From Sphingomonas sp. HMP6 (GTDB lineage: Bacteria; Pseudomonadota; Alphaproteobacteria; Sphingomonadales; Sphingomonadaceae), in contig NZ_AP022672.1 in the NCBI RefSeq assembly GCF_013374095.1, positions 2,621,501-2,685,500 on the forward strand: a stretch of 64,000 bases of DNA. Direction: 5' to 3'. The notes beneath the pieces are model-generated. The model saw only the letters and a program-made list of their open reading frames with translations, ran no database searches and had not been told where the DNA came from. Below are positions 1 to 64,000 of the stretch, in pieces. Numbering within the stretch: the stretch's first letter is position 1; each line of letters begins with the position of its first letter. A program made the translations under genes and the position numbers.

Positions 1-476
1 CCTGACAGATCGCCAAGCTGGTCCTTGAGCAGCATCACGCAGCCAAGCGGCGTGCACGGCACGAACCCCGCCATTCCGGTCGCCAGCCGCCCGGCATTGA
101 CCGGGTGGAAACCGTCAACATCCTTGTCCGGGTCGATCCGGATCAGCACCGCGCGCTCATCGATATGGCCGGGGAGCGGCAATTGCACGAGGATGCCGTC
201 GATCGCGGGATCGGCATTGAGCGCGTCGACCAGATCGATCAGCGCATCCTGCGGCACATCGGCGGGCAAACGGTGCTCGACGCTGACCATCCCGGCCTCG
301 CGCGTAGCGCGGCCCTTGTTGCGGACATAGACGGCGGAGGCGGGGTCCTCCCCCACCAGCACCACCGCCAGCCCCGGCGCGCGCCCAGCCTGTTCGACGA
401 AGGTCGCGACCCGGTCGCCGACGCGGGCGCGGAGGCCAGCGGCAAAGGCTTTGCCGTCGATGATCGTGGCCGTCAT
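1..476 (-). CDS. folD: Bifunctional methylenetetrahydrofolate dehydrogenase/cyclohydrolase FolD (3' end cut by window)
   Basis: Interconverts 5,10-methylene-THF and 10-formyl-THF in cytosolic one-carbon metabolism. Reading from the ATG at 476, the 158 visible codons contain the substrate-site Tyr/Lys region (VYVRNK), the motif [10 protein letters not shown], the signature [11 protein letters not shown] and PCTPLGCV, all in the FolD order. The NADP-binding C-terminal half lies beyond base 1. It follows the YggT-family gene on the same strand with about 50 bases between them, so the two are probably cotranscribed downstream of argB. Identification is firm; only the truncation limits it. Confidence 0.95.
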
Positions 477-525
477 GTCGCCTCCCCAGGTTCAAAGCGT
501 GGCGAGCCACCCCGCCGCAACGCCG

Positions 526-837
526 TCAGCCGGCGCTTGACACCATTTGGTAGAGCCATGGCAAGACCGCGCCGCTAAAGATCCGGATCAGGATCAAGAC
601 GATCAAGGGCGCGAAATCGAGCGTGCCGGTATCGGGCAGCATCCGGCGGATCGGCCGGTACATCGGCTCGGTGACGGTGTTGAGGCCGTTCCAGATGCTG
701 CGGACGAATTCGTTATAGGTGTTGATCACGTTGAACGAGATCAGGATCGACAGGATGAACTGCACGAAGATGATCCACCAAGCGACATCCAGCAAAATCT
801 GGACGATGTTCAGGATCATGACGAAGAAAGAGGCCAA
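526..837 (-). CDS. YggT family integral membrane protein
   Basis: A 103-residue protein made of two hydrophobic blocks, roughly residues 5-30 and 70-98, joined by a segment containing the family pattern of a conserved arginine/proline stretch (MYRPIRRMLPDTGTLDFAP). This is the architecture of YggT (DUF565-like) proteins, whose role is poorly known; osmotic protection and cofactor handling have been proposed. It lies between argB and folD on the same strand, with about 60 bases to argB. Function is not inferable from the sequence beyond inner-membrane location. Confidence 0.85.
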   Translation of the reverse strand: MASFFVMILNIVQILLDVAWWIIFVQFILSILISFNVINTYNEFVRSIWNGLNTVTEPMYRPIRRMLPDTGTLDFAPLIVLILIRIFSGAVLPWLYQMVSSAG

Positions 838-900
838 AACGCTCTCCAGTGGATTAAGAGATTAATACACGACTCGATCGATGCTCTGCAAGGCTCACCT

Positions 901-1803
901 TTACCGCCGCACGAGCGTGCCTGCACCGCGCTTGGTAAAGATTTCCAGCAGCATCGCATGCGGCACGCGCCCGTCGAGGATGACCGCGGCATCAACCCCG
1001 CCCTCGACTGCGCGGACGCATGTCTCAAGCTTGGGGATCATCCCGCCGCTGATCGTACCGTCAGCGCGCAACGCGGCAACGTCGGCGGGGACGAGATCGG
1101 TCAGCAAATCGCCGCTCTTGTCGAGCACGCCCACCACGTCGGTCAACATGAACAATCGCTCCGCCCCCAAGGCCGCGGCGATCGCACCGGCCATCGTATC
1201 CGCATTGATATTATAGGTCGCGCCATCCGCGCCGAGTCCGACCGGCGCCACCACCGGAATAAAACCGTCGCGCGCCAGGTTGATCAGGATCGACGGGTCG
1301 ACCGCAACCGGATCGCCAACAAAGCCGAGATCGACATGCCGCTCGATCCCCGAATTGGGATCGGGCTCGCGCCGCCCACCGACCTTTTCCGCGACGACCA
1401 GGTTCGCATCCTTGCCCGAAATGCCGACCGCGCGGCCGCCCGCCTGCCCGATCCAGCCGACGATTTCCTTGTTGATGCTGCCCGCCAGCACCATTTCTGC
1501 GATCTGCGCGGTCTCGGCATCGGTGACGCGCAAACCATCGATGAAGCGCGATTCGACGCCGAGGCGCTTGAGCATCGCGCCGATCTGCGGCCCGCCGCCA
1601 TGCACCACCACCGGGTTGATGCCGACCGCCTTCATCAACACTACGTCTTCAGCGAAATCGCGCGCGAGTTCGGGATCGCCCATCGCGTGCCCGCCATATT
1701 TTACGACGAAGGTCTTGCCGGCGTACCGCTGCATATAGGGCAGCGCCTCGACGAGCGTTTCGGCCTTGGCGAGCAGTTCTGGGGCGGGGCTGTGGTCGGT
1801 CAT
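901..1803 (-). CDS. argB: Acetylglutamate kinase ArgB
   Basis: Phosphorylates N-acetylglutamate, the second step of arginine synthesis, in the cytosol. The 300-residue length is normal for the family. Visible motifs are VVKYGGHAM (about residues 33-41), [10 protein letters not shown] (66-75) for phosphate and substrate binding, and the C-terminal [10 protein letters not shown] with the catalytic-region lysine. The start at 1803 gives the usual N-terminal helix ([19 protein letters not shown]). The stretch just upstream (1820-1914) is a G-rich palindromic repeat separating it from the transporter gene on the same strand, so argB may or may not share that transcript. Confidence 0.97.
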
Positions 1804-1819
1804 GGGAGCATCTTCTTAC

Positions 1820-1914
1820 TCCCCTCCCGCTTGCGGGAGGGGCTGGGGGAGGGGCTGGGGGAGGGGCTGTAAGCGCCATGCCCTCCCCTAGCCCCTCCCG
1901 CAAGCGGGAGGGGG
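1820..1914. repeat. Palindromic intergenic repeat with 12-base tandem units
   Basis: Two arms reading CCCCTCCCGCTTGCGGGAGG and its near reverse complement flank a core of tandem GGGGCTGGGGGA units. Each arm is itself a small hairpin. It fills nearly all of the gap between the transporter gene (stop at 1919) and the argB start (1803). The strand asymmetry of the core (runs of four or five G) could allow G-quadruplex folding on the plus strand. Confidence 0.7.
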
Positions 1915-1918
1915 ATTT

Positions 1919-2611
1919 TCAAGCCCGATCCAGCCACCGCCCGATGCCGACCGCAAGATAGATCAGCGGTGGCACGAGAAGCGCCGACAACACGACCTTG
2001 GTCAGCATCTGCCCAGCGAGCAATTGCCCGATCGGGAACACGCCCCAAAACGCGATCGTCACGAACAACAAAGTATCGACGATCTGGCTGAGCACGCTGG
2101 CAAGCCCTGCGCGCAGCCACAGCATGCCGCCGCCCGCAGTGCCGTCGCGGCGTAACCAGCTGAAGATCGTGACGTTGAGCGTCTGCGAAATCCCGTAGGC
2201 GACGATCCCGCCCGCCCAGATCCGCGGCGTACCGCCCATCATCAGCGCAAAGGCATCGCGCCGCGCCGGTTCCATGTCGGCCGCGGCGGGGGCGGCGAGC
2301 ACGACGATCGACAGCAGGATCGAGGCGATCAGCGGCACGAACCCGATCCGCACCAGCGTATTGGCAACGGCTCGCCCGTGCAGCTCGGCCACCGCGCTCG
2401 ACACAACCACCAGCAGCAGGAAGGCGAAAATCCCCGCCTCGACCGCGAGCGGCCCCAGCCCGACCACCGGCCCGAGCGCCGAGATCGGCCCCAGCGTGAC
2501 TTGCTTGTTGCCGAGCACGCCCGCGATACAGACCATGCCGCCGTAGAAAATCGAGAAAGCGAAGAGCGAGCGCGGGATGCCGCTGGTCGCATTTTGGGCA
2601 GGTGTTTCCAT
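1919..2611 (-). CDS. VUT/YhhQ-family transporter (queuosine precursor type)
   Basis: A 230-residue polytopic membrane protein with about six hydrophobic spans. It contains the family pattern AELHGRAVANTLVRIGF near residues 75-91 and a C-terminal pair of spans. DUF165/YhhQ proteins import queuosine precursors such as preQ0 or 7-aminomethyl-7-deazaguanine; the actual substrate here is inference. The frame is open further upstream, but that extension reads through the palindrome at 2684-2790, so the ATG at 2611 (METPAQNATSG) is the sensible start. It is divergent from the nucleoside transporter gene, so two nucleobase-type importers sit back to back. Confidence 0.85.
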   Translation of the reverse strand: METPAQNATSGIPRSLFAFSIFYGGMVCIAGVLGNKQVTLGPISALGPVVGLGPLAVEAGIFAFLLLVVVSSAVAELHGRAVANTLVRIGFVPLIASILLSIVVLAAPAAADMEPARRDAFALMMGGTPRIWAGGIVAYGISQTLNVTIFSWLRRDGTAGGGMLWLRAGLASVLSQIVDTLLFVTIAFWGVFPIGQLLAGQMLTKVVLSALLVPPLIYLAVGIGRWLDRA

Positions 2612-2683
2612 CGCGGCAACGCTAGCCGGTTTCGCCCGCGCGTCAAATCGCAACGTCGACGCTTGAGTCGCCCCCCTACCCTC

Positions 2684-2790
2684 CGTCACCCCGGCCCTGT
2701 GCCGGGGTCCACCGAGCAGCACGCGCCACGCTAGCTGTTCGACGCCGTGCCAAGCCGCGTGGTGGACCCCGGCACGAGGCCGGGGTGACG
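2684..2790. repeat. Palindromic repeat, family 1, copy A
   Basis: A 107-base element with 30-base terminal inverted arms, CGTCACCCCGGCCCTGTGCC... and its reverse complement, separated by a 47-base unrelated spacer. Each arm folds on itself (CCCCGGC...GCCGGGG). It lies in the 305-base divergent region between the VUT-type transporter (start 2611) and nupC (start 2917); nothing else is recognisable in that region. The same arms recur at 4246, 11191 and 23879. Confidence 0.9.
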
Positions 2791-2916
2791 CGGTTGGTTC
2801 GGCGGCATCCCCCCAACCTATCAATCGGCTCTAGCCCCAAGCGCGCGGCCCTGTATGGTGCCCGCTTTCGCGCGGGGGGACCGCGTGGGCGGATTCAAAC
2901 GCGAGTGGCGCAGTTC

Positions 2917-4239
2917 ATGGGCTCTTTTTCGATCGGCATCCTCGGCATCGCCGTCATTCTCGGCCTCGCCCTCCTGCTGTCGAGCAACCGCCGCGCGATC
3001 AGGCTGCGCGTGGTCGGCGCGGCGTTCGCGCTGCAGATCGGCATCGCGGTGCTGGTGCTGAAAATCCCGGCGGGTGTCGCGGCCTTGCAATTCCTGTCGG
3101 GCGGCGTGTCGAACCTGCTCGGCTATGCGCATAACGGCGTCGATTTCCTGTTCGGCCCGCTCGCGCGACCCGAGATCGGCGGCAACAGCTTCGCGATCGC
3201 CGCGCTGCCGGTGATCATCTTCTTCGCCAGCCTGGTGTCGATCCTCTACTACCTCGGCATCATGCAGTTCATCGTGCGCTGGCTCGGTGGCGCGATCGAA
3301 TGGGTGATCGGCGTGTCGAAGGTCGAGGCACTGTGCGCGGCCGCCAACATCTTCGTCGGGCAAAGCGAATCGCCGCTCGTCATCCGGCCTTATCTCGCGG
3401 GGCTCACCCCGGCGCAGCTCTTTACCGTGATGACCAGCGGCATGGCGGGCGTCGCGGGGACGATCCTCGCGGCCTATGCGTCGATGGGGATCCGCATCGA
3501 ATATCTGCTCGCGGCGAGCTTCATGGCGGCGCCTGCCGGCATCCTGATGGCCAAGATCATGATGCCCGACGAGCCGGTGCCGCAGGGCGAACTCCCGCTC
3601 GGCGACCATCCTGAACAGCAGATCAAGCTGGCCGAGACCCGGATCAGCGGCGCGGGCCCTGCCGCGCTCCTTCCCGAAGGCACGCCGGGCGAGCCGATGC
3701 CGCAAGCCAGCCATGACGAGGAAAAGCCCGCCAATCTGATCATGGCGGCAGCACAAGGTGCGCAGACCGGCGTGAAGCTCGCCGTCGCGGTCGGCGCGAT
3801 GGTGCTAGCGTTCGTCGCTTTGGTCGCGCTCGCCAACGGCATCCTCGGCGGGATCGGCGGCTGGTTCGGCTATCCGACGCTCAGCTTCCAGGGGCTGCTC
3901 GGCACGGTGTTCGCGCCGATCATGTTCCTGCTCAACATTCCGTGGAACGAAGCGCAGATCGCGGGGGGCCTGTTCGGGCAGAAGATCGTGCTCAACGAAT
4001 TCGTCGCCTATATCAGCCTCGGCACGCAAAAGGGCCTGAGCGAGCACACCATCGCGGTGGTGACCTTTGCGTTGTGCGGTTTCGCCAATTTCTCCTCGAT
4101 CGCGATCCAGATGGCGGTGACCGGGAGCCTGGCCCCGAATCAGCGCCCGATGATCGCCAAGCTCGGGTTGAAGGCGCTGGCGGCGGGGTCGTTGGCGAAT
4201 TTGATGTCGGCGGCGTTGGCGGGGTTGTTGATCGGCTGA
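2917..4239 (+). CDS. NupC/CNT family concentrative nucleoside transporter
   Basis: A 440-residue inner-membrane permease that takes up nucleosides with a proton or sodium gradient. The domain order is the CNT one: an N-terminal span pair, a gate region (residues about 85-190) with FVGQSESPLVIRPYL, and a C-terminal half with VLNEFVAYISL and CGFANFSSIAIQ. These match the substrate-binding QSE and NEF(V) positions of the family. An insertion of about 60 hydrophilic residues (PDEPVPQGELPLG onward) separates the halves. The ATG at 2917 is chosen because the upstream frame is non-hydrophobic and shares sequence with the divergent region. Substrate specificity is not predictable. Confidence 0.92.
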   Translation: MGSFSIGILGIAVILGLALLLSSNRRAIRLRVVGAAFALQIGIAVLVLKIPAGVAALQFLSGGVSNLLGYAHNGVDFLFGPLARPEIGGNSFAIAALPVIIFFASLVSILYYLGIMQFIVRWLGGAIEWVIGVSKVEALCAAANIFVGQSESPLVIRPYLAGLTPAQLFTVMTSGMAGVAGTILAAYASMGIRIEYLLAASFMAAPAGILMAKIMMPDEPVPQGELPLGDHPEQQIKLAETRISGAGPAALLPEGTPGEPMPQASHDEEKPANLIMAAAQGAQTGVKLAVAVGAMVLAFVALVALANGILGGIGGWFGYPTLSFQGLLGTVFAPIMFLLNIPWNEAQIAGGLFGQKIVLNEFVAYISLGTQKGLSEHTIAVVTFALCGFANFSSIAIQMAVTGSLAPNQRPMIAKLGLKALAAGSLANLMSAALAGLLIG

Positions 4240-4245
4240 CTTGTT

Positions 4246-4350
4246 CGTCACCCCGGCCTCGTGCCGGGGTCCACCTTGCCGCGCATTCAACGCTGAAATT
4301 TCACACACTGCTTGCTGCACGGTGGACCCCGGCACGAGGCCGGGGTGACG
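4246..4350. repeat. Palindromic repeat, family 1, copy B
   Basis: 105 bases with the same 30-base arms as copy A and a 45-base spacer of different sequence. It begins 6 bases after the nupC stop, where it could act as a transcription-terminating or mRNA-stabilising structure, although there is no T-run. Confidence 0.9.
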
Positions 4351-4384
4351 GTAAGGGACGGTCGGCGCTCGTCCAATTGCGGGC

Positions 4385-4723
4385 ATGAGCCGCGTGCGGC
4401 ATGGTCGCCTCGTGACACTCCTCCGGTTCCTCATCGTCGCGATGCTTGCAGGCGTGGGATCGGCGTGCTCGCCGTTAATCCCATCAACGGAGTGCAAAGG
4501 TATGTCTCATCCGCTTTCGGTGCAGTTGGCCCGACACCAGAAGAGTGGCATGCTGAGCCGTTCTGTTCGCTCGGAGCAGGAAAACTTCGCTTCTGACACC
4601 GCCACAGTCCCCGAGGACCCTACAGGTTATGTAGCGAAGGTTAGCTTTACGGGCAAAGATGGTCGGAAGCTTATCGGACTAATCGATGAGGACTGCTATG
4701 TCGGGTGGACCACGACGGACTGA
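4385..4723 (+). CDS. Small putative lipoprotein
   Basis: A 112-residue frame that starts with a basic n-region (MSRVRHGRL), a hydrophobic core and a lipobox-like end (MLAGVGSAC, Cys near residue 28), then a polar mature part ending KVSFTGKDGRKLIGLIDEDCYVGWTTTD. No family is recognised. The signal-peptide logic supports a real gene. Its composition is slightly less GC-biased than its neighbours, and there is no obvious ribosome-binding site close to the start. Confidence 0.5.
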   Translation: MSRVRHGRLVTLLRFLIVAMLAGVGSACSPLIPSTECKGMSHPLSVQLARHQKSGMLSRSVRSEQENFASDTATVPEDPTGYVAKVSFTGKDGRKLIGLIDEDCYVGWTTTD

Positions 4724-4776
4724 TCGTTATCGCTCACGCCAGAAATTGGCTTGGCTTAACAACGCACCCCCACCCC

Positions 4777-5523
4777 CTACCCCCGCCGCAACATCGCCTT
4801 CTTCAACCGCGCATGCGCCGAGGCCTTGATCTGGCACACCCGCGCCGCCCCGACCCCGATCACTTCGCCAATCTCCTCGAGGTTGAACTCCTCGACATAA
4901 TACAGCTGAATCACCAGCGCCTCGCGCTCGGGCAAGGACGCGATCGCCGCGATCAGCGTGTCGCGTTCCTCGCCTTCGGATAATTGCGCGAACGCATCGG
5001 GCTCGTCGCTCGCGAACCACGGGCCTTCGTCGGAATAGACCTCGTCGATCGCCTCGAAGCGCATCGGCTGGGCGTTGGCGTATTCCAGCCGCAGTTTTTC
5101 GCGGCTGACCCCGATCCGCGACGCCACTTGCGCCTCATCGGGCGCACGCCCCAGTTCCGCCGCCAGCGCCGCGACGGTCTGCGCATAGACCCGCTTGCGC
5201 TGCATCGCGCCGCGCGTCAGCGTCGCCGAGCGGCGGAGCGCATCGATCATCGACCCGCGTACGCGCGTGACGAGATATTGCTCGAACGTCACTTGGCCGC
5301 GCTCCTCGAACCCGTTCGCCGCCTCGACCAACGCGACCAGCCCGATCTGGACGAGATCCTCGACCTCGACCGCCGAGGACATACTGCCATGCACATGCCA
5401 CGCGATCCGCCGCACCAGTGGCAAATGCTTCCTGGCAAGCACGTTCAGATCGGGCGCAGCGGTGCGGCCATAGGTCAGCGGCATAGCTTCGGCGAAGGCG
5501 GCGAAATGGGGCTGGGCGGTCAT
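4777..5523 (-). CDS. fliA: Flagellar sigma factor FliA (sigma-28)
   Basis: Directs transcription of late flagellar and chemotaxis genes. The 248 residues show region 2 (LPLVRRIAWHVHG, then VEVEDLVQIGLVALVEA at about 53-69, then TRVRGSMIDALRRS at about 86-99), region 3 (GVSREKLRLEYA) and a region 4 helix-turn-helix (NLEEIGEVIGVGAARVCQI). Its start overlaps the flhA stop by four bases (ATGA), so it is translationally coupled to flhA. The anti-sigma factor FlgM is encoded nearby (8979-9266). Some sphingomonad FliA proteins are annotated only as RNA polymerase sigma-70 family; the flagellar context settles it. Confidence 0.93.
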   Translation of the reverse strand: MTAQPHFAAFAEAMPLTYGRTAAPDLNVLARKHLPLVRRIAWHVHGSMSSAVEVEDLVQIGLVALVEAANGFEERGQVTFEQYLVTRVRGSMIDALRRSATLTRGAMQRKRVYAQTVAALAAELGRAPDEAQVASRIGVSREKLRLEYANAQPMRFEAIDEVYSDEGPWFASDEPDAFAQLSEGEERDTLIAAIASLPEREALVIQLYYVEEFNLEEIGEVIGVGAARVCQIKASAHARLKKAMLRRG

Positions 5524-7610
5524 GCGGGGAGGGCTCCAGGGGCGCCGATCACGGCGACGACTTCGACCGATTTGTCTTCCGGCACTTCGAAGAAGCTCAT
5601 CACCGGCAAATCGGGCAGGCAGGTCTTGACCAGCTTGCGGATCGCGAGGCGGATCGCCGGCTGGACGACGAGCGCGAACGGCTTGGCCTCATCGACCAAC
5701 GGCTGCGCTGCGTTTTGCAGCGCCTCGACGATGCGGCGGCCGAGATCGGGTTCGATCGTGTGGCGGCGCGACGGATCGTTGCGCAACGCTTGGCCGAGCA
5801 AGCCTTCGAGCTGTCCCTCCAGCGTCATGACGCGCAACGGCTCGCGCACGCCGCAGAGCTTGCCGATGATCAGCCCGCCGAGATCGGGGCGGATCGCCTC
5901 GATGATATCCTCGGCGTCGAGCGACTTCTGCGCGGCGACCGCGATCGCGGCGGCGATCCGGCGGAATTCCTTGAGCGGAATATTCTCCGCCAGTAGCCCG
6001 CGCAGCACTTGCGTCAGCGTCGTCAGCGGCAGCGGGTTGGGCGAGAGCGAGGCGACCAATTGCGGGTTACGCTCCTTGAGGCCATCGAGCAGCGCCTGGA
6101 CATCGTCCGCGCCGAGCAGCTCGGCGGCATGCACGCCCAATTGATGGTTGAGGTGCGTCGCCACCACCGTACCCGGATCGACCACGAGATAGCCCGCCCC
6201 CGTCGCCGCATCGGTATCGCCAGCCGCGATCCACACCGCGTCGAGCCCGAAGGTCGGGTCCTTGGCGCGCTTGCCCATCAACCCGCCGACCGCTTGGCCG
6301 GTATCGAGCGCAAGCATCTCATCAGGCGAAACGCTATCCTCACCGACGACCACGCCGCCAACCAGGATGCGATAGGCATAAGGCGGCAAATTGATATCGT
6401 CGCGCACGCGCACTTGCGGGATGACGAAGCCCATGTCCTTCGACAATTGCCGCCGCACGCCCGTGATCCGCCCCATCAGCGGCGCACCGCGACGCTCGTC
6501 GACCAGCGGCACCAGGCCGTACCCGATGTCGAGGTTCACCTGCATCGTGTCGGTGACTTCGTCCCAGCCGATCTTCGAATAATCGATCGCTTCGGCCGGG
6601 ACCGTGACGACCGGGGGTGGGCGGAGTGCCGCCTGCCGCATCCGCCACGCCGCGAACCCGGCCAAAGCGGCAGCGGGCAGGATCACCAGATGCGGCATCC
6701 CCGGCATCACGCCGAGCAGCGCCAGAATGATCGCGACCGGCGTCCACGTCCGCGCCGAGCCGAACTGGCTGCCGATCTGGCCTGCCAGATCCATGCTCGA
6801 GGTAACGCGCGTCACGATTGCGGCGGCGGCGATCGACAGCATCAGCGACGGGATCTGCGCAACGAGCGCATCGCCGATTGCGAGCAGCACATAATTGTGC
6901 GCGGCACCGGCAATCGTCATGCCGTGGCTGACGGGGCCAAGGATCAGCCCTCCGACGATATTGGCGAACAGGATCAGCAGGCCCGCGACGGCATCGCCCT
7001 TCACGAACTTCGACGAACCGTCCATCGACCCGTAGAAATCGGCCTCGGTCGCCACTTCGATGCGGCGTGCCTTGGCTTCCTCAGGGGTGATCAGCCCGGC
7101 GTTGAGATCGGCGTCGATCGCCATCTGCTTGCCCGGCAGCGCGTCGAGCGTAAATCTCGCGGAAACTTCGGACACGCGCCCCGCGCCCTTGGTCACCACG
7201 ATCATGTTGATGATGACGAGGATCGCGAAGACGAACAGGCCAACGACATAATCGCCGCCGATCAGAAAGGTGCCGAACGCCTCGATCACATGGCCCGCAG
7301 CACCCTCGCCCTCATGCCCATGCACCAGCACGACGCGCGTCGAGGCGACGTTGAGCGAGAGGCGAAACAGCGTCGCGAACAGCAGCACCGTCGGGAAAGC
7401 GGAGAAATCGAGCGGCTTCTGCGCATTCAGGCTGACCATCAGCACGGCGAGGCTGATCGTGATGTTCATGATGAAGAACACGTCGAGCATCGCCGCCGGG
7501 ATCGGCACGACCATCAACACGACCAGCAGCAGGATCGCCACCGGCAAGGCGGCGGAGCGCAGTAGCGGCAACACGCCGCCAGCCTTTGCGGAATTCAAAG
7601 CAATCGCCAC
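5520..7610 (-). CDS. flhA: Flagellar export gate protein FlhA
   Basis: Core inner-membrane component of the flagellar type III export gate, converting proton-motive force and receiving substrate-chaperone complexes. The 696 residues match the family length. There are about eight membrane spans in the first 320 residues, the FHIPEP signature RVSEVSARFTLDALPGKQ (145-162) and a cytoplasmic four-domain C-terminal half. It starts three bases after the stop of the transglycosylase gene and overlaps fliA by four bases, so the three form one operon read from the sigma-54 promoter at 8552-8567. Confidence 0.97.
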   Translation of the reverse strand: MAIALNSAKAGGVLPLLRSAALPVAILLLVVLMVVPIPAAMLDVFFIMNITISLAVLMVSLNAQKPLDFSAFPTVLLFATLFRLSLNVASTRVVLVHGHEGEGAAGHVIEAFGTFLIGGDYVVGLFVFAILVIINMIVVTKGAGRVSEVSARFTLDALPGKQMAIDADLNAGLITPEEAKARRIEVATEADFYGSMDGSSKFVKGDAVAGLLILFANIVGGLILGPVSHGMTIAGAAHNYVLLAIGDALVAQIPSLMLSIAAAAIVTRVTSSMDLAGQIGSQFGSARTWTPVAIILALLGVMPGMPHLVILPAAALAGFAAWRMRQAALRPPPVVTVPAEAIDYSKIGWDEVTDTMQVNLDIGYGLVPLVDERRGAPLMGRITGVRRQLSKDMGFVIPQVRVRDDINLPPYAYRILVGGVVVGEDSVSPDEMLALDTGQAVGGLMGKRAKDPTFGLDAVWIAAGDTDAATGAGYLVVDPGTVVATHLNHQLGVHAAELLGADDVQALLDGLKERNPQLVASLSPNPLPLTTLTQVLRGLLAENIPLKEFRRIAAAIAVAAQKSLDAEDIIEAIRPDLGGLIIGKLCGVREPLRVMTLEGQLEGLLGQALRNDPSRRHTIEPDLGRRIVEALQNAAQPLVDEAKPFALVVQPAIRLAIRKLVKTCLPDLPVMSFFEVPEDKSVEVVAVIGAPGALPA

Positions 7611-7613
7611 GCG

Positions 7614-8513
7614 TTACGCTCCCAGGCTCGCCAGCATCATGTACGCCAGCCGCGCCGTGTTCGGTGTCGGCCGCAGCAAGCTTGCCGTCTCGACCCGGTT
7701 CGCCTGGCCGACGGTGCCACTCAGCCGTTCGAGCGTCGTCTGCGCCCACACCGCCGCATCGGAGGTCGAACCCTCATTATTGCCAGGAATGACGTCGGCG
7801 CCCCATTGCCCCAGCCGCGTCGTCATCAGCGCAGGCGTCATCGCCGGCATGCTCGCGCCGCCGACGCTCCGTTCGAGCTTGGCCCCGAAGCGGCTGTAGA
7901 TTTCGGAAAGCGAGCGCGCGTCGCCGCTGGCATCGTAAAAGACATTGCGATTGGCGTGCGCCGCCGCCGGGAACATCGCCGCGCCCGATCGATCGGGCGA
8001 CGCCTGCATCGCCGTCAGGAAAGACCGCGCACCGCCCAGCCCGAGGAAGTGCGCCATGTAGAGATCGGTGCCGGTCGCGGTCCGCCCGGTCGCGGTTTCC
8101 AGCGCAGCCTTATTGTCGCTGGCATGTTCGGCCGCCATCAGCGACGCGGCGTTGGGGTCCTTGCGCAGATCGAGGATCGCCTTGCGCATCGCCGGATCGG
8201 CGACCGTCGCGCGGCCGCTGGCGGTGGTCGAGATCGCGTTCGCCGCCCAGCCAAGGCCGTGCTCCGTCCCATGCGCCTTGACCACGCGCAACCAGCTCTG
8301 GTCGATGAACTGGTACAGCCCACTCGCGCTCGATGTGCCGGCCCGCGCATCGGCGCGTAAGCCACTCTCGAGCTTGGCCTGGCCGAGCAGATAGTTGAAG
8401 TCGATCCCAGTCTTCTGACTGGCATTGGCGATCGCGTTGCGCACCGCACCGCCGCCAAGGCTCTTCGCCTCGTTGACCGCCCCGTTCAGGATCGTGAGTG
8501 GATTGAAAGGCAT
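7614..8513 (-). CDS. Flagellar-operon lytic transglycosylase-like protein
   Basis: A 299-residue protein whose N-terminal part carries an SLT-like fold: DFNYLLGQAKLESGLRADA (about 38-56) with the candidate catalytic Glu in LES, then SSASGLYQFIDQSW and MAHFLGLGGARSFL. It probably opens peptidoglycan for rod assembly. The FlgJ encoded at 17690-18037 has only the rod-binding domain, so this separate enzyme may do that job, as SltF does in Rhodobacter. No clear Sec signal peptide is visible, so export might go through the flagellar system. It is the first gene of the operon with flhA and fliA; a GGGGA ribosome-binding site precedes the ATG. Confidence 0.75.
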   Translation of the reverse strand: MPFNPLTILNGAVNEAKSLGGGAVRNAIANASQKTGIDFNYLLGQAKLESGLRADARAGTSSASGLYQFIDQSWLRVVKAHGTEHGLGWAANAISTTASGRATVADPAMRKAILDLRKDPNAASLMAAEHASDNKAALETATGRTATGTDLYMAHFLGLGGARSFLTAMQASPDRSGAAMFPAAAHANRNVFYDASGDARSLSEIYSRFGAKLERSVGGASMPAMTPALMTTRLGQWGADVIPGNNEGSTSDAAVWAQTTLERLSGTVGQANRVETASLLRPTPNTARLAYMMLASLGA

Positions 8514-8551
8514 CGGTCCCCAGCTGAATCGCCTGTGTTCAGGGCAACATC

Positions 8552-8567
8552 AGCAAGAGCCGTGCCA
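8552..8567 (-). promoter_or_regulatory. Sigma-54 promoter for transglycosylase-flhA-fliA
   Basis: Read on the minus strand this is TGGCACG-N4-TTGCT, a full match to the -24/-12 consensus with correct GG to GC spacing. The predicted start of transcription is about 8541, leaving a leader of about 28 bases before the ATG at 8513. The same 7+5 core occurs at 11384-11399 in front of flgB. Confidence 0.85.
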
Positions 8568-8596
8568 TTTTTGTGAGGCGCGGTGCCGGCACCGCT

Positions 8597-8624
8597 GTGA
8601 GACGCGCCCTTCCGCGCGCCTCAC
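8597..8624. terminator. Hairpin after flgN
   Basis: GTGAGACGCGC and GCGCGCCTCAC can pair with one mismatch around a short CCTTCC loop. A perfect palindrome, GCGGTGCCGGCACCGC, follows at about 8579-8595. The pair lies just beyond the flgN stop and upstream of the sigma-54 promoter, a sensible place to end the motA-flgN transcript. There is no T-run, so intrinsic termination is uncertain. Confidence 0.3.
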
Positions 8625-8628
8625 CACA

Positions 8629-8982
8629 TCACGCGTACGCGGCCATCCCCATGCCGGGACGATACACCGCGCCCGGTGCGCTACCCACCGCCACCCCGGC
8701 AGAACCGGTCAAGGTTTGCAGGCGGCGGCGAACATTTGCCGCCATCAGGTTGACGTAGATCCGGCATGTCTCGTTCAGCCGCTGTGCTTCCTCGGCCAGC
8801 CCGCGCAGCTCATCGCCCGCGGGCGCAGTGCCGAACGCCGCCACCGCCTCGATCGCGGCGAGCTTTTCCTGCGTTGCCGCTTCCAGCCCGACGACATCAT
8901 TGACCTTCAGCGCGGCGATCTCCGCGTGAAGGGCTTCGATCACGCCGATCAGCGCATCACGCCGGGTGCCCGCAAAGGTCAT
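8629..8982 (-). CDS. flgN: FlgN-like flagellar export chaperone
   Basis: A 117-residue, mostly helical protein (IEALHAEIAALKVNDVVGLE, then AATQEKLAAIEAVAAF and LRGLAEEAQRLNETCRIYVNL), the pattern of FlgN chaperones that protect the hook-filament junction proteins FlgK and FlgL before export. The ATG at 8982 overlaps the flgM stop by four bases (ATGA) and has GGAG nine bases upstream; an upstream TTG is less likely. Position directly after flgM is the usual flgMN order and supports the call more than the sequence does. Confidence 0.7.
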   Translation of the reverse strand: MTFAGTRRDALIGVIEALHAEIAALKVNDVVGLEAATQEKLAAIEAVAAFGTAPAGDELRGLAEEAQRLNETCRIYVNLMAANVRRRLQTLTGSAGVAVGSAPGAVYRPGMGMAAYA

Positions 8983-9266
8983 TTCGTGGGGCTCCAATAG
9001 AGTTTCAGCGCGAGCATGCGGTCGGCGATCGTCTCGGGCGTGATCGGATAGGTACCGTTGCGCACCGCGCGTTTCACTGCCTCGACCCGCTTTTCATCGA
9101 CTGGTGCTGCCTTGCCGAAATCGAACGCCAGCGCCGAGAGCTCGAGTTGCTTGGCCGCCGTCTCGGTCGGCCGGGCCGCAGCGTTCGCGGTTTGCGACGT
9201 TGGTGCAACGGGCACGACCAGCCGGTCTTGCGGTAACACGGCCTTGGCTCCGATCGACTCTATCAT
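8979..9266 (-). CDS. flgM: Anti-sigma-28 factor FlgM
   Basis: A 95-residue, largely disordered protein with the conserved C-terminal helical part (VDEKRVEAVKRAVRNGTYPI followed by ADRMLALK), typical of FlgM. It binds FliA until the hook is complete and is then exported, releasing late gene expression. It sits between flgA and flgN on the minus strand, about 76 bases after flgA, and is translationally coupled to flgN. Confidence 0.88.
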   Translation of the reverse strand: MIESIGAKAVLPQDRLVVPVAPTSQTANAAARPTETAAKQLELSALAFDFGKAAPVDEKRVEAVKRAVRNGTYPITPETIADRMLALKLYWSPTK

Positions 9267-9342
9267 GGCTGCACCTTTTGGGTTTCGCTGACAGAGATAG
9301 AAACGACCGAGATCGACGGACCTTAAGAAATACTTCCAAAGA

Positions 9343-9900
9343 TTATTCGGTCCAACCCGGCAACGTCGCGCGGCCCCCGGCGATCGCGACCGCCTGGACC
9401 GGCGCGCGGGTCTGGTCGACCTTCACCAGGAAACGCCCGCCCACGACCGCGTCCCCCGCCGCCACGCCTTCGCGCGTGATTGAAAAGCCGGGCGACCCCG
9501 CGCTGATCGTCACCGGATCGCCGCGCTTGATGACATAGACCGGGCGGATCGGCTGCGGCGCCATGGTCGGCTCGATCACCAGCGGTGCCGCCGCTTTCGG
9601 CGCGACCGCGGGCATGCGCATCGGCACGAACAGCCGCCATTCGGGCCCGGTGCAGGTCACCACAACGGCATCGTGCGCGTCGGAACGCCACCCCATCGAC
9701 ACCATCGGGCAGGAAGCGAGCTTCAAGCGAGTATCGACCGGCGTGCGCGCGCCACCGTCGTCACCAATGCCGTGCCCGGCAAAGGCGGCAACGGCGCGGT
9801 CGATCGCGACAGTGTCCTGAAACGTCGACGCGGCGGCGAGCGGGGTCGCGCCAAAGGCGAAAAAGGGGACGATCGAAAGAAGAGCGAAGCTACGCGACAT
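9343..9900 (-). CDS. flgA: P-ring assembly chaperone FlgA
   Basis: A periplasmic chaperone that helps FlgI subunits form the P ring. The 185 residues start with a signal peptide (about residues 1-23, ending in PLAAA). An N-terminal domain follows, with DTRLKLASCP, and then a C-terminal SAF/beta-clip domain (RPVYVIKRGDPVTI, GGRFLVKV, AIAGGRATLPGW). It follows motB by about 48 bases, suggesting cotranscription from motA. Confidence 0.88.
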   Translation of the reverse strand: MSRSFALLSIVPFFAFGATPLAAASTFQDTVAIDRAVAAFAGHGIGDDGGARTPVDTRLKLASCPMVSMGWRSDAHDAVVVTCTGPEWRLFVPMRMPAVAPKAAAPLVIEPTMAPQPIRPVYVIKRGDPVTISAGSPGFSITREGVAAGDAVVGGRFLVKVDQTRAPVQAVAIAGGRATLPGWTE

Positions 9901-9948
9901 GGCTTTATCCCTGGATGAAGCGGCAAAATTGGGGTGCCGGGCGGCGGA

Positions 9949-10494
9949 TCATTGCCGCCCGCTGGCGTTCGGCACGGCAAAACCGGTCGTGACGGTGACG
10001 GCGCGACGACCAGGCCGGGCGGCAGAAAGCGTGATGCGGTCGGCGGGCACGGCGTGCGCCAGGATCAACGCGGTGGCGACGGCACGCGCGCGGTCGGCGG
10101 CGAGCACCGCGCCGCTGCCCGTCACCGGGTCGACGTCGCTTGGGCTTCCATCGACCGCGCCCGCCACGCGCAGGATCACGCGGCCATCGCGCGTCGAGTC
10201 CCGCGCCCAGCCGATCAGCGCGTCGGGCGCTTGCGGCAAATCCGCCGATCCGGTGGCGAAACCGCCGATCGATCCAGCGGACACCGCCATCGGCTCCGCG
10301 GCGGGCGCCGCCGTCTGAACCCCGAATCCCTCACGAATCCCCTTGGCCAGCGCGCGCTGGTCGAGCTGCTGGCTCGCCTGCAAAAACACGAAGAAGCCGA
10401 CCAGCAGCAGCGCGAGATCGGCGAGCGTCATCAGCCACACCGGGCGCGCGGGCGCGGCATCGGGAAGCTCCAGATCAAGCGCGAAATTGCTCAT
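9949..10494 (-). CDS. motB: MotB-like flagellar stator protein
   Basis: A 181-residue protein with a short cytoplasmic N-terminus and a single membrane span (about 20-40) containing an aspartate in LADLALLL, at the place of the proton-carrying Asp of MotB. A shortened OmpA-like region follows (VLAADRARAVATALILA, AVPADRITLSAARPGRR). It is much shorter than the roughly 300-residue enteric MotB, so peptidoglycan binding may be weak or atypical. The ATG at 10494 overlaps the motA stop by four bases. An alternative is an ExbD/TolR-like partner, but the flagellar setting favours MotB. Confidence 0.75.
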   Translation of the reverse strand: MSNFALDLELPDAAPARPVWLMTLADLALLLVGFFVFLQASQQLDQRALAKGIREGFGVQTAAPAAEPMAVSAGSIGGFATGSADLPQAPDALIGWARDSTRDGRVILRVAGAVDGSPSDVDPVTGSGAVLAADRARAVATALILAHAVPADRITLSAARPGRRAVTVTTGFAVPNASGRQ

Positions 10495-11147
10495 GCGACC
10501 TCCGCCAGATGCGCACCACGCGGCTGTTCGCGCGTGGCGAGCGCGATCAACGGCGCATCGAGCCGCAAGCGCTCGACCGCCTCGTCGCGCGCGTGGCGAC
10601 GCAAGCGCGCGGCGATCGGCGCGAGCCCGAGATTGGCGAGCAACGCGCCATATAAGGTGGCGAGCAGTGCGACCGCCATCGCCGCACCGATCGCGGCAGG
10701 ATCCTGCATTTTCACAAACATCCCGACCAGGCCGATCAGCGTACCGACCATGCCCATGGCCGGCGCGGTGTCGGCGGCGGCGCTCCAGAATTCGCATACG
10801 GCAACGGCCCGTTCGTTGCGCGCGCGGTGACGCTGGCGCAACAGCTCGGCGACCTCATCGGGGGTCGCGCCATCGACGATCGCGGCGACCGCTGCGGCCA
10901 TGTCGGGATCGGCAATCACCGATTTATCGAGCGCCATGACCCCGTGCCGCCGCGCGATCCGTCCGAACGCGCCGATCTGTTCGAGCAGCGGGTCGGCCTC
11001 GAACGCCCGCGCGAACAGCGTGCCGAGCGCACCGAGCGCGCGGATCACGTCGCGCAGCGGCGTCCGCAGGATCGCTGCGGCCAGCGTCCCGCCGCCGACG
11101 ATGGCGAAGGCGATGGGATCGAGAAAGGGGGCGAGCAAGGCTGTCAT
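10491..11147 (-). CDS. motA: MotA-like flagellar stator protein
   Basis: A 218-residue MotA/TolQ/ExbB-type proton-channel protein. Two spans lie near the N-terminus (FLDPIAFAIVGGGTLAAAIL). Two more lie in the C-terminal half (APAMGMVGTLIGLVGMFVKM at about 140-160, then AMAVALLATLYGALLANLGL). The intervening cytoplasmic part is shorter than in enteric MotA. It forms the stator with the MotB-like protein, coupled by an ATGA overlap. ATG 11147 is preferred; an in-frame TTG at 11165 falls inside a possible sigma-54 -12 box. Confidence 0.8.
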   Translation of the reverse strand: MTALLAPFLDPIAFAIVGGGTLAAAILRTPLRDVIRALGALGTLFARAFEADPLLEQIGAFGRIARRHGVMALDKSVIADPDMAAAVAAIVDGATPDEVAELLRQRHRARNERAVAVCEFWSAAADTAPAMGMVGTLIGLVGMFVKMQDPAAIGAAMAVALLATLYGALLANLGLAPIAARLRRHARDEAVERLRLDAPLIALATREQPRGAHLAEVA

Positions 11148-11160
11148 CGCGCGAACGCTC

Positions 11161-11176
11161 TGCAAGGGCCGGGCCA
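11161..11176 (-). promoter_or_regulatory. Possible sigma-54 promoter for motA operon
   Basis: Minus strand reads TGGCCCG-N4-TTGCA, one base off the -24 consensus with correct spacing. The predicted transcription start, about 11150, is only three bases before the ATG, which would make a nearly leaderless transcript. That tight fit lowers confidence. Confidence 0.35.
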
Positions 11177-11190
11177 GTTCCGACCATCAC

Positions 11191-11296
11191 CGTCACCCCG
11201 GCCTTGTGCCGGGGTCCACCTAGCCGCGTGCGCGTCCCGTATTGCCGCCCGCTGCACGCGCCGCGTGGTGGACCCCGGCACAAGGCCGGGGTGACG
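11191..11296. repeat. Palindromic repeat, family 1, copy C
   Basis: 106 bases with the 30-base arms of copies A, B and D and a 46-base spacer. It sits between the divergent flagellar units motA (start 11147) and flgB (start 11438), upstream of the flgB sigma-54 promoter, where an activator site might otherwise be expected. Confidence 0.9.
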
Positions 11297-11383
11297 GAAA
11301 GAGCGGCAACCCGCTTGCCGCCAACCGGCAAGACCTTGCCGCTTTACCGCCTCAACACCCCCCTCCCCGGCCTCAGGCGCATT

Positions 11384-11399
11384 TGGCACGGCCTTTGCT
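11384..11399 (+). promoter_or_regulatory. Sigma-54 promoter for flgBCDEFGHIJKL
   Basis: TGGCACG-N4-TTGCT, a full match to the -24/-12 consensus. The predicted start is about 11410, giving a leader of about 28 bases that contains GAGGAG seven bases before the flgB ATG. Core and leader length mirror the flhA-operon promoter at 8552-8567, implying one RpoN-dependent activator for both. Confidence 0.88.
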
Positions 11400-11437
11400 G
11401 ATACCCCATCGCGCAATAGGGCGTGAGGAGATGGGCG

Positions 11438-11806
11438 ATGCCCAGCAACGGTCTTTCCGGGGGTCTTTTCGGGGTACATGGTGCGGCACTCGAAGTGCGC
11501 TCGCAGCGCATGGGCGTGCTCGCCTCCAATATCGCCAACGCCTCCACCCCGGGGTTCAAGGCGCAGGACGTGGATTTCAAGAAGGCGCTCGCCTCGCTCG
11601 AGAATGCGGCGAGCACCGGCGGCAACGCCAGCATCGCGGGCGCGCTGCAATATCGCGTGCCCTCGCAGCCTTCGCTCGACGGCAATACCGTCGAACTATC
11701 GACCGAACAGACCGCCTTCGCCGAAAACGCGGTCGCCTATCAGACGACGCTGTCCTTTCTCAACGGGCGCATCGGTCAGATCACCCGCGCGCTGAAGGGC
11801 GAATAA
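11438..11806 (+). CDS. flgB: Flagellar proximal rod protein FlgB
   Basis: A 122-residue rod subunit. The family N-terminus is clear: AALEVRSQRMGVLASNIANA followed by STPGFKAQDVDFK. It ends in the helical stretch AVAYQTTLSFLNGRIGQITR. It starts at the ATG with GAGGAG upstream; an earlier in-frame GTG at 11423 would swallow that site. It is the first gene of the long flg operon and ends two bases before flgC. Confidence 0.95.
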   Translation: MPSNGLSGGLFGVHGAALEVRSQRMGVLASNIANASTPGFKAQDVDFKKALASLENAASTGGNASIAGALQYRVPSQPSLDGNTVELSTEQTAFAENAVAYQTTLSFLNGRIGQITRALKGE

Positions 11807-11808
11807 GC

Positions 11809-12219
11809 ATGGCTGACCAACCCCTCACCATTTTCCAGGTCGCCGGGCGCGCGATGTCGGCGCAGCTCGTGCGGATGAACACGACCGCCTCCAACCTCGC
11901 CAACGCAGGGTCGGTCACGTCGAGCGCGGACACCGCGTATCGCACGATCAAGCCCATCTTCCGCACCGAATATGACAAGGTCTCCGGCCTCGCCACCGTC
12001 AATGTCGAAAGCATCGTCACCGCAGGCGAAGCGCCCGCGAAGCGTTACGACCCATCGCACCCGATGGCCGACAAAGACGGCAATGTGTGGGAATCGGCGG
12101 TCGATGAAACGCGCGAGCTGGTCGACATGATGGAGACCGCGCGCAACTACCAGAACAATGTCGAGGTCATGCAGACCGCCAAGTCGCTGATCCTCGATAC
12201 CCTCAAGATGGGACGCTAA
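11809..12219 (+). CDS. flgC: Flagellar proximal rod protein FlgC
   Basis: A 136-residue rod protein carrying the N-terminal motif MNTTASNLANAGS and the C-terminal DETRELVDMMETARNYQNNV, both standard for FlgC. It is exported through the flagellar type III system and stacks with FlgB, FlgF and FlgG. The gap to flgB is two bases and to flgD three. The ATG at 11809 is chosen over the long upstream frame, which overlaps all of flgB. Confidence 0.95.
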   Translation: MADQPLTIFQVAGRAMSAQLVRMNTTASNLANAGSVTSSADTAYRTIKPIFRTEYDKVSGLATVNVESIVTAGEAPAKRYDPSHPMADKDGNVWESAVDETRELVDMMETARNYQNNVEVMQTAKSLILDTLKMGR

Positions 12220-12222
12220 ATC

Positions 12223-12906
12223 ATGGCCTCCACGTTCGATACCACGCTGACCAACCTCGGCATCAACCGCTCGACCAGCAGCACGGCCGCCACGGCGACC
12301 GCAAAATCCTCGTCGCTCGGCACGTCCGATTTCCTCAAGCTGCTCACCGCGCAGTTGCAGAATCAGGACCCCTTCTCGCCGACCGACAACAGCCAGATGG
12401 TCGCGCAACTCGCCCAGATCACCAGCACGTCGGGCATCGCCGATATGGGTGCCACGTTGAAGGAGATACAAACCAAGCTCGGCGCGACCAGTACGTCCGA
12501 CGCGCTGGCCTATGTCGGCAAGACGATCCTGACCGAGGGCGCCACCGCCTACGGTCGCACCAGCGGTGGCCTGGCCGGCGCGGTCGAGCTCGACGGCGAC
12601 GCGAGCGACGTGTCGGTGTCGATCCGCGACGCGAACGGCCAAGTGCTCAACACGCTGCAACTCGGCGCGCAGAAGGCCGGGACCGTCTCCTACGATTGGG
12701 ACGGCAAGACCGCCGATGGGGCCGCGGCCGGAAGCGGCCCGTTCACCGTCGCGGTCTCCGCCGCCAACGCCGGGGCCAAGGTCACCAGCCGCGGGCTCGT
12801 CTGGGCGCCCGTCGCCGCCGTCTCGGTGCCGGCGAGCGGCAGCCCCACTCTCACCGTGCCGGGTCTCGGCACCGTTGCCGTCAGCGCCGTCCGCCAGGTC
12901 GGCTGA
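12223..12906 (+). CDS. flgD: Flagellar hook capping protein FlgD
   Basis: A 227-residue hook cap that guides polymerisation of FlgE and is later replaced by FlgK. The N-terminal part includes the family pattern DFLKLLTAQLQNQDPFSPTD with NSQMVAQLAQ. The C-terminal part has the FlgD Ig/Tudor-like domain (VSIRDANGQVLNTLQLG then YDWDGKTADG). It follows flgC after three bases. Confidence 0.95.
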   Translation: MASTFDTTLTNLGINRSTSSTAATATAKSSSLGTSDFLKLLTAQLQNQDPFSPTDNSQMVAQLAQITSTSGIADMGATLKEIQTKLGATSTSDALAYVGKTILTEGATAYGRTSGGLAGAVELDGDASDVSVSIRDANGQVLNTLQLGAQKAGTVSYDWDGKTADGAAAGSGPFTVAVSAANAGAKVTSRGLVWAPVAAVSVPASGSPTLTVPGLGTVAVSAVRQVG

Positions 12907-12942
12907 ACCCGTTTTATCCGAATTCGATAAGGAGCAAATCCC

Positions 12943-14190
12943 ATGTCCTTCTACACATCCTTGAGCGGCCTCCAGGCGGCCCAGACCGAGCTTTCGACCG
13001 TCTCGCACAACCTTGCCAACGTTTCGACCAACGGCTTCAAGAAAAGCCGCACCGATTTCGCCGACGTGATCGCCTCCAGCATCGCGACCGATCCGACCAA
13101 GCTGGTCGGATCTGGCACGGTGGTGAAGGGCAACCGCCAGCAATTCACCGAGGGCAATCTCAAGACCACCGGTTCGGCGCTCGATCTCACGGTCAGTGGC
13201 GACGGTTTCTTCGCGGTCAAGACCGCCGGGCTCAACGCCACCACGGCATACACCCGCAACGGCGCGTTCCAGGTCGATCCCGCGACCAAGAATATCGTCG
13301 ATGCGCAAGGCTCGGCACTGCTCGGCTATCCGGTCGACGCCAAGGGCAATGCCACGGCATCGGGCGCGGACGGCCTGGTACCGCTCAATCTGCCCGAAAC
13401 CAGCGGCACGCCGGCGGCCACCGCCAATGTCGCGCTGAAGGTCAATCTTTACGCCGCCGCCTCGACCCCGGCGCCCGCGTTCGATCCCACCAACGCGTCG
13501 AGCTACAACAGTTCGACCACAACGACGATCTACGATTCGTCGGGCAAGGCGAGCACGCTCACCAATTACTATGTCCATACCGGCGCGAACGCCTGGAACG
13601 TCCACAGTTATGTCGGCGACCAGGCGCTGAGCGTCGGCGGGTCGAGCGCGGGCACGCCCGTCACCTTTGACGCGAGCGGCAACATCACCGCGCCAGCCGG
13701 GCCGGTCAGCTATGACGCGTTCACCCCGACGACGGGCGGCGTAGCGCAGACGCTCGCGTTCAGCCTCACCGGATCGACGCAGAAATCGAGCGCGTTCTCG
13801 GTCGATGCCCGCACCACCGACGGCGCTTCGGTCGGCGAATTAGCCGGCGTTTCGGTCAATGCCCAGGGCATCGTCGCCGCCAATTATTCGAACGGCGACA
13901 CGGTCAATCTCGGCAAGGTCGCGCTCGCCAATTTCGCCAACCCGACGGGCCTGCGCCAAACCGGCAACAGCTATTGGTCGGCCAGCGGCATTTCGGGCCA
14001 GGCGGCACTCGGTGCGGCCAATGAGAATGGCTACGGCTCGCTGCTGTCGGGTACGCTCGAGGGATCGAACGTCGACATCACCGAGGAGCTGGTCAGCCTG
14101 ATCGCGGCACAGCGCAATTTCCAGGCGAATGCCAAGGCGCTCGATACCGCGAGCCAGATTTCGCAGACGATCTTCCAGATCCAGGGTTGA
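12943..14190 (+). CDS. flgE: Flagellar hook protein FlgE
   Basis: A 415-residue hook subunit. The N-terminal rod-type motif (SLSGLQAAQTELSTVSHNLA, NVSTNGFKKS) and the C-terminal motif (SLIAAQRNFQANAKALDTAS) pair to make the D0 coiled coil. The middle Ala/Thr/Ser-rich region forms the exposed domains. AAGGAG lies about six bases before the ATG. It is positioned after the hook cap gene as usual. Confidence 0.96.
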   Translation: MSFYTSLSGLQAAQTELSTVSHNLANVSTNGFKKSRTDFADVIASSIATDPTKLVGSGTVVKGNRQQFTEGNLKTTGSALDLTVSGDGFFAVKTAGLNATTAYTRNGAFQVDPATKNIVDAQGSALLGYPVDAKGNATASGADGLVPLNLPETSGTPAATANVALKVNLYAAASTPAPAFDPTNASSYNSSTTTTIYDSSGKASTLTNYYVHTGANAWNVHSYVGDQALSVGGSSAGTPVTFDASGNITAPAGPVSYDAFTPTTGGVAQTLAFSLTGSTQKSSAFSVDARTTDGASVGELAGVSVNAQGIVAANYSNGDTVNLGKVALANFANPTGLRQTGNSYWSASGISGQAALGAANENGYGSLLSGTLEGSNVDITEELVSLIAAQRNFQANAKALDTASQISQTIFQIQG

Positions 14191-14213
14191 GCGGGAGCTA
14201 ATCGGAGCAGCAC

Positions 14214-14957
14214 ATGGACAAATTGGTCTATACCGCGGCCTCGGGCCTCAAGGCGCATCTCGCGTCGCAGGCTGCGATCGCCAACAATATGGCGAACGTA
14301 TCGACGATCGGCTTTCGCGCCGACCGCGTGGTGTTCGACCGGCTATCGCTGCAAGGCTCCGCTTTCGACACGCGCACGCCGGCTTCGGCCGAAGTCGCCG
14401 ATGCCGATCGCAAACCCGGCACGATGCAGCAGACCGGGCGTGCGCTCGATATCGCGATCCCCGGCGAAAGCTGGCTCGCGGTACAATCGACCGATGGGAC
14501 CGAGGCGTATACCCGCCGCGGCGATCTCCAGATCGCCCCGTCGGGCGTGCTGCAAACGGGCGATGGCTTCCCCGTGATCGGGTCGGGGGGCCCGATCACG
14601 CTGCCGCCGGTGCAAAGCATCTCGATCTCCAACGACGGCAAGATCTCGATCGTCCCGGTCGGCGGCGACGCACGCAACCCGCAAGTCATCGACACGCTCA
14701 AACTGTCGAGCCCGAAGGGCAGCGAGACGGTCAAGGGCACCGATAACCTGCTGCATGTGAAGGGTGGCGGCGTGCTGCCGGCCGATCTCGACGCGAAGAT
14801 CGAAACGGGCATGCTCGAGGGATCGAACGTCAACATGACGCAAGCGCTGGTCGACATGATCGAGAATCAGCGCGCCTATGAGGTCCAGGCCAACCTTATG
14901 AAATCGGTCAAGGAATTGGATGAAAGCAGCGCGTCTCTGATGCGCCTGCCGGCTTGA
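14214..14957 (+). CDS. flgF: Flagellar rod protein FlgF
   Basis: A 247-residue proximal rod protein with the N-terminal AAIANNMANVSTIGFRAD and C-terminal LVDMIENQRAYEVQANLMKS motifs shared by rod/hook proteins. It has the slightly shorter build expected of FlgF relative to FlgG. It sits between flgE and flgG in the conserved order. A GGAGC sequence upstream of the ATG fits a ribosome-binding site. Confidence 0.93.
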   Translation: MDKLVYTAASGLKAHLASQAAIANNMANVSTIGFRADRVVFDRLSLQGSAFDTRTPASAEVADADRKPGTMQQTGRALDIAIPGESWLAVQSTDGTEAYTRRGDLQIAPSGVLQTGDGFPVIGSGGPITLPPVQSISISNDGKISIVPVGGDARNPQVIDTLKLSSPKGSETVKGTDNLLHVKGGGVLPADLDAKIETGMLEGSNVNMTQALVDMIENQRAYEVQANLMKSVKELDESSASLMRLPA

Positions 14958-14969
14958 GAGGAATAGACC

Positions 14970-15764
14970 ATGGGTAGTGCAGCCATGCATATCGCGCGGA
15001 CCGGGCTTGATGCCCAGGACATGCGCATGCGCGTCATCTCGAACAACCTCGCCAACGTGAACACGACCGCGTACAAAAAGGATCGCGCAGCATTCGAGAC
15101 GCTGGCGTACCAGACGGTGACCGCGCCCGGCGCGCCGAGCACGGCGGAATCCAATTATGCCACGGGGCTCAACCTCGGCACCGGCGTGAAGATTCAGGGT
15201 ACAGCCCGGATCGATACGCAGGGCTCGTTCCAGCAGACCAACAACAGCCTCGATCTCGCGCTCGACGGCGACGGCTATTTTCAGGTGCAAATGCCCGGCG
15301 GCACGCTCGGCTATACCCGCGCCGGCAATTTCTCGCGCTCGCCCGAAGGCCTGTTGATCACATCCGAAGGCTATCAGGTCCAGCCGGGCATTACGGTGCC
15401 AGAGGGCGCGACCGCGATCACGATCGGCACCGACGGCACCGTCTCGGCGACGATCCCGGGGCAAAGCGCCTCGACCGAGCTCGGCCAGATCCAGATTGCG
15501 GGCTTCCCCAATTCTGCCGGGCTGCTGAGTAAAGGCGACAACTATCTGGTCGAAACATCGGCTAGCGGCGCCGCCAACCTCGGCATCGCCGGGCAGGACG
15601 GGCGCGGCAACATCCGCCAGGGGCAGCTCGAAGGCTCAAACGTCAACGTCGTCGAGGAGCTCGTCGACATGATCGAGACGCAGCGCGCCTATGAGGTCAA
15701 TTCCAAGATGATCTCGGCGACCAACGAAATGCTACAATATGTTAACCAACATTTCGGTAGCTAG
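14970..15764 (+). CDS. flgG: Flagellar distal rod protein FlgG
   Basis: A 264-residue distal rod subunit. Family motifs are MRMRVISNNLANVNTTAYKK near the N-terminus, SLDLALDGDGYFQVQMPGG in the middle and ELVDMIETQRAYEVNSKMIS near the C-terminus. GAGAGG lies upstream of the ATG. The length of about 260 residues is the family norm. Its stop lies five bases before the flgH start. Confidence 0.96.
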   Translation: MGSAAMHIARTGLDAQDMRMRVISNNLANVNTTAYKKDRAAFETLAYQTVTAPGAPSTAESNYATGLNLGTGVKIQGTARIDTQGSFQQTNNSLDLALDGDGYFQVQMPGGTLGYTRAGNFSRSPEGLLITSEGYQVQPGITVPEGATAITIGTDGTVSATIPGQSASTELGQIQIAGFPNSAGLLSKGDNYLVETSASGAANLGIAGQDGRGNIRQGQLEGSNVNVVEELVDMIETQRAYEVNSKMISATNEMLQYVNQHFGS

Positions 15765-15768
15765 TGGC

Positions 15769-16464
15769 ATGAAGTCCTTCGCTCTTCTCGCCACGGCCTG
15801 CGCCGCTTGCCTCGTCACCGTCGTGGTCGCAACCGACCCGGCGGATGCGAGCATTTTCGGCAAGAAGAAGCCGCCCGTCGATTTCTCGGCGGCGCTGCCC
15901 CCGCCCCCACCGCCGCCACCGCCGGTGTCGACCGGCTCGATCTTCCAGGTGTCCGATGGCTATGCCGCTTTGTACGAAGGCACGCGCGCGCGCCGCGTCG
16001 GCGATCCGCTGACGATCGTGCTGGTTGAACGCACCGCCGCCTCCAAATCCGCCAGCTCGAAGCTCGATTCGGGCGGCGGCCTCAGCATCACGCCGCCGAC
16101 CACCGGCAGCCTTGCGCTGTTCCAGGGGACCGATGCGAGCATCAGCAGCAAGCGCAATTTCGGCGGCACGGGTGCCACCGACCAATCGAACACGCTGTCG
16201 GGCGAAGTCAGCGTCACGGTTAGCCAGGTCCTGCCGAACGGCACGATGCTGATCCAGGGGCAGAAGCGCGTTACGCTCAACCGCGGCGACGAATTCGTCC
16301 AGATCAAGGGCCTGATCCGCGTCGCCGATATCGACGCCGACAACCGCGTCCTGTCGACCCGCGTCGCCGATGCGCAGATCGCCTATACCGGCAAGGGCGA
16401 CGTCGCCCGCGCCAGCCGCCAGGGCTGGCTCGGCCGGTTTTTCTCCGTGGTGAGTCCGTTCTGA
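15769..16464 (+). CDS. flgH: Flagellar L-ring protein FlgH
   Basis: A 231-residue outer-membrane ring protein. It has a short export signal (MKSFALLATACAAC...), a proline run (nine prolines at about residues 44-52) and then the FlgH core: LYEGTRARRVGDPLTIVLVE, GEVSVTVSQVLPNGTM, INGQ-like LIQGQKRVTLNRGDE and a C-terminal GRFFSVVSPF. FlgH is normally a lipoprotein. Two cysteines near residues 11 and 14 could serve, but neither is a clean lipobox. The stop overlaps a possible flgI ATG by one base. Confidence 0.93.
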   Translation: MKSFALLATACAACLVTVVVATDPADASIFGKKKPPVDFSAALPPPPPPPPPVSTGSIFQVSDGYAALYEGTRARRVGDPLTIVLVERTAASKSASSKLDSGGGLSITPPTTGSLALFQGTDASISSKRNFGGTGATDQSNTLSGEVSVTVSQVLPNGTMLIQGQKRVTLNRGDEFVQIKGLIRVADIDADNRVLSTRVADAQIAYTGKGDVARASRQGWLGRFFSVVSPF

Positions 16465-16489
16465 TGCGCAACCTGATCGCCCGCCTGTC

Positions 16490-16590
16490 CCCCTTCCCCG
16501 TTCGTGCTGAGCTTGTCGAAGCACAGCGTGCAACAGGCGAGCGCGTGGGTGTGGCACAGGCCCTTCGACAAGCTCAGGGCGAACGGGTGT
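16490..16590. repeat. Palindromic repeat, family 2, at the flgH-flgI junction
   Basis: Imperfect inverted arms GTTCGTGCTGAGCTTGTCGA and its counterpart TCGACAAGCTCAGGGCGAAC flank a spacer of about 35 bases. The element lies between the flgH stop (16464) and the FlgI signal peptide (ATG 16596). The reading frame from the ATG overlapping the flgH stop passes through it without a stop codon and joins FlgI in frame. Confidence 0.75.
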
Positions 16591-16595
16591 GGGGT

Positions 16596-17693
16596 ATGCG
16601 TTTTCTCATTGCACTCGTGGCACTGAGTGCTGCAGCCCTTGCCGCCCCCGCCTCCGCCGACCGGATCAAGGATCTCGGCGGCTTTCAGGGCATCCGCAGC
16701 AACCAGCTGACCGGCTACGGCATCGTCGTCGGCCTGCCCGGCACCGGCGACGACAATCTCGAATACACGATCCAGTCGATGAAGGCGGTCGCCTCGCGCT
16801 TCGGGCTGCAATTGCCCGCGAACGTCAATCCCGGCCTCAAGAATGCCGCCGTCGTCATCATCACCGCCGATTTGCCGCCCTTCGCCAAGCCGGGGCAGAA
16901 GCTCGACATCACCGTCGCCTCGATGGGTAAGGCGAAGTCGCTGCGCGGCGGCGCGCTGATCCTGACGCCGCTGCTCGGCGCCGACGGCCAGATCTATGCG
17001 ATGGCGCAAGGCAATCTCGCGGTCGGCGGCCTCGGTGCCGAGGGCAAGGACGGGTCGCAGATCGTCGTCAACATCCCCTCCGCCGGGCGCATCCCCGAAG
17101 GCGCGACAGTCGAACGCGCGGTGCAGACCGGGTTCGAAAGCACGCCCTTCCTCACCTACAACCTCGCGCGTGCCGATTTCACGACCGCGCAGAATGTCGC
17201 CACCGCGATCAATTCGCGGCTCGGTGCCGGGACCGCACAAGCGACCGACGCCATCTCGGTCGCGATCCGCGCGCCGGTCGGCGGCGATGTCCGCGCGACG
17301 TTGATGAGCGAGATCGAGAATCTCGACATCGTTTCCGCTGAACCCTCGGCCCGCGTTATCGTCAACGCGCGCACCGGCACCGTCGTGATCAATTCGAGCG
17401 TCCGCGTCGGCACCGCTGCGATCACGCACGGCAAGCTAACCGTCCGCATCGACGAATCCGAGCGCGTCAGCCAGCCCGCCCCCTTCAGCCAGGGCCAGAC
17501 CACCAAGGAACAGAAATCCGCGGTCGGTGTGGATGAGGAGAAGCACCCGATCTTCCTGATCGAGCCGGGTCCGCGCCTGTCGGACGTGGTGAAAGCCATC
17601 AACGCGATCGGCGCATCACCGGCCGATCTGGTCGCGATCCTTGAAGCCTTGAAAGAGGCTGGCGCGCTGAAAGCGGAGTTGATCATCCTGTGA
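16596..17693 (+). CDS. flgI: Flagellar P-ring protein FlgI
   Basis: A 365-residue periplasmic ring protein with a clean signal peptide (MRFLIALVALSAAALAAPAS), then DRIKDLGGFQGIRSNQLTGY, the family start, and YGIVVGLPGTGDD. The C-terminal ALKEAGALKAELIIL is also typical. An in-frame ATG at 16464 overlapping the flgH stop would add 44 residues encoded by a palindromic repeat and bury the signal peptide, so 16596 is preferred. Translation starting at 16464 followed by internal cleavage cannot be excluded. The gene overlaps flgJ by four bases (GTGA). Confidence 0.94.
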   Translation: MRFLIALVALSAAALAAPASADRIKDLGGFQGIRSNQLTGYGIVVGLPGTGDDNLEYTIQSMKAVASRFGLQLPANVNPGLKNAAVVIITADLPPFAKPGQKLDITVASMGKAKSLRGGALILTPLLGADGQIYAMAQGNLAVGGLGAEGKDGSQIVVNIPSAGRIPEGATVERAVQTGFESTPFLTYNLARADFTTAQNVATAINSRLGAGTAQATDAISVAIRAPVGGDVRATLMSEIENLDIVSAEPSARVIVNARTGTVVINSSVRVGTAAITHGKLTVRIDESERVSQPAPFSQGQTTKEQKSAVGVDEEKHPIFLIEPGPRLSDVVKAINAIGASPADLVAILEALKEAGALKAELIIL

Positions 17694-18037
17694 GCGACGT
17701 TCCAGCCCTTTCGCCCGTCCAGGGACCCACGACGGGTATCAACCTCGACACGAGCCGCTTGCAGAACCGCGCCAATCTGGAAGCGGCGGGCAAGAAGTTC
17801 GAGGCGGTGTTCACCGGCATGATGGTTAAGGCGATGCGCTCGACGCATCTCGCCGAGGATGATCTGTTCGGATCGAAGGGCCTCGATACCTTCAAGGAAA
17901 TGCAGGACACGCAATTCGCGACCGGGATGGCGGATCACGCCCCGCTCGGCATCGGCAAGGCGATGACCGAATTCCTCGCACGCTCGCAAAGCGGCCTACA
18001 GGCCGAGCCGCCGCCCACTGACGGCACGCCGTCATGA
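17690..18037 (+). CDS. flgJ: Rod-binding protein FlgJ, single-domain form
   Basis: A 115-residue protein with only the rod-cap domain: AGKKFEAVFTGMMVKAMRST at about 34-53, then KGLDTFKEMQDTQFATGMA. The muramidase domain of enteric FlgJ is absent, as in many alphaproteobacteria. A GTG start is coupled to the flgI stop (GTGA), and its own stop overlaps the flgK ATG by four bases. It is likely the cap for rod polymerisation, with peptidoglycan cutting done by another enzyme such as the one at 7614-8513. Confidence 0.9.
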   Translation: MSDVPALSPVQGPTTGINLDTSRLQNRANLEAAGKKFEAVFTGMMVKAMRSTHLAEDDLFGSKGLDTFKEMQDTQFATGMADHAPLGIGKAMTEFLARSQSGLQAEPPPTDGTPS

Positions 18038-19380
18038 GCGACCTTCTCGGCATCGGCGCGAGCGGGGTCCGCGCGTACCAAAGCGCGCTTACCACCGTAT
18101 CCGAAAACATCGCCAATGCGGCCACGCCGGGCTACGCCAAGCGCACCGCAGACGTGCGCGAAGTTGCGCCCGCGCTCGGCATCCATTCGGGTGGCGGAAT
18201 CCAGACTGGCCAGGGCGTCACCGTCGCGGGCGTCACACGCTCGGCCGATGCCCTGCGCGCGGCCGATGTCCGCACATCCAGCGCCGATCTCGCGCGCAGC
18301 GAAACCGGCATCGCCTGGCTCGACCGGATCGAGACCGCGCTGACCGGCAACCAATTGGGTGACCGACTGACCGGTTTCTTCAACGCCGCCAAGAACGTCG
18401 CCGCCGATCCCAGCGCGACCGTCCCGCGCAGCGCCTTGCTCGAACAGGCGAGCGCGGTCGCAGGCAGCTTCACCGCGACCGGCAAGGCGCTCGATGCGCT
18501 CGACGACAATCTCGATGCGACCGCTGGAAGCGCTGTCACGACGCTCAACAGCCTCGGCCTCGCGCTCGCCAAGGTCAACGACGGGATCGGCCGTGCGCAG
18601 CCCGGCTCGAACGGCGCGGCGCAGCTTGCCGACCAACGCGACGCGATCCTCGACCAGATCAGTGCGATCAGCGACGTTTCGGTCAGCACCGATGCCGCCG
18701 GGCGCGCGACGGTCAAGCTCGGCAACGCTGGTGGCCCGGTTCTCGTCACCGGCAACACCACTGGCACCGTTACCTTCGCGCGCGGCAGCGACGGCACGGT
18801 GGCGTTCGCCTTGCAAACGCCGCTCGGCGTCTCGACGGTCACGCCCGGCGGCGGCGCGCTGGCGGGTGTCATCGACGGCGCGGCGCGGATCGCCGATGCG
18901 CGCGTTTCGCTCGAGACGATCGCCACCGCTTTCACCGACGGCGTCAACGCGGTGCAGGCGCAGGGGCGCGATCTCGACGGCAATCCCGGCGCGGCGCTCT
19001 TCACGCGTGGGTCCAGCCCGACCGATATCACCCTTAGCCTGACCGATCCGCGCGGCATCGCCGCGGCAGCCGTCGGCGGCGGCCCGCGCGACGCCAGCAA
19101 CCTCAAGAATTTTGATACGCTGCGCAGCAGCGGCGCGTTCGAGGCGAAAACCACGGCGCTCATCTCCGGGAACGCCGCAACGCTCAACGGGCGCAAGCAA
19201 ATCGCCGAGGCGCAAAGCGCGATCCGCGACAATGCCGTGGCCGCGCGCGATGCCGTCTCGGGTGTCAATCTCGACAGCGAAGCGGTCGATCTGCTGCGCT
19301 TCCAGCAAGCCTATTCGGCGTCGAGCCGCGTGATTCAAGTCGCGCGCGACACGCTCCAGTCGATCCTCGACATCCGCTAG
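18034..19380 (+). CDS. flgK: Hook-filament junction protein FlgK (HAP1)
   Basis: A 448-residue junction protein. The N-terminus has SALTTVSENIANAATPGYAK, the hook/rod family motif. The C-terminus has GVNLDSEAVDLLRFQQAYSA and VIQVARDTLQSILDIR, the D0 helix. The central portion (LADQRDAILDQISAISDVSV) is the standard FlgK block. It is translationally coupled to flgJ and is a probable client of the FlgN-like chaperone. Confidence 0.95.
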   Translation: MSDLLGIGASGVRAYQSALTTVSENIANAATPGYAKRTADVREVAPALGIHSGGGIQTGQGVTVAGVTRSADALRAADVRTSSADLARSETGIAWLDRIETALTGNQLGDRLTGFFNAAKNVAADPSATVPRSALLEQASAVAGSFTATGKALDALDDNLDATAGSAVTTLNSLGLALAKVNDGIGRAQPGSNGAAQLADQRDAILDQISAISDVSVSTDAAGRATVKLGNAGGPVLVTGNTTGTVTFARGSDGTVAFALQTPLGVSTVTPGGGALAGVIDGAARIADARVSLETIATAFTDGVNAVQAQGRDLDGNPGAALFTRGSSPTDITLSLTDPRGIAAAAVGGGPRDASNLKNFDTLRSSGAFEAKTTALISGNAATLNGRKQIAEAQSAIRDNAVAARDAVSGVNLDSEAVDLLRFQQAYSASSRVIQVARDTLQSILDIR

Positions 19381-19389
19381 GGATAGCTC

Positions 19390-20301
19390 ATGCAAATCGG
19401 CACCAACCAATTCTACAACAAGAATGCGACGCAGCTCGGCAAGCTGGCGACGCAGGCGGACACGATCAACACGCAAATCGCGACGGGCAAGAAGATTTCC
19501 GCGCCGTCGCAGGACGTCGTCGCGTACAACCGCCTGAGCGCAATCAAACAGACCAATGCCGACAGCAAAGCCTATGCGAGCAATGTCAGCCTCGCCCAGT
19601 CGCTGCTCCAGCAATCCGACACGACGCTGACGTCGATCGGCAACCAACTCCAGCGCGCCGCCGAACTAACGACGCAAGCCGCCAACGGCACGTTAAACGA
19701 CGCCAACCGCAAGACGATCGCGATCGAACTGCAAAGCATCCGCGATGATCTTGTCAGTCTGGCGGGCACGACCGATGCGCGCGGCCAGCCACTGTTCGGC
19801 ACGGCGAGCGGCGGCCCGGCAGTGGTTCAGGCGGTCGACGGCACGGTCAGCTTCGGCGGGACGGGCGAAATTTCGGCGATCCCTGTCGCCGATGGTACCG
19901 ATATTCAGGCAACCGACAGTGCGCAGCGCGTGTTCGGCAATTTGCCCGGCGGCGGCGGTACGACCGACGTCTTTGCGGTGCTGTCCAGCCTGATCTCCGC
20001 ACTCAATGCGGGCGGCAATGTCTCCGCCGCCACGGGCGCTGCCGCAGATGGCCTGAAAGCGGCGCTCACGCAGGTCAGCAACGTGCAAGGCTCGGTCGGC
20101 GCACGCGCCGCGCGGCTCGATATCGTCGCGTCCCAAGCAACCGATGCTGCCGCCGCGCGCGAAACCGATCGCGTCGGGTTGGAAGACACCGACATCTCGA
20201 CCGCGATCACCGAATTGCAGAAGACGATGACGGTGCTGCAGGCGACCCAGGCGAGCTTCACCAAGCTCGGACAATTGTCGCTGTTCGATTACTTGCGCTG
20301 A
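19390..20301 (+). CDS. flgL: Hook-filament junction protein FlgL (HAP3)
   Basis: A 303-residue flagellin-like junction protein. The N-terminal coiled-coil segment includes QIATGKKISAPSQDVVAYNR. The C-terminal helix has DTDISTAITELQKTMTVLQA followed by TQASFTKLGQLSLFDYLR, as in FlgL. It is the last gene of the flg operon, nine bases after flgK. Its stop abuts the stop of the convergent egtD, so no separate terminator fits between them. Confidence 0.93.
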   Translation: MQIGTNQFYNKNATQLGKLATQADTINTQIATGKKISAPSQDVVAYNRLSAIKQTNADSKAYASNVSLAQSLLQQSDTTLTSIGNQLQRAAELTTQAANGTLNDANRKTIAIELQSIRDDLVSLAGTTDARGQPLFGTASGGPAVVQAVDGTVSFGGTGEISAIPVADGTDIQATDSAQRVFGNLPGGGGTTDVFAVLSSLISALNAGGNVSAATGAAADGLKAALTQVSNVQGSVGARAARLDIVASQATDAAAARETDRVGLEDTDISTAITELQKTMTVLQATQASFTKLGQLSLFDYLR

Positions 20302-21279
20302 TTAGGGTGCCGATCGCGCGGGTTGCGCCTCGGCCAGGATCACCGCGAACAACCCCTCGGGGTCGGTCCATTCGCCAACCGGCGTCCACCCGCCCGCGCG
20401 CAGCAGGATCCGCGCATCGCGCGGCGCGTATTTATGGCTGTTCTCGGTGTGGATTGTCTCGCCCGGCAGCATCGCGAAGGGACGACCTTCGATTGTGAAG
20501 GCAACCTCCGCCATCGCCTCCAAATGCATCTCGATCCGCGCGCGATCATCGTTCCAGATCGCGCGGTGGCGGAACTTGTCGATGGGAAGCGTCCCGTCGA
20601 GCTCGCGGTTGATGCGCTCGAGCAAATTGAGGTTGAACGCCGCGGTCACGCGCTGCGCATCGTCATACGCCGCCTCGAGCATTAGCGGATCCTTGATCCG
20701 GTCCATCCCGATGACAAGCATCGCGCCGTCACCGAGCGACGCCTTCATCGCGCGCAGCAGATCGACCGAGGCATGCGGGATCATGTTGCCGATCGTCGAC
20801 CCCGGAAAGAAACCGAGCTTCGGCGTGGTGGCAATCTGCGCCGGGAAAGCGATCGGCTTCATAAAATCGGCTTCGACCGGCAGCACCGTCAGCCCCGGAA
20901 ACGCGTCCGACAGCACGGCGGACGATTCGCGCAAGAAATCGCCCGAGATGTCGATCGGCACATAGGCCGCCGGATCGACCGCCTCCAGCAGGATCGGCGT
21001 CTTGGTCGAGGACCCCGAGCCGAACTCCACCACCGCACGCCCCGCGCCTGCGATCTCCGCGATCTCAGGACAGCAATCACGCAGGATCGCGGTCTCGGTC
21101 CGCGTCGGATAATATTCGGGCAGATCGGTGATCGCCTCGAACAATTCCGACCCACGCCGGTCATAGAACCACCGCGCCGGGATCGCGCGCGGCCGCGCCT
21201 CGAACCCGCGCAGCACGTCACGGCGAAACGCCGGGTCGGCCAGCGACGCCTGACCGTCCTCGATTTCCTGCTTGAGCAT
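20302..21279 (-). CDS. egtD: L-histidine N-alpha-methyltransferase EgtD
   Basis: Makes hercynine from histidine using three SAM molecules, the first step of ergothioneine synthesis. The 325 residues match the family. Visible features are RRGSELFEAITDLPEYYPTR near the N-terminus, the SAM site VVEFGSGSSTKTPILLEA, the TIGNMIPHAS loop and the C-terminal GETIHTENSHKY, which includes residues for histidine binding. ATG 21279 overlaps the egtB stop (TAATG); the longer upstream frame lies inside egtB. Confidence 0.95.
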   Translation of the reverse strand: MLKQEIEDGQASLADPAFRRDVLRGFEARPRAIPARWFYDRRGSELFEAITDLPEYYPTRTETAILRDCCPEIAEIAGAGRAVVEFGSGSSTKTPILLEAVDPAAYVPIDISGDFLRESSAVLSDAFPGLTVLPVEADFMKPIAFPAQIATTPKLGFFPGSTIGNMIPHASVDLLRAMKASLGDGAMLVIGMDRIKDPLMLEAAYDDAQRVTAAFNLNLLERINRELDGTLPIDKFRHRAIWNDDRARIEMHLEAMAEVAFTIEGRPFAMLPGETIHTENSHKYAPRDARILLRAGGWTPVGEWTDPEGLFAVILAEAQPARSAP

Positions 21280-22538
21280 TACAGATCCTTGGCGAGCCGC
21301 ACGCCGGTGAATTGCCAGCGCTGATGGGGATAAAAGAAATTGCGATAACTGGCGCGCACATGCCCGCGCGGCGTGGCGCACGATCCGCCGCGCAGCACGC
21401 ACTGCCCGCTCATGAACTTGCCATTATACTCGCCGACCGCGCCTTCGGCCGCCTTGAAGCCGGGATAGGGGCGGTACGCACTGCCGGTCCATTCCCACAC
21501 ATCGCCGAAGAAGGCCGGGCCGTCGGTCGACGGGCGCGGCTCGACCGGCCCAGCGCGGTCGAGTTGGTTGCCCCCCGCCGGATCATACGGTGCAGCGGCG
21601 GCTTCCCATTCTGCCTCGGTCGGCAAGCGCGCGCGCGCCCAACTCGCATAAGCGTCGGCCTCGTAAAAACTGACGTGTGTAACCGGGGCCGCCGGATCGA
21701 TCGCGCGGCGGCCATCAAGCCCGAAGCGCGTCCACCCGCTCTCGCCCCGCTCCCAATAGAGCGGCGCGGAAATCCGCTCGGCGCGCACCCAGGCCCAGCC
21801 ATCGGACAGCCAGTGCCGCGCATCCTGATAGCCGCCATCGGCGATGAAATCGGCCCATTCGCCATTGGTGACGGTACGGGTCGCCAGCGCATGCGGGCTG
21901 AGCAGCGTCGCATGACGCGGCCCCTCGCAATCGAACGCGAAATCGTCGCCCTCATGCCCGATCTCGGTCACCGCGGCAGCACCTTCGATCCAACCGAGCG
22001 GCCCCGGCATTTCCACCGGCACTTTCCGCGCCGCGGGCCAGACCGCCGGCTCGACCGGGTTTTGCGCCATCAAATGCAGCACATCGGTAATCAGCAATTC
22101 CTGGTGCTGCTCCTCATGATGGCAGCCAAGCGCCACCAGATCGCGCGCGGCCTCCGGCAAATCGGGCAGTACCGCCATCACTGCCGCGTCGACATGCGCG
22201 CGATACGCGATGATTTCGTCGAGCGCCGGGCGCGTCACCATCCCGCGCCGCCCGCGCGCGTGGCGCTGGCCCTCCGCCTCGTAATAGCTGTTGAACAGGA
22301 ACGGGAAACGATCATCGTACAGCGTGTAGCCGCTCACGAAATCGCGCAGCACGAAGGTTTCGAGGAACCAGGTCGTATGCGCCAGATGCCATTTGGCGGG
22401 CGACGCATCGTCCATCGACTGCACGCTCGCATCAGCATCCGACAGCGGCGCGACCAACGCGACCGAAAGCCCGCGCACCGCTTGAAAGCGCGCAGTTAAA
22501 TCTGTGGGATCGGTTTTGGGGGCAGTCCGCGTTTGCAT
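21279..22538 (-). CDS. egtB: Ergothioneine sulfoxide synthase EgtB
   Basis: A non-haem iron enzyme that joins hercynine to a thiol donor with oxygen. The 419 residues have an N-terminal DinB-like part with candidate iron ligands (WHLAHTTWF and HHEEQHQE, the HxxxH pair). The C-terminal FGE-sulfatase/formylglycine-type domain has RLPTEAEWEAAA, GDVWEWTGSAY and LRGGSCATPRGHVRASYRNF. No egtA, egtC or egtE is nearby, so the thiol donor could be cysteine or a glutathione-type compound. ATG 22538 is preferred over an upstream GTG because GGGGA precedes it. Confidence 0.94.
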   Translation of the reverse strand: MQTRTAPKTDPTDLTARFQAVRGLSVALVAPLSDADASVQSMDDASPAKWHLAHTTWFLETFVLRDFVSGYTLYDDRFPFLFNSYYEAEGQRHARGRRGMVTRPALDEIIAYRAHVDAAVMAVLPDLPEAARDLVALGCHHEEQHQELLITDVLHLMAQNPVEPAVWPAARKVPVEMPGPLGWIEGAAAVTEIGHEGDDFAFDCEGPRHATLLSPHALATRTVTNGEWADFIADGGYQDARHWLSDGWAWVRAERISAPLYWERGESGWTRFGLDGRRAIDPAAPVTHVSFYEADAYASWARARLPTEAEWEAAAAPYDPAGGNQLDRAGPVEPRPSTDGPAFFGDVWEWTGSAYRPYPGFKAAEGAVGEYNGKFMSGQCVLRGGSCATPRGHVRASYRNFFYPHQRWQFTGVRLAKDL

Positions 22539-22592
22539 CGTTCGTCCCCGTTTTGCGCCACACACCGGCGTCGCCGGATCGGCATCACACGC

Positions 22593-23192
22593 TCAACGCG
22601 TGGCACCCGGCTTCCACAAAACGTCGCCACCGGCATTTTGGTTCACCGCACGCGCGGCGACAAACAGATAATCCGACAGGCGATTGAGATAGGCGAGCGC
22701 CAGCGGGTTGAGCGGCACGACCCGCGCCGCCGCGACCGCCGCCCGCTCGGCCCGCCGCACCGTCGCGCGTGCGATATGCAATGCCGCCGCTGCCGGAGTC
22801 CCGCCGGGCAGAATGAAACTGGTTAGCGGCGACAATTCGCCATTCATCCGGTCGATTTCGGCCTCTAACCGATCGACTTGCGATGCGACGATCCGCAGCG
22901 TCATTTCCGAAGGCGCAAAATCCTTGCCCTCTTCGTCCTTGGCAGGCGTCGCCAGATCGGCACCGAGATCGAACAGATCGTTCTGAATCCGCTCGAGCAG
23001 AAAAGCGAGCCAGGTGAGCGCGACACCGTCGCTGCGCAGCGCCACTACCCCCGCGCCGAGTGCGCTATTGGCTTCGTCGACATCGCCGATCGCGGCCATC
23101 CGCGCGTCGTCCTTCGCCACGCGCGATCCATCGACGAGGCCAGTCGTGCCGTCATCGCCGGTGCGGGTATAGATGCGGTTGAGCTTTACCAT
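22593..23192 (-). CDS. Cob(I)yrinic acid a,c-diamide adenosyltransferase, PduO type
   Basis: Transfers the adenosyl group of ATP to cob(I)alamin to make coenzyme B12. The 199 residues show the PduO N-terminal ATP site (RIYTRTGDDGTTGLVDGSRV), GDVDEANSALG, ERIQNDLFDLGADLATP, SFILPGGTPAAA and the C-terminal NPLALAYLNRLSDYLFVAAR with the active-site Arg/Asn. It is followed on the same strand by egtB after about 55 bases and preceded by the HIG1-like gene, so a small operon is possible. Confidence 0.94.
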   Translation of the reverse strand: MVKLNRIYTRTGDDGTTGLVDGSRVAKDDARMAAIGDVDEANSALGAGVVALRSDGVALTWLAFLLERIQNDLFDLGADLATPAKDEEGKDFAPSEMTLRIVASQVDRLEAEIDRMNGELSPLTSFILPGGTPAAAALHIARATVRRAERAAVAAARVVPLNPLALAYLNRLSDYLFVAARAVNQNAGGDVLWKPGATR

Positions 23193-23215
23193 CGATCAGC
23201 GCCGACTTGGGTCGA

Positions 23216-23458
23216 TCAGGTCCTGTTCGACATGAACAGGATCAGCACGACGATGAAAATCGCCACCGCCTGCAACATCACGCGATATTGCATCAGCTTG
23301 TTCGATTTGGTCGCCGAAGCAAGCAAACCCTCGCCGTTGGTGGCCCCTTCCCGCACATCCTGGCTTGCGCCAAGCAGGAAAACGATGAGGCCGCGCACCA
23401 GCACGACGACGACCGCGATCATCGACGCGATCAGGAGGATGGTCAGGAAAGTGCTCAT
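23216..23458 (-). CDS. HIG1-type twin-transmembrane small protein
   Basis: An 80-residue protein with two hydrophobic helices (about 4-28 and 58-76) joined by a polar loop containing the pattern SNKLMQYRVMLQ, the (Q/R)-x-x-R-V-x-x-Q hallmark of HIG1/hypoxia-induced domain proteins. In bacteria and mitochondria these associate with respiratory supercomplexes or cytochrome oxidase assembly; the role here is inference. It lies nine bases after gluQ on the same strand. Confidence 0.85.
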   Translation of the reverse strand: MSTFLTILLIASMIAVVVVLVRGLIVFLLGASQDVREGATNGEGLLASATKSNKLMQYRVMLQAVAIFIVVLILFMSNRT

Positions 23459-23467
23459 GACACCTAT

Positions 23468-24433
23468 TTAGGCATTCGCGCGGGCAAAGCCAATGGGTAG
23501 CACCCCGCTGCGCAGTTGATCCGCAAGCGCAAGACCCTCGCCACCGCGCAACCGCACGCTTTCGAGCGTCGGCGCACCATGTCGCTTGGCCAGCCGCTGC
23601 CCGTCGGCACCGGTCAACAGGGCGTGGTGCCGGTAGAGGGGAGTCGGCAAATCGAGCAGCGCCTGCAGTAAGCGGTGGATGTGCGTCGCCGAAAACAGGT
23701 CGACCCCGCGCACGACATGCGTGACCCCTTGCGCCGCATCGTCGACTGTCACCGCGAGATGATAGCTGGCCGGGGCGTCCTTCCGCGCGAGCACGACATC
23801 GCCAAGCGCGAGCGGATCAGCGAGCACGTCGCCTGCGATTTCGTCGTGCCAGAGGAGCGCATCCGGCCACTCCAAATCCGTCACCCCGGCCTTGTGCCGG
23901 GGTCCACCGTGCAAAACCGGCTGCGGTGCATGGGGATAGGTGGACCCCGGCACAGGGCCGGGGTGACGAACTTGGGCCACCGCCCGCCCCACATCCAGCC
24001 GCCACGCATAAGGCACCCCCGCCGCAACCCGCGCCGCGCGTTTAGCCTCGCCCAACCCCCGACACATCCCCGGATAAACCCCCTCCACCCCATGCGGCGC
24101 ACTCAAACTCGCTGCAATCTCGGCGCGCGTGCAAAAGCACGGATACAGCAACCCCATCCCCCGCAACCGCTCTAGCGCCGCCGCATAAAGCTCCAGCCGC
24201 GCCGACTGAAAAACCACCGGACCATCCCATTCCAGCCCGAGCCAGCGTAAATCCGCTTCGATTCCCGCGGCATGCTCCGGCCGCGATCGCGCACCATCGA
24301 TATCCTCGATCCGCAACAGGAACCGTCCACCAGCAGCCCGCGCGCGATCATGCGCCTGGATCGCCGAATACGCATGGCCAAGGTGCAGCTTACCCGTAGG
24401 GCTCGGCGCGAAGCGCGTGACGGGCGCGATCAT
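23468..24433 (-). CDS. gluQ: Glutamyl-Q tRNA(Asp) synthetase with in-frame palindromic insertion
   Basis: Glutamylates queuosine in the anticodon of tRNA(Asp). The 321-residue protein keeps the class I signature (FAPSPTGKLHLGHA, 8-21), RIEDIDGARSR, the zinc site (CFC at 99-101, Y120, C124) and the KMSK-like region GQRLAKRHGAPTLE. It lacks the anticodon-binding C-terminus of GluRS, as expected. Residues 156-185 (RHPGPVPGST... to ...GGPRHKAGVT) are exactly the 30 codons of palindromic repeat copy D, inserted in register between the zinc region and DLEWPDALLWHDE. Whether the enzyme stays active is open. The ATG at 24433 is preferred over a TTG three bases upstream. Confidence 0.93.
   Translation of the reverse strand: MIAPVTRFAPSPTGKLHLGHAYSAIQAHDRARAAGGRFLLRIEDIDGARSRPEHAAGIEADLRWLGLEWDGPVVFQSARLELYAAALERLRGMGLLYPCFCTRAEIAASLSAPHGVEGVYPGMCRGLGEAKRAARVAAGVPYAWRLDVGRAVAQVRHPGPVPGSTYPHAPQPVLHGGPRHKAGVTDLEWPDALLWHDEIAGDVLADPLALGDVVLARKDAPASYHLAVTVDDAAQGVTHVVRGVDLFSATHIHRLLQALLDLPTPLYRHHALLTGADGQRLAKRHGAPTLESVRLRGGEGLALADQLRSGVLPIGFARANA
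23879..23968. repeat. Palindromic repeat, family 1, copy D, inside gluQ
   Basis: The 30-base arms of copies A-C with a shortened 30-base spacer, 90 bases in total. The length is divisible by three and the element starts and ends on gluQ codon boundaries, so it adds 30 residues without a frameshift. Spacers of the intergenic copies are 45-47 bases. Confidence 0.9.
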
Positions 24434-24562
24434 CAAGCTCTTGACCGCGAGTCGTGCGTTGTGTGAAACTCGTTAACGACGGGTGGGGCTGTCATCACGG
24501 CGTCATCCTACGGGTTAAGAAGCCGCCAGGAAAGCGCCACATGGGTGTAAAGGGGGGCTCGC

Positions 24563-25129
24563 ATGTACCATCCCGATCTGATCCGCCATCCTGATGGCTG
24601 CCCTGCGCTCGTGCTCAATGCGGACTATACGCCGCTCAGTTACTATCCGCTGTCGCTGTGGCCGTGGCAGACCGCGATCAAGGCGGTGTTCCTCGACCGC
24701 GTCGACATCGTCGCCGAATATGAACGCGAAGTGCGCAGCCCGACGCGTAGCCTGAAAATCCCCTCGGTCATCGCGCTGAAATCCTATGTGCGGCCAAGCG
24801 CATTTCCCGCCTTCACGCGCTTCAACCTGTTCCTGCGCGACAAATTCGTCTGCCAATATTGCGGATCGGGCAGCGACCTGACCTTCGACCATATCGTGCC
24901 GCGCGCGCAGGGTGGACGCACGACCTGGGAAAACGTCGCCACCGCGTGTGCGCCGTGCAACCTCAAGAAGGGCGGCCGCACGCCCAAGCAAGCGGGCATG
25001 CCGCTCCACATCGACGCGATCCGCCCGACGAGCTGGCATTTGCAGGAACATGGCCGCCGCTATCCGCCCAATTTCCTGCACGACACCTGGCATGACTGGC
25101 TCTATTGGGATGTCGAACTGGAGGCGTGA
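24563..25129 (+). CDS. HNH endonuclease family protein
   Basis: A 188-residue protein. The N-terminal half (LVLNADYTPLSYYPLSLWPW) leads to an HNH domain: FLRDKFVCQYC (Cys97, Cys100), DLTFDHIVPRAQGGRTTWEN (Asp109, His110, Asn124) and CAPCNLKKGGRTP (Cys129, Cys132, Asn133). Such HNH proteins are conserved in alphaproteobacteria; the substrate is unknown. A G-rich ribosome-binding site (GGGGGG) lies just upstream. Divergent from gluQ across a gap of about 130 bases where no clear promoter is seen. Confidence 0.88.
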   Translation: MYHPDLIRHPDGCPALVLNADYTPLSYYPLSLWPWQTAIKAVFLDRVDIVAEYEREVRSPTRSLKIPSVIALKSYVRPSAFPAFTRFNLFLRDKFVCQYCGSGSDLTFDHIVPRAQGGRTTWENVATACAPCNLKKGGRTPKQAGMPLHIDAIRPTSWHLQEHGRRYPPNFLHDTWHDWLYWDVELEA

Positions 25130-25170
25130 GCGGGGGCTCCATTCCGTTGGAATGCCGAAAGGATGCTCGT

Positions 25171-25578
25171 TTGACTCATACCGTTTCGAAAATGCCCAAG
25201 CGCTCCGCTTTGTTTCTGCGGCTGGCGATGCTGGGATCGGCCGCCGCACTGGCGCTGGCCGGTTGCGAACAGAAGCCGACCGAGGAAGACGCCGTCGCCG
25301 CCGGCTTTGAGCCGCCGACTGTCATGCCGCGCGCCGATTTTGCGGTCTTGCTCGATCGGCGCTTTGCCCGCTTCGATACCAACGCCAATGGCGCGATCGA
25401 CAAGAGCGAAGCCGTCGCGGCAGGCAGCGGCATGCTCGACACGCTCGACACCGACAAGGACGGCAAGATTTCGCGCGCGGAATTCGTCGCCGGGCGGCTC
25501 GCCCGCTTCGATCGCAACGACACCGATCACAACGGCATCGTCACCAACAAGGAACGCGACGCCGCACGGGCGCGCTAG
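25171..25578 (+). CDS. EF-hand calcium-binding lipoprotein
   Basis: About 135 residues with a lipoprotein signal ending LALAGC, then three calcium-loop motifs: DTNANGAIDKSE, DTDKDGKISRAE and DTDHNGIVTNKE. This indicates a membrane-anchored, probably periplasmic calcium-binding protein. The TTG at 25171 is preferred because AAAGGA sits eight bases upstream; the ATG at 25192 has no good site but gives an equally plausible signal peptide. No partner is evident. Confidence 0.8.
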   Translation: MTHTVSKMPKRSALFLRLAMLGSAAALALAGCEQKPTEEDAVAAGFEPPTVMPRADFAVLLDRRFARFDTNANGAIDKSEAVAAGSGMLDTLDTDKDGKISRAEFVAGRLARFDRNDTDHNGIVTNKERDAARAR

Positions 25579-25680
25579 GGCGTCGTGCGCTCGAAATGAT
25601 CCCGTTCGCCTCGACGGTTTAGCGGCCGCACCGGCGCGTTGCCGGTTGACGCTACGTCTGCCGCAATGCAGCATCAGGGC

Positions 25681-28365
25681 ATGGCAACCCTCCCCGGCAT
25701 CGCAAACAATCCCGACATCCGTTTCCTGGGGCGCCTGCTCGGCGACGTGATCCGGGCCTATGGCGGGGAGGCGCTCTATGCGCGCACCGAATCGATCCGC
25801 GCCGCCTCGGTCGATCGCCATAAGGGTGGCGCCGCTGACCTCGGGCTCGATGCGCTCAGCCTCGATGACACGCTCGATTTTGTGCGCGGCTTCATGCTCT
25901 TTTCGATGCTCGCCAATCTCGCCGAGGACCGGCAGGGCATCGCCGCCGAACCCGGCGCCGACATGGCCGCAGCACTCGATCGGCTGGCGGGCGAAGGGAT
26001 CGACCATGCGCAGGTGATGGCGCTGCTCGATCACGCGCTGATCGCCCCCGTCCTCACCGCGCACCCGACCGAGGTCCGGCGCAAGTCGATGATCGACCAT
26101 CGCAACCGCATCGCCGCGCTGATGGGTTTGCGCGATACCGGCGCGACCGAAACCCCCGATGGCGATAATGTCGAGGAAGCGATCCTCCGGCAGATCGCTT
26201 TGCTGTGGCAAACCCGCGTGCTGCGGCGCGAAAGGCTGTACGTCACCGACGAGGTCGAAATCGCGCTCAGCTATTTGCGCGACGTGTTCCTCCCCGCTTT
26301 GCCTGCGCTGTATCAGCGCTGGGATCGGGCGCTGGGGACGCGCGTGCCGAGCTTCCTGCGCCCGGGAAGCTGGATCGGCGGCGACCGCGACGGCAATCCC
26401 TTCGTCACCGCGGATTCGCTGAAAACCGCGCTCGCCAAGGCCAGCGAAGCCGTGCTCGGCCATTATCTGGACGCGGTCCACGCGCTCGGCGCCGAGCTGT
26501 CGATCTCGACTAACCTCGCCCCCGCCGACGATGCTGTCACCGCGCTGGCCGAAGCGAGCGGCGACACCGCCGAAAGCCGCAGCGACGAACCCTATCGCCG
26601 CGCGCTGTCGGGCGTCTATGCCCGCCTCGCCGCGACGCACCTCGCGCTCACCGGCAAGCCCGCGCCGCGCCCCGGATTGCTCCACGGGGAGCGCTATCCC
26701 GACCCGCAGGCCTTCCGCGCCGATCTCGTGACGATCGCGCGTGGCTTGCGCGGGGGGAGCGCCGCGCTCTCCTCGGGTGGTGCGCTCGGGCGGCTGATCC
26801 GCTCGGTCGAGACCTTCGGCTTCCACCTCGCCACGCTCGATCTGCGCCAGAACAGCGCGGTCCACGAACGCGTCGTCGCCGAATTGCTCAAGGTGGCGGG
26901 GGTCGAGCAGGACTATCTCGCTTTGGGTGAATCCCAGCGCGTCTCGCTGCTCCGCCACGAACTCTCCAACGCCCGCCCGCTCGCCAGCGGCTTCGCGGCG
27001 TATTCGGACGAGACCATATCCGAACTCGCGATCCTGCGCGCCGCCGCACAAGCGCACGAAACGTACGGCCCGGTCTGCATCGTCCAGCACATCGTCTCGA
27101 TGGCGCAAAGCGTGTCGGACCTGCTCGAACTTAACATCCTGCTGAAGGAAGTGGGCCTGTACCGTCCCAATTCGGAAGGCGGCGCAGAACCCAGCGCCGC
27201 GATCATGGCGGTCCCGCTGTTCGAAACGATCGGCGATCTGGAGGCCGCCCCCGGCATCATGGCCGAATGGTTCGCACTGCCCGAGGTGCGCGGCATCACG
27301 GCTGCGCGTGGCTATCAGGAAGTGATGATCGGCTATTCCGACAGCAACAAGGACGGGGGCTATCTCACCTCGACCTGGAGCCTGTCCAAAGCCTCGACCG
27401 CGTTGAAAGGCGTTTTCGCCAGCGCCGGCGTCGGGATGCAGCTGTTCCACGGGCGCGGTGGTGCAGTTGGGCGCGGCGGCGGCTCGGCCTTTGCAGCGAT
27501 CCGCGCGCAGCCGGCCGGCACGGTGCAAGGCCGAATCCGCATCACCGAGCAAGGTGAGGTAATCGCAGGAAAATATGGCACGCGCGAAAGTGCGGTCACC
27601 AATCTCGAGGCGATGACGGCGGCAACATTGCTCGCCAGCCTCGAACCCGACGCGCTGTCGAGCGCCGACACCCGCCGCTTCGCCACCGCGATGGACACGC
27701 TCTCCGCTTCCGCCTTCCAGGCCTATCGCGGCCTCGTCTATGGCGCTCACGGGGATGATGGAGGCTTCCGCACCTTCTTTCGCCAGATGACGCCGCTCGC
27801 CGAAATTTCCGGCCTCAAGATCGGCAGCCGCCCGGCCAGCCGTACCAAATCCGACCGGATCGAGGATTTGCGCGCGATTCCCTGGGTGTTCAGTTGGGCG
27901 CAGGCGCGCGTGATGCTACCCGGCTGGTACGGCGTTGGCCAGGCGCTAGCCGAGTTCGAGGACAAGGGCCTGCTCAAGGAAATGGCGCAAGGCTGGCCGT
28001 TCTTCGCTGCGACGCTCGCTAATATGGAGCAAGTGATCGCCAAATCCGACATGGGCATCGCCGCGCGCTATGCGGCGCTCGTCGAGGACCGCGGCCTTGC
28101 CGACGCGATCTTCCCGCAAATCGAACGCGGCTGGAGCCAGGCGCACGATGGCTTGCTGGAGATCACCGGCCAATCACACCTGCTCGCCGCCCACCCCGCG
28201 CTTGATGCGTCGATCCGGCTCCGGCTCCCGTATATCGAGCCGCTCAACCTGCTCCAGATCGAACTGATCAAACGCCGCCGCGCTGGCGACGAGGACGAAC
28301 GCATCGGCGAGGGCATCCTGCTGTCAATCAACGCCATCGCGACCGCGCTGCGCAATTCGGGGTAG
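25681..28365 (+). CDS. ppc: Phosphoenolpyruvate carboxylase
   Basis: Carboxylates PEP to oxaloacetate to refill the TCA cycle. The 894-residue length is normal. Signature sites: VLTAHPTEVRRKSMIDHR with the catalytic His; PGSWIGGDRDGNPFVT; GYSDSNKDGGYLTSTWSL; and the glycine-rich LFHGRGGAVGRGGG that binds the PEP phosphate. The C-terminal region ends INAIATALRNSG, near the usual NTG end. The start could also be an ATG at 25666. It is followed by a large palindromic repeat. Confidence 0.97.
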   Translation: MATLPGIANNPDIRFLGRLLGDVIRAYGGEALYARTESIRAASVDRHKGGAADLGLDALSLDDTLDFVRGFMLFSMLANLAEDRQGIAAEPGADMAAALDRLAGEGIDHAQVMALLDHALIAPVLTAHPTEVRRKSMIDHRNRIAALMGLRDTGATETPDGDNVEEAILRQIALLWQTRVLRRERLYVTDEVEIALSYLRDVFLPALPALYQRWDRALGTRVPSFLRPGSWIGGDRDGNPFVTADSLKTALAKASEAVLGHYLDAVHALGAELSISTNLAPADDAVTALAEASGDTAESRSDEPYRRALSGVYARLAATHLALTGKPAPRPGLLHGERYPDPQAFRADLVTIARGLRGGSAALSSGGALGRLIRSVETFGFHLATLDLRQNSAVHERVVAELLKVAGVEQDYLALGESQRVSLLRHELSNARPLASGFAAYSDETISELAILRAAAQAHETYGPVCIVQHIVSMAQSVSDLLELNILLKEVGLYRPNSEGGAEPSAAIMAVPLFETIGDLEAAPGIMAEWFALPEVRGITAARGYQEVMIGYSDSNKDGGYLTSTWSLSKASTALKGVFASAGVGMQLFHGRGGAVGRGGGSAFAAIRAQPAGTVQGRIRITEQGEVIAGKYGTRESAVTNLEAMTAATLLASLEPDALSSADTRRFATAMDTLSASAFQAYRGLVYGAHGDDGGFRTFFRQMTPLAEISGLKIGSRPASRTKSDRIEDLRAIPWVFSWAQARVMLPGWYGVGQALAEFEDKGLLKEMAQGWPFFAATLANMEQVIAKSDMGIAARYAALVEDRGLADAIFPQIERGWSQAHDGLLEITGQSHLLAAHPALDASIRLRLPYIEPLNLLQIELIKRRRAGDEDERIGEGILLSINAIATALRNSG

Positions 28366-28372
28366 CAGTAAG

Positions 28373-28548
28373 GAAGGGGTTCACGCGAAGGCGCGGAGAG
28401 AAGATAAGGGCGCGAAGAGAAGGGTTTGAGACGTCCTCTGCGATCGGAAGACTTTGCCGAGACGCGATGTTTTGCGCGCGATGCGCGCCTAAAAAACGTC
28501 CTGCTTCGCGCCCTTACCTTCTCTTCGCGCCTTCGCGTGAACCCCTTC
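28373..28548. repeat. Large inverted repeat between ppc and the YbhB-like gene
   Basis: Arms beginning GAAGGGGTTCACGCGAAGGC and ending with the reverse complement, about 45 bases each with small differences, around a core of about 85 bases. It fills the gap between two convergent genes (ppc stop 28365, YbhB-like stop 28556) and could form a long stem acting as a two-way terminator. Confidence 0.8.
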
Positions 28549-28555
28549 TCCTTCT

Positions 28556-29176
28556 TCACGCAAGCAGCGGCGCAATCCCCGGATCAACAACCGGCGCATC
28601 CACCACCTCGCCACGCGAATAGAGCCCGGTCAGCATCCCCGCGCCAATCACATGCCCCTGCATCGCGTTCAGCACCGCGCCACGCCCCGGCGCATCGCCC
28701 AAATCCTCCGCCGTCACGTCGAGTGCGAACAACTGAAAGACATAGCGATGCTCGCCATGCCCGCTCGGCGGATCCGGCGCGAGCCAACCCTGCGCGAGAT
28801 ACGAATTGCGGCCTACCTCGCCGGTCGCGCCATCCGCCGCGATGTCGCCCTCGGGAATCCGCCCGGTATCCGCCGCCATGCCCCACAGAATCGCATGGAC
28901 CAGCGGCGCGGGCGTGGGCGAATCGGCATCCTCGACGATCAGCGCGAGGCTCTGCGTACCCGCCGGCACCGCGTCCCACACCAGCGGGGGCGAAACGCCG
29001 TCGCCATCGGCGGTAAAGCGCAGCGGCATCTCCGTCCAATCGCCAAACGCCGGGCTGCTGAGCGTGATCGGCGCATAGCCGTTACCGAGCGCGGAATTGA
29101 CGATCGTCAGATGCTCCGCGCCCGCGCGCACGCCACGCAGGCTCGCGCCCAGCCATTCAGGAATATGTTCGAGCAT
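28556..29176 (-). CDS. YbhB/YbcL (PEBP) family Raf kinase inhibitor-like protein
   Basis: A 206-residue protein with the phosphatidylethanolamine-binding-protein fold: GDGVSPPLVWDAVPAGTQSL, then IVEDADSPTP, PLVHAILWGM and GEHRYVFQLFALD. These are the ligand-pocket motifs (D-P-D-x-P/DSPTP and GxHRY) of bacterial YbhB/YbcL. Function in bacteria is unclear. The ATG at 29176 has GGAGAG upstream and removes a 24-residue non-conserved extension. Confidence 0.9.
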   Translation of the reverse strand: MLEHIPEWLGASLRGVRAGAEHLTIVNSALGNGYAPITLSSPAFGDWTEMPLRFTADGDGVSPPLVWDAVPAGTQSLALIVEDADSPTPAPLVHAILWGMAADTGRIPEGDIAADGATGEVGRNSYLAQGWLAPDPPSGHGEHRYVFQLFALDVTAEDLGDAPGRGAVLNAMQGHVIGAGMLTGLYSRGEVVDAPVVDPGIAPLLA

Positions 29177-29356
29177 CTGATCTCTCCACCGGGACAGACT
29201 ATCAAGCGTCGGAGCGGCCCGCGAAGTTCCATCCGGCGGCGCGCCCAACGCACGATTTTCGAGTCGCTACCGTAACAGACCGAAATATAAGCATATTATT
29301 TGGAACTATGTGGTCGCCCGGGACTTTGTTGCGCAAAATTGTCGGGCGATCGGAAC

Positions 29357-29680
29357 ATGGAATACGACAGCAAGCAGGTCCGCCGACTCCGCGGGGCACC
29401 ACGGCGCAAGATCTTTCACCCGGTCGAGCTGCGCGCGGGCGGAAACGCACGGCGGGCGCATCTGCTCGATCTTTCCGCGGGCGGTGCCTTGGCACACTGC
29501 GTTGACCCGCCCGCCGCCGGCGTGTCGATCATTCTCGTCATCGGCGAAGTCGCGCATGCCGCATCGGTCATGTGGCGGGATGGATTGCGCTTCGGCATGG
29601 CGTTCCGCTTCCATCTCAGCGCCGCCGAAATCGAGCGTGTCACAGCACAAGCAACGATCCCGGTCAGCGTGGCCCGATAA
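29357..29680 (+). CDS. PilZ domain protein
   Basis: A 107-residue single-domain protein with the c-di-GMP pattern: an arginine-rich start (RRLRGAPRRKIFHPVELRAG) and LLDLSAGGALAHC, the D/N-x-S-x-x-G part. It ends in a beta segment (GLRFGMAFRFHLSAAEIE). A likely c-di-GMP receptor in the cytosol, possibly affecting motility given the flagellar genes in the window, but no physical linkage supports that. The upstream 180 bases contain an AT-rich stretch (TATAAGCATATTAT) that may hold its promoter. Confidence 0.75.
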   Translation: MEYDSKQVRRLRGAPRRKIFHPVELRAGGNARRAHLLDLSAGGALAHCVDPPAAGVSIILVIGEVAHAASVMWRDGLRFGMAFRFHLSAAEIERVTAQATIPVSVAR

Positions 29681-30059
29681 ACGGCGCGGCAATCTCCGGC
29701 CGCACCCGCAGCAACCGCCCGGTCGCGCGGTCGAGCAAGGCCCAGGTCGTCACCGCCTCGACCTTCACCGTGCCGTCCGCGCCGGTAAACCGCACATGCC
29801 GGTCGAAGCGCGCGCCTTTGGGCGGCTCCGGCACCCAGGTCTCCCCCGTCACCATCTCACCGACCGAGACATTACCGCGATAATCGATCTCGTGTCGCGT
29901 CACGACCCAGACATAGGCCGCCTGCTGCTCCGCCGACGCGACCGCCGCCCAATGCGCGACGGCAAGCTCCTGGATCCAGCGCACCCACACCGCATTGTTG
30001 ACATGGCCGAGCTCGTCGATGTCGGCGGGCGTCGCGGTGAAAGGGCGGGCGAAGCTCAA
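29664..30059 (-). CDS. Hotdog-fold acyl-CoA thioesterase
   Basis: A 131-residue single hotdog domain of the 4-hydroxybenzoyl-CoA/YbgC type: DIDELGHVNNAVWVRWIQEL with the catalytic-region Asp and HVNNAVW motif, then HEIDYRGNVSVGEMV. It hydrolyses acyl-CoA; the chain is unknown. The start is inferred to be TTG 30059, overlapping the upstream peptidase stop by four bases (TTGA); no ATG or GTG exists at a plausible position. It overlaps the PilZ gene end by 17 bases, convergently. Confidence 0.85.
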   Translation of the reverse strand: MSFARPFTATPADIDELGHVNNAVWVRWIQELAVAHWAAVASAEQQAAYVWVVTRHEIDYRGNVSVGEMVTGETWVPEPPKGARFDRHVRFTGADGTVKVEAVTTWALLDRATGRLLRVRPEIAAPFIGPR

Positions 30060-32122
30060 TCCGCCAGACCCAATTGCCACAGCACGAAGGCATGCTCCTC
30101 CGCCGCCTCGCGCAAGCTTTCGAACCGCCCCGATTTCCCGCCATGCCCCGCGCCCATATTGGTCTTGAGCAGCAAAACCTTGTCGTCGGTCTTGGTGGCG
30201 CGCAGCTTCGCTGCCCATTTCGCCGGCTCCCAATAGGTCACGCGCGGGTCGTTCAATCCGCCCGAGATGAACATCGGCGGATAGGCCTGCGGCGTCACCT
30301 GATCATACGGCGAATACCCCCGGATCAGCTCGAACGCCGCCTTGTCCTCGATCGGATTGCCCCATTCGGGCCATTCGCCCGGCGTCAGCGGCAGGTCGGC
30401 ATCGAGCATCGTGTTGAGCACGTCGACGAACGGCACGTCGGCAATCACCGCGCCCCACAGGTCGGGATCGGAATTGACCACCGCACCCATCAACTCGCCC
30501 CCGGCCGAGCGTCCGGCAATCGCGATCTTGCCCGCCGCCGTCCAGCCATCCGCGATCAACCCCTTCGCCACATCGACGAAATCGTTGAAAGTATTGGCGC
30601 GCTTTTCGAGCTTGCCGTCGAGATACCATTGCTGCCCGAGGTCATCACCGCCGCGGATATGCGCGATGGCGTAGGCAAACCCACGGTCGAGCAGCGACAG
30701 CCGCCCCGTCGAGAAACCCGGCGGGATCGCATAGCCGTAAGCCCCGTACGCATAGAGATAGAGCGGCCGGCTGCCATCCTTCGGGAAATCTTTTGGATAG
30801 ACGATCGAAACCGGCACCTCGGTCCCGTCGCGGGCGGTGATTTTCAGGCGCTCGGTCCGATATCCGTCGGCATCGTAGCCCGACGGAATCTCCTGCACCT
30901 TCAGCGTCGTCAGCCCGCCCGTCGCCACGTCATAATCATACTCCGTCCCTGGCGTGACCATCGATTCATAGCCCAGCCGCAGCACCGACATGTCATATTC
31001 CGGATTGTTGCCAAGGCCCGCATCATAGCTCGCCTCGGGAAACACGATCCGTTGCGGCGCGATTGCGGCGTCGTAGCGGTGGATTTCGATCTGATCCAAC
31101 CCATCCTCGCGCCCGTCGACGATGAAGAAGTCACGGAAACAATCGACCCCGGTCATGTAGAAATGCTGTGAAGGCGCGATCTTCTCGACCCATTCGCCCG
31201 GCGCCGAAATGTCGGCCGTACACAGCCGGAAATTGGGGTCGGTGTCGTTGGTGTGGATGAACAACGTGTCACCATGCATGTCGACGTCATATTCACGCCC
31301 GACCTTGCGCGGCGAGACGCACAGCGGGGTGGCCAGCGGGTTGGTCGCGGGTATCAAATACAGCTCGCTCGTCACATGGTCGCTGGTCGCCAGCACGATC
31401 CATTTGCGGTCGCTTGTCTCGCTGACCCCGACCCGGAAGCCCTCATCCGCCTCCCTGAACAACTCCACATCGGTCTTTGGATCGGTCCCCAACCAGTGCA
31501 GCCGCGCGTTGTCGGTGCGCCACTGTTCGTTGGCGAGGCCGTAGAGAAACCCCTTATCGTCGGCGGTCCAGACGAGTTCGGACAACATCCCCGGAATGAC
31601 ATCGGGCAGATGCTCGCCGCTCGTCAAATCCTTGACGCGCACTTCGAACCGTTCCGACCCGGTGTCGTCGATCGCATAAGCGAGCAGCCGCCCGTCGTTC
31701 GACACCGAAAACGCACCGAGCCGGAAATATTCGTGTCCCACGGCCAGCGCCGTCTCGTCGAGAATGAGGTCATCGGCTCCGCCCGCCACCGGCTTGCGCC
31801 ACCATTTGCGATACTCGCCCCCGGTCTCGAACGAGGTCCAGTACAGCCAGTCGCCATCCTTCTGCGGGACCGAGGCATCGTCTTCCTTGATGCGCGCTTT
31901 CATCTCGGCATACAGCCGGTCGGTCAGGCCCTTGAGCGGGGCCATGACGCCCTCGAAATAGGCATTCTCGGCTTCGAGATAGGCAAGGACGTCTTTGTCA
32001 TCGACTTGCGGATAGTTGGGGTCCTTCAACCACGCATAGGGGTCGTGGATCGTCACGCCATGCGCGGTGAAGCTGTGCGGGCGCGTTTCCGCGACGGGGG
32101 GGGAAATAGGTGTCTTGGTCAT
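30056..32122 (-). CDS. S9 family peptidase, oligopeptidase B type
   Basis: A 688-residue serine peptidase that cleaves short peptides, usually after basic residues. It has an N-terminal seven-bladed propeller (from HDPYAWLKDPNYP onward) and a C-terminal alpha/beta hydrolase domain. The catalytic domain carries the nucleophile motif IAGRSAGGELMGA, the Asp region SGGLNDPRVTYWEPAKW and the His in GAGHGGKSGRF. No signal peptide is seen, so it is probably cytosolic. It is coupled to the thioesterase gene downstream. A prolyl oligopeptidase is the alternative. Confidence 0.92.
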   Translation of the reverse strand: MTKTPISPPVAETRPHSFTAHGVTIHDPYAWLKDPNYPQVDDKDVLAYLEAENAYFEGVMAPLKGLTDRLYAEMKARIKEDDASVPQKDGDWLYWTSFETGGEYRKWWRKPVAGGADDLILDETALAVGHEYFRLGAFSVSNDGRLLAYAIDDTGSERFEVRVKDLTSGEHLPDVIPGMLSELVWTADDKGFLYGLANEQWRTDNARLHWLGTDPKTDVELFREADEGFRVGVSETSDRKWIVLATSDHVTSELYLIPATNPLATPLCVSPRKVGREYDVDMHGDTLFIHTNDTDPNFRLCTADISAPGEWVEKIAPSQHFYMTGVDCFRDFFIVDGREDGLDQIEIHRYDAAIAPQRIVFPEASYDAGLGNNPEYDMSVLRLGYESMVTPGTEYDYDVATGGLTTLKVQEIPSGYDADGYRTERLKITARDGTEVPVSIVYPKDFPKDGSRPLYLYAYGAYGYAIPPGFSTGRLSLLDRGFAYAIAHIRGGDDLGQQWYLDGKLEKRANTFNDFVDVAKGLIADGWTAAGKIAIAGRSAGGELMGAVVNSDPDLWGAVIADVPFVDVLNTMLDADLPLTPGEWPEWGNPIEDKAAFELIRGYSPYDQVTPQAYPPMFISGGLNDPRVTYWEPAKWAAKLRATKTDDKVLLLKTNMGAGHGGKSGRFESLREAAEEHAFVLWQLGLAD

Positions 32123-32363
32123 GCGGCCTCTTAGCGCACCACCGCGCCTTGTCGAAGCCTTGCCGAAAAATCGCGAAGCAGCCAAAATACTTGATCCGAA
32201 TTAACGACTGTACGTTTCATATACGTAATGACACCGATTGATTCGGCGTCCATTCTTCGACGCCGCTTTGCGGATGCGATCGTCTCTGCGCGGCCAATCA
32301 GGATAGGGATTATCGTACACGTGACCGCCCGATCGATCGACGCTCTCGCCGGACAGGCACGCG

Positions 32364-33425
32364 ATGTCCGATAGGCGCACCGCGTTTCTCGAACGATTGC
32401 CGTTGCTCGGCGATCGGCCGGTCCTGCGTTATGCGCTGGCGATCGCCGTATCGGTCGGCGCATGCATCGTGCGCAGCGCACTCGACGCCTGGTTTCCCCC
32501 TGGCTTCCCCTTCCTGACCTTCTTTCCTGCGGTGATCGTCTCTGCCTTCCTGCTCGGGCGCGGCCCCGGCACGGTCGCGGCGGGGCTGTGCGGGCTGATG
32601 GCATGGTATTACTTCATCCCGCCCTTTCAGAGCTTCGCGATCGTCGGGAGTACGGCGGTCGCGCTCGGCTTCTACGCCGCGGTCGTCACGGTCGACATCG
32701 CTCTGGTCCATTGGATGCAGCACGCCAATCAGGCGGTCCGGCTTGAACGCGAGCGCAACCAGGCGCTCGCTACCGGCAGCGCACGCCTCGCCGCACGTAA
32801 TGAATTGCTGTTTCAGGAGCTGCAACACCGCGTTTCGAACAATATCCAAATGGTCGGCGCGGTGCTCAGCCTGCATCGCCGCGGGCTGGACGATGCCCGC
32901 GCCAGGAGCGCGCTCGACGATGCCGCCGCGCGGATCGGCTTGATCGGGCGGATCCAGCGACAGCTCTACGATATCGATGGCAAGGATATCGATCTGACGG
33001 CGTTTATCCGCGCACTGGTCGATGATCTCGCGGCGGCGGACGGGCGCACCGGGGTTCGCTACACACTGACCGTCGATCCCGCCGTGGCGTTGGCCGCCGA
33101 TGCCCGCATCCCCTTCGCGCTGATCCTCGCCGAAGCTGTCGCCAACGCGATGGAGCATGGCTTTGCCGGGCGCGAAACCGGCACGGTCACGGTCGATGTC
33201 GGTCGCACTGCGCGGGAGATCGTCCTGAGCATCGCCGACGACGGCGCAGGTTTGCCGAACGGCTTCGACGTCGCCGCCAGCACCAGCCTCGGCCTTACCA
33301 TTGTGCGCGCGCTCGCGCGGCAACTCGACGGACAGTTCGCGGTCCGCGCCGCGCCGGGCGGCGGCACGATCAGCAGCTTGACGTTCGTCCCCGCGCAGAT
33401 CGCAGCGATCGCCGACGCGGGATAG
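32364..33425 (+). CDS. DUF4118 membrane sensor histidine kinase (HisKA_2 type)
   Basis: A 353-residue kinase. The N-terminus has about four membrane spans of the KdpD-like DUF4118 type (residues 22-120: FPFLTFFPAVIVSAFLLGRG). A HisKA_2 phosphoacceptor follows in ELQHRVSNNIQMVGAVLSLH, then a HATPase domain with the N box (LAEAVANAMEHGF), G1 (ADDGAGLP) and G2 (TSLGLTIVRALARQ). No response regulator is adjacent, so its partner is encoded elsewhere. The 240 bases upstream, divergent from the peptidase, hold no promoter I can name. Confidence 0.88.
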   Translation: MSDRRTAFLERLPLLGDRPVLRYALAIAVSVGACIVRSALDAWFPPGFPFLTFFPAVIVSAFLLGRGPGTVAAGLCGLMAWYYFIPPFQSFAIVGSTAVALGFYAAVVTVDIALVHWMQHANQAVRLERERNQALATGSARLAARNELLFQELQHRVSNNIQMVGAVLSLHRRGLDDARARSALDDAAARIGLIGRIQRQLYDIDGKDIDLTAFIRALVDDLAAADGRTGVRYTLTVDPAVALAADARIPFALILAEAVANAMEHGFAGRETGTVTVDVGRTAREIVLSIADDGAGLPNGFDVAASTSLGLTIVRALARQLDGQFAVRAAPGGGTISSLTFVPAQIAAIADAG

Positions 33426-33449
33426 CGGCTCCGGCATCCCCGTCCGGCG

Positions 33450-34085
33450 CTATCGTGCGGCGCGCGTGAGCCGCCGGACGTTGCTTGGCCGGTCACCGCG
33501 CAAGCCATCGAAGATCGTATCGACGACGATCGCCAATTTTTCTTCCGAAACGCTGTGGATCAACATCACGACCAGTTCCGGATCGCAAAACGTCTGCAGC
33601 ATCAAATTCACGAGCGACACCGCCGAGTCGATCTCGAGCCCGGGGAAATAGCCCTCCGCAATTGCCTCGGCGATCAGTTCGGCAAGGAAATGATCGGCCA
33701 GGTCGATGAAGCCGCGCACGATCTCGATATGTTGCTGGCCGAGTTCGAGGTAACTGCGGAACAACGCTGGATCGCGCGCATAATCGTCGCAGATCATCCC
33801 CAGCCGACGCGCATAGAAGGCATAGAATTTCTGGCGGATCGGCAAATCGCTCGCCAGCACCTCTTCCATCGCACGCACCTTCGGCGCGAACCAGCGTTCG
33901 GCCACCGCCTCGTACAGCGCCTCCTTGTTTTCGAAGAAGCGGTAAAGGTTGGCCGGCGACATACCCGCTGCGGCGGCCAGTTCGGCAAGCGTGATCGATA
34001 CGCCGCCGCGCTGCGCGATCAACGCCTCGACATGATCGAGCAGCGCTTCGCGCCCCGCCTCGAGATCGGTCATAGGACGCGCCAT
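33450..34085 (-). CDS. TetR/AcrR family transcriptional regulator
   Basis: A 211-residue regulator. The N-terminal helix-turn-helix is clear (ITLAELAAAAGMSPANLYRF followed by FENKEALYEAVAERW). The C-terminal helical ligand domain has YARDPALFRSYLELG. It is divergent from the aminopeptidase P gene across about 255 bases, so it may regulate itself or that gene, but I see no convincing operator palindrome there. The ligand is unknown. Confidence 0.88.
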   Translation of the reverse strand: MARPMTDLEAGREALLDHVEALIAQRGGVSITLAELAAAAGMSPANLYRFFENKEALYEAVAERWFAPKVRAMEEVLASDLPIRQKFYAFYARRLGMICDDYARDPALFRSYLELGQQHIEIVRGFIDLADHFLAELIAEAIAEGYFPGLEIDSAVSLVNLMLQTFCDPELVVMLIHSVSEEKLAIVVDTIFDGLRGDRPSNVRRLTRAAR

Positions 34086-34340
34086 GTCACTGCCCCGTCT
34101 TGTAAGAACAGCACAGTTTTATGACGAATGTGCGCAGATTGTCAATTAAGATGCGTCTTCGTAACGATCGGTCTTTCGCGCGCCACGGCGGCTGTCCTCC
34201 ACATCGGCGATCTGTCAGACTGGCACAAGCGCTGGGCTTTCCGATCGTCCGCCCGAACGCTAATTAACACGTGCAAAGAGACCGCATTTCGCCTCACCTT
34301 AGCGACCCTAGCTTGCCCTTTCAGCTTCGCGAGACCGCCC

Positions 34341-36131
34341 ATGTCGACCTACACCGCCCGCCTCGCCGCCCTTCGCGACCAGCTCGCCCGCCAGCGTCTC
34401 GACGGCTTCGTCGTCCCGCTGACCGATGAACACATGTCGGAATATGTCGGCGCCTATGCCCAGCGGCTCGCCTGGCTGACCGGGTTCCAGGGCTCGGCCG
34501 GCAGCGCGGTGGTGCTGCCCGAGGCGGCGGCGATCTTCACCGACGGGCGCTACACGCTGCAAGTGCGCGAACAGGTCTCGGGCGATGACTGGCAGTATGT
34601 CGCCGTCCCCGCCACCAGCATCGCCGACTGGCTGGGCGCGCACGCCCCGACCGGCGGGCGGATCGGCTATGATCCCTGGCTCCATACGCGCGCCTGGGTC
34701 GAGGAGGCGCGCGCGGCTCTTGCGGCGCGCGGGGCCGAGCTGGTCGCGGTCGACACCAATCCGGTCGATGCGGTCTGGCCCGACCGCCCCGCCCCATCCG
34801 ATGCGCAGCTCGTCGTGCAGGACGAAGCACAAGCGGGTGCGAGCTCTGCCACGAAGCGCGCGGGCGTAGCCGATTGGCTCTCCGAACAGAAAGCCGACGC
34901 GGTCGTGCTCAGCGCGCTCGACTCGATCGCCTGGGCGCTCAACGTGCGCGGCAAGGACGTGGCGCACACGCCCGTCGCGCTGGCCTATGCGATCGTCCAG
35001 GGCGACGGCACCGCCGACCTGTTCATCGCGCCCGAGAAGCTCACCGACGCGGTACAGCAGCACCTCGGCAACGCCATTCGCCTGCACCCGCGCACCGCCT
35101 TTGCCGAAGCACTCGGTGGCTATGCGGGCAAGCGCATCGCAGCCGATCCGCAAAGCGCGGTCGCCGCGATCTTCGACCGGCTCGACCAGGGCGGCGCGAC
35201 GATCCTGCCGCTGCGCGATCCCGTCGTGCTCGCCAAGGCGACCAAAAACCCCGTCGAGATCGCCGGCCATCGTGCGGCCTCCGCGCGCGACGGAGCAGCC
35301 CTCGCGCGCTTCCTGCGCTGGGTCGAGGCCGAAGCACCCAAGGGCGGCCTGACCGAACTCTCCTGCGTCGCCAAGCTGCTCGATTTCCGCGAGCGCACCG
35401 GCGTGTTGCTCGACACCTCGTTCGACACCATTTCCGCGACCGGCGCGCACGGTGCCAGCCCGCATTACCATTCGACGCCCGAATCGAACGTCCCACTCGA
35501 ATTGGGACAGCTCTATCTGGTCGATTCGGGCGGCCAATATGCTGACGGCACGACCGACGTGACGCGCGTCCTGCCGATCGGCGAACCCACGGCAGAGATG
35601 CGCGACCGCTTCACCCGAGTGCTCAAGGGCCACATCGCGCTCGCCACCGCGATCTTCCCGGCGGGCACCACCGGGGGCCAGCTCGACGGCTTCGCACGGC
35701 GCCCCTTATGGGAAATCGGGCTCGATTATGCGCATGGCACCGGCCACGGCGTCGGCGCCTATCTGTCGGTGCATGAAGGCCCGGCGCGAATCGCCCAGCC
35801 TTTCTATCCCGGCGGCGGCCCGGCCGAGCCGCTGCGCCCTGGCATGATCCTGTCGAACGAGCCGGGCTATTACAAAGCGGGCGAATACGGCATCCGAATC
35901 GAGAACCTGATCCTGGTCGAGGAACGCGTGGCTGAAGGCGGCACGATGCTCGGGTTCGAGACGCTGACCTTTGCACCCATCGAACGCGCGCTGATCGTCG
36001 CCGATTTGCTCACCCCGGCCGAGCGCGGGTGGCTCGACGCCTATCATGCCCGCGTCATGGAGGTGATCGGCCCGCACCTCGAAACCGAGGAACGCGCCTG
36101 GCTGTCGGCGAAATGCGCGCCTATCGCTTAG
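34341..36131 (+). CDS. Aminopeptidase P family (M24B) Xaa-Pro peptidase
   Basis: A 596-residue enzyme that removes N-terminal residues before proline. Two creatinase-type N-terminal domains lead into the pita-bread fold. Metal and catalytic sites visible: HYHSTPESN, YLVDSGGQYADGTTDVTR (two Asp ligands), HGTGHGVGAYLSVHEGP (His) and PGMILSNEPGYYKAGEYGIR with RIENLILV (Glu ligands). The ATG at 34341 starts MSTYTARLAALRDQLARQRL, the usual N-terminus; the longer open frame is not conserved in character. The gap of about 200 bases upstream shows no clear feature. Confidence 0.94.
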   Translation: MSTYTARLAALRDQLARQRLDGFVVPLTDEHMSEYVGAYAQRLAWLTGFQGSAGSAVVLPEAAAIFTDGRYTLQVREQVSGDDWQYVAVPATSIADWLGAHAPTGGRIGYDPWLHTRAWVEEARAALAARGAELVAVDTNPVDAVWPDRPAPSDAQLVVQDEAQAGASSATKRAGVADWLSEQKADAVVLSALDSIAWALNVRGKDVAHTPVALAYAIVQGDGTADLFIAPEKLTDAVQQHLGNAIRLHPRTAFAEALGGYAGKRIAADPQSAVAAIFDRLDQGGATILPLRDPVVLAKATKNPVEIAGHRAASARDGAALARFLRWVEAEAPKGGLTELSCVAKLLDFRERTGVLLDTSFDTISATGAHGASPHYHSTPESNVPLELGQLYLVDSGGQYADGTTDVTRVLPIGEPTAEMRDRFTRVLKGHIALATAIFPAGTTGGQLDGFARRPLWEIGLDYAHGTGHGVGAYLSVHEGPARIAQPFYPGGGPAEPLRPGMILSNEPGYYKAGEYGIRIENLILVEERVAEGGTMLGFETLTFAPIERALIVADLLTPAERGWLDAYHARVMEVIGPHLETEERAWLSAKCAPIA

Positions 36132-36246
36132 GCGTATCCGGGTCGGCGGGCAGGTCGATTGCCCGGTCGCGCGCCTTCCGCCGTTTGAGGTTTTCACGCA
36201 GCGCGGCGGCCAGTCGTGCGGCGGTCTCTTCGTCCTTGGTCGTCAA
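36121..36246 (-). CDS. Small conserved-type basic protein (41 residues)
   Basis: A frame of 41 codons from a TTG at 36246, with GGAG about eight bases upstream, encoding MTTKDEETAARLAAALRENL then KRRKARDRAIDLPADPDTPK and R. The pattern LAAALRxNLxRRKxxxR is one I recall from many short sphingomonad proteins of unknown function. Its stop overlaps the end of the aminopeptidase gene by 11 bases, convergently. The periodicity suggests an amphipathic helix. Confidence 0.65.
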   Translation of the reverse strand: MTTKDEETAARLAAALRENLKRRKARDRAIDLPADPDTPKR

Positions 36247-36337
36247 ATCACCCGCTCCTTTGCGACAATCAAGTTGACATTGCCGGCGCATCCGTCTCTT
36301 AGGCCGCTTCCGTCGGCAGCGTAAGCGCCGCCGGCAT

Positions 36338-36412
<75 letters not shown>

Positions 36413-36820
36413 TTTCTCTCTTGAGAAATTAAACAGTTAAGAATGATTTTTGCCTTCGGGCAGCGCTGACAGAAGTCGTATTAAGTCCGCTTGTCAGCAA
36501 TTTGTCAGCAGCCGTGGTGAGTTTTTGACGAACTCTCGTTGCCAAGATCCAGAGCGCCTTCTTCGGACATCGATTTCGCTTGAGTGACCAAATCCTAATC
36601 TTGGCACCCGCAGCATGGCTCATCGCCCGCGGTAACGCAGCGTTCGGCGGGACGCTGCAAGGTCGATGGCATGACGCTCTACGTCAGCAACGCTACGGGG
36701 CTGTGACGTCGGCCCGTGCGGAGAAGCCCTATCGGCGCCGAACCGACAAAGCCTAATGCTTGTGACGGGGCCTGCTCCGTGGCGTGCGCGTTCCGATCAC
36801 GGTGGCGCAGTCGAGCTCGT
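36413..36820. other. Gene-poor stretch after tRNA-Thr
   Basis: About 400 bases of lower GC than the surroundings, with no frame I can support. Short open frames on the minus strand (one of 64 codons at 36429-36623) lack a ribosome-binding site and any known motif. It may be remnant sequence of an integrated element bounded by the tRNA gene. I see no integrase motif. Confidence 0.5.
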
Positions 36821-38233
36821 CTAGAAAGCGTTCCAGTCGTCCCCACCGGCGGGCACAGCGTCGCGGGTCGCCTGCGAGGCCAGCGCGGTGATCGGCGAGC
36901 GGTAGGGCGTGGGCGATTTCGTCCTGGCGGCCGGGGCGGCGCGCTGCGCTTCGGCCTTGCGCCGACCGGTCGATCCCGTGTCGATCGTGAACATCGCAGT
37001 CTGGTCCGATAGCGCGCTGACCTCACTGGTCAGGTTGCGCGCGGCGGCAGACGTTTCCTCCACCATTGCCGCATTCTGCTGGGTCGACTGGTCCATCGCG
37101 CCAATCGCCGCCGAGATCTGCGTGATCGCTGCGGATTGCGCGGTGGCATCGTCAGCCATAGTGCCCAGCAGTTTGTGGACCACGGCGACATCGCCCGAGA
37201 TATTGGCGAGCGCAGTGTCGACGCGTCGCACCGCGTCGACCGCCGAGCCGATTTCACTCTGTGTCACGGTCAGCTGATCGCGTGCGCGCTTGGCCTCTTC
37301 CTCGGCGCGCATGGCAAGCGCGGAGACAAGGTCTGCGACGACCGCGAAGCCACGCCCGGCATCGCCCGCGCGACCGGCCTCAACCGCAGCGTTCATCGCC
37401 AGGACGCGCGTCTGGAACGCGATCTTGTCGAGCCCCTCGATCACGCTGTCGATGCCCTTTGCGCTATCGCTGACGCGGCCCATCGCCTGCACCGCTTCCT
37501 CCGCCGTGACGCGGCCGCCATCCACAGTCGCGATAGCCTGATCGGCGCGCGTGACCGTTTGTGAGGACGAGAGCGCGGTGGCCTTCAGCCGACCATCGAT
37601 TTGAGTCAGCGCGGCGCTGGTTTCCTCCAGGCTGGCGGCATTGCTTTCGGTGCGGCGCGCGAGATCCTCGGATGCTTGAGCGATTTCAGCGGACCCGGTG
37701 CGGATGCCGTCGGCGCTGTGGGCGACCCCGCCGATCAACTCGCGAAGATTGATCAACGCTGCGTTGAAACCATTTTTCACTTCGACAAAGCTCTCGGGGA
37801 AGTCTGCGGTAATGTCGGCCGACAAGTCGCCGCCTGCGAGCTCGTTCATCTTCACGCCGATCGCCGCGACAACCTCTTCATTGATTGCCGCGAGGCGGTT
37901 GACCGCATTGGCGGTTTCACGGAACGTGGCCATGGCCGTCGTCATCCGTCCGACACAGTCGGTATAGTCGGTGAAGGCGATTGGCGACGCGAGATCGCCA
38001 GCAGCCAGGCCTTCCATGCGGACGACGGTCGCAACATAGGGATCCGCGATCATGCTCCGGAATTTCATGCCCAACAGGCAGGAAATCACCGTCGCCGCCA
38101 CGCCGACCGCAAAACCAAACACCCCCGGCAAGAGCGACGCCAGCGCCACAATTGCGGTGAGACCGATCAACGTACCATATGAAATCAGCAACTTGGCGCG
38201 AATAGGCGTTGCCTTGACGAACGACTCGAACAT
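36821..38233 (-). CDS. Methyl-accepting chemotaxis protein
   Basis: A 470-residue chemoreceptor. The N-terminus has two close hydrophobic spans (about 13-55) without a periplasmic sensing domain, then HAMP-like segments (residues about 60-150). The signalling hairpin has the conserved tip [20 protein letters not shown] followed by [20 protein letters not shown]. The C-terminus, DDWNAF, resembles the CheR-docking pentapeptide. It likely senses cytoplasmic or membrane-energy cues. It is cargo of the tRNA-Thr-bounded segment. AAAGGA lies about a dozen bases before the ATG. Confidence 0.92.
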
Positions 38234-38323
38234 GTAAACCGGGTTCCTTTGAGTGACACACTCGACGATCCGGATTCATTTTAGGAATGATGGATGCAAT
38301 AACGGCGCTAGGCCGGTAATTAT

Positions 38324-38470
38324 TTATGTTACGGTTAATTTTAGACTCAGTACTGATTGCAGAAACCAGAGTATGAGGATTGCGGCGATGCAGATGGTGG
38401 ACATGAAGGTGTATGCACAGCGGTCGTAGCGTGTATGGATCCACCGCCATTCCTTAAGCCTACCGAACAT
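38324..38470 (-). pseudogene. IS5-type transposase remnant (C-terminus only)
   Basis: 48 codons reading MFGRLKEWRWIHTRYDRCAY then TFMSTICIAAILILWFLQSV to a TAA stop. This is the recognisable end of IS5-family transposases: the FGRLKDWRRIHTRYDRCA-like block, last catalytic-region residues and a hydrophobic tail. The rest of the gene and both inverted repeats are absent. It lies inside the tRNA-Thr-bounded segment, about 90 bases upstream of the chemoreceptor start. Confidence 0.8.
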
Positions 38471-38546
38471 AAGAGTATTCAATAACATACTTATAGTGTT
38501 AGGTTAATGTGCCTATAGCGTAGAATTGGCTACAAAACCGATCGCG

Positions 38547-38593
38547 TTGGTAAGCCTGAGGTCGTAAGTTTAATCCTCACCGGCAGCACCATT
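38547..38593 (+). repeat. Degenerate copy of tRNA-Thr 3' end (att-like direct repeat)
   Basis: 47 bases matching the tRNA-Thr gene from its anticodon loop (TTGGTAAG) through the CCA and the following TT, with three mismatches. It is in the same orientation as the tRNA gene 2.2 kb away. This is the arrangement left when an element integrates into a tRNA 3' end. The T-stem is disrupted (GTAAG/CTCAC), so it is not itself a tRNA. Confidence 0.8.
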
Positions 38594-38870
38594 CTTTTCG
38601 ATAGCTTAACGAAAAATCTCCCCGGCCGGGGTCGCAGGCACGTTACCCGGATAACAACAGGATAAGAATGCGCTGGGTCCACTACTGGGTCTCGGTCTTC
38701 GAATGGCGCTCGGCGCTTGCACGACGGCTTGATCCGTTGGTGACCCGTGGATCGCTGCAGGGCCTAATCAGCAACTATCGCTTCAAAGCAAACTCGCCGA
38801 GTGCGAAAATCGTAACGACCAATACCGGTTTTGCTGTGCAGGCCAATTGGGAGGGCCTAATGTCCACGTC
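38594..38870 (+). other. Intergenic region before yqiJ
   Basis: About 280 bases. A 73-codon open frame (38668-38889) lacks recognisable content and overlaps the next gene, so I do not call it. The promoter of the yqiJ-yqiK pair probably lies here, but no clear -35/-10 stands out. Confidence 0.4.
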
Positions 38871-39497
38871 ATGGTCATGCTGCTCCTGACGTCTGCTTAT
38901 GCCCCGTTTATGGTCGCGTTTGTCGTGATGATCGGCATTGGCTTGATCGAGGCGATTGGCCTTGGTTTGGGTGAACTTGGCGTCGACGCCGATGCCGGCC
39001 TCGATGGAGCCGATGGTTCGGGCGGGGTGCTTGACTGGCTCGGCTTGGGGGCGAGGCTGCCGATCTTGATTTGGCTAACGTCTTTGCTTGGCTGCTTTAC
39101 GATCGTTGGTGTGGCGGTGCAGCAGACCTCGGCCGCTATTACGGGTGCGCCGCTGTCCGCGGGGTTCGCCGCAGGCATCGCGCTCATCGTCGGCGGTTTC
39201 ATCAATGTGTTCGCGGCCCGTGGCCTTGCCCGGATTATGCCGAGCTACGAATCGACCGTCATCTCGCAGGGCGACTTCATGCGCCAGCGCGGCACGATCC
39301 TGGAAGGCGTTGCCAAGCGTGGCCACCCGGCGCGCGCCAAGATCATCGATCAGCACGGCCAGGCCCATTTCGTGATGGTCGAGCCACACCACGACACCGA
39401 CGTCATTGCCGAAGGTGAAACGGCGCTGCTTGTCCGCAGGGATGGCAGCATCTTCTTTGTTCTGCCCGACGCGCCGACCGCGCTGCGTCCGGTCTAA
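38871..39497 (+). CDS. YqiJ-like OB-fold membrane protein (DUF1449)
   Basis: A 208-residue membrane protein with three hydrophobic segments (about 4-28, 60-85, 92-115) and a soluble C-terminal OB-like domain (MRQRGTILEGVAKRGHPARA, AHFVMVEPHHDTDVIAEGET, LLVRRDGSIFFVLP). This matches YqiJ, the NfeD-like partner of the flotillin YqiK, whose gene follows after 27 bases. It is thought to shape membrane microdomains. The start is uncertain: ATG 38871 is chosen, with GGGAGG about 16 bases upstream. Confidence 0.8.
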   Translation: MVMLLLTSAYAPFMVAFVVMIGIGLIEAIGLGLGELGVDADAGLDGADGSGGVLDWLGLGARLPILIWLTSLLGCFTIVGVAVQQTSAAITGAPLSAGFAAGIALIVGGFINVFAARGLARIMPSYESTVISQGDFMRQRGTILEGVAKRGHPARAKIIDQHGQAHFVMVEPHHDTDVIAEGETALLVRRDGSIFFVLPDAPTALRPV

Positions 39498-39524
39498 CCA
39501 GCGGTAAACCCAGAGGAGGCTTTC

Positions 39525-41288
39525 GTGCCTGCATCGCTTATCAATATCCTGATTTACGCCGTAATCGTTCTGGTTGTTCTTGCTGTAATCGGCCTGATTC
39601 TGACGCGCCTTTACCGCCGAGCGACCAAGGACGTGGCGCTGATCCGAACCGGCTTCGGTGGCGAGAAGGTGGTGCTCAACGGCGGGATCATGGTGATCCC
39701 GGTGCTGCATGAACTGATGCAGGTGCGGCTGACGACGGTGAAGCTGGAAGTGTCGCGCCTCAACAAGGACGCCCTGATCACGCTCGACAAGCTCCGCGTC
39801 GATGTTGTTGGCCTGTTCCATATCAAGGTGAAGCCCGATGCGGAATCGATCGCTGCCGCCGCGCAGACGCTGGGCGATGCGGTCAACAGTCCCGATGCCG
39901 TCAAATCGTTGCTCGACGGCAAGCTGGTCTCGGCGCTCCGTTCGGTCGCCGCCACGATGACCATGGAGCATTTGCACGCCAACCGCGCCGACTTCATTCA
40001 GAAGGTGCAGGAAGCGCTCATGACCGATCTCGACATGAATGGCTTCCAGCTTGAATCCGTCAGCATTACGCATTTCGACCAGACGGCTTTCGAGCATTTC
40101 AACGAGAATAATGCGTTCGACGCCGAGGGTCTCACCGTGCTGACCCGCACGATCGAAGAACGAAAGAAAATCCGCAACGACATCGTGGCGACCAACCGCG
40201 TCGAAATCGAACAACGCAATCTCGATGCCAATAACCAGTCGCTCGAAATCGCGCAGGCGGCCGAGCAAGCGCGACTGACCCAGGGGCAGACGCTTGCCGC
40301 GTTGCGGGCGCAACAGGCGACGGCGATCGCGACCGCCGAAGCCGAACAGACCCAGCTCGCCGAAATCGCCCGCATCTCTGCAGAGCAAGCCCAGGCCGTG
40401 GCGCAAACCGAGGCGGACAAAATCACCCAAACCGCGACGATCGCGCGCGACGGCGCCATTCAGACGGCGACCATCGAACGTGATCGCAACATCGAGCTCG
40501 CCCGCATTACCACCGCAGTGCAGACAGCACAGAAGTCGGAGGAAGAGTCGACAGCGACCGCCGCAGCGAACGAAGCGCGTGCGCTTGCGGTGCGTGCTGA
40601 GGAAAGCGTGGCAACGGCCAAGGCGACGGAAATCGCCAACCGCACAAAGAACGTCGCGGTCATCGCAGCGACGCAGCGGGCGCAGGAGGAAGCTGTCCAG
40701 ATCACCGTGGCGGCGCAAGCAGATAAGGAAGCGGCCGAGGCGCGCGCCACAGCGCTACGCACCGAAGCCAACGCTGAGGCTGACGCCGAAAAGGCGCGTG
40801 CCGAAGGCCGTGCAGCAGCCTTCAAGGTCGATGCGGCGGGCCAGACCGCGTTGAACGAAGCAACCAACATCTTGAGCGATGCGCAAACGGCGCTCCTGGT
40901 CCGCAAGGCCATGTTGGAAGCTCTCCCCGGAATTCTGGCCGCTGCAGGAAAGCCCATCGAGCAAATCGATAGGATCAGCATCCTTGACGCACGCGGGCTG
41001 CACGGGGACGGAGGCGGCAGCGATGGCACCGGAAACGCGACCAATCTGGCTGACGCGGCCGTGGCGGCTGCAATGCGCTACCGGGTCGGCGGGCCGCTGA
41101 TCGATGCGCTCATGAGCGAATTGGGGATGAACGGCGCCACGATGGGTGGCATGCTTGCCGGCGCGGCGGCGGTCGAGCAGCTTGGAGACGGCAGTGCGTC
41201 GGGCGTCACCACGGAAACAGGACCGGCCGGTAAGGGCACCAACGGTGCCACGCACCGTGTTTCAGGGAGCGCCTCCGCCTCGACGTGA
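39525..41288 (+). CDS. Flotillin-family protein YqiK
   Basis: A 587-residue membrane-anchored flotillin. It has one N-terminal span (about 8-27), an SPFH/band 7 domain (ALIRTGFGGEKVVLNGGIMV... FDQTAFEHFNENNAFDAEGL) and then a very long Ala/Glu/Gln-rich coiled coil (about 215-450). A Gly/Ser-rich tail ends it. A GTG start has GAGGAGG upstream. Flotillins organise membrane domains; with the YqiJ-like partner this is the yqiJK pair. The coiled coil uses many Ala-Glu-Ala repeats and probably oligomerises. Confidence 0.88.
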   Translation: MPASLINILIYAVIVLVVLAVIGLILTRLYRRATKDVALIRTGFGGEKVVLNGGIMVIPVLHELMQVRLTTVKLEVSRLNKDALITLDKLRVDVVGLFHIKVKPDAESIAAAAQTLGDAVNSPDAVKSLLDGKLVSALRSVAATMTMEHLHANRADFIQKVQEALMTDLDMNGFQLESVSITHFDQTAFEHFNENNAFDAEGLTVLTRTIEERKKIRNDIVATNRVEIEQRNLDANNQSLEIAQAAEQARLTQGQTLAALRAQQATAIATAEAEQTQLAEIARISAEQAQAVAQTEADKITQTATIARDGAIQTATIERDRNIELARITTAVQTAQKSEEESTATAAANEARALAVRAEESVATAKATEIANRTKNVAVIAATQRAQEEAVQITVAAQADKEAAEARATALRTEANAEADAEKARAEGRAAAFKVDAAGQTALNEATNILSDAQTALLVRKAMLEALPGILAAAGKPIEQIDRISILDARGLHGDGGGSDGTGNATNLADAAVAAAMRYRVGGPLIDALMSELGMNGATMGGMLAGAAAVEQLGDGSASGVTTETGPAGKGTNGATHRVSGSASAST

Positions 41289-41488
41289 CGACGGCCTGGA
41301 GCGTCCGCGAGATCCGCAGCGTCGGACTGCGTAAATCTTGCGGGCATCCGGAGCGACCCGCTCCCGGCTCTTCAACGCTGCTCAGATGCTGCCATTCCGC
41401 ACGATCGCAAGCGTGCTTGTCGGAGCTGTCGTAGTGGCAGGTGAGGCGCTACAGAGTGCCATCATTCGTTGAGAGATTAGACAGTCGC

Positions 41489-41830
41489 ATGGCCCGCAAA
41501 CACTCGAAACATGGCCCCTACGAGGAGCCACAGCTTGAAGAGGAGGAGAGTCCGGCACCGGTCGCACCTTGCTGGCTCTGTGGCCGCGTGCTCGGCCAGA
41601 CCACGGTCTGGCATCACCCCGTTCCAAAAAGCCGCGGCGGTCGCGATGTCGTGCCGATGCATCCCATTTGCCAGCAGACTTTGATCGCTAATTTCACCAA
41701 TTCCGAGCTGCAACGCCATGGGATGGATGTCGCCGGCCTGCTTGCCGATCCCACGGTCCGTAAATTTGTGGATTGGGTGGCGAAGAAGGAGCCCGATTTC
41801 ACCGCGACCGCGAGCAAAAAGCAACGCTGA
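41489..41830 (+). CDS. Small HNH-like zinc-motif protein
   Basis: A 113-residue protein with CWLCGRVLG (Cys28, Cys31), WHHPVPKSRGGRD (His42, His43) and MHPICQQ (His58, Cys61), the layout of a compact HNH nuclease with a structural zinc. It ends in a short basic tail. The N-terminal 25 residues are charged and probably disordered. It is isolated between the flotillin gene and a 270-base gap. Its biological role cannot be stated. Confidence 0.7.
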   Translation: MARKHSKHGPYEEPQLEEEESPAPVAPCWLCGRVLGQTTVWHHPVPKSRGGRDVVPMHPICQQTLIANFTNSELQRHGMDVAGLLADPTVRKFVDWVAKKEPDFTATASKKQR

Positions 41831-42098
41831 CCGTGCGCGCGTTGCGGCGTGACCCAGATTTGGTCGTTCACGGCCGCTTTGCGCTCTCCAAAGACTGCCG
41901 CTCCTTCGGGAAAATTCATCCCGTAGGTGACCAGATCGATGAGATCAGCACCCGCGCGGAGATAGTTGGGGGCTTTGGTGTGAATCCCCAAACGCATGCC
42001 GGGCGGACGGTCCTGCACCGGCGCATGATACCTCAGAATCGCCGATACCACGGTCCATCACGCCGTTAACGACTGCGGTCTCCTTTGCGCAGCCGGGC
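41831..42098. other. Intergenic region with an unassigned minus-strand frame
   Basis: A minus-strand frame covers 41614-42051. Its first 70 codons, which lie in this gap, have protein-like composition (RLGIHTKAPNYLRAGADLID, VTYGMNFPEGAAVFGERKAA), but the rest runs antisense through the HNH-like gene. It may be a decayed gene. I recognise no family. Confidence 0.3.
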
Positions 42099-43163
42099 TC
42101 ACATCGTCAGGGCCCGGTCGTAGCCCGTCAGTTCGAGATACCCACGTCCACCCGGCGTCCGCACTGCACCTTCCCAATAGACCGGCAGACCGCTGCGTCG
42201 CGCATCGAGTTCCTGCGCTGCAAAGAGCGGGGTGAGCCGCCAGCGGTGTACGCCATCGGGCAGCCTCACGCTGAGTTCCTGCGCCACCGGATACACCGCG
42301 CCGGTCACGGGGCTGCGCCACCGCGCCAGCGGCCGCAACGCAATGTCGCCTGGCGCCAGGACGACGGTCGTGCCATCGGCGCGGCGCAGCGATCCGCCCG
42401 CCCACAGCGTCCCGCCCGTCTTGCGCCGGATACGGAACGCCATCAGCGCGCTGCCGTCATCGAAGTTGAGGCCAGTCCAGTCCCACCCTTGCGCATCGCC
42501 CCCGAGGTAGTTGGAGGACCATTCGCGATCGAGCCACGCCTCGCCGGTGACTGCGACCGAGGTACCGCCGCGGCGGACCCGGCCCGAGACCCGCAGGTGC
42601 GGGATCGAGTAATAATAGCTCGCCGCCGCGGGTTGCGGCCCCTTGCGGCTATACCCGCCCTGGCCCTGCGGCAGGGGCGGCTGGGTCGGCGCGAAAGCGA
42701 GCGCGAGCGCGAAGTCGGGTGCCGTCACCTGGGTCGCCCAGTTGCCGTCCTTGGTCCGCCGCAACCGCCAATCGCGGATCGCGACGTCGGCATCGGCGAT
42801 GGCCGCATTGGCCAGGCCGAACCCCGCCCGCGCAGAGCGCTCTCCGTGAAGCAAGCGGCCGATCCTCGGGTCCGACAAACCAGCGTGCGCAAACAGCACC
42901 TGCCCTGCGGCGAAACGGCTCGGATTGGCCGGATCGACCGGCGGGCGGGTGCGAAAGAACGTGACCTGAAAGCCGAGATCGGCACCGTCCGCAGTGCGGA
43001 GCCAGCCGGTGACGTACCACCATTCGGTGCGAAACTGCGGATGCGCGCCGTGATCGCGCGGGAAGCGTAGCACGATGCCGGGCTTCACCACCGGGTAGGG
43101 TGCTGGTGCAGATGCGGTCAGGCTCGCAGCGGCGAGAAGCGCTACGATCGGGGACACGCGCAT
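42099..43163 (-). CDS. AttH/CrtC-like lipocalin-domain secreted protein
   Basis: A 354-residue exported protein with a signal peptide (MRVSPIVALLAAASLTASAP) and the two-lipocalin fold of the AttH/carotenoid-hydratase superfamily: FPRDHGAHPQFRTEWWYVTG, FQVTFFRTRPP, GEAWLDREWSS and GWDWTGLNFDDGSALMAFRI. In AttEFGH systems this is the periplasmic partner of a lipoprotein-exporter-like ABC transporter. Its ATG overlaps the permease stop (TGATG). Because crt genes lie upstream, a carotenoid hydratase role is possible, but the permease/ATPase context favours AttH. Confidence 0.82.
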   Translation of the reverse strand: MRVSPIVALLAAASLTASAPAPYPVVKPGIVLRFPRDHGAHPQFRTEWWYVTGWLRTADGADLGFQVTFFRTRPPVDPANPSRFAAGQVLFAHAGLSDPRIGRLLHGERSARAGFGLANAAIADADVAIRDWRLRRTKDGNWATQVTAPDFALALAFAPTQPPLPQGQGGYSRKGPQPAAASYYYSIPHLRVSGRVRRGGTSVAVTGEAWLDREWSSNYLGGDAQGWDWTGLNFDDGSALMAFRIRRKTGGTLWAGGSLRRADGTTVVLAPGDIALRPLARWRSPVTGAVYPVAQELSVRLPDGVHRWRLTPLFAAQELDARRSGLPVYWEGAVRTPGGRGYLELTGYDRALTM

Positions 43164-45691
43164 CACCAATCCTCCCGCACCGATTGCACCGCGCCGCGCG
43201 ACGTCGCGCGCCGACCGGCCAGCACCGCAGTCACCGCGGCCGCACCGGTCAGCGCCGCTGCCACCGCCAGCAAGGTCCCAACGGGCACACGCGTATCCAT
43301 CGTCCAGTTGAACGATTGTGGGTTGATCACATGGATCAGCACTTGCGCCAGCACCAGCCCGAGCCCGATCCCGGCCAGCGCACCAGTCAGCCCGACGATC
43401 GCACCCTCGGTCGCGAGCATCGCGCTCAATTGGCCGCGCGTCAGGCCGAGATGGCGCAGCATCCCGAACTCGCGTTCTCTCGCGAGCGTCTGCGCCGACA
43501 TGGTCGCGGCGACACCGGCCAGCCCGACCAGGATGGCGATCGCTTCGAGCAGGTAGGTCACGGCGAAACTCCGGTCGAACAGCGTCAAGGCGAAGCGGCG
43601 CAGGATCGCCGGCTGGGTGATATCGACTTGGCTACGCAACTCCGGCGGGACGCGCGCGCGCAGCCGCTGCATCACCGCGGCTGCGTCGCTGCCGGGTAGG
43701 AGCGTCGCCGACGCCTCGTCGCGTCCGCTGTCGCCGGTCAGACGCTGATAGTCGGCGTCGTCGATCAGCACCGCCCCGCCTTGCCGCGCATAGTCGCGCC
43801 ACACGCCCGCCACCGCGAAGCGCGTGCCGCCGCCGATCGGCAAGCGGATCACGTCGCCGGGGTTCCAGCGGTAGAGGCGCTGCGCCGGTTCCGACACCCA
43901 GATCGGCGTGATGCCCGTCGGCAGTACGTCCGCGCGCGCGATCAGCACGAACTGACGATCCTCCCCGGCGCTTTGCGGCCGCGCGACGAGCGCGATCGGC
44001 GGACGATCGGGCGTGATGGTCAGCGCGAGCTGGCGTCCGAACGCCATACCCGCGACACCGGGCGTCGCGGCAAGCCGCGCGCGCGTCGCCGGGTCGAAGC
44101 TCGCGCCCGCATTGGTGCGCATATACAGATCGCCGCTGAGCACTTGGCCGAGCCAGTCGTCGACCGCGCCACGGAAGCTCGTCACCATCGTGGCCATCGC
44201 AATCATCAGCGCCGTCGACGCGACGATGCCGCACAGCGCGGTCGCGGCCTCACCCGGCGCGCCGTACAAATGCCGGATCGCGAGCTGGCGCGGGACCGTG
44301 CGGATCGTGGCGCGGGCGAGCGGCGCCAGCAGCGCGCGCGCGAACCACGGCACCCCCGCAATGCCACCGGCGAGCAACAGCGCCATCCCGGCAAAACCGA
44401 ACAGCGGCAAATGCGCGACGGGCGGCAGCAACGACACCACACTCCCTGCGGCCAGCAGAGCGGCCGCCGGCCACCACGCCACGCGTTGCCGCGGATCGAT
44501 CACGTCGCCGGCATTCTTCAGCGCCGCAGCCGGTGCCGCGCGCGCTGCCAGTCGCGCTGGTACCGCGCTTCCGGCAACCGCCGCCAGCAGGCCGACCGCG
44601 AAGAAGCCTAGCGCGGCGAGCGGCTGCGACACCAACCCCGCCCCCGCGCCGCGAAAATATCCGGCGCCAAGGTCGCCGCCCAGCCAGTGCACCGCGCCCC
44701 AGGCAAGCCCATAACCCGCCGCAAGCCCGATGCCCGAACCGATCACGCCGATCGCCACGCCCTCGGCCACAACGGCCGTCACCACCCCGCCGCGCGGCAT
44801 GCCGAGCGTCCGCAGCAGCGCAAAGGCCCGCTGCCGCCGGACGACCGACAGCGACTGCGCCGAATAGACCAGGAACCCGCCGGTCAGCAGCGCGACGAGC
44901 GCCAGCATGTCGAGATTGACGCGGTACGCGCGGGACAGCGCATCGCCCTGCTGCGACTGCGCTTGCGCGGTCGAGATCACAGCGTCACCGGGCAGGACCT
45001 TCGCGAGCGCCGCCTCTGCCGCTGCGCGATCCGCGACCTTCACGTCGATCCGATCGAGCCGTCCGATCCGGTCGAACCGCCACTGCGCGGCGGCGATGTC
45101 CATCACCGCGACCGCGCTACCCTCGGCAGCGCCGGGAAGCGTGCCCGCGATCCGAAACGGCCCCGCACGCCCGTTCGCGGCAATCGTGACCATCGCCCCG
45201 ACTTTGGCACCGCTCCGTTCGAGGGCTGCGCGCGACAGGAAGACGCTCGCTTCGTCGAAAACCGCGCCGCCGTCCGCATCGGTCCCGCGCGGGCGGACCC
45301 CGATCAGCGTCGGCGTCACTGCCGCCGCCCGCAGGATGTCGAGCCCGAGCAGCGTCATCCGCGCCGCGCCGATCCGCGCTTCGAGTTGAACGACGGGACT
45401 TGCGTCACCGACCCCGCTGGCGAGCGCCACGCGGGGATACAGGCGCTCGTCGAAGCCGAGCCGACTGGTCGCCTTCACGCTCAAATCGGCCGCGCCGTTC
45501 ACGCCGCGCACCGCGCTGTCGAACGACGCGAGCGCCGAACCGTTTACCAAATGTACCGCGAAGCCGAGCGCCACCCCGACCGCAATCGCCACAGCAGTGA
45601 CCAGGAAGCGCGCGGGATGAAAGCGCCACTCGCCTGCGATCAACCAGCCGAGCGCGAGCCGCCCCGACCACAGGCCGGGCTCAGCGCGCAC
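43163..45691 (-). CDS. FtsX/MacB-like ABC transporter permease (AttFG-like)
   Basis: An 842-residue permease holding two FtsX-type modules. The N-terminal span is FLVTAVAIAVGVALGFAVHL. A periplasmic domain follows, then spans at about 255-400, further spans, a second periplasmic domain and a final FtsX block (about 715-830) with LLEAIAILVGLAGVAATMSA and LAREREFGMLRHLGLTRGQL. It likely extracts lipidated or amphipathic substrates with the adjacent ATPase. It starts with a GTG overlapping the ATPase gene by 11 bases. Confidence 0.88.
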   Translation of the reverse strand: MRAEPGLWSGRLALGWLIAGEWRFHPARFLVTAVAIAVGVALGFAVHLVNGSALASFDSAVRGVNGAADLSVKATSRLGFDERLYPRVALASGVGDASPVVQLEARIGAARMTLLGLDILRAAAVTPTLIGVRPRGTDADGGAVFDEASVFLSRAALERSGAKVGAMVTIAANGRAGPFRIAGTLPGAAEGSAVAVMDIAAAQWRFDRIGRLDRIDVKVADRAAAEAALAKVLPGDAVISTAQAQSQQGDALSRAYRVNLDMLALVALLTGGFLVYSAQSLSVVRRQRAFALLRTLGMPRGGVVTAVVAEGVAIGVIGSGIGLAAGYGLAWGAVHWLGGDLGAGYFRGAGAGLVSQPLAALGFFAVGLLAAVAGSAVPARLAARAAPAAALKNAGDVIDPRQRVAWWPAAALLAAGSVVSLLPPVAHLPLFGFAGMALLLAGGIAGVPWFARALLAPLARATIRTVPRQLAIRHLYGAPGEAATALCGIVASTALMIAMATMVTSFRGAVDDWLGQVLSGDLYMRTNAGASFDPATRARLAATPGVAGMAFGRQLALTITPDRPPIALVARPQSAGEDRQFVLIARADVLPTGITPIWVSEPAQRLYRWNPGDVIRLPIGGGTRFAVAGVWRDYARQGGAVLIDDADYQRLTGDSGRDEASATLLPGSDAAAVMQRLRARVPPELRSQVDITQPAILRRFALTLFDRSFAVTYLLEAIAILVGLAGVAATMSAQTLAREREFGMLRHLGLTRGQLSAMLATEGAIVGLTGALAGIGLGLVLAQVLIHVINPQSFNWTMDTRVPVGTLLAVAAALTGAAAVTAVLAGRRATSRGAVQSVREDW

Positions 45692-46361
45692 GCTCGACCA
45701 GGCCCTCGGTGGTAAGCGTCAGCACGCGGTCTGCAATCGCGGCGGTCGCGGCGGAATGGGTGACGAGCACCGCCGCCGCGCCACGCTCACGCGCGGCATC
45801 GGCGAACAGCGTCAGCACGCGGACGGCAGTTTCGGGATCGAGGTTGCCGGTCGGCTCGTCCGCGAGGATGAGCGCTGGCCGATGGACCAGCGCGCGCGCG
45901 ATCGCCACGCGCTGCAACTCGCCGCCCGACAGGTCGCGCGCATAGCCCGCGCCGCGCCCGCCAAGCCCGACCGCAGCGAGCATCGCCTCCGCCTCGACCT
46001 GCGCTGCTGCCGCGTCGGGCGAGACCAGCGCCAGCGGTAACGCGACGTTCTGCTGCAACGTGAGGTACGGCAGGATGTGGAAAGCCTGAAAAACGAAGCC
46101 GATCCGCTCGCGCCGCAACCGCGTGCGCGCGGTTTCGTCGAGGCCGCCGAGCGTAACCCCTTCGATCGCCACCGCGCCTGCATCGGCGTCGTCCAACCCG
46201 GCGAGGATGTTGAGCAGCGTCGATTTGCCGACGCCGGATTCGCCGGTAATCGCCACGATCTCCCCAGAGCCCACTGCAAAATCCAACCCGCGAAACAGCA
46301 TGCGCGGACCAGGGACGCTTTTTGCGAGCGCGCGCACCATCAAGAGGGAAGGATCAGTCAT
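45681..46361 (-). CDS. ABC transporter ATP-binding protein (LolD/MacB type)
   Basis: A 226-residue ATPase with Walker A GESGVGKST, Q-loop FVFQAFHILPYLT, signature LSGGELQR, Walker B LILADEPTGNLDPET and the H-loop VTHSAATA. The FQ-F-LLPxLT pattern is that of LolD/MacB-type exporters. It energises the FtsX-like permease encoded next. About 110 bases separate it from crtB on the same strand, so it may be read from the carotenoid operon. Confidence 0.93.
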   Translation of the reverse strand: MTDPSLLMVRALAKSVPGPRMLFRGLDFAVGSGEIVAITGESGVGKSTLLNILAGLDDADAGAVAIEGVTLGGLDETARTRLRRERIGFVFQAFHILPYLTLQQNVALPLALVSPDAAAAQVEAEAMLAAVGLGGRGAGYARDLSGGELQRVAIARALVHRPALILADEPTGNLDPETAVRVLTLFADAARERGAAAVLVTHSAATAAIADRVLTLTTEGLVERAR

Positions 46362-46471
46362 CCCCGCTTGTCGCCAATTGCCAACGCGCCGACAAGATCA
46401 ATCATCTTGGGTGTTGCGCGCAGGTGATAGCTCGACGAGCGCCAAGCCTAAAGCGCGCACACCGCCGACGC

Positions 46472-47437
46472 TTAGCGGTGCGTCGCGCGCGGCCTCGTCC
46501 ATAGGGTCGCGTCGCGCGGCTGTGCGGAATACAGCGCCCCGCGCCTTTGCGCTTGCCCCCAGGCGCGGGCCATCATGGCGATCTTCGCCGCGCCCGACGT
46601 CGCCACCCTTTTGTCCCACGCGCGCGGGCCGAGTACCGCCACTTGGCGCGCGATCGCGCCGTAAATGTCCGCCGCCGCCAGCACCGCCCAGGCCGATCGG
46701 AACGCCAGCGCGGGCGTTCCGAAGCGCGCGCTCGCTTCATACGCCGCCGCGCGCTCGGCCAGCCGCACGCCGAGCCGTCCGAGCGCATCGCGATACTGCG
46801 GCGCGAGCAGGTCGCCCGCCGGGATGCCCGCCGCATCGAGCCAGTCCTGCGGCAGATAACAGCGCCCGGCGCGCGCATCCTCACCCACGTCGCGCGCGAT
46901 GTTCGCCAGTTGGAACGCAAGGCCGAGGTCGCACGCGCGGTCGAGCGTCGCGTCGTCGCCTGGGTCCACCCCCATCGCCAGCGCCATCATGCACCCGACG
47001 ACCCCCGCGACATGATAGCAATATTGGTAGAGGTCCTGCTCGCTCTGCGGTCGCCATTCCACCGCATCGAGCGCGAAGCCCGCGATCAGATCGCGCGGTA
47101 AGGCGGGGGGGAGCTTCACCTCGTCCGCGAACAGGCGGAGCGCATCGAAGGCGGGGTCGCCGACCACCTGCCCCGCCAGCGCCGCCTCGGTCTTCTCGGT
47201 AATCTCGGCAAGCCGCGCAGGGCCGTCGCCGGGCGTCATGCCGTGGCCGTGGTCCTGCCCGTCGGCAATGTCGTCGCACGCTCGGCACCAGGCGTAGAGC
47301 AACCACGCGCGTTCACGATTTTCGCGGTCGAACAGGCGGCTGGCGGCGGCAAAGCTGCGCGACCCGCGCGCGATCGCTTCCTGCGCGGTCGCGACGATCG
47401 CGTCGCGGGTGGGGCCGCTGGAACGCGCGCCGCTCAA
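46472..47437 (-). CDS. crtB: Phytoene synthase CrtB
   Basis: Condenses two geranylgeranyl diphosphates to 15-cis-phytoene. The roughly 321-residue protein has both prenyl-diphosphate Asp motifs: WCRACDDIADG in the first helix bundle and FQLANIARDVGEDARAGRCY in the second. It also has YQYCYHVAGVVGCMMA and YLPQDWL. The start is a TTG at 47437, overlapping the stop of the LOG-family gene (TTGA) with AAGGA close upstream; no ATG or GTG lies near. It is the last crt gene of the operon. Confidence 0.92.
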   Translation of the reverse strand: MSGARSSGPTRDAIVATAQEAIARGSRSFAAASRLFDRENRERAWLLYAWCRACDDIADGQDHGHGMTPGDGPARLAEITEKTEAALAGQVVGDPAFDALRLFADEVKLPPALPRDLIAGFALDAVEWRPQSEQDLYQYCYHVAGVVGCMMALAMGVDPGDDATLDRACDLGLAFQLANIARDVGEDARAGRCYLPQDWLDAAGIPAGDLLAPQYRDALGRLGVRLAERAAAYEASARFGTPALAFRSAWAVLAAADIYGAIARQVAVLGPRAWDKRVATSGAAKIAMMARAWGQAQRRGALYSAQPRDATLWTRPRATHR

Positions 47438-48015
47438 AGGTCCTTCGCGCCGATCTTGGTGACCGTCGTCACCGGCACATGGGCGGCCATCTGCGCCAGC
47501 AACCCGTCGAGTGCTGTATCGACAAGCATGATGTCGCGGTGCTGCGCGCGCAGGAAACCGACCTCGGCCATGTGATGATAGAAAGCGACCAGATGGTCGT
47601 AATAGCCCGCGATATTGAGCAACCCGACCGGCTTCGCATGATAACCGATCTGCGCCCAGCTCAGCGCCTCCCACAATTCGTCCATCGTACCCGTGCCGCC
47701 GGGCAGATTGACGAAACCGTCGCTGAGATCGGTAAACGCCTGCTTGCGCTGGTGCATCGTGCCGACGATGTGCAACTCGGTGCAGCCTTTATGCGCCACC
47801 TCGGCATCGACCAAGGCCTGCGGGATGATCCCGATCACCTCGCCGCCTGCCGCCAGCGCAGCATCGGCGACCGCCCCCATCAGCCCGAGCCGCCCGCCGC
47901 CATAAACGACGCCAATCCCGCGCTCGGCAAGCGTGCGGCCCACTTCGCGCGCGCAGTCGATATAGACCGGGTCGGCGGGCGTGGCAGAGCCGCAATAAAT
48001 GGCCAGACGCTTCAC
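47434..48015 (-). CDS. LOG family (TIGR00730) nucleotide hydrolase-like protein
   Basis: A 193-residue Rossmann-fold protein with the LOG signatures GVVYGGGRLGLMGAVADAAL and NLPGGTGTMDELWEALSWAQ (PGGxGTxxE). The family includes cytokinin riboside phosphoribohydrolases that release free base from nucleotide monophosphates. A GTG start overlaps the crtI stop (GTGA) and its stop overlaps the crtB start (TTGA), so it is embedded in the carotenoid operon. Its job there is unknown. Confidence 0.92.
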   Translation of the reverse strand: MKRLAIYCGSATPADPVYIDCAREVGRTLAERGIGVVYGGGRLGLMGAVADAALAAGGEVIGIIPQALVDAEVAHKGCTELHIVGTMHQRKQAFTDLSDGFVNLPGGTGTMDELWEALSWAQIGYHAKPVGLLNIAGYYDHLVAFYHHMAEVGFLRAQHRDIMLVDTALDGLLAQMAAHVPVTTVTKIGAKDL

Positions 48016-49496
48016 GGCTTATTCTCCAACATCAACGCCGCCGTCGCCTTCGCACTCCCGACCACGCCGGGAATCCCCGCGCCCGGGTGCGTGCCCGCGC
48101 CGACGAAATACAGGTTCGGGATATGATCGTCGCGATTGTGGACGCGGAACCACGCGCTTTGCGTCAGGATCGGCTCGAGCGAAAATGCGCTGCCAAGATG
48201 CGCGTTGAGATCGCCCGCAAAATCCTTCGGCGTGTAATGGAATTTGGTCACGATCCGCTCATGAATGTCGGGGATCAACCGCCGCCCGACTTCGTCGAGG
48301 ATACGCTTTTCCAGAATCGGCCCGATCTCGTCCCAGTCGACCGGGAATTTGCCGAGATGCGGCACCGGCGCCAGCACATAGAAAGTCGAATGCCCCTCGG
48401 GTGCCAGCGACGGATCGGTCACGGTCGGGTGGTGCAGATAGAGCGAGAAATCTTCCGGTAGCACACCGTGATCGTAAATATCGGCCATCAACCCCTGATA
48501 GCGCGGCCCGAACAGGATCATGTGGTGCGGGATGCCGGGCCAATCGCCCTTGATCCCGAAATGCACGACAAACAGCGAGGGCGAATAGCGTTTGCGCACC
48601 AGCGCATTCTTGGTGCGCTGCGCACTGCGCGAGGATTTTAGCAGATCGCGGTAAATGTGCATCACATCGCCATTGCAGGCGACCATATCGGCATCCTTGT
48701 GCCACCCGCTCGCGGTGGTGACGCCGGTCGCGCGGTCGCCCATCGTCGCGATATCGACCGCCGGGTCGTTTAGCCGCAGCACGCCGCCCAGCCGCTCGAA
48801 CTGCGTCACCATCCCCGCGATCAGCGTGTTCGTGCCGCCCATCGCGAACCACACGCCGCCGTCTTTCTCGAGCTTGTGGATCAGCGCGTAGATCGCACTC
48901 GTGTTCATCGGATTGCCGCCGACCAGCAGCGTGTGGAACGACAGCGCCTGCCGCAGATGCTCGTCCTTCACATACGAACTGACGACCGAATAGACCGATC
49001 GCCACGCCTGATATTTGAACAGCCCCGGTGCCGCTTTGATCATCGCCGCAAAGTCGAGGAACGCGACATGGCCGAGCTTGCGATAGCCCTCCTCATATAC
49101 GCCCGCCGCATAATCGAGGAACTTGGCATAACCCGCCACGTCCTCGGGGTTGAGCTTGGCGATCTCGGCTTTCAGCGCGGGTTCGTCGTTCGAATAATCG
49201 AACGTCGTGCCGTCGGGCCAGTTGAGCCGGTAGAACGGCATCACCGGCACCAGCGTCACGTCATCGGCCATGTCGCGCCCGGTCAGCGCCCAGAGTTCCT
49301 GCAGGCATGGCGGATCGGTGATCACGGTCGGCCCGGCATCGAAGGTGAAGCCGTCCTTCTCCCACACGTACGCCCGCCCACCGGGCTTGTCGCGCGCCTC
49401 GACGATGGTCGTCTCGACCCCCGCCGATTGCAGCCGGATCGCCAGGGCGAGCCCGCCGAAGCCCGCACCGATCACGATTGCCGTGCGACCGCTCAT
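48012..49496 (-). CDS. crtI: Phytoene desaturase CrtI
   Basis: An FAD enzyme that converts phytoene to lycopene through four desaturations. The 494 residues begin with a dinucleotide fold (AIVIGAGFGGLALAIRLQSA) and have the family blocks GGRAYVWEKDGFTFDAGPTV, YALIHKLEKDGGVWFAMGGT and the C-terminal LYFVGAGTHPGAGIPGVVGS. ATG 49496 overlaps the crtY stop by four bases (ATGA). It is bound to the membrane through hydrophobic segments in the middle. Confidence 0.95.
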   Translation of the reverse strand: MSGRTAIVIGAGFGGLALAIRLQSAGVETTIVEARDKPGGRAYVWEKDGFTFDAGPTVITDPPCLQELWALTGRDMADDVTLVPVMPFYRLNWPDGTTFDYSNDEPALKAEIAKLNPEDVAGYAKFLDYAAGVYEEGYRKLGHVAFLDFAAMIKAAPGLFKYQAWRSVYSVVSSYVKDEHLRQALSFHTLLVGGNPMNTSAIYALIHKLEKDGGVWFAMGGTNTLIAGMVTQFERLGGVLRLNDPAVDIATMGDRATGVTTASGWHKDADMVACNGDVMHIYRDLLKSSRSAQRTKNALVRKRYSPSLFVVHFGIKGDWPGIPHHMILFGPRYQGLMADIYDHGVLPEDFSLYLHHPTVTDPSLAPEGHSTFYVLAPVPHLGKFPVDWDEIGPILEKRILDEVGRRLIPDIHERIVTKFHYTPKDFAGDLNAHLGSAFSLEPILTQSAWFRVHNRDDHIPNLYFVGAGTHPGAGIPGVVGSAKATAALMLENKP

Positions 49497-50707
49497 GATT
49501 TCTTCGCCGTGGGCAGCAGGCCGATCGCCCGCATCGCGCGCGGGATCGGCACCGGCGGCTTGCCGCTGAGCACGCGCATCTTGTCGAACAAGGTCGATCG
49601 CCCGGCATAGAATCGCCGCACCAACTGCGGATCGAGCCGGTAGAAGCGTTCGAGAACCCGGTAGCGCTCTTGCGGGTCGGCAGCGCGGAACAACATCTTG
49701 TCGAGCATACGGTAGAAGCCGCGCGCCTTCCACGTCCTTCTCGCAAAATCGTGCGTCAGGCTGTGCAGCCCCGCCCCCGACAGATCGCTCGCGGTCGCGA
49801 CCAGCGCCGCCATCCGCACGGCGTCGGGCAGCGAATAGCCGGTGGTCGGGTGGAACAGCCCGGCGCGCATCCCGGCCTTCGCCACCTTATTGCCGCCCGA
49901 TTGCCAATACGCTTCGAAATCGCCGCCCATCGTCACTGGCAGCACGCCCGATTCCTCACGCACGATATGCTGCGTCTGCCAGCCATGCGCCGCGGCGTAT
50001 TCGAGCACGCGTTCGGCGATCGGATCGGCGTTGCTGCCCCCCACTCGGTCGACGCCGGGCTTGGGCCGGTACAGGTCGGGCGTGTCGCTGTAATAGGTGT
50101 CCTCGACGAACAACCGCGTCGCCGAAAAGGGCAAGGTATAGACGAAGCGATAGCCGTCGATCTGCTCCACCGTCGCATCCATCACGATCGGATGATCGAC
50201 GCCGTGCGGCTCGTCGAGCGCGAATTCCATGCCGACGAATTTCTGCCAACCGAGATCGAGCAGCCCGAGGTCGCCCGGGCCTCGCGCATCGATCACGCCC
50301 TTCGCCTCGATCCGGTCGCCATCGGCAAGCACCACCGCAGTCGGACTGGCGGCGAGCACCTTCCGCCCGGTCATCAACGCCTTTTCCGGCAAGGCCGCGC
50401 GGATCACGGTGTCGAGCCGCTCCGACTCGATCGAATAATAGGGGCTCTTCAGCGTCCTTTTGTGCGCTGGAAAGGCGATGTCATATTGCGTCCAGCCATA
50501 GGAAATCAGCGGCGCGACGATCCAGCGATTGCCCTCGTCAATATCGCTGGCAAAGAACGACCAGAGGTGATTGCCACCGATCGTATCCGCCCCCTCGACA
50601 ATCCGCACGTCGATCCCGGGGCGCTTCTTGGCCAAAGCGAGCGCGATCAAGCCACCGGCCAGCCCGCCACCGACAATGGCCAAGTCGCATTTGTGGATGG
50701 TCGGCAT
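49493..50707 (-). CDS. crtY: Lycopene beta-cyclase CrtY
   Basis: Cyclises lycopene to beta-carotene. The 404-residue flavoprotein has an N-terminal nucleotide fold (DLAIVGGGLAGGLIALALAK), GGNHLWSFFASDID, the motif FVYTLPFSATRLFVEDTYYS, and FHPTTGYSLPDAVRMAALVA near the C-terminus. These are proteobacterial CrtY hallmarks. It is the first gene of the crtY-crtI-LOG-crtB unit. It is divergent from the hydroxylase gene at 50792 across 84 bases that must hold both promoters. Confidence 0.94.
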   Translation of the reverse strand: MPTIHKCDLAIVGGGLAGGLIALALAKKRPGIDVRIVEGADTIGGNHLWSFFASDIDEGNRWIVAPLISYGWTQYDIAFPAHKRTLKSPYYSIESERLDTVIRAALPEKALMTGRKVLAASPTAVVLADGDRIEAKGVIDARGPGDLGLLDLGWQKFVGMEFALDEPHGVDHPIVMDATVEQIDGYRFVYTLPFSATRLFVEDTYYSDTPDLYRPKPGVDRVGGSNADPIAERVLEYAAAHGWQTQHIVREESGVLPVTMGGDFEAYWQSGGNKVAKAGMRAGLFHPTTGYSLPDAVRMAALVATASDLSGAGLHSLTHDFARRTWKARGFYRMLDKMLFRAADPQERYRVLERFYRLDPQLVRRFYAGRSTLFDKMRVLSGKPPVPIPRAMRAIGLLPTAKKS

Positions 50708-50791
50708 GGTGAAGAGCGATACTAGAAAAGCGCCGTGGCGCAAGCGTGCGCGGGTGACGGATCGGTTCGGCGGGTGTAGGGTTTTCGCACG

Positions 50792-51634
50792 ATGCCCACG
50801 ATCTTCTCTCTGCCAGTCGCCATTCCCGTCGCCATCATCGCTTCGGCGCTGGCCATGTCGTTGATCGTCGGAGTGCGCTATCTGATAGTATCGGGCGCCT
50901 TCGACGTCGCGACGCGCGCGAAATATCCCGGCCTTTATGCCGGCCTCACCCCGCAAATCCGGCGCGAGATCGCGTGGAGCCTCGCCTCGGCGCTGATCTA
51001 CGGCGTTCCGGCCGGGGTCGTCGCCTGGGGGTGGCAGAATCGCGGCTGGACGATGATCTATGCCGATATCGCCGCCTGGCCCCTGTGGTACGCGCCGGTC
51101 TCGGTGCTGCTGTATCTCTTCGCGCACGACACCTGGTTCTATTGGACACACCGCTGGATGCACGCGCCGCGCGTCTTCAAGCTTGCCCATGCCGTCCATC
51201 ACGAAAGCCGCCCGCCCACCGCCTGGGCGGCGATGGCGTTCCACCCGATCGAAGCGATCACCGGTGCTGTGATAATTCCGCTACTGGTCTTCCTGATTCC
51301 CATTCATATCGGCGCGCTTGGGTTGGTGTTGACCATAATGACGGTTATGGGAGTGACAAATCACATGGGGTGGGAAGTTTTTCCTGCGTTCATGTGGAAA
51401 GGCCGACTGGGGGGTTGGCTCATCACTGCGAGTCATCATCAACGCCACCACGAACTGTATCGGGGCAATTATGGACTCTATTTCCGTTTCTGGGACCGGC
51501 TGTGCGGCACCGACCGCGGCGTCGGCGATTTCGCCAAGAGCCACGCCAAGGCTGCGCGCGCGCAAGCTGGCGCAAGTCGGCAGCCTGAGCGCGGCGGCGC
51601 TGCTGTTGCTGCCAGGAGCGGTCGGGACGGGTGA
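50792..51634 (+). CDS. Sterol desaturase/fatty acid hydroxylase family protein, probable carotenoid hydroxylase
   Basis: A 280-residue membrane di-iron oxygenase with four or more spans and the histidine clusters of the superfamily: HDTWFYWTHRWMH (112-124), HAVHHESRPPTAW (133-145) and ASHHQRHH (213-220). Family members hydroxylate sterols, fatty acids or carotenoid rings. The divergent crtY makes ring hydroxylation of beta-carotene the natural guess, but it is longer than classical CrtZ and specificity is inference. The last 45 or so residues (after GTDRGVGDFAK) overlap the next gene and look non-conserved. Confidence 0.8.
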   Translation: MPTIFSLPVAIPVAIIASALAMSLIVGVRYLIVSGAFDVATRAKYPGLYAGLTPQIRREIAWSLASALIYGVPAGVVAWGWQNRGWTMIYADIAAWPLWYAPVSVLLYLFAHDTWFYWTHRWMHAPRVFKLAHAVHHESRPPTAWAAMAFHPIEAITGAVIIPLLVFLIPIHIGALGLVLTIMTVMGVTNHMGWEVFPAFMWKGRLGGWLITASHHQRHHELYRGNYGLYFRFWDRLCGTDRGVGDFAKSHAKAARAQAGASRQPERGGAAVAARSGRDG

Positions 51635-51995
51635 GCTCTCGGTCGACGTCTCCAATCTGCGGTCGCACAAGGGCTTCGTGCGCATTTGCCTGACCGCCGA
51701 TCCGCAGAATTTCCCCGCCTGTATCGACGATGCGCAAGCAGTGACGCGCTCGATTCCGGCGGGCACGCCCAAGATTCGCTTCGATGGCCTGGCGCATGGC
51801 GACTATGCGGTCGCGGTCATCCACGACGAAAATGGCAATCGCAAGCTCGATACTTTCGCCGGCATTCCGCGCGAAGGCTTCGGTTTTTCGCGTAATCCGC
51901 CGGTCACGTTCGGGCCGCCGCGTTTTTCGGCTGCGCGCTTCACGCTGACGAGTGATGCAGAAACGCAACAGGTGCGGATGCGTTACTTGCTCTGA
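51471..51995 (+). CDS. DUF2141 family exported protein
   Basis: The C-terminal 120 residues match DUF2141: LSVDVSNLRSHKGFVRICLT, then RFDGLAHGDYAVAVIHDENG and GFGFSRNPPVTFGPP. A hydrophobic segment (SLSAAALLLLPGAVGTG, about 38-54) looks like the export signal. The only ATG in frame, at 51471, puts an arginine-rich stretch in front of it and overlaps the hydroxylase gene by 164 bases, so the start is uncertain. The function of the family is unknown. Same-strand overlap suggests coupling to the hydroxylase gene. Confidence 0.75.
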   Translation: MDSISVSGTGCAAPTAASAISPRATPRLRARKLAQVGSLSAAALLLLPGAVGTGELSVDVSNLRSHKGFVRICLTADPQNFPACIDDAQAVTRSIPAGTPKIRFDGLAHGDYAVAVIHDENGNRKLDTFAGIPREGFGFSRNPPVTFGPPRFSAARFTLTSDAETQQVRMRYLL

Positions 51996-52067
51996 GCGCA
52001 GCCCCACGGACCCAAAACAGTACGGGCACGTTACGGCCCCAACCCCTGACTGTTGGAGTCCTACCCC

Positions 52068-52967
52068 GTGATCGTTGCCAGCTCGCATACCAATATCCTG
52101 CTCGCCTCCGCCGCTTTGTTGCTCGGCGCAACCGCCGTTCCCGCCCTCGCGCAGGACGCGCCACCGCCGCCGACGAGCGCCGAAGGCAAGGAAGATCTCG
52201 CGGCCCGCCTCAATGGCGACAGCGTGACGATCGGCATCGGCGGTGCCTATCTCCCGGATTATGAAGGCTCTAACGACTATCGCCTGGCGCCCGGACCGGT
52301 CGCGATCGGGACGATCAAGGGTTTCGCCTTTTCGGTGGTCGGCAACCGCGCCAGCGTCGATCTGATTCCGAACCGTCCCGGCCAGTCGATCGATCTGCAA
52401 TTCGGCCCGGTCGGCGTCATCAACTTCAACCGCTCGGCACTCAGCACGATCGAGGACACGCGTATCCGCGCGCTCGGCAAGCGCAGTGCCGCGATCGAAG
52501 TCGGCGGCTATGTCGGGATCGGAAAGACCGGCATCATCACCAGCCCCTATGACAAACTGTCGGTGTCGCTCAGCTATCGTCAGGGCGTCAGCGGCGCGCA
52601 TCGCTCCTATACGTGGCAGCCGACCGTCACCTATATCACCCCGCTCAGCCGCAAGGCTGCGGCCGGCCTCATCGGCTCGGCGCAATATTCGGGGCAAGGC
52701 TATGCCGACAGCTATTTCTCGATCAGCCCGGCGCAGAGCCTCGCCAGCGGCCTGCCGACCTTCAACGCCCGCAAGGGCTGGCGCAATTATAGTGTCGGCG
52801 GGTTCTTGACCTATTCGCTGACCGGCGATCTGCTCCACGGGTTCAAGGTCGTGGCGGGTGGTACCTATACCCGCGCGCTCAACGACTTTTCCTACAGCCC
52901 GATCGTGCGCATCGCGGGGTCGAAGAACCAGTGGCTGGGCGCTGTCGGGGTGGCCTATACCTTCTGA
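52068..52967 (+). CDS. MipA/OmpV family outer membrane protein
   Basis: A 299-residue predicted beta-barrel with a signal peptide ending PALAQDA, then alternating beta segments (TIGIGGAYLPDYEGSNDYRL, GKTGIITSPYDKLSVSLSYR) and a C-terminal YTF, the terminal aromatic of outer membrane proteins. MipA/OmpV proteins scaffold murein enzymes or handle antimicrobials. A GTG start at 52068 is chosen, with TTGGAG upstream. No cotranscribed partner is clear. Confidence 0.88.
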   Translation: MIVASSHTNILLASAALLLGATAVPALAQDAPPPPTSAEGKEDLAARLNGDSVTIGIGGAYLPDYEGSNDYRLAPGPVAIGTIKGFAFSVVGNRASVDLIPNRPGQSIDLQFGPVGVINFNRSALSTIEDTRIRALGKRSAAIEVGGYVGIGKTGIITSPYDKLSVSLSYRQGVSGAHRSYTWQPTVTYITPLSRKAAAGLIGSAQYSGQGYADSYFSISPAQSLASGLPTFNARKGWRNYSVGGFLTYSLTGDLLHGFKVVAGGTYTRALNDFSYSPIVRIAGSKNQWLGAVGVAYTF

Positions 52968-53126
52968 CCCGGTCCGGCGCATTCACACCGCGTTCACCTG
53001 GCTCGGTGGAGCAAGGTGACCGACGCGAAACGGGAGCGATCCGCCACATCCCGGCTTGCGTCGTCGCCCGGTCGGTGCCACGCGTTCCGGAATAACGAAG
53101 CGTTTAAAGCAAAAGGGTTCGGCACA

Positions 53127-54185
53127 ATGACCGATACTGTGATTGAAGCCGGGGATACGGGCGACGCGCTGGTTGCGCAGTTCGATGCACGCGTCGAGCG
53201 CCGTAACGAACGCCGCGAATTCTTTCGCACTGCGCTCGGGGCGGGCGCGGTTGCGGCGGTCGGCGCGACTGCGGTAACGCTCGCGTCGCGCGCCACGGCG
53301 CAGTCGGTCACCGATTCCGCCATTCTCAATTTCGCGCTCAACCTCGAATATCTCGAGGCGCAATTCTACAGCTATGCCGTAACTGGCGCAGGGCTGCCCA
53401 ACACGCTGCTGACCCCCGGCAGCGCCAGCACCACGACGCAGGGGACGGTCACGCCCGGTCGTCAAGTCAGCTTTTCCGATCCGCTCGTCGCGCAATATGC
53501 GCGTGAAATTGCGGCCGACGAAGCGGCGCACGTCGCGTTCCTGCGCACGCAGCTCGGCACGTCTGCGGTGGCAATGCCCGCGATCGATCTCGGTAGCACC
53601 GCGACCAGCGCGTTCAGCGTCGCCGCCCGCGCCGCCGGTCTGGTCGGCGCGAGTGACGCCTTCGATCCCTACGCCAACGATCAGAACTTCCTGCTCGCCG
53701 CCTTCTTGTTCGAAGACGTCGGGGTAACAGCCTATAAGGGTGCGTCGTCGCTGCTCGAGAGCAAAGTCTATCTCGACGCCGCCGCCGGCATCCTCGCGGC
53801 GGAGGCGTATCACGCGTCGATCATCCGCACCGTGCTGTACCGCAAGGGGCTCGATACGCCGTCTTTCCGTACCTCCGCCAACGCCATTTCGGACGCGCGC
53901 GACGGGCTCGATGGCACGACCGACGACGATCAGGGCATCTCGCCCCTCACCCTCGTCAGTACGCTCACCGCGACCACTCCGGCTGGCGCCTACGCCCCGC
54001 AAGTGCCTGCGGCGCTGCTGGGCGTTGCCTCGAACATCGTGCCGACCGGCCCGGACGGCACGGTTTTCGGTCGCTCGATCGGCGCGGTGCTTAACATCGT
54101 CTATCTCAATCGACTGGCGGTGACGAAGGGCGGGTTCTTCCCGAACGGCGTCAACGGATCGTTTGCGACCAGCAACGCCAGCTGA
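53127..54185 (+). CDS. Tat-exported ferritin-like domain protein (paralog 1)
   Basis: A 352-residue protein with a twin-arginine signal (RREFFRTALGAGAVAAVGAT) and a ferritin_2-type helical domain: NFALNLEYLEAQFYSYAV, REIAADEAAHVAFLRTQLG, FLFEDVGVTAYKGASS and AAGILAAEAYHASIIRTVLY, which supply the Glu/His ligands of a di-metal site. It is probably periplasmic and stress-related. It is a tandem paralog of the next gene, sharing long identical blocks. A frame extends upstream but lacks signal features. Confidence 0.85.
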   Translation: MTDTVIEAGDTGDALVAQFDARVERRNERREFFRTALGAGAVAAVGATAVTLASRATAQSVTDSAILNFALNLEYLEAQFYSYAVTGAGLPNTLLTPGSASTTTQGTVTPGRQVSFSDPLVAQYAREIAADEAAHVAFLRTQLGTSAVAMPAIDLGSTATSAFSVAARAAGLVGASDAFDPYANDQNFLLAAFLFEDVGVTAYKGASSLLESKVYLDAAAGILAAEAYHASIIRTVLYRKGLDTPSFRTSANAISDARDGLDGTTDDDQGISPLTLVSTLTATTPAGAYAPQVPAALLGVASNIVPTGPDGTVFGRSIGAVLNIVYLNRLAVTKGGFFPNGVNGSFATSNAS

Positions 54186-54233
54186 TTTTCCGCTACGACG
54201 CCAGCCAGTGACTATTCCGATCGGAGTTCCCCA

Positions 54234-55253
54234 GTGATCGACAGCGACATTCTCCTGCAGGCGCTCGATGCGAGCGAACGGCGTCGTTCCGAGCGGCGCA
54301 ATTTCCTGCGCAGCGCCAGCGCGGCCTCGCTCGCAGTCGGCGGCAGCGCGCTGCTCGCGGCGTGCGGCGGCAGTGGCGGCAGCGCGACGCCTACCCCGAC
54401 CAGCACCGTCACCCCGACGCCAAGCCCGAGCGCGACCTCGGTGCTGCAGGATCAGGACACGCTCAATTTCGCGCTCAACCTCGAATATCTCGAGGCGCAA
54501 TTCTACAGCTATGCCGTGACCGGCGCGGGCATCCCCGATGTCCTGCTCGCCAGCGGCAACGGCAACGCATCGGTAAAGGGGACCGTCACCGGCGGTCGCC
54601 AAGTGACCTTCACCGATACGATCGTGCGCGAATATGCGCGTGAGATCGCCGCCGACGAGATCGCGCACGTCGCCTTGCTGCGCTCGGCGCTCGGCGCGGC
54701 TGCGGTGGCGATGCCCAATATCAACATTGATGGCGGGGCGAGCGGTGCCTTCACCGCGCTCGCCCGCGCGGCCGGCATCGTCGGCCGGACCGACACGTTC
54801 GACCCTTATGCCAGCGACGAGAATTTCCTGCTTAGCGCCTTCATCTTCGAAGACGTCGGCGTCACCGCGTACAAGGGCGCCGCTGCGCGCATCAACAGCG
54901 CGCTGCTGATCGATGCCGCCGCCGGGATCCTCGCGACCGAGGCGTATCACGCCGGCCTGATCCGCACCGTTCTCTATTCCAAGGGCCTGACCACGCCGTC
55001 CCTGCGCACCAATGCCGGGTTGATCAGCGATGCACGCGACAGCCTCGATGGGACCACGACCGATCTCGACCAGGGCATCGTTGGCGATGCCACGACGTCG
55101 AACCTCGTGCCGACCGACGCCAACGGCCTCGTTTTCGGTCGCACGGCAGGCCAGGTACTCAACATCGTCTATCTCAACAGCGGTGCCGTCGTCGGCGGCG
55201 GCTTCTTCCCGGCTGGCCTCAACGGCAACATCAAGACCAGCGCGGCCAGCTAA
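54234..55253 (+). CDS. Tat-exported ferritin-like lipoprotein (paralog 2)
   Basis: 339 residues from a GTG. It carries the twin-arginine motif RRNFLRSASAASLAVGG, followed by a lipobox (LLAACGG, Cys near residue 43) and a Ser/Thr/Pro linker. The ferritin_2 domain has the same ligand blocks as paralog 1 (NFALNLEYLEAQFYSYAV, REIAADEIAHVALLRSALG, AAGILATEAYHAGLIRTVLY). Unlike its neighbour it should be lipid-anchored. The genes are 48 bases apart and probably arose by duplication. Confidence 0.86.
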   Translation: MIDSDILLQALDASERRRSERRNFLRSASAASLAVGGSALLAACGGSGGSATPTPTSTVTPTPSPSATSVLQDQDTLNFALNLEYLEAQFYSYAVTGAGIPDVLLASGNGNASVKGTVTGGRQVTFTDTIVREYAREIAADEIAHVALLRSALGAAAVAMPNINIDGGASGAFTALARAAGIVGRTDTFDPYASDENFLLSAFIFEDVGVTAYKGAAARINSALLIDAAAGILATEAYHAGLIRTVLYSKGLTTPSLRTNAGLISDARDSLDGTTTDLDQGIVGDATTSNLVPTDANGLVFGRTAGQVLNIVYLNSGAVVGGGFFPAGLNGNIKTSAAS

Positions 55254-55282
55254 ATCCTTTGCAAGGCGCGCCGATGCGCTGA

Positions 55283-55502
55283 GGGTTCAAACCCAGTAAC
55301 CGCAACGGCCTTGATCGCCCGACGCAGTCCGCTGGCAAGGAGCGCGGCGCAGACGCGTAGTAGCGCTACGCGCAAGCAAGCGACGTAGCCAGCGGGCTGC
55401 GCCGGGCGGCCGCGAAGCGGCGGGCGCCTTTTCGCGCATTGCTCCTATCCGTGCGCAAAAATCCGCTCCGTCACGGCCATTGCGGTTACTGGGTTTGGAC
55501 CC
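55283..55502. repeat. Nested long palindrome upstream of thiC
   Basis: Outer 28-base arms (GGGTTCAAACCCAGTAACCG... and its reverse complement, two mismatches) enclose a second pair, CGCAGTCCGCTGGC with GCCAGCGGGCTGCG, and a smaller GCGTAGTAGCGCTACGC core. The whole can fold into one branched stem about 220 bases long. It starts 30 bases after the ferritin-like gene and ends about 12 bases before the TPP riboswitch. Confidence 0.8.
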
Positions 55503-55513
55503 TAAACTGATAC

Positions 55514-57575
<2,062 letters not shown>

Positions 57576-57665
57576 CTTACTCCGCCACCTGTGAGCCGGG
57601 ACGGAATATTTGTAATTGCGCTAAACTCGATCTATCGTTCCTAACTTGTTCCTTAGGAGGATGCG

Positions 57666-58568
57666 ATGGTTGCGCAAGCATTTGGTGATGAGCACACGCG
57701 TCAGAAACTAGAGACCGTAGAGAAATGCCTTTCGGTCTATACAACCGCACTAAAGAGACAAAATTTCGAGTTGTTGTATGTCGACGCCTGTGCAGGATCC
57801 GGCTCATCAATACCAAAATCAGCGCTAGCCGAGCCGCAGGCCGATAGTGGGCAGACGAACCTGCTTGGCGATCCAAAGCCGGTAATTGACGCGGACCAAA
57901 TTATTGTTGGATCAGCGCTTCGCGCGCTGAAAGTGCAGCCCCATTTTGATAGGTATCTTCTGAATGACGTAAAAAAATCAAACGTCGCTGCGCTCAGGGC
58001 AGCGATAGATGCGGATTTCTCTCACCTTAAAGACCGTATTCAGCTAACTCGGTTTGATGCCAATGAGATGCTGACCGACTTATGTAAGCGAACAAACTGG
58101 AAGGCGACGAGAGCAGTCGTTTTCATCGATCCCTTTGGCCTACAAATAAAATACTCGACTCTCGAAGCCTTGGGGAAAACCGGTGCGGTCGATGTTTGGT
58201 ATCTTGTTCCTGTCTTCGCCATGTACCGACAAATTCGCCAAGACGGTGGCGTTTTGGAGGATGGAGGACGTAGCGTCGACGAGGCGCTGGGCACTGAAGA
58301 ATGGCGTAACGTCGTCGCAACCGAGGAAAAGGGGCAGATCGATTTGTGGGGTAACAGCCAAGCCGTTTCAAAACGGGCGGTCGACGTGAAATGGTTTGAA
58401 ACAGTTGCAAAGGAGCGATTGAAGGCGGCGTTTGACGGCCGGGTTGTTGATCAAGTGTTGCCCTTAGGGCGAAGCGGGCTTCACGAATTTTCCCTAATGT
58501 TTGCGTGGGCAAATCCGAGCGATCGAGCTAGGTTGGCATCGAAACTAGCGAGCGCAGTTTTGAGATAA
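57666..58568 (+). CDS. tcmP: Three-Cys-motif partner protein TcmP
   Basis: A 300-residue protein of the family named for its pairing with three-cysteine-motif (Gp37/Gp68) proteins. The fold looks like a Rossmann methyltransferase relative: LLYVDACAGSGSS (37-48) resembles a SAM motif I, and VVFIDPFGLQ (151-160) resembles a motif IV. The intervening region has GSALRAL, YLLND and RFDANEML. Catalysis is not shown. AGGAGG lies just before the ATG. Base composition is clearly less GC-rich than thiC or the VOC gene, indicating transfer. The stop overlaps the next start by one base. Confidence 0.85.
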   Translation: MVAQAFGDEHTRQKLETVEKCLSVYTTALKRQNFELLYVDACAGSGSSIPKSALAEPQADSGQTNLLGDPKPVIDADQIIVGSALRALKVQPHFDRYLLNDVKKSNVAALRAAIDADFSHLKDRIQLTRFDANEMLTDLCKRTNWKATRAVVFIDPFGLQIKYSTLEALGKTGAVDVWYLVPVFAMYRQIRQDGGVLEDGGRSVDEALGTEEWRNVVATEEKGQIDLWGNSQAVSKRAVDVKWFETVAKERLKAAFDGRVVDQVLPLGRSGLHEFSLMFAWANPSDRARLASKLASAVLR

Positions 58569-59326
58569 TGTCGGGAACCTCCGAGATCGAATGGACCGAT
58601 ATTACGTGGAACCCGGTTGCGGGGTGTAGCGTCGTGTCCGCGGGCTGTACTAATTGTTATGCAATGCGGATGGCGGCTCGCCTGCAGGCAATGGGCCATC
58701 CTAAATACAAGGGGACGATTCGGAGGAGCGGCAAACGCAGTGTTTGGACTGGCCAGGTCAACATCGATCCATCGACATTGAATGATCCGATAAAGTGGAA
58801 GCGTGGAAAACGAATTTTCGTAAATTCGATGTCCGACCTCTTTCACGACAACGTATCAACCGCTTTCATTCAAGCTGTTTGGTCAACGATGGAGCAGTGC
58901 CCTCAGCATCAGTTTCAAGTTCTGACAAAGCGCCCTGAAAGAATGGCAACTATGTTTGCTTTGGGCGAACTCCAGCAGCTGCCTCAGGTGTGGATCGGTA
59001 CGTCGGTGGAAAGCGAAGCCGTTGTCGACAGGATCGCGCACCTCGTTGCCATATCAGGCATGACCCGATTTGTATCTTTCGAGCCATTGATTGGCTCGGT
59101 TGGACTTATAGACCTGCGCGGAATTGATTGGGCGATTGTAGGAGGTGAGTCCGGTCCGGCCTCGCGGCCAATGCAAATTGAGTGGGTCGAACAGATTGAG
59201 AAGGCGTGCCGGAGAGCGGGAACTGCCTTTTTCTTCAAGCAGTGGGGCGGACGTAATAAGAAGGCGGCTGGGCGCAAGCTTCGGGGCCGCACATACGACG
59301 AGTATCCGCGCGAACTAGCCGCCTGA
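58568..59326 (+). CDS. Gp37/Gp68 family (DUF5131) three-cysteine-motif protein
   Basis: A 252-residue protein beginning IEWTDITWNPVAGC with three cysteines at 20, 27 and 30 (CX6CX2C), a spacing that could bind an iron-sulfur cluster as in radical-SAM-like enzymes. Further family blocks are RIFVNSMSDLFHDNV (82-96), FQVLTKRPERM (116-126), FVSFEPLIGS and WAIVGGESGP. First known from phages; function unknown. It is coupled to tcmP (TAATG) and shares its low GC. Together they form a two-gene insert between thiC and the VOC gene. Confidence 0.85.
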   Translation: MSGTSEIEWTDITWNPVAGCSVVSAGCTNCYAMRMAARLQAMGHPKYKGTIRRSGKRSVWTGQVNIDPSTLNDPIKWKRGKRIFVNSMSDLFHDNVSTAFIQAVWSTMEQCPQHQFQVLTKRPERMATMFALGELQQLPQVWIGTSVESEAVVDRIAHLVAISGMTRFVSFEPLIGSVGLIDLRGIDWAIVGGESGPASRPMQIEWVEQIEKACRRAGTAFFFKQWGGRNKKAAGRKLRGRTYDEYPRELAA

Positions 59327-59327
59327 T

Positions 59328-59723
59328 TTGCCCCACATCGCTCACATCACGCTCGTCGTCCGCGACTATGACGAGGCGCTTGCTTTCTACATCGGCAAGC
59401 TCGGCTTCACTTTGGTCGAGGATACGTACCAGCCCGAGCAGGGCAAACGGTGGGTAACGATCCGCCCGCCCGGCGCAGCCAAAGACGCCACCACGATCCT
59501 CCTCGCCCGCGCCACCACGCCCGAACAGGCCGCCGCGATCGGCAACCAGACCGGCGGTCGCGTCTTCCTGTTTCTGGCCACCGATGATTTCGCGCGCGAT
59601 CATGCCGCCTTCACCGCCGCCGGGGTCGAATGGGTCCGCCCGCCCGCGCGCCACGCTTATGGCGAGGTCGCGGTGTTTGCCGATCTGTACGGCAATCACT
59701 GGGATCTCGTGCAGTTCTGCTGA
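59328..59723 (+). CDS. VOC (glyoxalase/bleomycin resistance) family protein
   Basis: A 131-residue single-module pair of beta-alpha-beta-beta-beta motifs: HITLVVRDYDEALAFYIGKL, then GGRVFLFLATDDFARDHAAF and VAVFADLYGNHWDLVQFC, with His/Glu-type metal positions. The only plausible start is TTG at 59328, two bases after the low-GC insert ends. This suggests the insertion replaced the native upstream region. The substrate is unknown. Confidence 0.85.
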   Translation: MPHIAHITLVVRDYDEALAFYIGKLGFTLVEDTYQPEQGKRWVTIRPPGAAKDATTILLARATTPEQAAAIGNQTGGRVFLFLATDDFARDHAAFTAAGVEWVRPPARHAYGEVAVFADLYGNHWDLVQFC

Positions 59724-59778
59724 AGCCCGCGCCAAAATCCGCTGTCCTACATGGTCACGATATGTTCCAAACTGTCGG

Positions 59779-60681
59779 ATGGCAAAACGCACCCCCCGCA
59801 ACCCCGCGCGCGCCTCGGCTGCGCGTGCTTCTTCGACCGCTTTGGTCGTCACACCCCCGCTCGACTCGGACGATCCCGAACTCGACGCGAACGGGTTCGA
59901 TCCGGCGGATTATGACTGGGTCCCGGTCAAGCGCGTGCGCCGCGCCGATGGGTGGAACGATTCGAAACAGCGCAGCTTTATCGAAACGCTCGCCGATACC
60001 GCCTCGGTCACCGAAGCGGCACGCGCGGTCGGCATGACGACGACGAGCTGTTATCGCTTGCGCCGTCAGGCCGGGGCCGAGGGCTTTGCGCGCGCGTGGG
60101 ACGCGGCGCTGCACGCCGCCGCCGCGCGCCTGGTCGAGGTCGCGTTCGACCGGGCGCTTAACGGTGTCGAACACATCATCTTTGACAAGGAGGGGCGGCG
60201 CGTCGGGGCGCAGCGGCGCTATAGCAACACGCTGTTGATGCATTTGATGCGCGCGCATCATCCCGCTTTATACGGTCGCTCGCACCTCGATACGCGGCCA
60301 GCGGCGCTGCCTGCGCTGCCGCCGGTCGCCGCAGCACTTGCCGAACTCACGCCCGTGACGCCAGCCGACCCGCATTTGCTGATGCCGCCCGAGCGGCTCG
60401 AAACCGCGCTCGAAGTGGCCGATCTGGCGGACGGCACGCTCCCGCACTGGTACCGCGATCGCGATCCCGAACCCGTCTTTCACGAGGATGCAGCGTTCGA
60501 GGCGAAGCTGCAGGCCTGTCTCGACGAGGCGCGAGAGCAGCGCGCGGTTGAGGCCCAGGAAGCGGTGTTGCAGGGCCTCGACGACGGGGACGACCTTGAC
60601 GACGGGGACGACCTCGACGACCTAGACGACGGGGACGAGGGGGATGACGGGGAGGCGGAAGAGCTGCCCGATCGCGGCTGA
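59779..60681 (+). CDS. Helix-turn-helix protein with acidic C-terminal repeats
   Basis: A 300-residue protein. A basic N-terminus is followed by a helix-turn-helix (RSFIETLADTASVTEAARAV, GMTTTSCYRLRRQ) like terminase small subunits or Hin-type recombinase ends, and a helical block (RLVEVAFDRALNGVEHIIFD). The last 35 residues are almost all Asp/Glu/Gly in DDGDDLDD units, from a tandem DNA repeat at about 60586-60665. It probably binds DNA; regulator or phage-derived origin cannot be decided. ATG 59779 is chosen. Confidence 0.65.
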   Translation: MAKRTPRNPARASAARASSTALVVTPPLDSDDPELDANGFDPADYDWVPVKRVRRADGWNDSKQRSFIETLADTASVTEAARAVGMTTTSCYRLRRQAGAEGFARAWDAALHAAAARLVEVAFDRALNGVEHIIFDKEGRRVGAQRRYSNTLLMHLMRAHHPALYGRSHLDTRPAALPALPPVAAALAELTPVTPADPHLLMPPERLETALEVADLADGTLPHWYRDRDPEPVFHEDAAFEAKLQACLDEAREQRAVEAQEAVLQGLDDGDDLDDGDDLDDLDDGDEGDDGEAEELPDRG

Positions 60682-60774
60682 AAAAACGGCGTTTGGGTGG
60701 CACTTTCGGCACTTTCGGCGCACCCGCACGCACGCGGCTTTCGCATCGCCCGCAAAGCTGGCAGGTTAATCGCG

Positions 60775-61407
60775 ATGCTCCCCGCGCTGCTCATCATCGA
60801 TGATTTCCTCGCCGATCCACACGGCGTCCGCCGCGCAGCGCTCGGCCTGGGCTATGATCCGGCGCTGAAGGCCGGAAATTATCCGGGGCTGCTCTCGAAC
60901 GATCCCCTGGAGATCAAGGGCCTGGACGCGGCGGTCGCGGCGCGGATCGGGGTGCCGGTTGCGGCGATGCCGGGTACCAGCCACGGCCATTGCCGCCTCA
61001 CGCTCGCCGGTGACAAGGGCGCGAGCGGGGTGCATATCGATCCGTGCTTCTATTCGGGCATCCTGTACCTCAGCCTGCCAGAGCATGCGCGCGGCGGGAC
61101 CGATTTCTTCCGCCACCGCCCGACGGGGCTCGATCGCGTGCCGACCACCGATCTGGCGCTGCTCGAAAGCGGCTTTAGCGATGTCAACGATCTGGTCGAG
61201 CGCGTGGTCAATGCCGACACGCTGAAGCCCGCGCGCTGGGAAAAGGTGATGACGGTGCCGATGCGCTTCAACCGGCTGGTGTTGTTCAGCCCGTGGCTGT
61301 TCCACAATTCAGCGCCCGGCTTCGGCCGCAGCGGCGCGGACGGGCGGCTGGTGATGCTGTTGTTCTTCGCACAGGGGCGCCCGTCGCCGGACGCCCCTGG
61401 CTGGTGA
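60775..61407 (+). CDS. DUF6445 family protein, 2OG-Fe(II) oxygenase-like
   Basis: A 210-residue protein with a jelly-roll-like order of beta segments. Candidate iron ligands are HID (His87, Asp89) and His177 (WLFHNSAPGFGRS), and Arg191 is a possible 2-oxoglutarate contact, in the spacing seen in 2OG-Fe(II) oxygenases. Start MLPALLIIDDFLADP is typical of such proteins. The substrate is unknown; similar genes often accompany tryptophan halogenase/TonB systems, which are not present here. Confidence 0.72.
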   Translation: MLPALLIIDDFLADPHGVRRAALGLGYDPALKAGNYPGLLSNDPLEIKGLDAAVAARIGVPVAAMPGTSHGHCRLTLAGDKGASGVHIDPCFYSGILYLSLPEHARGGTDFFRHRPTGLDRVPTTDLALLESGFSDVNDLVERVVNADTLKPARWEKVMTVPMRFNRLVLFSPWLFHNSAPGFGRSGADGRLVMLLFFAQGRPSPDAPGW

Positions 61408-61417
61408 TCGCAGGGGT

Positions 61418-61996
61418 TTAGAAGCGCACGCCCACGCCCGCCGCGACGTGGCGACGCTGCAGGTTCACGCCGAAGAACTTGCCGTAATCGGCATAGTTGA
61501 ATTCGAGGAGGCCGTAGACGTTCTTGCCGAAAGTGTAATCAACGCCGATCGCGCCCTGTACGCCGTCCTTGGTGGTCGATCCGGTGCCGAACGCGGTGTT
61601 CGCGCTGAAGCTGATCCGGGCATAGCCGGCCTTGGCATAGATCAGCGCCTTGTCGCTGACCGCGACACCGAGACGACCACCAACGCCGAGATTGCCATTT
61701 TCCTTCAGGCAATCGGGGCCGTCGCACAATTTGACGCTGGAGAATTCATAGACCGCATACGGCCCGACCACGACCGACTTGCCCGCCTTCAGATCGAAGC
61801 CGATTTCACCGCCGCCGGAAACCGCGCTGCCGATCTTGTAGACATTGCCGCTGTCGCTGATCGTCGGCGTTTCATAGCCGATACGCGCTTCGGCGCGGAC
61901 GCCGTCGAACTGGCTGGCGCGGGTGTTGCTGTCCTGCGCGGCAGCAATGCCCGGAAAGCAGGCCGCAGCAGCGGCGAGCAGATACCAAGATTTCAT
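61418..61996 (-). CDS. Outer membrane beta-barrel protein (opacity/OmpA-type porin-like)
   Basis: A 192-residue protein with a signal peptide (MKSWYLLAAAAACFPGIAAA), then eight alternating beta segments and a terminal RF (HVAAGVGVRF), the build of a small eight-stranded barrel (OMP_b-brl). A two-cysteine loop (LCDGPDC) may be disulfide-linked. GGGGGA lies upstream of the ATG; the preceding TTG is less likely. It is convergent with the DUF6445 gene, ten bases apart. Its promoter should lie at 61997-62153. Confidence 0.85.
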   Translation of the reverse strand: MKSWYLLAAAAACFPGIAAAQDSNTRASQFDGVRAEARIGYETPTISDSGNVYKIGSAVSGGGEIGFDLKAGKSVVVGPYAVYEFSSVKLCDGPDCLKENGNLGVGGRLGVAVSDKALIYAKAGYARISFSANTAFGTGSTTKDGVQGAIGVDYTFGKNVYGLLEFNYADYGKFFGVNLQRRHVAAGVGVRF

Positions 61997-62153
61997 CAAA
62001 TGTCCCCCGGATTATGGTTGTTTTATAACAGGTAAGATCGCAAACGCGCAAAATTACCGGGGGCGGCGCTAACGGCCGGTGCGAACGCCGTCCAGTCCGT
62101 ATCGCAGCCGAAACGGTTTATTTTCAAAATGTTGCTGCGGTGTTGCAGCGATA

Positions 62154-62858
62154 TCACACAGTAAGGGAGGGAAGCGCCCAATCGATCGCCCCGCGACCAT
62201 GCTGCGCCAGGAACGTATTGGCCTGCGAAAACGGTCGGCTGCCGAAAAAGCCGGTGCGCGCCGACAGTGGAGAGGGATGCGCCGACCGTATGATCAGGTG
62301 CCGTCCGGCGGGGGCCGCGGCCGCGATCAACCCCGCTTTCTGCTGCGCATGGGCGCCCCATAGCAGGAACACCGTCGGCGCGGACCGCTCGGCCACCAGG
62401 GTGATCACGGCATCGGTGAAGCGCTCCCACCCCTGCCCGCGGTGCGACGCAGGCACGCCCTCACGGACGCTCAGCACCGTGTTGAGCAGCAGCACGCCTT
62501 GCCGCGCCCACGCCTCAAGGAACCCGTGCGCCGCGCGCGGGATACCCAGATCGGCCTGCAACTCCTTGTAGACGTTGGTCAGGCTCGGCGGGATGCGGAT
62601 GCCGGGCCGGACCGAGAAGCTCAGCCCATGCGCCTGGCCCGCGCCATGATAGGGGTCCTGCCCGAGAATGACGACGCGCACTGCATCAAGCGCGGTCAGC
62701 TCAAGCGCGCGGAAGCGGTCGGCCGTGGGCGGATAGACCGCGACCCCCGCCGCCGCCTCACCCGCCAGGAACGCGTCGAGGTCACGCCTGTACGGCGCGT
62801 CGAACTCGGGCTGCAACGCGGCGCGCCAGCTCGGATGTAGCGCCGCCGCTGCCTCCAC
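62154..62858 (-). CDS. ung: Uracil-DNA glycosylase
   Basis: Removes uracil from DNA in base-excision repair. The 234 residues hold [20 protein letters not shown] (catalytic Asp68), [22 protein letters not shown] and the Leu-intercalation loop HPSPLSA, the UNG family 1 set. A GTG start at 62858 is inferred. It is downstream of a PhnA-like gene on the same strand with 12 bases between them. Confidence 0.97.
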
Positions 62859-62870
62859 GCCGCTGAGCCC

Positions 62871-63179
62871 TCAGCGCTTCCGGACGAATTCGGCGCGGAG
62901 CACGAGGCCCTTGATCCCGTCGTACCGACAGTCGATTTCCTGTGCATCACCGGTCAGCCGGATCGACTTGATCAGCGTGCCGCGCTTGAGCGTCTGCCCC
63001 GCGCCTTTGACGGTCAGATCCTTGATCAACGTCACCTGGTCGCCATCGGCCAGCACATTGCCGACCGAATCGCGCACGATCACCGCATCGCTGTCGACCG
63101 CGGCGGCGGGCGCGGCCTGGATCCATTCGCCGCTCGCTTCGTCATAAACGAAGGTGTCTGCGTCCCCGTTTCCGTCCAC
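62871..63179 (-). CDS. PhnA/YjdM-like protein lacking the zinc ribbon
   Basis: A 102-residue protein whose C-terminal 75 residues match the PhnA domain: VIVRDSVGNVLADGDQVTLI, KDLTVKGAGQTLKRGT and DCRYDGIKGLVLRAEFVRK. The N-terminal CxxC zinc ribbon of E. coli YjdM is absent; it starts with DGNGDADTFVYDEASGEW instead. The family is not required for phosphonate use despite its name. GTG 63179, with AAGGG nine bases upstream, is preferred over a TTG overlapping the previous stop. Confidence 0.82.
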   Translation of the reverse strand: MDGNGDADTFVYDEASGEWIQAAPAAAVDSDAVIVRDSVGNVLADGDQVTLIKDLTVKGAGQTLKRGTLIKSIRLTGDAQEIDCRYDGIKGLVLRAEFVRKR

Positions 63180-63184
63180 GCCGA

Positions 63185-63313
63185 TCAACCCTTGATGTTG
63201 ACCATGGCGACCGGCTGGCCCTTGGCGGTCGGGTTCGATGCGTTTGCCTTGGGCGCCTTTTCGGCCTTGGGCTTGCGCACTTCCTTGTTCGATTTCTTCT
63301 GGCTCTTGGCCAT
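63185..63313 (-). CDS. Small lysine-rich protein (42 residues)
   Basis: Encodes MAKSQKKSNKEVRKPKAEKA followed by PKANASNPTAKGQPVAMVNI and KG. Short Lys/Ala-rich proteins starting MAKSQKKSNKEVRKPK are widespread in proteobacteria and unassigned; their charge suggests nucleic-acid binding. It lies immediately before the PhnA-like gene and probably shares its transcript. The ATG at 63313 is preferred over a longer frame. Confidence 0.75.
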   Translation of the reverse strand: MAKSQKKSNKEVRKPKAEKAPKANASNPTAKGQPVAMVNIKG

Positions 63314-63479
63314 GTCGCGTCCTGACCGGGGCGGAAGGCCCCGCGCATCCTTAGCGCCAAAGTGGCCCGGGGCGCACCTCAATTCGCTCGAGCGCGTGGG
63401 GCCCTCGCTTGATCGAAGTCAGTGCGATTGTCGCCTCCGGCTGCGCAACTCTTGGCCCACTAACCCGTTGATGTCGCAC

Positions 63480-63508
63480 GCCGGACGCGCGCCCCCTTCG
63501 CGTCCGGC
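63480..63508. repeat. GC-rich hairpin upstream of the YciE-type gene
   Basis: Stem GCCGGACGCG pairing with CGCGTCCGGC around a nine-base loop, about 20 bases before the ribosome-binding site of the ferritin-like gene. No T-run follows. It could be a terminator for something upstream or a leader structure. The rest of 63314-63479 shows no further feature. Confidence 0.45.
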
Positions 63509-63539
63509 GTACCCTTCCGATCGACCGAGGAGCCAAGCC

Positions 63540-64000
63540 ATGGGCCTGTTCACCAAAGACATCGTCACCTTCGAAGACCTGTTCCTGCATCAGTTGCAGG
63601 ACGTCTATTATGCCGAGAACCAGATCACCAAGGCACTGCCGACGATGATCGAAAAGGCGACCGACGCTGGCCTGAAGGCTGGTTTCCAGCAGCACCTGCG
63701 CGAAACCGAGGGTCAGATCCGTCGCCTTGAGCAAGTGTTCGACAAGCTTGGCGAGCAGCCCAAGGGCGCGACCTGCCCGGCGATTCAGGGCATCATCAAG
63801 GAAGCCAATGAAGTCGCCGGCGACATTGCCGACAAGGCCGTGCTCGATGCCGCGCTGATTGCCTCGGCACAGGCGGTCGAGCATTATGAGATCGCCCGCT
63901 ACGGCACGATGATCGCCTGGGCCAACCAGCTCGGCCGCACCGAAATCGCCGCGATCCTGCAGGAAACGCTCGACGAAGAATATGCGACCGACGACAAATT
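63540..64000 (+). CDS. YciE/YciF-type ferritin-like protein (DUF892), 3' end cut by window
   Basis: 153 codons visible from an ATG with GAGGAG eight bases upstream. Blocks FEDLFLHQLQDVYYAENQIT, LRETEGQIRRLEQVFDKLG, IASAQAVEHYEIARYGTMIA and LQETLDEEYATD supply the Glu/His di-metal ligands of DUF892 proteins, which are linked to osmotic and oxidative stress. The usual length is 160-170 residues, so only the last few are missing. Confidence 0.93.
   Translation, partial: MGLFTKDIVTFEDLFLHQLQDVYYAENQITKALPTMIEKATDAGLKAGFQQHLRETEGQIRRLEQVFDKLGEQPKGATCPAIQGIIKEANEVAGDIADKAVLDAALIASAQAVEHYEIARYGTMIAWANQLGRTEIAAILQETLDEEYATDDK

Follow-up and report, generated by a model that had tools for sequence, protein, structure and literature searches.

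What are the two GC-poor genes that lie between thiC and a VOC-family gene in Sphingomonas sp. HMP6, and what might their products do? The window analyzed here is a stretch of 64,000 nucleotides (contig NZ_AP022672.1), and all coordinates refer to it. An initial annotation, made from the letters alone, had proposed a low-GC insert encoding a TcmP protein and a Gp37/Gp68 (DUF5131) protein, read as a transferable enzyme pair that perhaps modifies nucleic acid or acts in phage conflict. The features of the locus are as follows.

55662..57575, plus strand: thiC ORF, upstream border of the variable site
57576..57665, plus strand: 90-bp spacer, with a Shine-Dalgarno-like AGGAGG ahead of the TcmP ATG
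57666..58568, plus strand: TcmP, 300 amino acids, predicted class I SAM methyltransferase with RlmJ and Trm1 nearest by fold; PADLOC PDC-M41A
57783..57803, plus strand: TcmP motif I DACAGSG, residues 40 to 46, putative SAM-binding loop
58128..58139, plus strand: TcmP motif IV DPFG, residues 155 to 158, putative catalytic loop
58568..59326, plus strand: DUF5131 (Gp37/Gp68), 252 amino acids, predicted radical-SAM enzyme resembling spore photoproduct lyase (SPL); PADLOC PDC-M41B
58625..58657, plus strand: three-cysteine motif C20-x6-C27-x2-C30 followed by Y31, codons at the expected places in DUF5131
59328..59723, plus strand: VOC-family gene with a TTG start, downstream border of the variable site

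ORFs were called mechanically from the first start codon, so that neither start positions nor co-directional overlaps of more than 20 bp can be relied on; the convergent 3′ overlaps described below rest on stop codons alone. The TcmP and DUF5131 ORFs are co-directional and share one base in TAATG, the coupling reported initially; L137, L138, L140, and L142, which are among the nearest relatives, have it too (L numbers denote individual loci). The SAM-methyltransferase-like blocks and the CX6CX2C motif were likewise found where they had been described. The VOC gene does begin with TTG, but a single base (59327), not two, separates it from the DUF5131 stop; at the corresponding position in 20 relatives the codon is ATG in 12, GTG in 4, TTG in 1 (L259), and another codon in 3. 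The low-GC character of the insert is clear. The pair has a GC content of 52.6%, whereas the remainder of the window has 65.3%; only 2 of 624 pair-sized sliding windows were as GC poor, both overlapping the pair itself. GC3 was 0.52 for TcmP and 0.60 for DUF5131 versus 0.85 for thiC, 0.82 for the VOC gene, and 0.82 for one gene further on. A scan found no sigma-70-like promoter in the thiC-TcmP spacer, and the two terminator-like sites, both on the minus strand, are as many as chance would give. Border direct repeats were considered as an insertion signature and rejected, as they were two-copy matches only; a perfect 12-bp direct repeat (57438/59278) lies inside genes and was taken as chance.

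The genomic locus set used for comparison comprised the best 80 of at least 528 TcmP loci in the genome collection. Window-type TcmP was found in only one of 121 genus genomes, its own; five of the other 120 carried TcmP matches at 33 to 41% identity, one of them a fragment. Within this set of loci the nearest copies are in genomes named Sphingomonas and encode TcmPs 89% (L137) and 84% (L138) identical. The TcmP family model scored over its cut-off in 11 of 61 relatives (7 of 37 in the genus, own genome included), with DUF5131 near TcmP at 11 of the 12 loci in those relatives, two of which share one DUF5131. Across 299 genomes sampled from the phylum, 32 (own included) carried DUF5131, which also matched 159 phage and 407 plasmid records, while window-type TcmP matched 2 phage records only; 3 of 13 phage or plasmid records (RcapNL, TChen, and a Sphingomonas NIC1 plasmid) had DUF5131 but no TcmP by HMM. 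As a family the pair was found on phages, on plasmids, and in many phyla; where at least 6 kb of flank was available (65 loci), the pair was less GC rich than its surroundings in 62 (mean difference, 8.2 points; best 80 of at least 528). These findings give good support to a transferable pair, one that is neither present at this site in all relatives nor of host-like composition.

The site itself is variable. thiC was present in 116 of 121 genus genomes (own included), a VOC homologue at E 1e-20 or better in 38 of 121, and a closer VOC homologue (68 to 84% identity) in 20 other genomes. G106, in which VOC and thiC are on different contigs, was left out. In the remaining 19 relatives thiC is followed on its own strand by VOC, across an interval of 0.68 to 8.1 kb whose contents differ; homology breaks off at the 3′ end of thiC or close to it and restarts at the VOC start. 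YoeB-like toxin sequence was found in 7 of the 19 intervals (one Pfam-confirmed), and single sites carry DarT, DUF3800, NYN, and DUF3644. Ten cargo proteins were scanned; four had a Pfam family and six had none. An empty thiC-VOC site had been proposed as a check on insertion. No strictly empty site was found among the 19 relatives, and since the smallest interval is 0.68 kb we call the site variable rather than empty.

The order thiC-TcmP-DUF5131-VOC also occurs in L138; VOC was not found downstream of the pair in L137 and L139 to L143. One reading of the position after thiC is that the pair serves thiamine or radical-SAM housekeeping, and for 9 loci among the best 80 (of at least 528) the fetched flanks do include thiC (L137 to L143, L148, and L203). 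The first seven belong to Sphingomonadales and have thiC upstream on the same strand, whereas L148 (Hyphomonadaceae) and L203 (Brevundimonas) carry a convergent-type pair with thiC 79 to 81 bp upstream of DUF5131, also on the same strand. The L203 and window TcmPs fall into different large clades of the TcmP tree, suggesting that the pair reached the thiC neighborhood more than once. We nevertheless consider a thiC accessory role highly improbable: the fetched stretch lacked thiC in the other 71 of these best 80 loci, the thiC-VOC interval of the 19 relatives holds other cargo, and window-type TcmP is missing from all 120 other genus genomes despite the near ubiquity of thiC.

The three cysteines of DUF5131 had been taken to indicate an iron-sulfur, radical-SAM-like enzyme, and several lines of evidence support this reading. 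The ORF matched PF07505 at 307.8 bits (cut-off, 28.9); DUF5131 presumably corresponds to COG4422. Structure prediction, which the initial annotation had suggested, gave a radical-SAM barrel fold identified at high confidence as that of SPL. The CX6CX2C motif is near invariant in the family and, as in SPL, a Tyr directly follows the three cysteines. DUF5131 differs from SPL in that CX6CX2C replaces the canonical CX3CX2C and in lacking Pfam matches: none was found to PF04055 (Radical_SAM) at E 0.1 or to the Pfam SPL family. The fourth Cys of SPL, C141 in Bacillus subtilis, is described as the H donor in the available text of PMC3742179; only one further nearly invariant Cys, C214, was found in DUF5131 alignment A3, and this catalytic residue of SPL lacks an assured counterpart. 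A PDB sequence search with the DUF5131 profile gave nothing useful. We predict from the modeled fold that DUF5131 is an SPL-like radical-SAM enzyme that works like one but is not a canonical member of the superfamily. A viperin-like scheme, in which a nucleotide altered by DUF5131 and methylated by TcmP would poison phage polymerases, is improbable, since SPL ranks over viperin in the fold comparison (13.4 versus 11.2) and the nearest folds of TcmP (below) are RNA-base methylases.

A swap of partners in cyanobacteria bears on the same question. Four cyanobacterial TcmP loci, identified by record title among the best 80 of at least 528 (L156 Planktothrix, L163 Nostoc, L168 Lyngbya, and L175 Okeania), had no DUF5131 in their fetched stretches. 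In its stead, a CX3CX2C protein of 322 to 655 amino acids is encoded divergently from TcmP, 112 to 174 bp away. PF04055 matched both of the two partners scanned (L156, 3e-10; L168, 5e-9), and the L156-type protein scored 81 bits against the NCBIfam PA0069 family, 61 against Rv2578c, and 51 against radical SAM mobile pair protein B, all under cut-off. In L168 and L175 the Cys motif is split ahead of its third Cys by a similar extra sequence, which in L168, the one scanned, matched a LAGLIDADG intein; inteins favor conserved active-site motifs. Alignment of DUF5131 with two sets of the cyanobacterial radical-SAM proteins by hhalign was in order (E 0.007 and 0.006; probability, 5 to 6%) and is too weak alone to serve as evidence of kinship. 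With the profile comparison this weak (E 0.006, probability 6%), it is the swap, not sequence, that ties the two kinds of partner together.

The SPL likeness raises the possibility of repair, in which an SPL-like enzyme reverses a base lesion inflicted by a phage or toxin, with the methyltransferase finishing or capping this step. The closest fold to DUF5131 is indeed that of a direct-reversal DNA repair enzyme, and close relatives of the cyanobacterial partner are named "SPL family radical SAM protein" or, by JGI, "DNA repair photolyase"; a gene for a DarT-like base-modifying toxin also occupies one relative's thiC-VOC site. To our knowledge, known lesion reversals need no separate methyltransferase, and no lesion-making enzyme was recognized among the recurrent neighbor clusters inspected. 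With the H-donor Cys also lacking an assured equivalent, we regard repair as rather unlikely.

For TcmP, the initial reading as a SAM methyltransferase was upheld by profile and structure comparisons. The ORF matched NCBIfam TIGR04474 at 122.8 bits (cut-off, 53), and the neighbor named in that entry, a three-Cys-motif protein from which NCBI derives the family name TcmP, is present as DUF5131. PDB sequence searches with the single TcmP or DUF5131 protein, or with a 65-amino-acid TcmP piece, gave nothing useful, whereas a profile built from 56 TcmPs found RlmJ, the 23S rRNA m6A2030 methyltransferase, at E 6e-5, the similarity covering profile positions 29 to 188. The predicted structure (pLDDT 85) gave RlmJ as its top Foldseek match (1.6e-9); VIA scored Trm1, the tRNA m2,2G26 methyltransferase, at 15.5 and RlmJ at 14.6, a difference within one unit that we treat as a tie. 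The likeness to Trm1 is one of fold only, as TcmP matched neither Trm1 nor any other Pfam family at E 0.1. Motif IV of Trm1 is DP[FY]G. This motif was found in 78 of 80 genomic TcmPs (the window's and 79 others; best 80 loci of at least 528, with the fragment L205 left out) and in 24 of 25 viral ones (two weak matches of 27 left out), the exceptions carrying DPFA or DPYA. The RlmJ type, DPP(Y/F), occurred in none of the 80 genomic (window included) or 25 viral TcmPs; RlmJ itself has DPPY, according to the part of PMC3814359 available to us. We therefore call TcmP RNA-base methylase-like and a member of neither family. Its assignment as a class I SAM methyltransferase is well supported by the predicted fold.

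The cysteines of DUF5131 and the SAM motifs of TcmP are thus conserved in their families, and it is very likely that both enzymes belong to the classes proposed. DUF5131 would then be expected to bind a [4Fe-4S] cluster and TcmP to transfer a methyl group.

Gene layout points to a close relationship between the two proteins. Among the best 80 of at least 528 loci, DUF5131 lies within 300 bp of TcmP in 69, of which 35 have TcmP then DUF5131, 1 has the reverse order, and 33 are convergent. The remaining 11 comprise 3 with DUF5131 more than 1 kb away and a long TcmP between and 8 without DUF5131 in the fetched stretch, namely, the four cyanobacteria, three whose stretch ends within 300 bp of TcmP, and L196. 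In 31 of the 33 convergent pairs the genes overlap antisense at their 3′ ends by 4 to 80 bp; one pair abuts and one has a 2-bp gap (again, best 80 of at least 528). On viral contigs, TcmP adjoined DUF5131 in 27 of 80 loci (two matches weak) as judged by the window-type TcmP model, which may miss other TcmPs beside viral DUF5131; 23 of these 27 pairs are convergent, and all 23 overlap. Annotated records with a convergent overlap of 4 to 46 bp came from Rhizobium, Agrobacterium, Pseudochrobactrum, a Synechococcus phage, and three Gordonia phages. The fourth Gordonia phage, BaxterFox, has an unannotated DUF5131, and its ORFs overlap by 4 bp; pKLC102 and the Sinorhizobium meliloti long TcmP are instead co-directional. 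As a rough control, we counted by hand 3 overlaps in 21 other convergent neighbor pairs from nine of these records (L273 to L275, L278 to L281, L283, and L284). No feature of the pair is more unusual than this antisense overlap.

Layout changed at least four times on a quick TcmP tree with all rows, three times with adjacent rows only, and twice without L187, a locus whose DUF5131 relative lacks the cysteines; the DUF5131 tree with all rows also gave at least four changes. Adjacency has thus been retained through a few flips of orientation. The genome-scan query contained 24 viral TcmPs, mostly from convergent pairs, so the convergent share among the 80 loci may be inflated.

The surroundings of the pair suggest a link to phages and defense. 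In L162, L178, and L180 it lies between restriction-enzyme-like and DNA-methylase-like genes, and in L181 both kinds of gene are on one side. L180, the one locus scanned with named models, matched the BPTD_3080 restriction enzyme at 1205 bits and adenine methylase models under cut-off. On Agrobacterium pAt1 the pair is in an island with integrase, restriction, helicase, and NTase-HEPN genes. The pSymA sequence of S. meliloti 1021 carries DUF5131 and a long TcmP, with a short TcmP and an 845-amino-acid helicase-like ORF on the opposite strand; the stretch matches M30A, M41A, and PDC-S28 models and is without annotation in the record. Two points in the available text of PMC12445080 lead us to take the 845-amino-acid ORF to be hna (SMa2245): hna is located on pSymA, and a table that sorts NolR-affected genes into putative transcription units has hna together with a TcmP (SMa2243) among its final entries. 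The same text reports that hna alone restores resistance and is sufficient for the phenotype.

Neighbors of the pair were also tabulated for defense-island enrichment, as the initial annotation had proposed. At 34 loci, 136 near genes matched 272 PADLOC families and 136 far genes matched 106 (counts without a significance test), an enrichment that is modest only. Three near genes matched type III methylase models and three matched type III restriction models; far genes matched defense models too, including MADS (up to four genes) and type I methylase (two).

Some of this context would also fit a pair that serves the prophage, marking phage or plasmid nucleic acid for escape from nucleases or for maintenance of the lysogen. 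In the Gordonia phages Fairfaxidum, BaxterFox, Easley, and Angelique, a convergent pair lies between integrase/metalloprotease genes and the immunity repressor, with TcmP directly downstream of the repressor on the same strand. The Fairfaxidum TcmP scored 109 bits against TIGR04474, and those of the other three phages scored 90, 76, and 27 bits against our own TcmP model. DUF5131 of RcapNL and TChen is near DNA methyltransferase genes, and the many phage and plasmid records that match DUF5131 point the same way. The window copy, on the other hand, is flanked by a chromosomal gene on either side, the interval contains no phage gene, and a Pfam scan found no sequence-recognition domain in short TcmP. 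Such an anti-restriction role is, in our judgment, unlikely.

The explanation we favor is a mobile two-step, SAM-only base-modification module for phage conflict, although as a whole it falls somewhat short of an even chance. TcmP would methylate a nucleic-acid base, and DUF5131, with a [4Fe-4S] cluster on C20, C27, and C30, would generate a 5′-deoxyadenosyl radical acting on the same base, either before methylation (carbon activation) or after it (attack on the methyl group). During infection or lysogeny the mark would protect or reprogram the RNA (or DNA) of the host cell. Close adjacency, together with the exchange of one radical-SAM partner for another, suggests a common substrate. Since the nearest folds of both proteins act on DNA or RNA bases, that substrate is probably a nucleic-acid base, and the kin of TcmP slightly favor RNA; genomic context favors defense, so that a role in phage conflict is also probable. 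The enzyme pair proposed initially thus held up, while its substrate and its part in conflict stand at this lower strength. Counted against the favored explanation are the absent PF04055 match, the weak comparison of DUF5131 with its cyanobacterial counterparts, the lack of an assured SPL-type fourth Cys, a motif IV other than DPPY, modest defense enrichment, the sufficiency of hna alone as given in the available text of PMC12445080, and the occurrence of DUF5131 where no TcmP was found.

Wybutosine synthesis offers an analogy, in that Trm5 methylates the base and TYW1 carries out the radical step. Extending the base-modification module along these lines, we speculate that the pair is a minimal SAM-only route to an undescribed hypermodified base, made by methylation plus radical chemistry on the base or methyl, that serves as an immunity mark for lysogens or hosts. 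Different radical-SAM partners would have been recruited to rebuild its chemistry, and the frequent antisense overlap would couple expression or keep the genes inseparable. We offer this version as a doubtful but specific proposal. A new base, should the pair prove to make one, would mean an additional, two-gene route of nucleic-acid modification in phage-host conflict.

How does the locus compare with systems already on record? It belongs to a known candidate kind: in PADLOC-DB v2, M41A of PDC-M41 matched TcmP (8e-69) and M41B matched DUF5131 (1.6e-102), with the two components adjacent. The pairing, described initially as established by name, is thus established and also known beyond the name. 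A search of the open-access full-text literature found no biochemical or phage assay of TcmP or DUF5131, in keeping with the initial statement that no reaction is established. The term three-Cys-motif partner stands in tables in the available parts of PMC12445080 and PMC12429752. PDCs are described in the available parts of PMC10855318 and PMC12988326 as candidates from "guilt by embedding," mostly unvalidated. No mechanism accompanies the PDC-M41 entry, to which the present analysis adds the predicted fold, the partner swap, and the orientation pattern. TcmP and DUF5131 are both widespread, with copies on phages, plasmids, and genomic islands, and the chemistry suggested by structure, partner swap, and convergent overlap makes the locus more testable than its database label: a likely reaction type, residues to mutate, and an expected mass-shifted nucleoside render the anonymous PDC-M41 directly testable.

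PDC-M30, found for example on pKLC102 as a long TcmP with DUF5131, shares the DUF5131 family, and the window DUF5131 also matches PDC-M30B (3e-95). The TcmPs differ: the PDC-M30 A models are about 370 amino acids long and five scanned long TcmPs are 398 to 421, against 300 in the window, and the short TcmP scores 230.8 bits with M41A versus 38.5 with M30A. Long TcmPs of L152 and L189 carry a GMT-like wHTH domain, and in those of L189 and S. meliloti D-Q replaces D-P in motif IV. According to the part of PMC10855318 available to us, PDC-M30 is predicted in 32 of 100 Pseudomonas aeruginosa strains, 68.8% of which are phage resistant by that paper's own grouping. Finally, the radical SAM mobile pair (TIGR04471/TIGR04470) offers a parallel, in that DUF5131 resembles protein A and the cyanobacterial TcmP partner resembles protein B; the scores lie far below the cut-offs (70 bits for DUF5131 against 355 for A, and a cut-off of 410 for B).

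In 2 of the 19 relatives compared, the interval between thiC and the VOC gene holds an unassigned protein of ~296 amino acids (L258 and L260; the two proteins are 85% identical). TPP riboswitches are frequent on thiC genes; none reached the Rfam gathering score anywhere in the window, the region 5′ of thiC (55662) included. Elsewhere in the window, another low-GC region besides the pair (window 38001-39000; GC content of 0.51 to 0.55, versus ~0.65) is preceded by a tRNA gene and is possibly a second insertion.

Window 36338-36412: tRNA-Thr gene, shortly upstream of the low-GC stretch

Four loci (L152, L189, L215, and L272, the last on Sinorhizobium meliloti pSymA) encode one short and one long TcmP with a single DUF5131 protein. 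The motif IV pattern was matched in one of five long TcmPs scanned, that of L189, as LDQYG; the S. meliloti long TcmP reads LDQCG in translation.

The DUF5131 relative of L187 lacks the three-cysteine motif and sits on a very long branch, and a convergent TcmP gene still lies only 2 bp from it. The DUF5131 gene in Gordonia phage BaxterFox (L282) is missing from the annotation of the record, where two small reverse-strand open reading frames (ORFs) are annotated across it. In two cyanobacterial loci, the SPL-family radical-SAM gene divergent from TcmP carries an intein-like insertion within CX3CX2C; the LAGLIDADG match comes from L168, the one of the two scanned.

L282 3501-4250: DUF5131 gene, unannotated
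L168 7894-9861: SPL-family radical-SAM protein with intein-like insertion
L175 7894-9849: SPL-family radical-SAM protein with intein-like insertion

At L162, L178, and L180, the pair is flanked by a restriction-enzyme-like gene (of the BPTD_3080 family in L180) on one side and a DNA-methyltransferase-like gene on the other. A helicase-like ORF in S. meliloti (L272 10080-12614), which we take to be Hna, scores 1020 bits to the PADLOC candidate PDC-S28. Because of this score, at least one PADLOC candidate, PDC-S28, may be the same as a gene with published phage resistance, as described for S. meliloti Hna (PMC12445080).
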